Both the position numbers and the translations under genes were made by a program. The notes below the pieces were generated by a model. The model was given only the letters and a program-made list of their open reading frames with translations. It was not told the DNA's origin and ran no database searches. From the IMG/VR virus record IMGVR_UViG_3300012189_000009, positions 1 through 28,053 of that record: a DNA stretch of 28,053 nt. The stretch is one strand, 5' to 3'. Source of the DNA: a virus. Numbering within the stretch: position 1 is the first letter of the stretch; every line of letters begins with the position of its first letter. Shown here piece after piece: positions 1-28,053 of the stretch.

Positions 1-396
1 ATGGCACTACCACTAGATCGTAAGGCTTACGCCGATTGCTACGAGATCTTCGACCGGGCGCTTGCGAGCAAGAAAGGCGTCCGAGTCTTTCGCGACACTA
101 TAGAAGCGACGACTTACCTGCGGAACCGGCTGAATAAAGCCAGGGCCTTAGACAAGGAGCTTAACCGCCGGGTCTACCAACCTGACCATCCGCTCCACGG
201 GAGTTCGGAATACTACAAGGTCTCCGTGCGGCTTTCGTTCGTCGAAGAGAAAGGCCGATGGGCCTGCGAGCTAACGAAGAACGACTTCACCGAGGCGGAC
301 ATCGAGGAGATTGAGCCTTGGGGGGAGGAGGCTCACGAACGGATAGTTGCAGACCTTGCAGAATTCGACCTTGCTGAAGACCAGGAGATCCCATGA
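1..396 (+). CDS. Hypothetical early phage protein, 131 aa
   Basis: I do not recognise this protein. It opens with ATG at the first base of the window, so an upstream in-frame start cannot be excluded. It is charged and soluble, with no membrane segment. The middle (about residues 40-55) is rich in Arg, Asn and Lys, and the C-terminal 40 residues are strongly acidic (EADIEEIEPWGEEAHE). Its TGA stop overlaps the ATG of the next gene (ATGA), so the two are probably translationally coupled. It heads a string of small ORFs upstream of the recombination and replication genes. Small acidic early phage proteins often act as inhibitors of host proteins, but nothing here shows that. Confidence 0.7.
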   Translation: MALPLDRKAYADCYEIFDRALASKKGVRVFRDTIEATTYLRNRLNKARALDKELNRRVYQPDHPLHGSSEYYKVSVRLSFVEEKGRWACELTKNDFTEADIEEIEPWGEEAHERIVADLAEFDLAEDQEIP

Positions 397-617
397 ACGA
401 TTTGATCGAACGCTTAGAGAATCCTGCTTGGATTCCGCAGCAGGATATAATCGTCAACGGCAAGAAGACTGCTGATACTATGATGGAAGCCGCCGCTCGC
501 ATCCGCGAGCTAGAGGCCGGAACCGCTCATGGCGGCTGGGTCAAATGGACGGATCATGATGCGGCTATACTAGAGCTGCGGGTGCGCCTGGAGAAGGCCC
601 TTGCGAAAGACCCCTGA
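393..617 (+). CDS. Small phage protein, Ead/Ea22-like N-terminus
   Basis: 74 aa. The pattern DLIERLEN followed by a stretch like ADTMMEAAARIRELE (residues 27-41) is a layout seen in many small accessory phage proteins, some annotated as Ead/Ea22-like. Their function is unknown. The C-terminal half is helical and charged (ILELRVRLEKALAKDP). The start is fixed by an ATGA overlap with the preceding gene. The 3' end overlaps the next gene's TTG start by 17 bases. The family assignment is from recalled pattern only. Confidence 0.7.
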   Translation: MNDLIERLENPAWIPQQDIIVNGKKTADTMMEAAARIRELEAGTAHGGWVKWTDHDAAILELRVRLEKALAKDP

Positions 618-834
618 AGAAATCTGGTCCGCAGCACTTGAGGACGACTACGGAATAAAGGTCATCGATTGTGACCCCGCTGCGCTTGAGAAGGAGCTAT
701 TCGCCTACCGAAAGGATAAGCCAGAGCTCTTCGGTTTCTACCTAGTGAAAAAGAAAGACGAACTTTGGATCGTCCGCGCAAGGAACGTCTCGGGAGTGCG
801 GCTGGACGGGGACTACAGACCGATGGAGGAGTAG
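601..834 (+). CDS. Hypothetical small phage protein, TTG start
   Basis: 77 aa. The only sensible start is TTG at 601, giving MRKTPEEIWSAALEDDYGI, an N-terminus like those of other small phage ORFs. No ATG lies in this frame near the 5' end. It has an acidic helical first half and a beta-like second half (LFGFYLVKKKDELWIVRA). The reading frame ends in PMEE-stop, and the bases encoding this (GGAGGAG) form the ribosome-binding site of the next gene. Function unknown. Confidence 0.65.
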   Translation: MRKTPEEIWSAALEDDYGIKVIDCDPAALEKELFAYRKDKPELFGFYLVKKKDELWIVRARNVSGVRLDGDYRPMEE

Positions 835-835
835 C

Positions 836-982
836 ATGAAAAAGACCAGAATAGACATGCCCGAGATCAAAGAAGCATTGCACCATTTGCTCTGGGAATA
901 TGACGATTATGCCTCTCTCAGAGATGCTATTAGGGTGTTGTTCCTAGAAGTAGAGACGGAACTTGGGCCGATGGAGGAGTGA
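836..982 (+). CDS. Very small hypothetical protein, 48 aa
   Basis: This 48-aa ORF starts at ATG 836, one base after the preceding TAG, with GGAGGAG just upstream (825-831). It fills an otherwise empty gap in the operon. The sequence is MKKTRIDMPEIKEALHHLLW and onward, amphipathic and probably helical. It ends GPMEE, nearly the same last five residues as its upstream neighbour (RPMEE), because the 13-base string covering the gene end and ribosome-binding site occurs at both junctions (820-832 and 968-980). Function unknown. Confidence 0.6.
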   Translation: MKKTRIDMPEIKEALHHLLWEYDDYASLRDAIRVLFLEVETELGPMEE

Positions 983-983
983 C

Positions 984-1187
984 ATGAGTGACCCAGTCCT
1001 TGAAGCCCTTAACCGCGCCGCGGAGGAGGTAACACCTTCCGACCTCGACCACATCATAGCGCACCTGCGCAAGCACCGAAAGGACTACGAGGGAGGGGTG
1101 AAGCCAAAGAAGGTCGATGACATCGATCTCGTCAAGGCCTTGGATATCAAGAAGCCGGAGATTAAAGGATTTGTGAGGAGGTTCTAA
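984..1187 (+). CDS. Hypothetical protein, 67 aa
   Basis: I place the start at ATG 984 rather than the earlier in-frame ATG at 963. GGAGGAG lies directly upstream at 973-979, and 984 is one base after the previous stop. The protein MSDPVLEALNRAAEEVTPSD continues as charged helices (HIIAHLRKHRKDYEGG) and ends KPEIKGFVRRF. The TAA stop overlaps the next ATG (TAATG). No family recognised. The neighbouring ORFs are all of this size and presumably form one early transcript. Confidence 0.65.
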   Translation: MSDPVLEALNRAAEEVTPSDLDHIIAHLRKHRKDYEGGVKPKKVDDIDLVKALDIKKPEIKGFVRRF

Positions 1188-1396
1188 TGACTCTAGTCGA
1201 TAACCGCAAGGCCACGATGGTACTTGAGCTACTAATCCAACTGGCCGAAGAGCCAATGGAAGGCGTAGCTATCTTGGTGGCCACGTATATAATGCTCTGC
1301 GATCAATTCCGCACGGACAAGCCACTAAGGCGGCAGATCGCTGACGAGATTAGCCAGATGGTGGCTGGCGCAGAGTTTGGGAGTAGCTTGCAATGA
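1187..1396 (+). CDS. Hypothetical protein, 69 aa, helical
   Basis: Starts at ATG 1187 overlapping the previous TAA, with GAGGAGG about six bases upstream. The protein has a hydrophobic helical central stretch (about residues 25-38, EGVAILVATYIMLCDQF). It is probably amphipathic and is too interrupted by charge to be a clear membrane anchor. The stop overlaps the ATG at 1393. Function unknown. Confidence 0.6.
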   Translation: MTLVDNRKATMVLELLIQLAEEPMEGVAILVATYIMLCDQFRTDKPLRRQIADEISQMVAGAEFGSSLQ

Positions 1397-1614
1397 GAGA
1401 AGCAGAGACCTACCGAGCGGAACGGCGTAATGCCTGCCTGCGCTCGATCCTCTTTCCGCACCAAGTATGGAGTGTGCAATGGTATTACGAGAAGCACAAG
1501 GCGAGGCCGGAATATGTCCCATCCAAGGTGGGAGCCCTAGCGAATCCACTTCGCCATTTCTTTCCGGCACAAGTATTCAGTATGCTTGGGACTCTACGTC
1601 TCTCTCCGCGCTAA
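1393..1614 (+). CDS. Possible small ORF overlapping the nuclease gene
   Basis: 73 aa. The start ATG 1393 overlaps the preceding stop (ATGA), the usual coupling in this block, which argues for a real gene. However, its last 136 bases are also read in another frame as the beginning of the Cas4-like nuclease, an unusually long overlap. The N-terminal half (MREAETYRAERRNACLRSIL) looks protein-like. The last 20 residues look like out-of-frame sequence. It may be a short leader whose translation delivers ribosomes to the nuclease start, or a spurious extension. Confidence 0.4.
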   Translation: MREAETYRAERRNACLRSILFPHQVWSVQWYYEKHKARPEYVPSKVGALANPLRHFFPAQVFSMLGTLRLSPR

Positions 1615-2507
1615 AGACCTGCCCGCGCTACTACCAATACACCCTAGTCGAGAATTGGCAAGGCCGCGGCGACGCTATCCATCTTCGTTGGGGGCAGGAA
1701 TTCCACCGCGCGTTGGAGGACTACGAGCGCCGCAAAGCGAAGGAGGTTTCCCATGACGATTCAGTCCATGACACCCTTCGAGCTCTTCTTCAAAGGATTA
1801 ATGACTGGAACCCGAAGCCTGGGACAAAGTCAGAGGAGCTTAAGAGCAAAGAGAATCTCGTACGAACGGTTGTGTGGTACTTGGACCATTATGAGAATGA
1901 TGCAGCGAAGACGGTCATTCTTGAGAACGGGAAGCCGGCGGTGGAGTTGAGCTTCGCTTTCGAACTGGACTTCGGACCCGATGATCCTCAAGAATGGGCA
2001 GGGGACGATTTCTCACATGGCCCGATACCAAACTACCTCCTCTGCGGCCACCTAGATAAAATCGTCTCCTTCTCCGGTGATCTCTTCGTCATGGACCACA
2101 AGACCACCACGACCACGCCAAGCGGCCGCTACTTCGATGGCTTCAATCCGCACAACCAAATGACCACCTATACCATCGCGTCCCAGACCATTATGAAATC
2201 CCCGATTAAAGGAGTGATCGTCGATGCTGTACAAGTGGCTGTTGGTTTTATCCGTCCTGTACGTGGTATCACTTATCGTACTAACGACCAACTCGAAGAA
2301 TGGCTTGCGGATACGGAGCGATGGCTCGGACAAGCGGAGCGCTACGCCGAGGAAGGCCATTGGCCCATGAACGACACGGCCTGCGGAATGTACGGCGGAT
2401 GCCGCTTCCGCGAGGTTTGCTCGAAGAGCCCGAAGGTGCAGCAGAGGTTTCTTGAGAGTGCCTTTACCCAGGAGAATGAGAGATGGAATCCGCTAAAACC
2501 AAGGTAA
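1479..2507 (+). CDS. Cas4-like Fe-S PD-(D/E)XK exonuclease
   Basis: A RecB/Cas4-type nuclease of 342 aa, probably acting on DNA ends during phage recombination or replication. Numbering from ATG 1479, the core is visible: H76 in WGQEFH, E156 in AVELSF, D193 in CGHLDKIV, then D206-H-K208 in VMDHKTT, and the RecB-type Q227 in HNQMTTY. A first cysteine, C48 in KTCPRYYQY, and a C-terminal trio, C302, C308 and C314 (Cx5Cx5C), match the four-cysteine 4Fe-4S arrangement of Cas4 and AddB. I chose 1479 because GGAG lies six bases upstream. ATG 1467, four codons earlier, has no clear ribosome-binding site. It is followed by a Sak4-like ATPase and an SSB-like gene, a common phage recombination set. No cas genes are nearby, so this is not a CRISPR adaptation gene. 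Confidence 0.85.
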   Translation: MVLREAQGEAGICPIQGGSPSESTSPFLSGTSIQYAWDSTSLSALKTCPRYYQYTLVENWQGRGDAIHLRWGQEFHRALEDYERRKAKEVSHDDSVHDTLRALLQRINDWNPKPGTKSEELKSKENLVRTVVWYLDHYENDAAKTVILENGKPAVELSFAFELDFGPDDPQEWAGDDFSHGPIPNYLLCGHLDKIVSFSGDLFVMDHKTTTTTPSGRYFDGFNPHNQMTTYTIASQTIMKSPIKGVIVDAVQVAVGFIRPVRGITYRTNDQLEEWLADTERWLGQAERYAEEGHWPMNDTACGMYGGCRFREVCSKSPKVQQRFLESAFTQENERWNPLKPR

Positions 2508-2668
2508 TAATCCCTGTTGATAGCTGGGGCTTCGATGCGCAAGAGCTTTGGTTGCGCGTAGGCCAAGTTTCCTTTCGTATTCCATACAAGTACGAAGGTC
2601 CGATACTAGCTCCAGAGCTATCCGTGGAGGTCACCCTTGCCCAGCTTATCCAACCACCAATCGAATGA
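2483..2668 (+). CDS. Hypothetical small protein, 61 aa
   Basis: Starts at ATG 2483 inside the end of the nuclease gene (25-base overlap), with GGAGAATGAGAG just upstream. It runs MESAKTKVIIPVDSWGFDAQ and then a beta-rich stretch, ending LIQPPIE. It bridges the gap between the nuclease and the ATPase and overlaps the latter's TTG start by 32 bases. No family recognised. It may be a small nucleic-acid-associated protein, but that would be a guess. Confidence 0.5.
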   Translation: MESAKTKVIIPVDSWGFDAQELWLRVGQVSFRIPYKYEGPILAPELSVEVTLAQLIQPPIE

Positions 2669-3506
2669 ATTCACCAAGATCCTCCTGGAAGGAGACTCAA
2701 AAAGTGGAAAAACAGGTTCCCTCGCGTCCCTCGTTTCTGCAGGATTCAAACTTCGAATCCTGGATTACGACAACGGGCTCGACGTGCTCAAGCAGTTCGT
2801 CATTCGGGACTGTCCCGACAAGCTTGGAAACGTCGAGTACAGAACCCTCCGAGATCGACGTAAGGCCACCCCCGCCGGTTCCGTTATCGCCGGAGGCCCG
2901 CGGGCCTTTCCAGATGGGCTTAAGATGCTGGACCGATGGAAGTACGATGACGTTGACCTTGGTGTGCCTGCAGAATGGGGAGCAGGTTGCATCCTTGTCA
3001 TCGACTCACTTACCTTCCTGTCAGATGCAGCCTATGACTTCCGCGAGCCCCTTGTACCCCGTTCGAGAGATGGTCAGTACGATAAAAGAGCAGTTTACGG
3101 AGATGCACAGAACGCTGTCGAGAACGTCCTCGCGGATCTCACCGGGGAAGGATTTAGAACGAACGTAATCGTGATCTCTCATATTAAGTATGTGGAGAAC
3201 CCTGACGGGACGAAGAAGGGCTATCCGAACTCCGTAGGTTCTGCGCTATCCCCGTTGATCCCTCGTTATTTCAACAACATCTTCCGCTACAAGAACTCTG
3301 GCGGGAAAAGGGTCATCGAGACCGTTTCCTCCGCCATGTTCGACCTCGCCAACGCCAAGCCCTTCACCATGCCAAAGGAGGTGCCGATTGACACAGGCCT
3401 AGCGGATATCTTCAGCATACTAAGGAGCTCCCATGAAGTTCAGAAAGAAACCAGTAGTAATCGAAGCGGTACAGTGGCTGCCAGAGGCACCAGAGCCGGC
3501 GCCTGA
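2637..3506 (+). CDS. Sak4-like RecA-fold phage ATPase (AAA_24 type)
   Basis: 289 aa. The Walker A motif is GDSKSGKT (residues 19-26), and Walker B is ILVIDS (119-124) followed by LTFLSDAA. A sensor-like strand VIVISHIKY sits at about 177-185. The DYDNGLDVL stretch after the first strand is typical of phage Sak4/AAA_24 ATPases, single-strand annealing or recombinase-like proteins that work with phage SSB. The start is TTG 2637 with GGAGG six bases upstream. The ATG at 2665 is out of frame. The last 24 codons overlap the next gene in another frame, and the C-terminal tail (SSNRSGTVAARGTRAGA) is low-complexity and probably disordered. Its position between a Cas4-like nuclease and an SSB-like gene supports a recombination role. 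Confidence 0.8.
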   Translation: MPSLSNHQSNEFTKILLEGDSKSGKTGSLASLVSAGFKLRILDYDNGLDVLKQFVIRDCPDKLGNVEYRTLRDRRKATPAGSVIAGGPRAFPDGLKMLDRWKYDDVDLGVPAEWGAGCILVIDSLTFLSDAAYDFREPLVPRSRDGQYDKRAVYGDAQNAVENVLADLTGEGFRTNVIVISHIKYVENPDGTKKGYPNSVGSALSPLIPRYFNNIFRYKNSGGKRVIETVSSAMFDLANAKPFTMPKEVPIDTGLADIFSILRSSHEVQKETSSNRSGTVAARGTRAGA

Positions 3507-3687
3507 CTGGTACTGCAAAGCTCTTGAGGAAGGCAAGATAGTGGTTAGGGGCCAGTTCCTCGATATCGTAACCCTCGAAGGAACGCTATTCGCCAACCCT
3601 AGCGACTGGATCATCCAAGGCGTGAAAGGAGAAATCTACCCCTGCAAACCTGACATCTTCGAAGCAACCTACGAACCCGCAACGTGA
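3433..3687 (+). CDS. PGDYG-type small phage protein
   Basis: 84 aa. The N-terminus MKFRKKPVVIEAVQW and the late segment SDWIIQGVKGEIYPCKPDIF match the very widespread small phage protein whose core is usually PGDYIIKGVKGE-YPCKPDIF (PGDYG domain). Here the PGDY core is changed to PSDW. Function is unknown, although it is frequent beside phage replication and recombination genes. AAGGAG lies upstream of ATG 3433. The gene begins inside the ATPase gene (74-base overlap) and its TGA overlaps a GTG, the possible but less likely start of the next ORF. Confidence 0.85.
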   Translation: MKFRKKPVVIEAVQWLPEAPEPAPDWYCKALEEGKIVVRGQFLDIVTLEGTLFANPSDWIIQGVKGEIYPCKPDIFEATYEPAT

Positions 3688-3704
3688 ACGTAAGGAACTC
3701 AACA

Positions 3705-4139
3705 ATGCCCAACTTCTCCTCAATCCTCGACATGCCCTCACAAGACATCAAATTCCCCAAGCTCCCCGTCGGCCACTACGTCGGGATCGTCAAAGGGATG
3801 CCGCGCTTCGACAAGTCGACGAAGAAGCAGACGCCCTTCGTCGAGTTCCAGATCCAACTCACCGAAGCCTTGGAAGACGTGGACGCCGACGAGCTTCAGG
3901 ACTTCGGCCCTTTCGGCGAGAAGACCATGCCCCTCACGTTCTACTACGAGACCGAGGGCGGATACAATCGTCTCCGCGTCTTCCTTGACAACTGCGAGAT
4001 CGAGAACGAAGGCACCGCGCGGCAGCAGATCGAGCAGGCGCCAGGGAAGACGATCGTCGTCGAGATCAAGCACACTCCATCAAGCGACGGGCAGAGCATT
4101 TACGCCCAGATCGATGGGACGGCGAAGTACGGGAATTGA
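3705..4139 (+). CDS. Probable phage ssDNA-binding protein (OB-fold-like)
   Basis: 144 aa. The sequence after MPNFSSILDMPSQDIKFPK shows a run of beta-strand-like segments (GHYVGIVKGMPRF, FVEFQIQLTEAL, TMPLTFYYE, TIVVEIKHT) and an acidic middle (EDVDADELQDF). Proteins of this build, placed after a Sak4-like ATPase, are usually annotated as phage single-stranded-DNA-binding or DUF669-like proteins. The acidic C-terminal tail of classical SSB is absent. I chose ATG 3705, with AAGGA upstream, over GTG 3684, which is coupled to the previous stop but gives an unlikely N-terminus. The SSB role is inferred from context and build. Confidence 0.55.
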   Translation: MPNFSSILDMPSQDIKFPKLPVGHYVGIVKGMPRFDKSTKKQTPFVEFQIQLTEALEDVDADELQDFGPFGEKTMPLTFYYETEGGYNRLRVFLDNCEIENEGTARQQIEQAPGKTIVVEIKHTPSSDGQSIYAQIDGTAKYGN

Positions 4140-4141
4140 GT

Positions 4142-4159
4142 TTACGGCACACGCCGTAA
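4142..4159 (+). other. Hairpin 1 of intergenic triplet
   Basis: Perfect 7-bp inverted repeat TTACGGC / GCCGTAA with a 4-base ACAC loop, starting two bases after the SSB-like gene's stop. No U-run follows, so it does not look like a classical terminator by itself. It belongs to a run of three hairpins (4142-4233). Confidence 0.6.
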
Positions 4160-4163
4160 TCCG

Positions 4164-4184
4164 TAGCGTTGCGGCTCAACGCTA
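4164..4184 (+). other. Hairpin 2 of intergenic triplet
   Basis: Perfect 8-bp inverted repeat TAGCGTTG / CAACGCTA around a 5-base CGGCT loop. It starts four bases after the end of hairpin 1, and again no U-run follows. Just downstream is TAAGGAG, a ribosome-binding-site-like string with no evident start codon at the right distance. Confidence 0.6.
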
Positions 4185-4205
4185 GTAAGGAGCGATTAGG
4201 GCCTT

Positions 4206-4233
4206 GTGAGGCAGGAACCAACGCCTGCCTCAC
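4206..4233 (+). terminator. Strong hairpin 3, possible terminator or RNA processing site
   Basis: Perfect 10-bp, GC-rich inverted repeat GTGAGGCAGG / CCTGCCTCAC with an 8-base AACCAACG loop. This is the strongest stem seen in the window. It is followed only by TTGATT, too short a T-run for a convincing intrinsic terminator, and sits six bases before the GGAGG of the next gene. It could attenuate transcription between the recombination and replication genes, stabilise or process the mRNA, or be a protein-binding or origin element. Confidence 0.55.
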
Positions 4234-4249
4234 TTGATTGGAGGAAGAG

Positions 4250-4501
4250 ATGGAAACCAAAGATCTTCTAGCAGAACGCGGCAAGACCAATGGGGATTTC
4301 GGAGTGCACGCAGCGTTAACGCAAGAGCTTAAGGAGGTAATGTTCGGCGTGAACACCTACAAGGATCTATCAATGGTCCAACGCGAAGCCCTCGAAATGA
4401 TCGCCCACAAGATCGGGAGAATCCTAGCGGGGAACCCGGATCACAAGGATCATTGGGATGACATAGCTGGGTATGCTAAGCTAGTGGCTGATCGGCTATG
4501 A
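4250..4501 (+). CDS. DUF6378-like small phage protein
   Basis: 83 aa. The C-terminal pattern MIAHKIGRILAGNPDHKDHW followed by DDIAGYAKLVADRL is the signature of a common phage family (DUF6378), all-helical and of unknown function. ATG 4250 is chosen over the in-frame TTG 4238 because GGAGGAAGAG lies immediately upstream. It is the first gene after the hairpin-rich gap and its TGA overlaps the next ATG, so it opens a new coupled set leading to the polymerase genes. Confidence 0.75.
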   Translation: METKDLLAERGKTNGDFGVHAALTQELKEVMFGVNTYKDLSMVQREALEMIAHKIGRILAGNPDHKDHWDDIAGYAKLVADRL

Positions 4502-4671
4502 CGGATTTTCCCCGCCAACCGCAACCAGTGATCGTGTCTTTCAAAGGAGAGCCCGAAGATATAATAGAGTGGTATCGTCGATTGAAAAGGTCTGCTGAAT
4601 ATAAGGGAGACCTAGTTCAAGAGAACGACCACATTTCCTTCACGATTCATCCAAGAGCCGTTAATGACTAG
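4498..4671 (+). CDS. Hypothetical small protein, 57 aa
   Basis: This ORF starts at ATG 4498 in an ATGA overlap with the previous gene and ends at TAG 4671, eight bases into the UDG-exonuclease gene. The protein MTDFPRQPQPVIVSFKGEPE continues with EWYRRLKRSAEYKGDL and a beta-like end. No family recognised. It fills the only gap between its two neighbours and is coupled at both ends, which supports it being translated. Confidence 0.6.
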   Translation: MTDFPRQPQPVIVSFKGEPEDIIEWYRRLKRSAEYKGDLVQENDHISFTIHPRAVND

Positions 4672-5707
4672 CATCGCCATCGTCGGCGAAGCTTGGGGCG
4701 CTGAGGAAGCCAAGCAGCGCTCTCCCTTCGTTGGCGGCTCTGGCTACGAACTAACGAAGATGCTCTCCGAGGCCGGGATTCACCGAGCAGACTGCTTCCT
4801 CACGAACGTATTCAACATCCACCCTCCAGGGAACGATCGCTCTTGGTTCTGCGGGCCGAAGGAGGAGGCGATCCAAGGTTATCCCAAGCTCCTCAAGGGC
4901 AACAAGAAAGACTTCAACCACTACCGCGGGGACTACGTTCGTGGAGAATTCACGCCGGAACTTGAAAGGCTTTCCGATGAGCTTCTTGCGGAAGATCCTA
5001 ATATCGTCATTGCGTTGGGTAATACTGCGGCATGGGCGCTCCTTGGCAAGACTACTATTAGCAGATTGCGAGGGGTTACAGTCTTATCAACTCACACTTG
5101 TAGTGGATTCAAGATCCTCCCCACCTACCATCCAGCTGGAATACTACGCCAATGGGCGCTACGACCGATTGGAGTTGTAGACCTCGGGAAGGCCCTTCGC
5201 GAATCCACCCACCCAGAGATCATCCGCCCTAAGCGAGAGATCTGGATCGAACCAACCTTGGAGGACATCTATGACTTTCACCGAAAGTTTATCGAAGGAG
5301 TTCCACTCGTATCTATCGATATTGAGACAAGCGGAAACCAGATTACTTGCTTTGGAATTGCTCCTTCAAGAGCAAGGGCCTTGGTTATACCGTTCCGTGA
5401 CGGAAGAAAGCTGGGGGGAAACTATTGGGCTACTAAGGATATTGAACGAGAGGTCTGGGCGTATATCAGAGGAGTTTGTGAAGATCCAAGACAGGGAAAG
5501 ATCTTTCAGAATGGGCTCTTCGACACCGCTTTCCTATTTAGAGCCATGGGAATAAGGGTCGCGGGGGCGGAGGAGGATACGATGCTGCTTCATTATAGTT
5601 TGCAGCCAGAGAGCCTGAAGGCTCTTGGATTTCTAGGCTCGATCTACACCGACGAGGGCTCTTGGAAGGACATGCGGAAGAGGAAAACGACGAAGAGGGA
5701 TGAGTGA
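4664..5707 (+). CDS. UDG-like domain fused to N-terminal half of a DnaQ-type exonuclease
   Basis: 347 aa, two domains. Residues 1-180 look like a family 4/5 uracil-DNA glycosylase: GEAWGAEE (8-15), PFVGGSGYEL (21-30), TNVF (47-50), ALGNTAAWALLG (117-128) and YHPAGILR (155-162). The N-terminal Cys pair that helps hold the Fe-S cluster in family 4 enzymes is missing. Residues about 190-347 begin the 3'-5' proofreading exonuclease of a family A polymerase: Exo I SIDIETSG (D219, E221), Exo II FQNGLFD (N283, D287) and EEDTMLL (D305). The chain stops before Exo III, which is found in the polymerase gene downstream. A UDG-like domain on a PolA-type polymerase is known from SPO1-type phage enzymes. 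Here the same order is kept but the protein is broken inside the exonuclease. Together with the polymerase ORF it should form one replicative enzyme. Confidence 0.8.
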   Translation: MTSIAIVGEAWGAEEAKQRSPFVGGSGYELTKMLSEAGIHRADCFLTNVFNIHPPGNDRSWFCGPKEEAIQGYPKLLKGNKKDFNHYRGDYVRGEFTPELERLSDELLAEDPNIVIALGNTAAWALLGKTTISRLRGVTVLSTHTCSGFKILPTYHPAGILRQWALRPIGVVDLGKALRESTHPEIIRPKREIWIEPTLEDIYDFHRKFIEGVPLVSIDIETSGNQITCFGIAPSRARALVIPFRDGRKLGGNYWATKDIEREVWAYIRGVCEDPRQGKIFQNGLFDTAFLFRAMGIRVAGAEEDTMLLHYSLQPESLKALGFLGSIYTDEGSWKDMRKRKTTKRDE

Positions 5708-5852
5708 TATGGAACACGAGATTGGCGATAAATGGTTAAATCTTATATCAGGACTTGAATACGAATGGGATGGTGAAAAGTGGGTTAGTACGGAGGAGTA
5801 TCCATATGGAACTAACCCAATGGGCTTCCTCGGTGATGGAACCCAACAGTGA
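5700..5852 (+). CDS. 50-aa ORF inserted between the two parts of the DNA polymerase
   Basis: ATG 5700 overlaps the end of the exonuclease gene by eight bases, and a second in-frame ATG at 5709 has GAGGG upstream. TGA 5850-5852 overlaps the GTG start of the polymerase gene (GTGA). The protein begins MSDMEHEIGDKWLNLISGLE and continues with a W-D-G-E-K-W-V stretch. It is acidic, with no cysteine pairs or HNH/GIY-YIG motif, so it is not a recognisable homing endonuclease. The exonuclease and polymerase ORFs are in one frame, but the bases between them contain several in-frame stops, so no simple readthrough can join them. Its place makes it either a linker gene or a moron-like insertion. Confidence 0.6.
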   Translation: MSDMEHEIGDKWLNLISGLEYEWDGEKWVSTEEYPYGTNPMGFLGDGTQQ

Positions 5853-7333
5853 AGATAGTACACACTGATAGGCTAGGTCCTACACGGCTTAATGCCTGGG
5901 AAAGGGATCAAACGTACAATGGCCTCGACGCCTCCATCACCTTCGAGCTTCTCGAAGTGCTTCGACCACAGTTAGACAATTACACAGATGCGACGTATCG
6001 GTTCTCAAAGGAGCTTCAGGGGCCGGTGCTTGAGATGCGGCTTAGAGGAGTGCTGGTCGACAACGAACGAAGATTGGAAGTCCTCGAAGCCTACCACGAA
6101 CTTCTGGACCGACTCGAAACCCAACTTGAGAGGATCGTCCGCGAAGGTCTAGGGATAGTCAACTTCAACTGGCGCTCGCCGCCACAACTACAGGAGGTTT
6201 TTTATGGAAAACTTAGAATTCCACCTATCAAACGACGTGGCTCTATTACCGTCGATCGAGATGCTATTGAACGAATGGAAGAGTATCTTATCGCAAGACC
6301 AATCCTCTCCCATCTTACAACAATGCGCGATATCGCTAAAAAGATCTCCGTACTCAAAACCGAGATTGATCCTGATGGTCGAATTAGGACCTCCTACAAC
6401 ATCGGGGGAACAAACACAGGGAGGCTTAGTTCAAGTCTATCGGAATTTGGTACGGGCGGTAATCTCCAAAACATCGAAGACCTCCTCCGATCCGTCCTCG
6501 TCGCCGATCCAGGAATGAAGATGGGGTACTTCGATGCGGAACAGGGGGAAAGTCGTGTCGTGGGTGGGATCGAGGTCCAACTCTTTGGTGACAGTAAGTA
6601 TCTCGACGCCTGTGAATCGGGGGACCTACACACCACGGTGGCGAAACTTGTCTGGCCACGACTTCCTTGGACGAATGATCTTGCGGCTGATAAGATCCTC
6701 GCCGAACAGCCATATTACCGTCACTATTCGAGACGGTTTATGTGCAAGAAGATTGGTCATGGGACCAATTACGGGGGCAAGGCCGCGACGCTAGCGCAGC
6801 AAGCGAAGGTGGAGATTGAGTTGATTCAGGAGTTTCAACCGATTTACTTCCGGACTTTCCCGGCGCGCTTAAGGTGGCACGCACATGTCGAACGAACAAT
6901 TCAAGAAACAGGTACAATTGTCAATCTTACTGGCCGCAAGCGTCAGTTCTGGGGTCGAAGAAATGATCCTGCGACCATTCGCGAAGCCATTGCATATGAT
7001 CCACAAGGATCGCTTGCCGATATCGTTAACCGTGGAATGCTTGCCGTCTGGAGAAATCGTTGTGCCCAACTTCTCATGCAAGTCCACGACGCCATCGTAA
7101 TCCAATACCCTGAGGAGGAGGAAGCGGATGTTATCAAGAAGGTCCTTCGGCTTTTGCCTTGGCCTATTCCCATTCGGGATAGGCAGCTTGTCATCCCCTA
7201 CGGAGTTAAGACCGGCTGGAATTTTGGAGAGTTCGATGCAAAGACAAACCCGGCTGGGCTCAAGTCCTACAAAGGGACGGACAAACGGCAGCGCCCAGCG
7301 AAGGTGTCGATCTTGGATAGAAAGTTTCGTTGA
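5849..7333 (+). CDS. Family A DNA polymerase, C-terminal part (Exo III plus polymerase domain)
   Basis: 494 aa. It starts at GTG 5849, coupled to the previous stop. Residue 23 begins YNGLD (Y23, D27), the Exo III motif of the proofreading domain, so the exonuclease active site is completed by this chain. The polymerase domain follows: TNTGRLSSS (188-196), GNLQNIE (204-210), motif A FDAEQGESR (D229), motif B R296-x3-K300-x3-H304-x3-Y308-G, the QGSLADIVNRGM helix (386-397) and motif C QVHDAIV (H413, D414). Two departures stand out: His at the place of E. coli Pol I Phe762, and Ala in place of Glu in the HDE of motif C. Both catalytic aspartates are present, so the enzyme should be active. The last 98 bases overlap the helicase gene. 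This is the replicative polymerase of the phage. Confidence 0.9.
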   Translation: MKIVHTDRLGPTRLNAWERDQTYNGLDASITFELLEVLRPQLDNYTDATYRFSKELQGPVLEMRLRGVLVDNERRLEVLEAYHELLDRLETQLERIVREGLGIVNFNWRSPPQLQEVFYGKLRIPPIKRRGSITVDRDAIERMEEYLIARPILSHLTTMRDIAKKISVLKTEIDPDGRIRTSYNIGGTNTGRLSSSLSEFGTGGNLQNIEDLLRSVLVADPGMKMGYFDAEQGESRVVGGIEVQLFGDSKYLDACESGDLHTTVAKLVWPRLPWTNDLAADKILAEQPYYRHYSRRFMCKKIGHGTNYGGKAATLAQQAKVEIELIQEFQPIYFRTFPARLRWHAHVERTIQETGTIVNLTGRKRQFWGRRNDPATIREAIAYDPQGSLADIVNRGMLAVWRNRCAQLLMQVHDAIVIQYPEEEEADVIKKVLRLLPWPIPIRDRQLVIPYGVKTGWNFGEFDAKTNPAGLKSYKGTDKRQRPAKVSILDRKFR

Positions 7334-8459
7334 GGAAACTGAAGGGCTGGAGAGCCCGGAGGTTTACCGCAGGTGGGCAGCGATAGTTGCGCTAGGCGCT
7401 GTGCTCCAGCAGAAGGTTTGGATCAATGCGAAGCAATCGCCGCTGTTCCCGAATCTTTACTCCTTCCTAGTAGGCCCTCCAGGGATAGGAAAGTCGCAGA
7501 CGATCGGGGCGATAGGGAAGTACCTCAGAGAGGTAGACGGCCTCCACATCGCATCGACCTCCACGACAGGGGCAAGCTTGATCGACGAGCTAGACAGAAA
7601 AGGCTCCGTCAACTACTCAGTTGGGTTGCGCGACGAAGACCATATTAACTTTAACTCTATGCTCGTCATGCCCGACGAGCTTTCAGCGCTTATGCACGAA
7701 TACGATCGCGCCTTGGTGGCTGCTCTTACAACCTTCTACGATGTCCAGCCTTACTCACAAACTCGCCGAGTTGCAAAGGTGGAGATTGATATCCCACATC
7801 CGCAGCTTTCTATCCTCGCAGGAACGACCACTTCCTACATGATGAAGATCATCCCGGAAGGCGCTTGGGATCAAGGGCTGATGGCGCGGACGATCTTGAT
7901 CTTCTCGGAGGATCGTCCGCTGAAGGATGATATCTTCTCGGCAAGCGCAACCCCTCATTCGGAGGACCTAGCTCATGACCTTCTATCAATCTTTGGCCTC
8001 CAAGGCCCTTGCCGCGTTACTGATCCTTACCGCGCTGCCTACAACGCTTGGAGACAAGCCAGTTGCGCTCCTGCCCCAACTCATCCTCGACTCAAGCACT
8101 ATTGCGCTCGACGAGGCGCTCACTTACTCAAGCTTTCTATTATCGCAGCAGTCGATACTGGTGATGACCTGTCGATCGGCAAAGAGCACTTCGACCGCGC
8201 GCTTGAGTGGCTCACAGGTGCAGAGCGCCTCATGCCCTACACTTTCCAAGTAAGCTCGAGTGTGGACTCTCGAGCGCTGGAGGAAGCGATTCATTTTATC
8301 GGGGGCCGAACCGTCTCGCAGACGCAGCTGGTCCACTTCCTTTCAGAAAGGGTTCCGCTAACGACGGTTCAGCGATCGATCGATCTAATGGTGGGAAGTA
8401 GGATGGTCTTAATCGCTGGGCAAGATCGGGACGGGCTGAATTACTTCAAGCTTCCCTGA
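7236..8459 (+). CDS. DUF3987-like phage helicase/ATPase
   Basis: 407 aa from ATG 7236, which has TTTTGGAGAG four bases upstream. Earlier in-frame ATGs lie deep inside the polymerase gene. The first 25 residues look unusual and recognisable homology begins at SWIESFVEETEGLESPEVYR, so the true start may be later and non-canonical. Walker A is GPPGIGKS (80-87), Walker B MLVMPDEL (142-149), a polar sensor strand ILAGTTTSYM (193-202) and an arginine-finger-like QGLMARTILIF (213-223). The N-terminal layout matches phage DUF3987-type ATPases, which commonly stand where the replicative helicase would be. No primase zinc domain is seen. It closes the replication block and runs into the convergent virion block, overlapping the opposing gene by 19 bases. 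Confidence 0.75.
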   Translation: MQRQTRLGSSPTKGRTNGSAQRRCRSWIESFVEETEGLESPEVYRRWAAIVALGAVLQQKVWINAKQSPLFPNLYSFLVGPPGIGKSQTIGAIGKYLREVDGLHIASTSTTGASLIDELDRKGSVNYSVGLRDEDHINFNSMLVMPDELSALMHEYDRALVAALTTFYDVQPYSQTRRVAKVEIDIPHPQLSILAGTTTSYMMKIIPEGAWDQGLMARTILIFSEDRPLKDDIFSASATPHSEDLAHDLLSIFGLQGPCRVTDPYRAAYNAWRQASCAPAPTHPRLKHYCARRGAHLLKLSIIAAVDTGDDLSIGKEHFDRALEWLTGAERLMPYTFQVSSSVDSRALEEAIHFIGGRTVSQTQLVHFLSERVPLTTVQRSIDLMVGSRMVLIAGQDRDGLNYFKLP

Positions 8460-8734
8460 CGCTCAAGGGTATTGAAGATCCGAGCGAATGTGTCATCCGT
8501 TCGCTTCGTGCTTAGCGTCATCATTTCTCGAATAGACGCAATCTGATCCTTCTGGACCGCAACGGCCTGAAGGGTCTCTTCTATTTTATTGATTGCCATC
8601 TTGGTCTCCTCCAGCTGCTTCGAGTGAGCCTCGAACTTCTCTCCCATACGTCCGAGCTTGAATAGAATAGTCCCTCCTGTAGCAAGGAGGCCAAGGAGCT
8701 CTGCGCCTAGACGGATCTCGTCAGGTATTTGCAC
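8441..8734 (-). CDS. Small membrane protein with coiled coil, possible lysis accessory
   Basis: 97 aa, last gene of the virion block. It starts at GTG with GGAGG five bases upstream (CCGGAGGCCAAG). Residues about 8-27 (RLGAELLGLLATGGTILFKL) are a membrane segment. The rest is a charged helical region with heptad-like spacing (MGEKFEAHSKQLEETKMAIN and beyond), likely a coiled coil. This one-membrane-segment plus coiled-coil build resembles i-spanins and some holin-like phage proteins. No partner o-spanin lipobox gene is seen next to it. Its 3' end overlaps the convergent helicase gene by 19 bases. Confidence 0.65.
   Translation of the reverse strand: MQIPDEIRLGAELLGLLATGGTILFKLGRMGEKFEAHSKQLEETKMAINKIEETLQAVAVQKDQIASIREMMTLSTKRTDDTFARIFNTLERQGSLK
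8444..8477. terminator. Imperfect hairpin at the convergent gene junction
   Basis: Outer arms CTTCAA (8444-8449) and TTGAAG (8472-8477) enclose an inner CCCT (8454-8457) / AGGG (8466-8469) pair with an 8-base loop. It lies exactly where the two gene blocks converge and where their coding ends overlap. There is no strong U-run on either strand. It is a candidate weak bidirectional terminator. Confidence 0.3.
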
Positions 8735-8750
8735 CTTGGCCTCCGGAGGT

Positions 8751-9407
8751 TTAGAAGCGATAGCTTAGACGACCACGGACGAGATCAATAGGCGACCGAG
8801 TGCCGATCGTTTGCGTACCAACCGTCAGGCTTGGCCCATCGAGATCGACGTGAAGATACTCAGCACCGATCACGATATTAGGACCGAGTGCGTATTCCGC
8901 GCCGCCACCAAGAGTCCAGCCGACCGCTGGCGTAGTAGCCACAAAGGCATCGTTACCGACTTTGACATGTCCGTAGGCAACACCGCCGGTTCCGTAGATC
9001 AGGAGATATTCGGTGACTAGGAAGCCACCGCGCAACCGTGTGGTGCCGAGCCACGGCAAGGTGGTCTCAACGCCATTGGCGGTATTCTTGAGGCCGGTGA
9101 TAGAGAAGTCAGTCTCGGCTCCGACCACTAGCATACCAAACTGGTAGTTGTAGCCAAGATGTCCGCCGCCGATTACACTGTTCGCGCTGTGCTTGACAGA
9201 TTGAGACTTGAAATCCGCAAAGGGATCGGAGTCGTTGAAGTCAGCGATGAAGTCAGCGCCGCCGTAGCCAACGCTAGCGCCGAAGTACAGCCCGCACCAT
9301 TGGCAAGTCGGCGAGGACGTGAGCGGAGCCTTCAATTGCTTGAGCGGAAGATCCGCCGAGAAGGCTGGGGTGGCAAGGAGGGTTGAGAGAAGAAGGAACT
9401 TACGCAT
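8751..9407 (-). CDS. Phage-encoded outer-membrane beta-barrel protein (Rhizobiales type)
   Basis: 218 aa, starting at MRKFLLLSTLLATPAFSADL with AAAAGGAGAAAGCAA upstream; earlier in-frame Mets lie inside the neighbouring gene. A signal peptide ends at about residue 18 (AFS-A). It is followed by CQWCGLYFGASVGYGG (about 36-51), the first strand of the small porin-like/OmpA-like barrels abundant in Bradyrhizobium and relatives. Alternating strands and Gly-rich turns follow (NSVIGGGHLGYNYQFG, TRLRGGFLVTEYLLIYGTGG, WTLGGGAEYALGPNIVIGAE), ending VRGRLSYRF with the C-terminal Phe expected of an outer-membrane protein. It is probably inserted into the host outer membrane late in infection. It sits in the lysis-end cluster. 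Possible roles are superinfection exclusion or receptor masking, which is inference. Confidence 0.8.
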   Translation of the reverse strand: MRKFLLLSTLLATPAFSADLPLKQLKAPLTSSPTCQWCGLYFGASVGYGGADFIADFNDSDPFADFKSQSVKHSANSVIGGGHLGYNYQFGMLVVGAETDFSITGLKNTANGVETTLPWLGTTRLRGGFLVTEYLLIYGTGGVAYGHVKVGNDAFVATTPAVGWTLGGGAEYALGPNIVIGAEYLHVDLDGPSLTVGTQTIGTRSPIDLVRGRLSYRF

Positions 9408-9699
9408 TTGCTTTCTCCTTTTCGAGTGCTTCGTACTTTGCCGCTTGCCCTTTCTGATAGGGCATCCATTGAGCATAAGGCTCTCCCTCGTTAGGCATAG
9501 CGTCATCCTGAAGAAGTTTAACCGAAGTCTTCCTGAAGAACATCCCATTGTGGTCATAAACCACAAGGTTAACTAGCCGGTCATTCCAAACGTAAACTAC
9601 CATCGCGTGAAATGGTTGTTCGTCTTTTCTAACAGCTTGGGTAAGATCACAACTGTTTGGCGTGTACCAAACCATTCGACCAATAGTTGGTGTGATCAC
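9400..9699 (-). CDS. Conserved small phage protein, 99 aa
   Basis: It starts at GTG 9699, coupled (GTGA) to the upstream membrane-protein gene. The pattern begins MITPTIGRMVWYTPN and continues MVVYVWNDRLVNLVVYDHNG then RKTSVKLLQDD. I have seen this layout in many phage proteins of unknown function near lysis genes: a short beta fold with an invariant DRLVNL-D-G centre. The C-terminal tail is polar and helical (KGQAAKYEALEKEKANA). Its stop overlaps the start of the barrel gene. No function can be assigned from sequence. Confidence 0.75.
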   Translation of the reverse strand: MITPTIGRMVWYTPNSCDLTQAVRKDEQPFHAMVVYVWNDRLVNLVVYDHNGMFFRKTSVKLLQDDAMPNEGEPYAQWMPYQKGQAAKYEALEKEKANA

Positions 9700-9944
9700 T
9701 TCACTCCTCCTTCAGGGACCTTAGGTGGCTCCGCTGGCGCTGGCCCCTTCGAGGCGCTAGCGGAAGATCCGAAGTAGTACCCGACGACAAGCGCGGCCAT
9801 GTTCCCGAGATTTCCGATAAGGACGGAAAGAACCTGCATGGTCTCCCCCTGCGCCATTGGCGGGTAATGAATGTAAGACATAACGACGACCACGTAGGAG
9901 AATACGACGAGGCCGCCGACGAGATAACCCATTGTGCCGATCAT
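9696..9944 (-). CDS. Holin-like two-membrane-segment protein
   Basis: 82 aa from MIGTMGYLVGGLVVFSYVVV, placed by AGGAGGTATTAAT directly upstream; the longer frame reaches back into the giant virion gene. Segment one is at about residues 5-24, segment two at about 38-55 (VLSVLIGNLGNMAALVVGYYFGSS). The tail is Ala/Pro/Lys-rich (SASKGPAPAEPPKVPEGGVK). The ending GYYFGSSASASKG is common in small phage holin-like proteins. Its position right after the virion genes and before the envelope proteins suggests a holin, but no conventional endolysin gene is beside it. Confidence 0.65.
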   Translation of the reverse strand: MIGTMGYLVGGLVVFSYVVVVMSYIHYPPMAQGETMQVLSVLIGNLGNMAALVVGYYFGSSASASKGPAPAEPPKVPEGGVK

Positions 9945-9945
9945 A

Positions 9946-12900
9946 TTAATACCTCCTCGGATGCACATGCCCTCTAGCGAGGAGCCTGAATGCATCCCAA
10001 CCCGTCTGCGGTCGTTCCTGCCCTGTTAGCCACCGATGGAAGCCCGCCGCTGTCATACCTATTTGTTCTCCTGGAAGGCCACCAGTGAATATTCCAATGC
10101 CACCAAGGCCTTGTTGGATAAGAGAGGACTTCGTCTTTGGCGAAAGCTTTCCGTGGCTTCTAGTAGCCTCGTCAATTGCCTTTGACCCTTCGACAAGGGC
10201 ATGATAAATAGTTTGCAGACCTGAACCAGCAATGCCGAACGCGAAGTCCCCGCCTGTCTCCAAACCATAGGCGATGTCTCTAACCAATGGGTAAGGAGCG
10301 GTACCAGCACGAAGAAGGAAGTCTGCAACTTTTCTCCCCGCTCCTTTCTTCACTTCTCTTGGGTCGTCCCCTTTCAAAGCTTCCTCAACATAATGCTCAA
10401 CAGCACCGATAATAAGCACCGTTGAAGCCAAGAGATAAACGCCTCTAGCATTCTGCTGGAAGCCCTTTTGCCATTCACCCTTTGACCAACTATCCCAACC
10501 GTACTTCTGCCTCCACATGGACTCGTCAAAGGCCTGTGCGACAGTATTGAACCACCCCATGTAGGACGTGTATAGCTGAGAGATAGGGCCACCTAGCATA
10601 ATTGGGGCCTTCCTCGCCGGATTAGCGCTACCGTGGGCCTTGACGACAGCTGTATCGCCTTGTAACTTGGCGAATTCTATATCCCCTGTCTCTCGGTAGA
10701 CTTTGTTAAACGCAGCGAGCCAAGTCGGACGTGTTGAGATGGCATCAGAAAGCGCAACCATGCTTCGACCCAGCCTTTGCCCGAGTTCGATAATTCCAGC
10801 CTTGCCAGTCACCTGCTCCGTGGCGCCAGTTATTGTGTTTTCCCAGAAATTATCCCGCTGAGGAATCTCCCGACTATTTTCATTGACGAATTGCATGTTC
10901 TTATCGCTGATATGAAGAGGCCCACCAAGCAATTGCGTCGAGGCCCACAGAAACTCGATAGGTCCTACCTCCACGATACTTCGCATCAAAGATGAAGGCC
11001 CGTGCTTCATTGGAGTGCTGAGCCTAAAGTTTAGCGTGTTACCAACGACGTTCTTTCGGTACCAAGCTAGAGGCTTATAAAATGCTGCTTGCGATTTAGT
11101 TGGGGGAGTTCCAGAGTTGGACAAGCTCTTAAGCCACTCTTCCATAAGCTGTAGGACTTCTGGGTTGTCGTACATTCGAATCGCTCGACGAAGGTCTTGA
11201 TCTCGAAGAGCCTTAGCAAACTCCCGAACAGGCCCACGGATGGCAATGTCGTGGATCATCTCAGTCATTGAGGACTGAACGACGCGATTGAAGTCCAACG
11301 ATATTGGATAGGTAGCTCCTGTTCGTTCCTTCTCGAAGCGTCTAGGGGTGGAGGCTCTAGTGTACTCACGGCCTTCGAGGTTGAAAGCTTCGGCCTGCGG
11401 CTTCCCTTCCCACATATAGTGTGGCATTAACTTTTGATAACCGCCTTCGTAATGCTTCCCCCAAGGAGTGTCGAAGCCTTCAAGAGGAATGTTCTCAGCC
11501 GGAACGTCGCTTTCTGCAACAGCGTTTACATCCGCTCGGCGCTTAAGCTCTTTGGTGATCTTATCCCAATAGTTCTGCATCCAGTCGAAGTCTTTAGGAG
11601 AAAGCGTTCTAAAGAGCCATTGGCGAATGCGCTCAACGTCTGGCTTCCCATCAGGAGTTCGAAGGTTATAGCCTGAAGCGAGCTTCGAGGCGTTACTCAA
11701 GTTCCCCATATTCGCCAAGACCGCCATTGCATCAAGGTGGGTCATGGGAATGTAGTATTCAATCCCGTCCTTCAACTTATCAGGATCTAGGAACAAGTCA
11801 TTGTCTACCTTCGCACCAGGCTTACCAATCTTTCCAAGGCTACGATAGATCTTGGAGAACTCCTTCGTCATCTCCATCCTGTGGTAGCCGCCTGCAATCA
11901 ACGGATTCGCCAACCACTCAGTGAAGACGTTCCTTGGATTCCCTCTAGCCCATCGCTCAAACACGCGCTCGGTGGTGATATTGGACCAATAAGCCATCCT
12001 GGCTGCGTGGAATATGCTGTAAGTTGGAGTTTCGTTCAAAGGCACATTCCCTGGAGGACCAAGGGCTTGCAGATACTCTCGACCGGCGTCGACCAAGTCC
12101 TTTCGATCAATGGCTTCGCCGGCTTTGTAGACCTTTTCGGAATCTCTTCCCCGCTTGATCAAGGTGCGGATAGAGTAGTTAAGCGCTCGAAACTCTCCGA
12201 CAGTCATGTCCTTGACATTCTTCGTCTTGGAGGAATCGCGAAGAAACTCAGCCACAGGAACGTCCCAGCCCTCAACTCTAGAAAGGTGATCGACGAACTC
12301 ATCGAGGGATTTATATCCGCTTCGATCTATCGCGTCCTTGAGGTCCTCCGGACTTCTATTGACCTGTTTTCCAACTCGGCTGAGGATATCGTGAATGAAG
12401 TTGGTATGCTCGATCGGAAAGTTCGCAACCTCCCGAGACCGCCACCGCTTAGCATTCCTATCGAACTCCTTCCCTTCCTTTTCCACCGCACGCATCTCTT
12501 TCGCTTGCGCAGTAAGGAGGTATTGATTCTGCATGGCTTGGAAGGCTTCGAGTTCCTTCCCAACGCCAATGGCCTTCTCGATCTTGCGGAATTCCGTCGC
12601 GGCCTGATTCAGCAGCTTAATCGCCGACTGCTTCGCGTAAGGCTTGCCCTTTAGAAGCTCCACCGCTCCCCAATCCATCGCGGCCTTATTAAGCGGAAGG
12701 GCTCCGCCTAAACGGGTGCCGAGGGCGAGGACTTGCTCGTGCAGCATCTCCATCGTGGAGAGAGAGAGGGCTTGGTCAATCTTGTCATCAAGGACTTCCT
12801 TAGGAGTCTTTCCAAGCTTTTCTTGAAGAACCCTCTGGACTTCTGCTTTGACTAAGCGGTCGACAATGTCCCCCTTGCCTGCGGCTGCCTCGTCGGCTAC

Positions 12901-15309
12901 GCCCTGAAGAGCGCGGAGGAGATCTGCCCCTGTAGAGAAGCCGAACTGACCTGCGGCATCGTCGGGATGAAGTCCTCCAGGACCAACAAGTTCCGGAAGG
13001 GCCTGAGCCTGCGCCAGGGTGAGCTCTTGCGGATCGAGCTTGACCTTCTTCAGCCGCGTCCACGCAGCGATCATAGGATTAGCGAGGACGCCTGCGCGAA
13101 TGTCTGGCTCGATCTTGGCCGCTTCTTCCTTCCAAGCGACGGAGGCTTCGAGCTTAGCCTGGGCTTCGCCACGGCGCTTGAGCCATGCTGCGTCGTCGTT
13201 CGTTTGCTCTTCGATAGCCTTTAGGAGGCGCTCGTATTCCTTCTGGGTGCGCCCGAAGGCTTGGCCCTTTTCGAAGGGGAGAGAAGGCTCAGATTCTGGT
13301 AAGGCTTTATCGAAGCCAGCCTCTAAGATTGCCCCCTCAGTGCCGATGGGTAAAGGCTCTCTTTTAGTAGGACGGCCGGAGCGGCTGCGCTCAAGAACCT
13401 TGGATATTAAAGGCTCATTAGCTGCCAAACCTATAGCTTTGCGAAGTGAATCGACGACGGGGTCTTGCGTTATCTCAACGCCAGCACCAGTTACCTTTGG
13501 TACCCCTTGTATGTCACCTAAGCCGCGCAAACCATGTTCTCTTAAAAGCTTCTCATCCCCTCTACTGGCTACGCCTAAGCGAAACCGCTCAATCGCATTC
13601 CGCACTTCATCCGGCGCTTTTTCAAACTGTTCGAGATTCCAGCCAAATAATTCTTTCTCAACCCTATCCGGAGGCTTTTTCGCAACCTTGCGGAAGGAGG
13701 CTACGACTGGATCACCAAGCTCAAGGCCAAGTGATTCGCGTGATAAATCTATTGCTTCCTTCTGGGTAATTATCCTTCCCCTAGAGGTCTGAAATAGATT
13801 ACGCTTACTGCCACCAGGGTCAACCCCACCATATTCCTTGAGAGCTTCATTATAAGCTCCAAGGTGTGTATCGCCTGTATATACTTTACCACCAACCTCC
13901 ACCGCATGTGTGGCCACTTGTTCAGGTGGTTCTTCCTTTACTAGTTTCAGCCCTTCAAGCTCATTTTTCGTCATCCCTCCCCTTGACACAAAATCCTTGA
14001 CCTCCGACCAAAGCTCCGGATCGAAGTTAGCGATAAAGTCCTTGGCCGAGACTTCGACCTTTCCTTCAGGGACGCCAACGGACGGGATCCACTTGAACGC
14101 ATCTGGGAACTTAAGGATAGCCTCCTTCTCAATCGCGATCGTTCCTTGAGGGTGGTGGTCAAGGAACTCGGCGAACTTCTCCGGGCTCCGCTCCTTTAGC
14201 GCCGTTGCCTTAGCGTCGTCGATGGCTTCTTTGATGATGTCTTGATCGAGCTTGGCTTGCTCCTCCCGGCCTTTATCCGCAATCTGAGAGATCCCCGCGG
14301 GAGGCTCTTCGCCAGCTTCGGCCCAAGGACGGAGGGTTTCGGCCTCCTTGGCGATAGCTTCTAGTTGTTGAACAAGTCCGCTGACATCCATCCCCTCAGC
14401 TTGAACTCGCTGAAACCAGGGGGCGAGTGTTTCCTGGAAGCGCTCAAGTGGGCCTTTGATAATTCCTTTAGGCAGCGCCGCCGCTGCGCTTGCTGCACCT
14501 ACCCCTTGGAGAAACCCCCTCCGACTCATATCCGTCGGTTCGCCTTCAATCGTCGGCCCGGGCTCCGGTAAGCCCTCTATGGGTGGAGGCTTAGCCTCAG
14601 GGGGAAGGATCTCGCCTTCGCGAAGCTCCATCCCTTGCGGCCGACCAACCCGAAGTCCGGCAGAAACCGCCATTGCAACAGCTAGAGACTCACCAGCAGT
14701 CTCAGAAGTAATATCTCCAGATAGAATTTGTCGATGGAGCTCGCCGGTAAGAGCCTTTTCAGTAAGCCTTTGCGCAGCTTGAACCAAACCAACGGTCGAG
14801 TTCCAAAGCAGGGAGGAAGTAACTGCTTCAGGAACCCTTGTGGCAAGGCCCTTCTGCCGCCCTGCCCAAGGTCTAGCCGCTTGTGCCAGCCGTTGTGCTG
14901 CAGCTTGGAATGGAATAGGGTCGAAGTCCTCCGAAGGCGCAGATGCTTGGGCGTAGGAGGAATAGACTGTGCCAAAGGGATGCCAACTTGTCATCTTGGA
15001 GTAACTAGAAGAGAACTGATCCAAGGCTCCAAGGTCGTCCTTGATCAAGGCAGGGTGGAGCGGATGGGCATTGAGGAAGGAGGTAATCGCAGGGCTTTGC
15101 CGAGTGATCTGGCCGCCGAGATGGGTCTGGAAGTCCTGCTCGAATTGGTCCTTGTTATTGGCGATGGTAGTCGCGTCGACGCCTGAGGCCTTGCTAAGTT
15201 CGAAGGCGCGAGCTGCGTCGTCTGGACTATGCTCGGCAACGCTCAAGCTGCTTGCGGCAGAAGCGAGGAAGGCTTTGCGAGATTCGTCGAAGTCGTAGAC
15301 GTTGCTCAT
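9946..15309 (-). CDS. Giant internal virion (ejection) protein, 1787 aa
   Basis: It starts at MSNVYDFDESRKAF in an ATGA overlap with the preceding virion gene. Very long, mostly helical and charged, it sits after gp14-like and M15-peptidase virion proteins, the place of T7 gp16, so it is probably carried in the capsid and ejected with the DNA. I see no transglycosylase motif. A twin-arginine-like segment, SRRGFLQGVGAASAAAALPK, lies at about residues 262-281, far from the N-terminus. Near residue 1620-1640 is a membrane-like stretch, YLLASTVLIIGAV. A GGYQKLMPHY stretch, reminiscent of the GGYYP-type segment of large phage polyvalent proteins, lies in the second half, and the C-terminus has the GLPGEQ-type ending seen in such proteins. 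The large-polyvalent link is weak inference. Confidence 0.75.
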   Translation of the reverse strand: MSNVYDFDESRKAFLASAASSLSVAEHSPDDAARAFELSKASGVDATTIANNKDQFEQDFQTHLGGQITRQSPAITSFLNAHPLHPALIKDDLGALDQFSSSYSKMTSWHPFGTVYSSYAQASAPSEDFDPIPFQAAAQRLAQAARPWAGRQKGLATRVPEAVTSSLLWNSTVGLVQAAQRLTEKALTGELHRQILSGDITSETAGESLAVAMAVSAGLRVGRPQGMELREGEILPPEAKPPPIEGLPEPGPTIEGEPTDMSRRGFLQGVGAASAAAALPKGIIKGPLERFQETLAPWFQRVQAEGMDVSGLVQQLEAIAKEAETLRPWAEAGEEPPAGISQIADKGREEQAKLDQDIIKEAIDDAKATALKERSPEKFAEFLDHHPQGTIAIEKEAILKFPDAFKWIPSVGVPEGKVEVSAKDFIANFDPELWSEVKDFVSRGGMTKNELEGLKLVKEEPPEQVATHAVEVGGKVYTGDTHLGAYNEALKEYGGVDPGGSKRNLFQTSRGRIITQKEAIDLSRESLGLELGDPVVASFRKVAKKPPDRVEKELFGWNLEQFEKAPDEVRNAIERFRLGVASRGDEKLLREHGLRGLGDIQGVPKVTGAGVEITQDPVVDSLRKAIGLAANEPLISKVLERSRSGRPTKREPLPIGTEGAILEAGFDKALPESEPSLPFEKGQAFGRTQKEYERLLKAIEEQTNDDAAWLKRRGEAQAKLEASVAWKEEAAKIEPDIRAGVLANPMIAAWTRLKKVKLDPQELTLAQAQALPELVGPGGLHPDDAAGQFGFSTGADLLRALQGVADEAAAGKGDIVDRLVKAEVQRVLQEKLGKTPKEVLDDKIDQALSLSTMEMLHEQVLALGTRLGGALPLNKAAMDWGAVELLKGKPYAKQSAIKLLNQAATEFRKIEKAIGVGKELEAFQAMQNQYLLTAQAKEMRAVEKEGKEFDRNAKRWRSREVANFPIEHTNFIHDILSRVGKQVNRSPEDLKDAIDRSGYKSLDEFVDHLSRVEGWDVPVAEFLRDSSKTKNVKDMTVGEFRALNYSIRTLIKRGRDSEKVYKAGEAIDRKDLVDAGREYLQALGPPGNVPLNETPTYSIFHAARMAYWSNITTERVFERWARGNPRNVFTEWLANPLIAGGYHRMEMTKEFSKIYRSLGKIGKPGAKVDNDLFLDPDKLKDGIEYYIPMTHLDAMAVLANMGNLSNASKLASGYNLRTPDGKPDVERIRQWLFRTLSPKDFDWMQNYWDKITKELKRRADVNAVAESDVPAENIPLEGFDTPWGKHYEGGYQKLMPHYMWEGKPQAEAFNLEGREYTRASTPRRFEKERTGATYPISLDFNRVVQSSMTEMIHDIAIRGPVREFAKALRDQDLRRAIRMYDNPEVLQLMEEWLKSLSNSGTPPTKSQAAFYKPLAWYRKNVVGNTLNFRLSTPMKHGPSSLMRSIVEVGPIEFLWASTQLLGGPLHISDKNMQFVNENSREIPQRDNFWENTITGATEQVTGKAGIIELGQRLGRSMVALSDAISTRPTWLAAFNKVYRETGDIEFAKLQGDTAVVKAHGSANPARKAPIMLGGPISQLYTSYMGWFNTVAQAFDESMWRQKYGWDSWSKGEWQKGFQQNARGVYLLASTVLIIGAVEHYVEEALKGDDPREVKKGAGRKVADFLLRAGTAPYPLVRDIAYGLETGGDFAFGIAGSGLQTIYHALVEGSKAIDEATRSHGKLSPKTKSSLIQQGLGGIGIFTGGLPGEQIGMTAAGFHRWLTGQERPQTGWDAFRLLARGHVHPRRY

Positions 15310-17402
15310 TTCTTCTTGCCATAGAGTTGTTGCCAAGCCTGCCGGGCGGCTTCGATGTCAATCATTAGATCCGTGACTTCGCTACCCGGAGCGTCCTTCA
15401 TCATCTCCTGTCGGATGTCGTCCCGCTCCTTGGGAGATAGTGTATTGCCGATGTTGTATAGCGGCTTCGTGGCGTCAAATAAGCCAAACCACTTCTTAGT
15501 AGCAATCCCATAGAGTAGCTGCTTTCCTGTCTTCTGTATCTCCTCAAAGCTTGGCTTCTTTCCTTCTTTAGCTTGGTCCTCCAGCACCTGAGCGAGAACC
15601 CCAACGAACTCGTGGTACTCCTCTGGATTATTTTTCTTATCTAAGTGCAGATTAGGATCATTGATCATCGGATCCAAGATTCTCAAAGCCCGAGAGATCT
15701 GTGGGTCTTTCTCTAAGCTATTCCTTTTCGCAATCTTCTGCTGGTTTATAAACCACTGTCGGTCCCTCTGGCTTAGAGGGAGAGAAGGATCCATCGGATC
15801 GACCTTGATAGCTTCCTCGGGGCTATCCTTCAGCATCCCAGTAAGCTGCGTCTTGTACGCCTGATCAGTCTGCTGCTCCAGCGACTTGTTGTACCCAAGT
15901 ATCTTCCCAGGAATCTGCCTCTGCTTATCTGGCGGTAGCGCATCGTAGGCAGCCCTCCGTGCAGAATCAGCAAGGAGGTCGTCCATATTCGCCGCAGGCC
16001 TACCATCTCCACGATTGAGGATACCTTCGAGGACCATATTGGTATTATCCGCATCAGTCTGTCGGCGAATTCTATCAGTTTTAATCCAGTCCGTTCCAAT
16101 TCGATCCTTGACTACGTCAGGAAATAACGGATCGTCGGTGTTCTGACTTTCCGCGTAGCGCACTCCGCGGTCGAGCCTACTTGTCAAAGGTTCGTCTACA
16201 TGCTTTGGGGCAGAACCGACATCATACTCCTTCGGAAGGGAGTAATGTCCAGGATCCCACGATCGAATCCTATCGTGCTCATCGCCGATGGGGATGCCGA
16301 GCTTGGCCGAGGCAGCCTTTATCGAGGCCTCAGCCTGTTCGTAAGTGGTTCCTTCCAAGGGTTGTATATCAATAGCTCGGCCAGCTAGATGGTTGGAGCC
16401 GTGGATCGTGGTGGTCTTACCCTCTTGGAAAAGACGCATCTGCTGCTCAACAGTGCGTTGGCCGCTGATGATAGTGAAACGAACGTTGGGATTGTCCCGT
16501 TGCGCCTGTTGCATTATTCGATTCAGCGGCTCTTGAACATCCTTAGTTTTAGCGATCTCCCCAGGCTTCATGTAAGGAGCCCAACCAGAATTGACTGCAT
16601 CGGAGATATTCCGAGAGCCGACTATTCGATTTTGGTTCTGGATCTTCGGCTCGATGTGCTGAATATCCTTCGCGTCCATATACTGCCGATTAGCGTCAAA
16701 GATGTCCTTTGCGGAATACGGATCGTGACGAAGCTTGCCTTCAATAAGTGCGGTTGTCAGGCCAGACTGCGCTTTCGCGAGCGCCTGTTTCGTCTGGATA
16801 TCGCCCCAGCCTTCTAAAGCTGACCTCCTGAGAACTGCGTCTCTAATCCCTTGCTGCGCGTGGTTGTAGTTATCTGCGTCGTCAGGATGCGCTAGCACGG
16901 AGTCCTTGTGCATCTCCTCTTCTGCTACAGATGCTCCGTGCGCTGCGGTCTTATTCTGCTGCGCTGCGTGGGAAGCAGCGATGCCGAGCTCTCGGTTCAT
17001 AGTGTAGAGAGAGATACGATCGTAGTTCTTCCGAGCTCGGTCGTTGGACAGGCCTTCGCGGATGCTCTTCCGCAAATCGTCCTGCGCCTTCTGGTGGTCT
17101 TCGAGGCCGTTGACTGCATCAAGGCCCATCTTTTGCGTGTAGTCGGTCTGAAGCTTCCGAGCGCCTAGGTCATGCTGGGCATTAGCTTCCGTCGCTTCGG
17201 TCTCGTTCCGAAGCTCTTGCATCGCGACGGCGCGTTGGAAGAGCTCTCCTCCAACTTGCTGTTCGGTGGAACCAAGATGCTCAATAGCACGGCCAACGTT
17301 AACGCCAAAAGCTTCAGGAGTGATGCCCTGAATTCGCATAAGCGGAGAGGGGATGTTCTCTGGGCTGGCGCTAGGAACAGGGGAGTAGGGCACTTGTGGC
17401 AT
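15306..17402 (-). CDS. Virion protein with M15 (VanY-like) peptidoglycan peptidase domain
   Basis: 698 aa, starting MPQVPYSPVPSASPENIPSP directly after the preceding stop. Residues about 40-290 are helical and Gln/Ala-rich, a structural virion type. The peptidase domain at about 310-395 begins RFTIISGQRTVEQQMRLFQE. It shows the zinc motif SNHLAGRAID (H338, D345) and the closing WDPGHYSLP with D383 and H386, the DxxH arrangement of M15 L-alanyl-D-glutamate peptidases such as T5 endolysin. The remaining 300 residues are again helical. The natural reading is a virion-associated lysin that opens the peptidoglycan during DNA ejection. With no separate endolysin in the window, it could in principle also contribute to exit. 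All zinc ligands are present, so activity is likely. Confidence 0.85.
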   Translation of the reverse strand: MPQVPYSPVPSASPENIPSPLMRIQGITPEAFGVNVGRAIEHLGSTEQQVGGELFQRAVAMQELRNETEATEANAQHDLGARKLQTDYTQKMGLDAVNGLEDHQKAQDDLRKSIREGLSNDRARKNYDRISLYTMNRELGIAASHAAQQNKTAAHGASVAEEEMHKDSVLAHPDDADNYNHAQQGIRDAVLRRSALEGWGDIQTKQALAKAQSGLTTALIEGKLRHDPYSAKDIFDANRQYMDAKDIQHIEPKIQNQNRIVGSRNISDAVNSGWAPYMKPGEIAKTKDVQEPLNRIMQQAQRDNPNVRFTIISGQRTVEQQMRLFQEGKTTTIHGSNHLAGRAIDIQPLEGTTYEQAEASIKAASAKLGIPIGDEHDRIRSWDPGHYSLPKEYDVGSAPKHVDEPLTSRLDRGVRYAESQNTDDPLFPDVVKDRIGTDWIKTDRIRRQTDADNTNMVLEGILNRGDGRPAANMDDLLADSARRAAYDALPPDKQRQIPGKILGYNKSLEQQTDQAYKTQLTGMLKDSPEEAIKVDPMDPSLPLSQRDRQWFINQQKIAKRNSLEKDPQISRALRILDPMINDPNLHLDKKNNPEEYHEFVGVLAQVLEDQAKEGKKPSFEEIQKTGKQLLYGIATKKWFGLFDATKPLYNIGNTLSPKERDDIRQEMMKDAPGSEVTDLMIDIEAARQAWQQLYGKKK

Positions 17403-17936
17403 CTACCAGATCCCCGCCCCGCGGCCCTGCATCCACTTGCTAGAGAAGCTTCCTCCAGCGCCAAGAATGGACGTGAAGGCTCCAAGCATACCTTCAGTCT
17501 TAGCGTTACTCGCTGCCATTGTGTCTAGCTGGCTTTCAGCCGTCTCTTGCACTGCCTGGACTTCCCAGCCATAAGCCCGACGAGCAGCGTTGTTGCGGAG
17601 GATCGCTTGATCGAACTGACCGAGTTGGAGTTCGGAGGTCCGCACTGCTGCGTTAGAGCCTGTGTTAACGTCTAGCCCTCCGGCTCCTTGAGTAGCACGG
17701 GTCTGGGAGACAGTCGCCCGTGTTTTCATCCCTTGCTGTTGCGCCTGAGACTCGCCAAGCGCAAGCTCATAGGCCGCGTTCTGCTTAGCAATCTTCGCGT
17801 TCTGCTCCGCAAGAGCGGCCTTGTACTTGTACATTGAGGAGGAAGCTTCGCCGCCAAAGATGGAGCCACCAGCAGCAGTGGCTCCACCCATAAGCGTCAT
17901 AGCTAGGCCGATTTCCCCAATGCCAAAGTCAACCAT
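17403..17936 (-). CDS. Internal virion protein, T7 gp14-like
   Basis: 177 aa. It opens with a Gly/Ala-rich hydrophobic stretch (LAMTLMGGATAAGGSIFGG, about residues 10-28) and continues as a long helix (YKAALAEQNAKIAKQNAAYE) with an AVRTSELQLGQFDQAILRNN segment. This is the layout of small internal core or ejection proteins of podoviruses in the position of T7 gp14. In T7, gp14 goes into the outer membrane as part of the ejectosome. ATG 17936 overlaps the upstream gene's stop by eight bases. The order gp13-like, gp14-like, peptidase, giant protein follows the T7 core-protein order. Confidence 0.75.
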   Translation of the reverse strand: MVDFGIGEIGLAMTLMGGATAAGGSIFGGEASSSMYKYKAALAEQNAKIAKQNAAYELALGESQAQQQGMKTRATVSQTRATQGAGGLDVNTGSNAAVRTSELQLGQFDQAILRNNAARRAYGWEVQAVQETAESQLDTMAASNAKTEGMLGAFTSILGAGGSFSSKWMQGRGAGIW

Positions 17937-18375
17937 GGGTTATCCTGTAGCCTACAAGGTCATGGCCTTCGATCTTGAATCCATAATGCCCGTCGTTGAT
18001 AGGAAAGGGATCGAATTTAGCGCCGAGCCACTCAAGCCACTGTCGCCCGCTAGCGTTGGAGCATCCGCAAAAGCCGAACAAGTTAGGATAGAGGGACAGG
18101 ATTTCATCCATGACCTTCCTTGACCAGCGGATGAAGCGTAGCGGATGCTGCTCGCAAATCCTCGTGCTGATCGACCAAAGGTAGGCCCTATCGGAGAAGA
18201 TTGTCAAAGGGATAACCCCTATAGCGCAAGCCTCGACGCCATCGGCGCGGCCGAGCCAGATCCCAGTGGATCTCGTCAGGCAGTCCAAGTGCTGTCGAAG
18301 GCGCTCCTCGGAGCAATCGTAGCCGAGGAGGTTGCGGAGGTTGAAGGAGGAGACGCGCTCGATCGTCACGATCAT
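17929..18375 (-). CDS. gp13-like virion-assembly protein, GNAT-type fold
   Basis: 148 aa, ATGA-coupled to the tail tubular B gene. The sequence gives alternating strands and helices with a CAIGVIPLTIF strand, RFIRWSRKVMDEIL helix and a late NASGRQWLEWLGAKFDP segment. The last resembles the A-S-R-W-L-x-W-L-G ending of small GNAT-related phage proteins at the T7 gp13 position. The acetyl-CoA-binding Q/RxxGxG/A loop is not evident, so enzyme activity is doubtful and an assembly role is more likely. Assignment rests on position and this ending. Confidence 0.65.
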   Translation of the reverse strand: MIVTIERVSSFNLRNLLGYDCSEERLRQHLDCLTRSTGIWLGRADGVEACAIGVIPLTIFSDRAYLWSISTRICEQHPLRFIRWSRKVMDEILSLYPNLFGFCGCSNASGRQWLEWLGAKFDPFPINDGHYGFKIEGHDLVGYRITHG

Positions 18376-20969
18376 TTCGTGTCACCAATGACCACCTCAG
18401 GGATAACCCCAAGGACCGTCGCCGGAAGCGGATCATCCAGCTGCCACCAAATCTGCCCAGGAACGTCGTAGAGAGGATCGACGATAAGGCGTGCGTCTCC
18501 GGTGATCAAAGGGATCGGGGAGTTGATTGGAACGGAAATATTCATATCCTTCATTGCGATCAACGTCTGAAGGGTCCGTCCGACTTTGAGCCCGCGGGTT
18601 TGGGACAGCTTGAAATTCAGCGCAGCGATTTTCTTCCGCTTCCCTTGAACCGTAGGCTCGCCTACGTCTAGCGGCATCGTCTGGCCTTGTGCCTGGAAGC
18701 CTAGACCCGCGGTGACCTTTGTTGCAGGGGAAGCAAGAGTTATCGAGCCATCAGAAGCGACCACCCGCGGAGTGACAACGCCTCCGTCAGCGTTGATCGA
18801 GACCGTTTGTCCAATCAAGTGGTCTAGGCCGAAGAACTTCGTCGCAGGGGTTGCAAGCGACCACGTGCCAGAGGCGAATGGGGAAGGAAGGCCATTCGAA
18901 AGAAGCTGCGTGATCGCTTGCGTTACGGTGCCGTTGACTTGGGTGGCAGAGACGAAGCCGGAAATTGTGATAATGCCTCCGCCAGCACGAAGGATCTGGC
19001 CAACAGAGGAGGAAGTAAACACACTCGCCCCGGCAGAAATTGATACACTACCCGAGGATCCTGAAATGTTGATGGTTGCGGCGGGCGTACCGAGGGATGA
19101 TCGCACCCCTGCATCGACTGCCCACGAGTCTTCTGCTCCATAGGTAAGGTTCCTTTCCATCATTCGTTCGATCCACTCGACCTGCGTCCCGTTCGGGAGG
19201 GTCCTGCGGACGATGAAGTACGGCGCGTCCACTTGGCCTTCTTGGATAGCGATCACGGACTTGAACAGCCCGAGGGTGTCGTGACGCGCCCAGCCAGTGA
19301 TCTGCTGTTCCTTCATGAAAGTCAGCGAGAGGAGGATTCCGTCGTCGCGGATGCACCAAATAAGCTTGAAAGGCTCTTCAGCGTAGGCCCATTGGGAGAT
19401 AGTATGTTGGAAGAATAGGTGGTTGGATCGGACAGAGATGTCGGTTCCTGTATAGATCGCAGCGTAGATATTGTAGGCAAGATCTCGAACGATTGAGCCC
19501 TTCGCCTGGATGTAGATAATGTCCTCGTTGACCACGATCGGCTTGACATCTGACGCTCCGTTGTAGGCTTGTGGCATCACAGTGGCGTTGAGCGGAGTAA
19601 CTGCAAGGGTAGAGTTCGCACCTTGGCCTGTCGTGAGGGTAAAGGCAGCGCGGCCGGTGAGGAAAATCAGGCCCCCAGGCATGGGAAGCATGTGGCGAAT
19701 CTGGTTCAGCTGGTTCGAGACAATCGTTCCGGTGATGGAATCAGAGGATTGGATCGGATTGGAGGAGTCGAAGTTGTTGAAGGCTCCGGGCTGAGAGGCC
19801 CAGAAAGTTGCGGGGAAGGTCGTGGATCCAGCGTAGTAGACTCGCTGCTGGAAGAAGCTGACTGCGCCCGGGTTATTAGCGTTAAATGGAAAGGAATTGG
19901 TGAACGCGGGAGAGGTAGTGAAATCTGGAAGGATGTTGGAGTCAATGAAGGACGTTCCCGTTGCGTCGCCGACAAAACCAAAGGCCACGCCGGATGGGAT
20001 CGTGCCGGTGTAGGAGACCTGGGCCTTGTAGATGTTGTAGCTAACCGCTCCAATAACAGAATTCCAACCTATAGTCGCGGTTCCTGCAGTCGTGCCGATG
20101 TTGCCATTGACAGTCACTTGAGAGGTCAAGACAGGAATAGATTCCTGGCCTGTTCCATCCACCGCGGTGATTGCGTACTGGTAGGTCGTGTTCACCGCGG
20201 TGGATGGAGGAGTGACGATCGAGACGGAGAGCGTCGGGCCGGTAGGGGTAGGGACTGGAGTGCCGAAGGGAACAGAAGCGAAAACCCAGTTAGTCGGAGC
20301 AAGGAAGGAGAGGGTCGTCGGTGGATAGTTAGGATGGGTTATGTAAAGGACGGAAACGCTCTGAGCGAACTTCAGCCCGGGATTAGTAGTCGTTGGGTAG
20401 AGGTCCGTCGCAGCGTAGGGAGAAGGGATAGTGTAGACGCGAGAGGCGGTTCCGCCGGAGGAGTAAGTGCCGAAGGTGGTGGAATCGATCGGATTTCCGT
20501 TAACGTCGTTGAGAGTAACGAGTCCGCCGATGTTGGAAGAGACTTGGTAGTAGCGGTTGTTGATCGCAAGCATCCCAACAACGCCGGTGATGAAGATCCA
20601 ATCTCCTGTGGACCAAGGCGCGGTCGGGACAGTGGCTACGGCAGGGGAAGCGTTGGTGATGGAGGAGATGGAAAAGGGAGATTCGAGGACGGAGCCATTA
20701 TTGTTAATAAAGCGACAGTAGAAGTCGCCGAATTCAATCACGTAGTTGACGGTGGTCGAGACGGAGAACGGAACTAGCATGGAGCCCAAAGAGCGGGCTT
20801 GGAGGACGAAGTCAGTCCCTTGGCGGGAGGAGATACCGGAACGGTAATCGACGAAGAAGTTGCGGCAGTTCGCTAGGCCTTGGTGGTAGGCGGCAAGGTC
20901 CGTGCGGGCGAGTATGCTCTGTGCAAGCTCACCAGCGCTAAATGATGTCTGGATTACGTTTTCAGACAT
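18372..20969 (-). CDS. Tail tubular protein B / nozzle protein (T7 gp12-like)
   Basis: 865 aa. The start MSENVIQTSFSAGELAQSIL, then RTDLAAYHQGLANCRNF and a GISSRQGTDFV stretch, is the standard N-terminus of podovirus nozzle/stabilisation proteins (SFxxGExSPxxxGRxDLxxYxxGxxxxxNFxxxxxGGxxxRxGTxFV). The body is long, beta-rich and Ser/Thr/Gly-rich, with Ig-like or fibronectin-like stretches (about 230-330: STAVNTTYQYAITAVDGTGQ). It forms the lower tail tube after the gp11-like adaptor encoded directly upstream. ATG is coupled (TGATG) to the gp11-like gene. The long frame on the opposite strand within it is a codon-usage shadow. Confidence 0.85.
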   Translation of the reverse strand: MSENVIQTSFSAGELAQSILARTDLAAYHQGLANCRNFFVDYRSGISSRQGTDFVLQARSLGSMLVPFSVSTTVNYVIEFGDFYCRFINNNGSVLESPFSISSITNASPAVATVPTAPWSTGDWIFITGVVGMLAINNRYYQVSSNIGGLVTLNDVNGNPIDSTTFGTYSSGGTASRVYTIPSPYAATDLYPTTTNPGLKFAQSVSVLYITHPNYPPTTLSFLAPTNWVFASVPFGTPVPTPTGPTLSVSIVTPPSTAVNTTYQYAITAVDGTGQESIPVLTSQVTVNGNIGTTAGTATIGWNSVIGAVSYNIYKAQVSYTGTIPSGVAFGFVGDATGTSFIDSNILPDFTTSPAFTNSFPFNANNPGAVSFFQQRVYYAGSTTFPATFWASQPGAFNNFDSSNPIQSSDSITGTIVSNQLNQIRHMLPMPGGLIFLTGRAAFTLTTGQGANSTLAVTPLNATVMPQAYNGASDVKPIVVNEDIIYIQAKGSIVRDLAYNIYAAIYTGTDISVRSNHLFFQHTISQWAYAEEPFKLIWCIRDDGILLSLTFMKEQQITGWARHDTLGLFKSVIAIQEGQVDAPYFIVRRTLPNGTQVEWIERMMERNLTYGAEDSWAVDAGVRSSLGTPAATINISGSSGSVSISAGASVFTSSSVGQILRAGGGIITISGFVSATQVNGTVTQAITQLLSNGLPSPFASGTWSLATPATKFFGLDHLIGQTVSINADGGVVTPRVVASDGSITLASPATKVTAGLGFQAQGQTMPLDVGEPTVQGKRKKIAALNFKLSQTRGLKVGRTLQTLIAMKDMNISVPINSPIPLITGDARLIVDPLYDVPGQIWWQLDDPLPATVLGVIPEVVIGDTK

Positions 20970-21781
20970 CAGAAAGCCGGAAGTAGCCCGCCAAAATCAA
21001 TCGTCCCCCATCCAGGCGTCCACGCCCAATCCCAAGAGAAGTCAACCCCTCTGCTTCTAATCCAATCAGGAGTAACGTCGTTGATCGTCAGCCCCTCGTT
21101 CGCATCGCTCGTTCGCGCTATCTGGATAATGTCGTTGGCGTCCTTCGTGCGGATGTTCGCCAACGCCTTATCGCCCGATAGAGAGATGGCAAGACGCGAA
21201 GCGAGGAACATAGCCCACGCTTCCTGTAGTTGATCGTCCATAACGTTCGGATCGCTAAGATCCTTGAGGTACGCAAGGACGGCGAACTCCTGATTCGTCC
21301 AGATAACCTTGACATCTGGGCCTCCCGTTGCGGGGACTCCGTTGACGACTTGATCGATCCCGACTTCGAACTTAACCGGCGGGCCGTTCCAGAACTGCGG
21401 AGGACCGCCAGTGACGGCGGTGGTGATAGGGATTCCAGGCGCAAAGCCAGTGTTGTATTGCGGAACGATGAATAGCGGACGGAGGCAGTCAGCAGGGTAC
21501 ATATACTCGTAGGCCCAAGGCGGTGGGGGTAGGCCCTTGGTCCAAGTCACTGATCCTGCAGTGGGGTTCTCCGGCGTCCCAGGCGCGGCAGAGAGGAGAG
21601 TCATTGTGTTGAAGTTCTTCGCAGAGTTCCACGGAGCCATCCGGAGTATTTGGCGTCGGCAGGTATCGATGTAGATGTTGCACTGGATCGCTTCGTTACT
21701 TTGCTCGGATAACGAAGCAATCTGCGACCGAGTGCCGATTCCAGTCAGCGCTCGGTTCGCGATGTCGACGATGGAGGTCAC
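20969..21781 (-). CDS. Tail tubular protein A / head-tail adaptor (T7 gp11-like)
   Basis: 270 aa. The N-terminus MTSIVDIANRALTGIGTRSQ, followed by IASLSEQSNEAIQCNIYIDT and a RRQILRMAPWNSAKNF stretch, is the classic gp11 pattern (xANxALxxIGxxxxIxSLxExSxxAxxCxxxYxxxRxxxLRxxPWNFA). The C-terminal half includes a helix-rich block (LKDLSDPNVMDDQLQEAWAM) typical of the family. The start is GTG 21781, in a GTGA overlap with the upstream gene. The protein forms the upper tail ring between portal and nozzle. Confidence 0.88.
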   Translation of the reverse strand: MTSIVDIANRALTGIGTRSQIASLSEQSNEAIQCNIYIDTCRRQILRMAPWNSAKNFNTMTLLSAAPGTPENPTAGSVTWTKGLPPPPWAYEYMYPADCLRPLFIVPQYNTGFAPGIPITTAVTGGPPQFWNGPPVKFEVGIDQVVNGVPATGGPDVKVIWTNQEFAVLAYLKDLSDPNVMDDQLQEAWAMFLASRLAISLSGDKALANIRTKDANDIIQIARTSDANEGLTINDVTPDWIRSRGVDFSWDWAWTPGWGTIDFGGLLPAF

Positions 21782-22011
21782 TTCCTAGCCTCATCGTAGC
21801 CGCGCATAAGAGCATTGGCGAACCACGTGATCAGAAGCCCAGGATCAAATGGTTGATGTCCTTTTCTTACAAGCATTTCATTGAAGGCCTCTGCCCAATC
21901 CCTTGCGTCGAACGATGGCAATGGCCAATCAGGACGATCTTTCAGTGGAGTGTTGGCGTGCTCAAGCTCGAACTCAGCGTGATCACCATTCAAGATTATA
22001 GGATATCCCAT
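21778..22011 (-). CDS. Hypothetical small protein, 77 aa
   Basis: ATG 22011 overlaps the previous TGA (TGATG); a GTG one codon earlier is also possible. MGYPIILNGDHAEFELEHAN continues with a Trp-rich acidic middle (DWPLPSFDARDWAEAFNEML) and ends LMRGYDEARK. It lies directly before the tail tubular A gene and is coupled to it. No family recognised. Confidence 0.65.
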   Translation of the reverse strand: MGYPIILNGDHAEFELEHANTPLKDRPDWPLPSFDARDWAEAFNEMLVRKGHQPFDPGLLITWFANALMRGYDEARK

Positions 22012-22277
22012 CACCGCCGTCCTTGCTGTCCAGAAGGACGAGGAGCGTCACCGCCAAGCCCCGGGCCCCCAGAGGATTGCTTACTTGCGTGGTAATTCTG
22101 CGTTCCTTGTGGGCCGCAGTTATCGCCATGAAGGCCCACACCTTTTGGATCGGTGGGGGTCTTGACCCGCGTCGGTGGTTGGTAGTCGTTTACGTCCCGT
22201 TGCGTCCGCCCTTGGTTCGAACCGCGTGAGCCAAGGGTCCGCTCAGGGCCGTATTCGCCGAGAATGTCTCTTGCCAT
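22011..22277 (-). CDS. Gly/Gln-rich small protein, 88 aa
   Basis: Starts MARDILGEYGPERTLGSRGS immediately after the preceding TAA, with GGAGGAG three bases before the ATG. It is hydrophilic, low in hydrophobic residues and rich in Gly, Gln, Pro and Arg, ending GGPGLGGDAPRPSGQQGRR. It is probably disordered. It shares its flavour with the 76-aa protein encoded at 22628-22858. Unknown function; a head or tail accessory protein is possible from position. Confidence 0.6.
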   Translation of the reverse strand: MARDILGEYGPERTLGSRGSNQGRTQRDVNDYQPPTRVKTPTDPKGVGLHGDNCGPQGTQNYHASKQSSGGPGLGGDAPRPSGQQGRR

Positions 22278-22442
22278 TTACTCCTCCACACCTTCAGTGA
22301 CCTGCGACTGATGGTAGAGAGCATTCACATCCACCGCGGCAAGCACCGCTATCGCATGGTCGTGGAGCTCCTTTAGCGCCGGCCCGTGGTCACGCGCATA
22401 CTCGACGATCTGTAGAAGTGTCTTAACATTCTCCCAACTCAC
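22278..22442 (-). CDS. Very small hypothetical protein, 54 aa
   Basis: GTG 22442 has AGGAGG five bases upstream and the frame runs to TAA at 22278, directly abutting the next ATG. The protein, MSWENVKTLLQIVEYARDHG and then LKELHDHAIAVLAAVDVNAL, is helical with a VEE end. The GAGGAG of that end is the ribosome-binding site of the following gene. No family recognised. Confidence 0.55.
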   Translation of the reverse strand: MSWENVKTLLQIVEYARDHGPALKELHDHAIAVLAAVDVNALYHQSQVTEGVEE

Positions 22443-22451
22443 ATTAGCCTC

Positions 22452-22628
22452 CTATTCAAAGCGTCCTTGGACGCCCTTGTTGAATACGCTCTGCCTACAC
22501 TTGAGAGGATCTGTTTCAGCGTAGCCGTCGTCGGCTAGATGCTGGTTGACTTCCGCTCGTCCGTCCCTCGTGTTCGAGTCACCAAGTCGATTGGTTACCC
22601 AGGGAGGGTAAGGTGGAGAGATAATCAT
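22452..22628 (-). CDS. Very small hypothetical protein, 58 aa
   Basis: ATG 22628 overlaps the upstream TGA (TGATG) and the frame ends with TAG at 22452. The sequence begins MIISPPYPPWVTNRLGDSNT and contains RAEVNQHLADDGYAE. It has one cysteine and a basic-acidic mixed tail. It is coupled at its start, which supports translation. Function unknown. Confidence 0.55.
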   Translation of the reverse strand: MIISPPYPPWVTNRLGDSNTRDGRAEVNQHLADDGYAETDPLKCRQSVFNKGVQGRFE

Positions 22629-22858
22629 CAATAACTCCCCTGTCCTCCGTGTGGTCGGACCTTCCGGTTAGCCCCAGGGCCTGCGCCCATCCCATCCGTC
22701 GGGCCGAAGGGAGTGAATCCAGGCCCATCCCTCATTTTCTCGACAGCCGCAGGGTCGATAGCGGTGCCGAGTTGGGAAGGGAAGTTCTGGTTGATCGCGT
22801 AAGGTCGGCCTTTCGGCTGACCTTCGGAAACGTCACGTGTAGCGCGGCCTTGTTTCAT
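22628..22858 (-). CDS. Hypothetical Gly/Pro-rich small protein, 76 aa
   Basis: The start is placed at MKQGRATRDVSEGQPKGRPY because AAGGAG lies eight bases upstream; a longer in-frame reading to 22915 runs through the preceding gene. It has a Gly/Pro-rich C-terminal half (GPGFTPFGPTDGMGAGPG). It is disordered-looking and unrecognised. Its first 26 bases overlap the upstream small gene. Confidence 0.6.
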   Translation of the reverse strand: MKQGRATRDVSEGQPKGRPYAINQNFPSQLGTAIDPAAVEKMRDGPGFTPFGPTDGMGAGPGANRKVRPHGGQGSY

Positions 22859-22988
22859 CTTGGGACTCCTTAAGTTCGGTGACAACTCCATCAACAACAT
22901 CGTATCCCTGCTCACGAAGGTTCTGGCGCACTAACTCGCGCTTAGCCGCCATTGACTTCATCATATCCAACTCGAACTGAGTCTTCAT
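22833..22988 (-). CDS. Very small hypothetical protein, 51 aa
   Basis: ATG 22988 overlaps the previous TGA (ATGA) and AAGGAG lies six bases upstream. The protein MKTQFELDMMKSMAAKRELV continues RQNLREQGYDVVDGVV and ends ETRPRYT. It is a helix followed by a short strand. Function unknown; the strong ribosome-binding site and coupling support it. Confidence 0.6.
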   Translation of the reverse strand: MKTQFELDMMKSMAAKRELVRQNLREQGYDVVDGVVTELKESQDETRPRYT

Positions 22989-23359
22989 GGTGTCTCCTTC
23001 TTAGTTATCTGCCTAGTATGATCCCATCGATTCAGCGGATCCTTCGCCATCTCCCGGCGGACTTTCTCGAATGTCCCTCCGTCGGTATGGGCTTCTTCCA
23101 GAAGCTGTCGATAGCGATCATCGCAGCGCTCCATCTCTCGCTTTATGTGCGGCGGGGGCTCGTGCCCCATCTGGGTGTACATGAAGGTCACGTCGTGGAG
23201 GTCGTGCATGTACATGATGAACCGACGCATCTTCTCCGAAACCTCGGACTCCGCCTCGACCATGTAATTGACGACCTTAGCCAGCATCTGCTTGACGGTC
23301 GCCATGTCCCGCGCAATCCGCTCAAGGTAGACCTTTTCAGAGAATTCCGGTTCAGCCAT
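22985..23359 (-). CDS. Conserved helical phage protein, 124 aa
   Basis: It starts MAEPEFSEKVYLERIARDMA in a TAATG overlap with the upstream DUF6496-like gene. It is strongly helical and Met-rich (RFIMYMHDLHDVTFMYTQMG), with a charged C-terminal half ending RQITKKETP. The composition fits a small tail or head accessory or chaperone protein, and it lies between the tail fibre and tail tubular genes. I do not recognise the family. Confidence 0.65.
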   Translation of the reverse strand: MAEPEFSEKVYLERIARDMATVKQMLAKVVNYMVEAESEVSEKMRRFIMYMHDLHDVTFMYTQMGHEPPPHIKREMERCDDRYRQLLEEAHTDGGTFEKVRREMAKDPLNRWDHTRQITKKETP

Positions 23360-23535
23360 TACCTACTCCTGACGAGATCGCCATCAGTGCGAAGCTTCTT
23401 TCGAAGAATCCCGACCTTGGCGCCCTTGCGTGCCTTCTGAAGGGCAATTGCAACCGCTTGCTTCTGCGGCCGACCAGTGGTCATGAGTTCACGGATATTG
23501 GCGCTAACAGCGCCAGGGCCTGATTTGAGAGGCAT
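23359..23535 (-). CDS. DUF6496-like small basic phage protein, 58 aa
   Basis: ATG 23535 overlaps the tail-fibre stop (TAATG). The sequence MPLKSGPGAVSANIRELMTT followed by GRPQKQAVAIALQKAR matches the very common small phage protein of the form MPLxxGxSxxxxSxNIxxLxxxGxPQKQAVAIAxxxA (DUF6496-like). It is rich in Lys and Arg. Function unknown; often found among virion genes. This frame covers the whole gap between its neighbours. Confidence 0.75.
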   Translation of the reverse strand: MPLKSGPGAVSANIRELMTTGRPQKQAVAIALQKARKGAKVGILRKKLRTDGDLVRSR

Positions 23536-25397
23536 TAGATGAAGATCTCCTTTGCCGACATAATCGTTGTAAGAGGAGCGCCGCCGTAGCTCAGCGTGCC
23601 TGCGGAGGTTAATCCTTGCACGGCATACGTTGTGGCAGCAATCGTATTTGGTATGTCGTAACCAACAGCAACCGCAGAAGCGGTGTTGCCAATTGTAATA
23701 GAGTCGCCAACCACATTGCCGAATAAATTGGTCGCCGCAACCACCCCACGAGAAAGGCGTATATTGTTAGAAATTGCGCTAGCAGAATTACTGAGCGTAC
23801 CCATAGTCTCAACGCGAATCAAATCCGCAGCAGATTGTGGCGTGATCACAATCGTCTGACCGGTGGTTAGCGCAACGTAGGTTGCGGAGGTAGTGGTGCC
23901 TGCGGTCGTGCTAGTAGCAGAGGCCTCCTGGACAGTGTCTCCCGGGCGCTTGACCCCAGGCCCGAAGAGTTGTAGCTTCGACGGAGCGACGGTCCACGCA
24001 CCTGCGGTCGGCTGGGTCGATTCGATGTAGCCAAGGATGCGGAATGGCTTGGTCGTGACGCCAGAGGCGGTGTACCATGTCTGGGCAAGAGTCGAGCCTG
24101 CGGAAATAGCGGTGCCAGTGGTCGGGGTGGTTTCGTCCCAAGCGAGAATATTCGATCCAGAAAGGGAATTGTATACCCCAAGGACTGGAGTTCCAGCGTT
24201 GTTAAATAGGCCGAGCCAAATCCGATTGGCTTGACCGTTGACCGTGCCAAGGGTTGCGCCGGAAGGGACAGTCAGGGATAGAGGAACGCCAACGGCTAGA
24301 GCGGCCGGATCTCCCTTGGTTGAATCCGCGTCGCGAACACCGACGATGATTGGAGAGGTAGCGGACGGGTCGTTGCCGTTCCGATCCTTCAGCGCAATAG
24401 TCAAGGCGGAAGCGGCGACAGAGGCATTGATCTGAAGGTTCAGCGCTGAATTCAGGCTGATCGGGTTTCCGTAGTCAACAAACCAAGTCCCGCCGGCGTT
24501 GGTCTGGATAAAGACTGTCTGTCCTGGGCCTACGATGAGGCTAACGCCAGTGGACATCCCGTTGAATACATCCGCAGCGTTGATAGCCAGCGTGGCCACG
24601 AAGGACTCGGTGGTGACCCAAAAGCCGAAGCCGTTGAACAACGTCGAGGCCAACGGAAGGGTGTAGGTCACGTTAGCGGTTAGGTAATGGCGGTCTAGGT
24701 GGTTTCCGACGCCGATGGTTATAGGGGTTGAATCGAGATTAAGTGGGTAGACAACGCGAATGCTTCCACTAACGTTCTGTAACCCCGCTCCGACATTGCC
24801 GGTGGCGATATTGCCAAGGCCAAAAGCGGTACGGCCTGCGGAAAGAGAGGCAGCGCCGACGACTGGAGCCATCGCGGAGGAGATCGTTCCTGCGGGGGCG
24901 AGGGAGATAGCGATCGGATTCCCTAAGGAATCATAGCCTGCGCCAAGGTTAGCCCGAGCGGCAACCGCTGGGAGTGCGGATGGGGTTGGGTCGGAGACAG
25001 AAACTACTAGGGCGCGGGATTGGACCTCAAGGATTCCTTGGGAAACCATCATCTCATAGTCTAGCGCAGCTTCTTCGACGGGCTGATAGAGGGTTCCCTG
25101 GTTCGCCAAGGAGGTCAACTGCGTCAGCGCAAGATTGCGGAATAGCGTGACGGTAAATCCGTTCGCTGGCGCAACGCCAAAGGTCACAGAGCCACCGGCT
25201 TGTGTTGGGTTTGTGCCTGTAGCTGGGTTGAGCAGGACGGTGTAGGCTGAAGGCGCTTGGAGAACGACGTTCCCGGAAGCATCGGTGACGAAGACTTGGA
25301 GGTTAGCCGCGGAGATCACCGGGAACGGAAAGGTGAATAGAACCTGCGCGCCATTGGCAAGGTAGATAATCTTGTTAAGCGTTGTGGAGACGGTCAT
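23535..25397 (-). CDS. Tail fibre protein with T7 gp17-like N-terminal anchor
   Basis: 620 aa, start MTVSTTLNKIIYLANGAQVL in an ATGA overlap with the upstream beta-helix gene. The first 140 residues follow the T7 tail-fibre N-terminal domain: strand-rich TFPFPVISAANLQVFVTDA, then AYTVLL, GGSVTFGVAPANGFTVTLFR, and the closing YQPVEEAALDYEMMVSQGIL-EVQSRA helix, which docks the fibre to the tail. The rest is a Gly/Thr/Ala-rich fibrous shaft and tip (GRTAFGLGNIATGNVGAG and similar). No intramolecular chaperone is evident at the C-terminus. It is the likely receptor-binding protein. Confidence 0.85.
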   Translation of the reverse strand: MTVSTTLNKIIYLANGAQVLFTFPFPVISAANLQVFVTDASGNVVLQAPSAYTVLLNPATGTNPTQAGGSVTFGVAPANGFTVTLFRNLALTQLTSLANQGTLYQPVEEAALDYEMMVSQGILEVQSRALVVSVSDPTPSALPAVAARANLGAGYDSLGNPIAISLAPAGTISSAMAPVVGAASLSAGRTAFGLGNIATGNVGAGLQNVSGSIRVVYPLNLDSTPITIGVGNHLDRHYLTANVTYTLPLASTLFNGFGFWVTTESFVATLAINAADVFNGMSTGVSLIVGPGQTVFIQTNAGGTWFVDYGNPISLNSALNLQINASVAASALTIALKDRNGNDPSATSPIIVGVRDADSTKGDPAALAVGVPLSLTVPSGATLGTVNGQANRIWLGLFNNAGTPVLGVYNSLSGSNILAWDETTPTTGTAISAGSTLAQTWYTASGVTTKPFRILGYIESTQPTAGAWTVAPSKLQLFGPGVKRPGDTVQEASATSTTAGTTTSATYVALTTGQTIVITPQSAADLIRVETMGTLSNSASAISNNIRLSRGVVAATNLFGNVVGDSITIGNTASAVAVGYDIPNTIAATTYAVQGLTSAGTLSYGGAPLTTIMSAKEIFI

Positions 25398-26548
25398 TGG
25401 CAGATCCAAAAGACGAACGCGCTGGATACGCTAGGATGAGCTAGAATTAGCTGTGTGGCACTTATCGATAAGGTCAAGCCTGCTTGGATCGTGGCGTTGT
25501 TCGTTCCGACGGTGCAAGCCTTAGGCTGGTTCTGGGTCGTGAAGGTGATCGTGCAGCCAGTTGCGGTCGTTCCCTCTTGAACGATTCCGGACTGGTCGGT
25601 TCCGGAAGGGGAACCTGGAGTTGTGCCGCACGCGGTGACTGCAGGAGTACCTGGCGCGTCGTAGCGGCCGCCGGAGGTCACGAAGCCAGCGGCATTCCCC
25701 GGGAAGTAGTTCGGCCCGGAGGCGCCAGTGGTGATGCTGGAGTTGTTCCCTGCTTGATAGCGAATTCCAGTGGCTGCGCCGGAATAGGTTACACCGAGGC
25801 CGGTGACTTTGCCTAATTGATCCGCAAGGGCAAATGCGCCGGAGAAAGCAGGGGTACCAGTTAACGTGACCGTGATTGCTTGGTTGTCGTCAACGTGGCC
25901 TCCAGCAGTCGCTTGCATATGCCGAAGCGCGCCGCCAGAGATCGTGTAGCTGTTATTGGCAGAGAGACGGCTAAGGCCACCGTCGGAGATCTTATGGGTT
26001 CCGCCCGGACAGGAGCCGAAGGTTATGCCGGCGGCAGTGCCCACGATACCATTCAGGGCGACGAGGCCGTTGCCGGAATTGGAGCAAGTGAAGGTGACAT
26101 TCTGGATAATGAGGAAGGTCGAGCTCTGGGTGATGTCGCTGCCAAGAGAGCCAGAGATCAAAAGGCCGTTACCGGCGTTGCCTGTGATGGTTCCGTTACC
26201 GCCGTCGAGGATAATTGCGCCGCCGCCAAGGAGGCCGCCGGCGATGTTCTGGTTAGTCCACGTTTGACCCACAGCGAGTTGGATGGTGACGTTGTTACCG
26301 CGGGTGTCGTAGTTGTTGGAGGCAACAGTTGCGGCTCTAGTAATAGTAGCAAAGGCAGAGCCAGCGACGAGGCCGTTATTGTTATCGTTCCCAGTGGAGC
26401 CGTCGACGAAAAGAGTCAACGCTCCGAGCAGCTGAATCCTCTGCGGACCACCACCGGAGATAACCTGGGCAGAAGAGGGCCCTCCAGCAAGCGCAAGCGC
26501 GAGGAGGATCGCGGGGGGAAACGCTCGCACAAGCTGGAGGGTTTTCAT
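25394..26548 (-). CDS. Beta-helix tail-associated protein with Sec signal peptide
   Basis: 384 aa from MKTLQLVRAFPPAILLALAL, coupled (ATGA) to the upstream gene. The first 27 residues form a good Sec signal peptide with cleavage expected after SSA (GGPSSA-QV). The mature part starts with LFVDGSTGNDNNNGL, the D-G-x-x-x-D-N-x-N-G-L-x-x-x-A-F-x-T-I pattern of beta-helix/pectate-lyase-like tailspike-type proteins, followed by repeated short strands (GAIILDGGNGTITGNAGNGL). Pairs of Cys in the second half may form disulfides. It adjoins the tail fibre, suggesting a spike or depolymerase-like protein. The export signal is odd for a virion component, and an exported host-surface enzyme is an alternative. 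No catalytic residues are assignable. Confidence 0.7.
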   Translation of the reverse strand: MKTLQLVRAFPPAILLALALAGGPSSAQVISGGGPQRIQLLGALTLFVDGSTGNDNNNGLVAGSAFATITRAATVASNNYDTRGNNVTIQLAVGQTWTNQNIAGGLLGGGAIILDGGNGTITGNAGNGLLISGSLGSDITQSSTFLIIQNVTFTCSNSGNGLVALNGIVGTAAGITFGSCPGGTHKISDGGLSRLSANNSYTISGGALRHMQATAGGHVDDNQAITVTLTGTPAFSGAFALADQLGKVTGLGVTYSGAATGIRYQAGNNSSITTGASGPNYFPGNAAGFVTSGGRYDAPGTPAVTACGTTPGSPSGTDQSGIVQEGTTATGCTITFTTQNQPKACTVGTNNATIQAGLTLSISATQLILAHPSVSSAFVFWICQ

Positions 26549-26889
26549 ACGTTGGACTCCGAGACGGTCAAAGGTTGGTTCGTTCCCGCAAGGACGAAGG
26601 CTTGCCAAGGGGTTTGGCACTCTCCAGTCAAGGTCAATGGCGGGCCACCGGCTGGGACGCGGAAGCAGCCACCGAGAAGGACGTTCGATGGGACAAGGGC
26701 TGCGCCGTTCGCCTGAACAGTCGGGGCAACAAAGACATCGTTGGACCCTGGCGCATGGAAGGTAATGCTCTGCCGATACTGATTAGCTCCAATCACTTGG
26801 GCTGGAGAGGACCCAAGATTGTTGATAGGAGTTACCTTCCCGCCGGAGGCAGGTCCAATCGTCTGTGCGCCAGTAGAGGAGATAGGCAT
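26545..26889 (-). CDS. Probable small structural (decoration-type) protein, 114 aa
   Basis: Begins MPISSTGAQTIGPASGGKVT in a TAATG overlap with the tiny Lys-Pro ORF. The middle NLGSSPAQVIGANQYRQSIT, then FHAPGSNDVFVAPTVQANG and LLGGCFRVPAGGPPLTLTGE, gives a small beta-sandwich pattern. The pattern is one I know from phage structural proteins of unknown place in the particle (NxGxxxxQVIxANxxRxSIxFHNPG...VYVAP). It ends LAGTNQPLTVSESNV. Decoration or tail-fibre accessory is the likeliest role. Confidence 0.65.
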   Translation of the reverse strand: MPISSTGAQTIGPASGGKVTPINNLGSSPAQVIGANQYRQSITFHAPGSNDVFVAPTVQANGAALVPSNVLLGGCFRVPAGGPPLTLTGECQTPWQAFVLAGTNQPLTVSESNV

Positions 26890-26942
26890 TAGTAGCCTCC
26901 TCCCGGCTTAGGCTTCGGTTTCGGCTTGGGCTTACGGGCCAT
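26889..26942 (-). CDS. 17-aa Lys-Pro repeat peptide
   Basis: ATG 26942 has AGAGGAGGTTCTA directly upstream and overlaps the previous TAA; its own TAA overlaps the next ATG. The peptide is MARKPKPKPKPKPGGGY: alternating Lys-Pro and a Gly3-Tyr end. A ribosome-binding site this strong and coupling at both ends argue that it is translated. Lys-Pro peptides of this sort occur beside structural genes in other phages, as I recall, but I know no function. Confidence 0.55.
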   Translation of the reverse strand: MARKPKPKPKPKPGGGY

Positions 26943-27484
26943 TAGAACCTCCTCTGACCGACGAGGCTTTGGAGAAGCTGCGCGTTCTGCGCCATGACCT
27001 GCGCCATCATGGTCATCGTTTCGTTCATGGCCTTCTGCGAAGCGATCAGTTCGGAGTTGTCGCTTCCGCCAAAGCCCCGACCTTTCGTCAGCGCGTCCGC
27101 CATCTGCCCTTGTAGGTCAACGAGGAGCTTCTCCGAGTAGGTCATCCCCATATCAAAGTCTTTGATTGGATCGGCCCACTTGTGCTTAGCGTGCTCGGCC
27201 TTCGCTTCCTCATCGAAGGGCGTCATCGCTGGGGTGGGAGGCCCAATGAAGACAATATCTCGAGGGCCGCCTTTGCCCTCCCAGCAGACCATGATCCCTC
27301 CTCCAGGGATGTCGTCGGAGTCTTCCTTATGAGTCCAATCCGCTTCGTTCTTCGGGTCGACGTGGAGCGGGACGGGGTAGACCTTGCGGACTTGCTTCCC
27401 TGTTATCCGATCGACTTCCTTCTGTTCCCAAGAGGTCCCGGGAGAGTTGAGGTAGTGCGGTTCATCTAGTTTCCATCGAGCCAT
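26942..27484 (-). CDS. Hypothetical virion-region protein, 180 aa
   Basis: Starts MARWKLDEPHYLNSPGTSWE with GAGGCTCTC/AGGAGG-type ribosome-binding sequence just upstream. The first half includes DRITGKQVRKVYPVPLHVDP and a DDIPGGGIMVCWEGKGG stretch, a compact beta region. The second half is a long helix (MTYSEKLLVDLQGQMADALT) with a Met/Gln-rich end (MTMMAQVMAQNAQLLQSL). The layout resembles a conserved protein found between capsid and tail genes in several podoviruses. Function not known. Confidence 0.7.
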   Translation of the reverse strand: MARWKLDEPHYLNSPGTSWEQKEVDRITGKQVRKVYPVPLHVDPKNEADWTHKEDSDDIPGGGIMVCWEGKGGPRDIVFIGPPTPAMTPFDEEAKAEHAKHKWADPIKDFDMGMTYSEKLLVDLQGQMADALTKGRGFGGSDNSELIASQKAMNETMTMMAQVMAQNAQLLQSLVGQRRF

Positions 27485-27493
27485 GAGAGCCTC

Positions 27494-27931
27494 CTAGAAT
27501 TGTGAGAACCACACCTGCCCAGTAATCGTGGCAGATGTGACAGTTGTTACGCATAAACTCTGGCCCGCAGCACCATTTAGAGAGACAAACTCAATATGAT
27601 CGGCGGAGGGCGCAGTGCTAGAGATTGCTACTGCAGGGGTAAAGTTGGTGGGTGTTGTGCAAGTGGCCCCAGTTCCAACCAAGAGTTGAAACGTCCCTGC
27701 GGTGGTTGTGGTTGTGAAGTGCCAACCACACATATACACCCGTTGCCCGGTTACCCCAGTTACTAGCTGGGTAGTACCAGCAGCAGCCGCATTGAGAATA
27801 GCTGTCTGGTTGCACTGGATTTGGTTCGGCGGGCCAAGTTGCGCCTCGACCTCGTCGTCAGTGAAGAAGACCGCGAGGATAACTATAGCCGAGGCTACAA
27901 GGGCTATGATTGAGAGCTTGATCTTATCCAT
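27494..27931 (-). CDS. Exported small beta-sandwich protein, 145 aa
   Basis: It starts MDKIKLSIIALVASAIVILA at 27931 (TGATG coupling, AAGGAGG upstream). A hydrophobic stretch at residues 6-22 followed by TDDEVEAQ can be an uncleaved anchor or a signal peptide with AQ-type cleavage. The mature part starts QLGPPNQIQCNQTAILNAAA and forms Thr/Gly-rich strands with Cys at RVYMCGWHF, ATCTTPT and SLCVTTV. Even numbers of Cys suggest disulfides in the periplasm or outside. This Q-C-x-x-x-A pattern with a late G-x-V-x-x-x-Q-F ending is seen in other phage-encoded extracellular-looking proteins. Role unknown. Confidence 0.6.
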   Translation of the reverse strand: MDKIKLSIIALVASAIVILAVFFTDDEVEAQLGPPNQIQCNQTAILNAAAAGTTQLVTGVTGQRVYMCGWHFTTTTTAGTFQLLVGTGATCTTPTNFTPAVAISSTAPSADHIEFVSLNGAAGQSLCVTTVTSATITGQVWFSQF

Positions 27932-28053
27932 CACCTTCGCCTCCTTCGATTGCGGATTATCCATTCGAAAACTGTCTGCACAGGTGGGGTGAAGCTCGTC
28001 TCGTCGGTCTCACGCATGTTCCCGCGGAAGAGCGGACGGTAAGTGACCTGCTG
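27931..28053 (-). CDS. 3' end of an unidentified gene (5' part outside window)
   Basis: Forty codons and a TGA that overlaps the next ATG (TGATG). The visible part reads QQVTYRPLFRGNMRETDETS and ends in VFEWIIRNRRRRR, a strongly basic tail. The coupling and position make it part of the virion operon. The rest of the gene and its identity lie beyond base 28053. Confidence 0.6.
   Translation of the reverse strand, partial: QQVTYRPLFRGNMRETDETSFTPPVQTVFEWIIRNRRRRR

Follow-up and report, generated by a model that had tools for sequence, protein, structure and literature searches.

The virus genome fragment analysed here (the window: one strand of the IMG/VR virus record IMGVR_UViG_3300012189_000009, 28,053 nucleotides) has its family A DNA polymerase divided between two genes, with the cut lying within the exonuclease domain. 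We consider it very probable that this is a stable 'gene in pieces', in which one ancestral break gave rise to a two-chain proofreading polymerase, the junction between the halves serves as a slot for accessory genes, and the 50-aa ORF occupying it in the window is a guest.

The first gene (positions 4664-5707, 347 aa; plus strand, as are all features below unless indicated) carries a UDG-like domain (PF03167, 7.7e-21) followed by the N-terminal part of the 3'-5' exonuclease (DNA_pol_A_exo1, PF01612, 1.8e-5), with the Exo I motif D219-x-E221 at 5318-5326 and the catalytic Asp of Exo II, D287, at 5522-5524. The second (5849-7333, 494 aa) has a GTG start, begins 22 residues ahead of the Exo III Tyr and holds the whole family A polymerase domain (DNA_pol_A, PF00476, 4e-37). 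On this chain are Exo III (Y23-x3-D27, YNGLD, 5915-5929), the motif A Asp D229 (6533-6535), motif B with R296, K300, K301 and Y308 (6734-6775) and the motif C pair H413 D414 (7085-7090). A 50-aa ORF (5700-5852), in a frame different from both halves, lies between them: its ATG overlaps the exo stop by 8 nt (ATGAGTGA), and a GTGA overlap joins it to the polymerase half. The two halves share one reading frame in the window and are separated by several in-frame stops. The first-pass annotation had placed the three ORFs at exactly these positions, and its observations on frame and stops, as well as on the break inside the exonuclease domain, hold; the UDG-like domain in the N-terminal half of the first ORF had escaped it. 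All DEDY exonuclease motifs of a Klenow-like family A enzyme (Exo I DxE, Exo II D, Exo III YxxxD) are thus present, on two chains; the trait that is absent is the single polypeptide uniting polymerase and exonuclease. In the UDG-like domain (4664-5150) of this family, the second motif is mostly HPA rather than HPS and there are no paired cysteines near the N terminus, so that glycosylase activity is uncertain.

Scanning IMG/VR with the polymerase half as query returned 80 relatives. Both halves are present in 71 loci, the window included, with 54-76% identity in the polymerase half, and the gene is broken at the same position into two ORFs in all 71. None is fused, which is informative because a fused gene would match the polymerase query equally well. 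The exo gene ends, with minor variation, in ...GS(I/V)YTDEGxWK...(I)KRDE*, the polymerase gene starts with M(K/R)II.T, and 27 residues separate this start from the Exo III Asp in 59 of 78 relatives. The isolated Caulobacter phage Kuura (OQ067476; about 36-42% identical) shares the UDG-exo / Exo III-pol break and has two small ORFs in the slot; a Kuura-like contig (L092) has the same break. In the annotation of Kuura only the second half is called DNA polymerase, the UDG-exonuclease half being a 'hypothetical protein', and the passages found in its description paper make no mention of a split (PMC9959647). A sequencing, assembly or frameshift artefact, set beforehand as a possible refutation of the split, could have been suggested by the common frame of the halves in the window. 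It is excluded by the identical break in dozens of independent metagenomes and an isolate; the invariance of all catalytic residues (see below) and the several stops in the intervening frame speak equally against a decaying polymerase pseudogene, and we regard this whole group of explanations as practically negligible.

On a tree of the polymerase domain, built with a quick method and with long outgroup branches, a branch with support 98 separates all split sequences from the rest, and the split requires a single change; the split form is thus one clade with a single origin. The nearest unsplit kin form a sister clade (Microcystis phage Mel-JY34, Manatee Spring ctMlz233 and L093-L108) with the same domain order in a single UDG-exo-pol chain. 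At the position of the break these proteins have a short hydrophilic linker between 'YWKDEGKEWD' and 'YNCKDA' ('WKDEGKEWD....W'), and judging from them the break falls in a predicted surface loop between Exo II and Exo III. The search for unsplit relatives proposed at the outset therefore both found them and mapped the break, and the uninterrupted orthologue that marks a gene in pieces exists in related phages (L093-L108, Mel-JY34). From a scan of genome contigs a single unsplit relative emerged, a distant one. The contig L091 (JAPPHK010000079.1; 38.8 kb), assigned to a Nitrospinota bin, has a phage-type unsplit UDG-exo-pol gene and is probably a phage contig or provirus.

The exonuclease site has been conserved across the two chains. 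Exo I Asp and Glu and Exo II Asp are invariant (71/71), as are, in the sequences covering the motif, Exo III Tyr (78/78) and Asp (79/79), so that all four exonuclease carboxylates and the Exo III Tyr are kept even though they lie on separate proteins. The catalytic polymerase residues are likewise invariant in the family: the motif A Asp in 81/81, the Arg and both Lys of motif B in 81/81 (with Tyr or Phe at its last position in 81/81) and the His-Asp of motif C in 80/80. Loss of proofreading through the split should have let the exonuclease residues drift; proofreading is therefore probably retained. The earlier reading that a working proofreading site needs both chains holds, and this invariance across 71-79 sequences speaks for a site that functions in trans. 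For structure prediction we chose a relative (L020) with no cargo and a single in-frame stop between the halves. Its read-through chain, an artificial single polypeptide whose alignment included single-chain relatives, gave a single fold when modelled (pLDDT 89, pTM 0.84); the break lies at the edge of the least confident loop (residues 328-337, pLDDT < 50). Foldseek matched the model to the Klenow fragment over about 650 columns, with a TM-score of 0.73-0.77 depending on the target. As modelled, the halves are compatible with one Klenow-like enzyme, a statement about the joined chain that does not extend to the association of the free ones. Taking conservation and model together, the halves most likely assemble into one proofreading polymerase.

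Could a single chain be made after all? Phage polymerase genes often contain introns or inteins. A putative split intein is known from one phage PolB that is itself split (PMC6892783), so that a self-splicing intron, a split intein, stop read-through or a programmed frameshift has to be weighed. No Rfam intron match was found in the window or the test loci, and the exo tail and polymerase start are conserved, stop and start codons included. Many exo-pol junctions overlap by 1-4 nt (genes overlap or abut in 21 loci), and at the overlapping ones there is no room for an intron or intein. Read-through and frameshifting are countered by the relative frame of the halves, which varies among relatives with no constant shift, and by the stops in the gap. 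We hold this explanation to be very unlikely.

The junction between the halves is an accessory-gene slot with a changing set of unrelated small genes. The exo stop and the polymerase start are at most 29 nt apart in 29 loci and more than 130 nt apart in 41, plus the window; the slot is thus empty in 29 loci and filled in 42, window included, with at least 18 changes between these states on the tree. The occupants are unrelated to one another and many are orphans. Among them are HNH_3 endonuclease genes (L003, L030, L035 and L057; weaker matches, below the curated cut-off, in L059 and L058/L071), an Endonuclease_7 (EndoVII-like) protein (L006), a deoxynucleotide monophosphate kinase (L009) and a DUF6378 protein (L037). 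A DUF6378 homologue is also found upstream of exo in the window (4238-4498), one family in different slots. Homing-type nucleases (HNH_3 or EndoVII-like) occupy 7-8 of the 42 filled loci and are absent from the window's own slot; a protein with an EndoVII motif, F-CphI, is described as a homing endonuclease (PMC6083498). The view of the first-pass annotation that the window ORF is not a recognised homing endonuclease stands (no Pfam match even at E 10), while its implication that the split has no link to such enzymes does not, given the HNH_3 and EndoVII-like genes in the slot of relatives. With match positions mapped and slot bases summed by hand, the exo-pol slot, about 1% of the bases, accounts for 7 of the 18 HNH_3 matches found in 40 records; the other 11 comprise 3 at the polymerase-DUF3987 junction, 2 just upstream of exo and 6 elsewhere.

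We also considered the slot as a unique hot spot and rejected this, the g3684-exo junction being filled at least as often (longer than 100 nt in 74%, against 57% for exo-pol). At the other end of the polymerase gene (7239-7333), its 3' end overlaps the 5' end of a DUF3987 primase-like gene, whose annotated start codon is putative, out of frame and at a near-constant offset in 75 of 78 relatives; this junction is otherwise closed, and all 3 exceptions carry an HNH endonuclease gene. Elsewhere in the window, the minus strand at 9946-15336 encodes a protein of 1796 aa in which a large polyvalent protein-associated domain (LPD22) and a weak TAT-like stretch were recognised.

The last codons of the exo gene may be of use to the genes arriving in the slot. 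Within the last five exo codons, AGG accounts for 30 of 52 Arg codons, compared with 182 of 1670 elsewhere in exo genes (p = 2e-15, a value overstated because the sequences are related). In the window the conserved tail codons (KRDE*) contain the Shine-Dalgarno-like AAGAGGG at 5693-5699. Since the Shine-Dalgarno-like sequence AAGAGGGATGA is well spaced for a start codon overlapping the exo stop, any gene that comes next seems to be supplied with a ribosome-binding site by exo.

In the window this next gene is the 50-aa ORF, for which the first-pass annotation had considered the role of a bridging, or 'glue', subunit joining the halves. Its position exactly between them, its overlapping start and stop codons and its coding-like codon usage (0.06 per codon, versus -0.41 and -0.79 in the other two frames) would suit such a role. 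Nevertheless, no homologue was found in the 80 relatives, viral contigs or phage records; 29 relatives have nothing between the halves and others have unrelated proteins there; and the single-sequence structure model is poor (pLDDT 63). Being unique to this phage, the ORF is no conserved glue subunit, and we give a functional bridging role very little credence. A PHROG search gave a best E of 0.13, tail-fibre-like W..Y.WDG.KW matches in phage records were weak (E >= 1), and nothing similar was found elsewhere in the window. Its GC content is 43%, compared with 51-52% in the flanks. Relative to AAGAGGG, the spacing of an in-frame ATG at 5709 is better than that of the one at 5700, and the product may therefore have 47 aa. 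The ORF as a remnant of a slot HNH gene is not claimed: in local alignments to nine slot proteins, 159 of 300 shuffles matched or beat it for L003 (no better than chance), and the results for L057 (6/300) and L046 (9/300) were borderline. By its distribution, the 50-aa ORF appears to be a recent, lineage-specific occupant of the slot, a passenger rather than a conserved polymerase subunit, and we infer that it is dispensable.

The split belongs with other phage genes in pieces and differs from them by enzyme family, by the cut through an active site and by its clade-wide fixation. In the T4-like phages 25 and 44RR (gp43A/gp43B) and in the NrdA of phage Aeh1, an essential replication or nucleotide-metabolism gene is likewise in two pieces with a homing endonuclease or spacer between them; the phage 25 pair gp43A and gp43B is reported to co-purify and to have polymerase activity, and the Aeh1 NrdA to be active although mobE splits it (PMC2988022). 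Reassembly is thus reported there; here residue conservation and the read-through model point to it indirectly. Those cases concern a family B polymerase and a ribonucleotide reductase in single or few phages; the present enzyme belongs to family A, is cut inside the exonuclease site and is fixed as such across a clade, with cargo that is mostly non-nuclease or missing. A split PolA with a 'small unknown ORF' was published for the OM43 phages MEP401 and MEP402 (Zobellviridae; PMC10580990), a distant lineage with no UDG domain, in which the break lies in the polymerase domain just before motif A and the whole exonuclease is on the first piece. In the sister clade the polymerase gene has been broken independently. 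Two related contigs (L110/L116) have an HNH-like ORF of 113 aa between the UDG domain and the exo-pol part, and in L107/L111, L112/L113 and L118 the break lies just before motif A, at the same place as in MEP401, with small ORFs in between (one membrane-like of about 50 aa, one methyltransferase-like of 216 aa). The annotation of a related polymerase (L090; MW202554, ctLwi270; 2700-3300) shows two CDSs separated after Exo III, which could be further fragmentation or a frameshift. Given the sister-clade breaks and the MEP401 break at the same pre-motif-A place, phage PolA genes have repeatedly been fragmented at exposed loops, with small genes lying between the pieces, and the break between Exo II and Exo III is the one fixed in this clade. 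None of the open-access journal papers searched describes this particular break.

How might this arrangement have come about? The ancestor would have been a single-chain phage polymerase with a UDG-like domain, 3'-5' exonuclease and family A polymerase, which suffered a single break in its exposed Exo II-Exo III loop, most likely through insertion of a homing endonuclease gene. For phage 25 the authors discuss an alternative, invasion of the slot after an unrelated break (PMC2988022), and because the same may apply here, the founder endonuclease is something we infer. The halves would since have been inherited as separate, translationally coupled genes, whose products would join non-covalently, the polymerase chain giving its Exo III Tyr and Asp to the exonuclease site of the other chain, to form a Klenow-like proofreading replicase. 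The slot, provided with its own putative ribosome-binding sequence in the last exo codons, would remain a place where HNH and EndoVII-like nucleases and unrelated small genes come and go.

Alternatively, the split itself may have been selected, with a detachable UDG-exonuclease subunit regulating proofreading through the ratio of the chains and slot genes tuning that ratio. Its one ancient origin with no re-fusion among 71 loci would fit, and slot contents would change translational coupling. Neutral persistence explains the same pattern, however, re-fusion being hard once frames and cargo differ, and there is no sign of exonuclease loss or of varying stoichiometry; selection for the split is in our opinion unlikely. 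Equally improbable is that the UDG-exonuclease binds reversibly to a polymerase chain bearing one of the four exonuclease carboxylates, making proofreading a detachable subunit. If true, the same genes would yield exonuclease-free, error-prone and proofreading forms, in a ratio set by the slot occupant via coupling.

The stable gene in pieces that we favour adds a large group of soil phages to the short list of known split phage polymerases, most of them isolated cases. In this group the cut crosses a catalytic site and has been retained clade-wide while the intervening DNA changed state at least 18 times. With no gap, an HNH gene or other small genes at the junction, the loci offer a natural series for testing the two-chain assembly of a proofreading site, and for asking how a phage survives the breakage of essential genes by homing endonucleases. 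Annotation of such genomes should be corrected as well, since the UDG-exonuclease half is, as in Kuura, easily left as a 'hypothetical protein'.

Follow-up and report, generated by a model that had tools for sequence, protein, structure and literature searches.

Phage-encoded and cellular relatives of the barrel

Lom of lambda and Lc of phage PA-2 are outer membrane (OM) barrels encoded by phages. The barrel described here is, like them, carried by a phage, but it has no match to their families and lies in a lysis-type cassette. Among cellular proteins it resembles the small OM proteins of the Hyphomicrobiales (PF13505, Omp25/Omp31 type) in its Pfam match, its eight predicted strands, its signal peptide, an Ala-Asp mature end and a terminal Phe; it differs from them in that the best cellular identity found is 47% and in that it sits in a phage cassette. 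Peptidoglycan-linked (PG-linked) OM barrels were reportedly described in Brucella and Agrobacterium by Godessart and by Sandoz in 2021. According to the available portions of a review (PMC12729407) and of a second paper (PMC11527210), OM proteins of the Hyphomicrobiales are attached to peptidoglycan via an alanyl-aspartyl motif (the review), LD-transpeptidases tether them in Agrobacterium (the second paper), and the PG-linked proteins support envelope integrity in this order (both). The N-terminal alanyl-aspartyl motif of the Brucella and Agrobacterium barrels, as given in those portions (PMC12729407, PMC11527210), is common to the barrel studied here, which differs in being phage-encoded and for which a covalent link is putative.

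Two-component spanins, such as Rz/Rz1 of lambda, also have an OM component encoded beside holin-like genes and genes for a protein with a transmembrane segment and a coil (TM+coil), as far as the available part of a spanin survey goes (PMC6139136), and in some phages related through their capsid the interval that holds a barrel in relatives holds a lipoprotein. They differ from the present case in that their OM component is a lipoprotein, whereas here it is a barrel with a TM+coil partner of putative role. The word 'barrel' is absent from that survey and from a survey of lytic proteins (PMC12596118), and no report on PF13505-family OM barrels in phage lysis cassettes was found among the titles and abstract openings searched, a coverage in which most subscription journals are missing. 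In the accessible text of a paper on Melnitz-like methylophages (PMC9004378), the authors propose lysis roles for CsgGF, a phage-encoded OM pore, and this is the nearest published idea found; CsgGF belongs to the curli CsgG family, unlike the PF13505 barrel. In a Caulobacter phage, a lipoprotein o-spanin encoded in another frame accompanies an i-spanin of the ordinary kind (PMC13001222, available part), so a barrel is no general rule among alphaproteobacterial phages.

The barrel gene and its surroundings

The window, that is, the whole stretch of DNA analysed, comes from a soil phage and makes up a virus record 28,053 bases long. The neighbours of the barrel gene (Table 1) are phage genes, including those for tail proteins (phrog_394 and phrog_376) and a family A DNA polymerase. 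Relatives of a tail protein occur in 190 of 50,697 phage records, including Pseudomonas, Bordetella and Caulobacter phages, and the type of barrel suggests that the host belongs to the Hyphomicrobiales.

Table 1. Features of the barrel gene and of the genes around it
Feature	Position	Strand	Basis
OM beta-barrel gene, 218 aa	8751..9407	-	coordinates, translation, Pfam, predicted structure
Signal peptide, residues 1-17	9357..9407	-	read by eye from sequence
Ala18-Asp19, predicted mature N-terminus	9351..9356	-	sequence
Shine-Dalgarno-like AGGAG ahead of the barrel ATG	9415..9419	-	sequence
TM+coil gene, 97 aa, next gene after the barrel	8441..8734	-	homologues downstream of barrels in unrelated phages
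99-aa gene, phrog_2293 (unknown function), 8-nt overlap with the barrel start	9400..9699	-	PHROG match
99-aa holin-like gene	9696..9995	-	two hydrophobic stretches by eye; weak PHROG/Pfam matches
DUF3987 primase/helicase-like gene, convergent with the cassette, marking the end of the late strand	7128..8459	+	Pfam, PHROG

The barrel gene is complete, its 218 codons running on the minus strand from the ATG at 9407 to the TAA at 8753-8751. The signal peptide ends in PAFS, followed by ADL (cleavage site read by eye), and the final residue is a Phe. The protein matches PF13505 (OMP_b-brl, E 2.4e-14, 54.3 bits for a cut-off of 28.7), but no PHROG profile, and at E <= 0.01 neither the Ail/Lom family profile nor a porin profile (general porins, Lc) is found among its Pfam matches, in a protein of 218 aa and eight strands. 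Its AlphaFold2 model, built on 48 aligned sequences, has a mean pLDDT of 85.4 and predicts eight long strands closing an eight-stranded barrel with a C-terminal aromatic residue. Among the top VIA-align matches of this model is the transmembrane domain of OmpA (9fzd; Z 18.2, rmsd 2.4, 160 residues), the first row being an OmpA model with a Z of 19.1 but an rmsd of 14.6, and the fold is common with Ail (Z 14.5). The presumed outer-face loops are short in the model (8, 2, 4 and 8 residues, from the strand limits). The protein is probably a complete barrel of the rhizobial PF13505 type located in the OM. This agrees with the original prediction of a full-length barrel with signal peptide and terminal Phe, and also with the likeness to rhizobial surface barrels proposed there; folds of this type abound in Hyphomicrobiales.

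The cassette of the window consists of the holin-like gene, the phrog_2293 gene, the barrel and the TM+coil gene, in this order. The lipobox scan of the late strand (7954-28053) took all three frames because the Caulobacter o-spanin lies in another frame; it gave no candidate for an OM lipoprotein with a lipobox, as in two-component spanins. The earlier placement of the barrel among lysis-end genes is fair as far as location goes, although none of the genes in the window could be identified as an endolysin.

Several other features of the window were noted. The polymerase (4664-7333, plus strand) matches only the later part (803-1236) of the 1445-position profile phrog_17, and a separate 347-aa gene upstream resembles, by eye, a uracil-DNA glycosylase plus an exonuclease, as if the polymerase were split. 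A giant late protein of 1796 aa has in its interior, at residue 271 (14503-14526, minus strand), a Tat-signal-like SRRGFLQG with an Ala-rich stretch after it, and the same motif is conserved at residue 258 of the 1777-aa homologue in L005. A scan with the primase as query found no relative.

Relatives and origin of the barrel

It had been proposed that the barrel was captured from the host, and that its phylogeny against rhizobial barrels and the occurrence of related genes in other phages should be checked. Other phages do carry related genes: IMG/VR contains seven viral contigs with a relative at 64-73% identity, among which two pairs are near copies of each other. Rarity in phages, also claimed, is true of cultured phages by sequence (tblastn gave a single match among 50,697 phage records, gp27 of Agrobacterium phage Rivra, at 32% identity), but viral databases do contain structural relatives labelled as OM barrels in other phages; phage-borne barrels as such are therefore not new. 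Scans with the L230 barrel returned near copies only and those with alignment A8 only loci found before, and the L150 and L230 barrels had no match when searched against phages.

In cellular genomes, patterns of the close family matched 65 stretches among 84,980 species genomes, none of which encodes a relative, and a broader profile gave relatives of at most 38% identity among the matches listed. Whole-genome searches at E <= 1e-30 found relatives in 1 of 397, 2 of 391 and 0 of 385 sampled genomes; the best identity among them was the 47% mentioned above, in searches where at most seven candidates per genome were scored among the rows shown and the host genus may be missing. A quick tree was made with 120 of 140 proteins (9 were identical to others, and 11 were removed manually for being short, truncated, of odd length or near copies), besides two alignments, A6 and A7, of 48 and 31 chosen rows. 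In this tree six phage barrels form one virus-only group (SH-aLRT 98), whose neighbours are two other viral rows and the 47% cellular barrel. Recent capture from the host is not supported, and was rejected in the form in which it was proposed because no close cellular copy was found in the sampled genomes, the 47% of the best cellular match comparing with 64-73% among phages.

The nearest cellular barrel (L145, on contig 123 of genome G420) adjoins HigA-like and phosphoribosyltransferase-like genes, as read from their translations, with no obvious phage gene or evident prophage. On many further viral contigs (within L101-L143) the barrels are more distantly related and have no lysis context. 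Some of these barrels are identical to chromosomal Pseudochrobactrum genes (L101 to L021, L107 to L044), so some of the viral contigs may be prophage calls with host flanks.

Lysis-type cassettes in four phage backgrounds

Lysis-type cassettes with a barrel of the superfamily occur in four phage backgrounds, the usual order being holin-like gene, barrel, TM+coil gene, where 'holin-like' is judged from size, hydrophobic stretches and position, with weak or absent family matches. The first background comprises the window and L005 (polymerases 78% identical, giant proteins 31-33%); the second, with terminase phrog_38 and major head protein phrog_1357, includes L003, L006, L007 and others; the third is formed by L009 and L102, and the fourth by L230 and L231. 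None of the records of L102, L230, L231, L005, L009 and the window, of which the last three are short fragments, contains the second background's capsid protein. The polymerase of the window was found in L005 and, distantly, in L102 (at most 32%, in pieces), and was not found in L009, L230, L231, L003 or L150.

The cassette of L003 has a CHAP-like endolysin (19.8 bits in Pfam, under the cut-off of 26, but phrog_1259 at E 1e-21) and a 69-aa holin-like gene, and that of L006 a GH108 endolysin and a 111-aa two-TM gene; in L102 a 203-aa gene without a Pfam match stands in the endolysin position, followed by a two-TM gene. L005 has a 66-aa holin-like gene and a 68-aa gene, and L009 an 89-aa holin-like gene. 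In these five the barrel and a TM+coil gene come next, and the L230 cassette contains a phage lysozyme, a holin-like gene, the barrel, a 251-aa gene and two TM+coil genes. The barrel overlaps the upstream gene, start with stop, in 12 of 19 phage loci, by 4 nt in ten of them and by 8 nt in the window and L005. The Rivra barrel is outside a lysis cassette, away from the lysozyme gene of that phage; it has no cassette with holin-like and TM+coil genes and fails the TM+coil rule described below.

Separate transfer of barrel and phage background was considered and rejected, as AU tests did not reject a single clade either for the window and L005 (p 0.256) or for L003, L006 and L007 (p 0.297). The case for exchange therefore rests on the genes common to unrelated phages and not on tree conflict. 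Just before their lysis cassettes, L009 (5556-5777, E 1.5e-13) and L159 (4828-5052, E 1.2e-14) encode Acb2/Tad1 hairpin proteins (PF24729), which are known anti-CBASS sponges.

The TM+coil gene as a probable companion of the barrel

A TM+coil gene is the next gene in all six close phage barrels, in 12 of 14 capsid-lineage barrel loci and in 5 of 84 cellular barrels; the difference between 12/14 and 5/84 has a Fisher p of 6e-10. The rule was nearly the same for the capsid-lineage loci and the other sets, and L003, L006 and L007 belong to both phage sets. L176 has no TM+coil gene, and in L150 it sits further on; among other viral barrels the rule accepts 5 of 32, of which only L102 looks real. 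This rule was loosened after stricter versions had failed on close phage loci, which makes the contrast between phages and cells somewhat post hoc. One stricter version missed one of five close loci as well as the window and accepted 1 of 84 cellular barrels, another accepted 4 of 6 and 2 of 84, and the cellular rate stays low under every version.

The TM+coil protein of the window is 52.5% identical to one of the unrelated phage L230 (E 2.7e-31) and also matches that of L151, from the capsid lineage (E 1.7e-14), and in the tests made these phages have neither capsid nor polymerase in common. The gene seems to travel with the barrel as its companion. It also occurs in other company: L160 has it without a detected barrel, its relatives adjoin a barrel in L165 and L230 and a lipoprotein in L168 (L168 to L230, E 2e-4), and the proteins of L167 (lipoprotein cassette) and L007 (barrel cassette) both match phrog_19911, with a weak mutual alignment (E 6e-5). 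The third background has a TM+coil family of its own (L009 to L102, 32.6%) that does not match that of the window, despite the L009 barrel being 64% identical to the window barrel.

None of the TM+coil proteins matches a spanin family above chance, Rz-like PHROGs giving E values of 0.05-0.09, and none has a Cys in the coil. Their N-tails are acidic in most cases, whereas those of the three known i-spanins are net positive. A firm i-spanin label, considered for this gene, was dropped as unproven; the acidic tails argue against it, as would a cytoplasmic coil, the placement given by a crude and unreliable positive-inside count (see below).

Barrels and lipoproteins in the capsid lineage

Loci were also sampled on the basis of the second background's capsid protein and not of the barrel; 80 of 140 relatives were kept and, with two duplicates out and L003 added, 79 were analysed. 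With the barrel profile, a barrel is found between the portal and capsid genes in 14 of them, the weakest, L165 and L176 (E 1.7e-7 and 1.1e-6), entering only after the profile was rebuilt with proteins from this slot. The slot protein of L158, which is 16-26% identical to all rows except its near copy, is also modelled as an eight-stranded barrel (pLDDT 75.5; NspA, Z 17.5). Leaving aside 26 loci with short intervals and no barrel, the 53 scored loci comprise 14 with a barrel, 9 with a lipobox protein, 30 with neither and none with both. A firm exclusion between barrel and lipoprotein was rejected for lack of significance, p being 0.09, and 0.17 after merging near copies and dropping one doubtful case. 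L181, L168, L179 and L167 have a holin-like gene, then a lipoprotein, then a TM+coil gene.

Possible function of the barrel

The occurrence of related barrels among the lysis genes of several unrelated phages suggests a job in the final, outer-membrane stage of lysis over a chance capture from the host, and the barrel reads best as a gene of the lysis cassette. It would be made late, exported and inserted into the OM of the host, where a short N-terminal tail, with Ala-Asp at the mature end, would face the peptidoglycan and might be cross-linked to it by host LD-transpeptidases. In such a scheme the barrel would take the place held in other phages by an OM lipoprotein (the o-spanin), which it perhaps replaces, and the OM would fail once the endolysin has cut the wall, the barrel serving the outer-membrane step. 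That it is an o-spanin-like or other direct factor in OM disruption is the favoured but tentative proposal, quite possible but somewhat short of probable. In its favour, barrel cassettes occur with different endolysin types (CHAP-like, GH108 and phage lysozyme), a TM+coil gene usually follows the phage barrels and has homologues in unrelated phages, no scored capsid-lineage locus combines barrel and lipoprotein, the barrel often overlaps the upstream gene, and even the divergent slot protein of L158 is modelled as a barrel. Against it stand the loci with neither barrel nor lipoprotein (30 of the 53 scored), the non-significant exclusion between the two, the loosening of the TM+coil rule and its few acceptances among other viral barrels, the Rivra barrel, the lack of an identified endolysin in the window and, for the analogy with o-spanins, the need for an i-spanin partner, when no TM+coil protein matches a spanin family above chance, most have acidic N-tails and none has a Cys in the coil. 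The mature end weighs on both sides. Ala-Asp is found in 17 of 19 phage barrels, many only about 20% identical to each other (Ala and Asp are each kept in 18, L003 having Thr-Asp and L166 Ala-Gln), and the window barrel is predicted to carry it at residues 18-19, as PG-tethered OM proteins of the Hyphomicrobiales do; cellular barrels have it just as often (12 of 12 compared), so the motif was kept, not gained, in the phage proteins.

The persistence of Ala-Asp could also mean that extra PG-tied barrels hold the OM until the holin triggers and thereby set the time of lysis. The overlap of the barrel with the upstream gene and the contribution of PG-linked proteins to envelope integrity in the accessible parts of the literature (PMC11527210, PMC12729407) fit such a stabilising role, but relatives with a lipoprotein, or with neither protein, manage without a barrel, and we regard it as improbable. 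The TM+coil gene might be a holin accessory (XhlA-like), the barrel only marking a cassette of envelope genes. Acidic N-tails are consistent with this, as is a crude positive-inside count, which assigns a cytoplasmic coil to 18 of 19 TM+coil proteins from barrel cassettes, and the two variants with a C-terminal TM would likewise have their coil there; the same count would misplace lambda Rz and P2 LysB, two of the three known i-spanins, and the family matches speak neither way, which leaves this a possibility of limited weight. As it concerns the neighbouring gene and is compatible with the other readings, the confidences given here overlap.

Masking or replacement of the receptor, so that infected cells and debris bind no more phage, is a role known for other phage OM products and lipoproteins, namely Lom, Lc and T5 Llp, and two cassette lipoproteins weakly match the PHROG of the superinfection-exclusion protein Cor (E 0.02 and 0.07). 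The short predicted loops, the recurrent site beside holin-like genes and the linkage to the TM+coil gene make such shielding rather unlikely for the barrel, and receptor replacement, superinfection exclusion and adhesion fit its position and loops less well than lysis does. Finally, a host gene could have settled at a permissive site as a moron or passive cargo with no part in lysis: hosts have many members of the superfamily (a single Bradyrhizobium genome gave 15 matches) and Rivra carries its barrel away from its lysozyme gene. Set against this are the virus-only close group, the same slot in unrelated phages and the persistent TM+coil neighbour, and we consider it quite improbable.

Significance for phages of barrel-anchored envelopes

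In a wider and more doubtful form, the lysis proposal would define a new class of lysis factor, an OM barrel that is tied through Ala-Asp to the peptidoglycan by host LD-transpeptidases and replaces the lipoprotein o-spanin, barrel and TM+coil neighbour moving together between unrelated phages. Equally doubtful at present, this class would belong to phages whose host bacteria anchor the OM with barrels and not with Braun's lipoprotein. How phages breach an OM anchored in this way is a question to which no answer was found in the literature searched. The holin-like gene, the barrel and the TM+coil gene make up a gene set that is directly testable. A barrel acting as o-spanin would, if true, explain the empty lipobox search on the late strand of the window, and a barrel in the place of the o-spanin would be a new solution to the breach of the OM.
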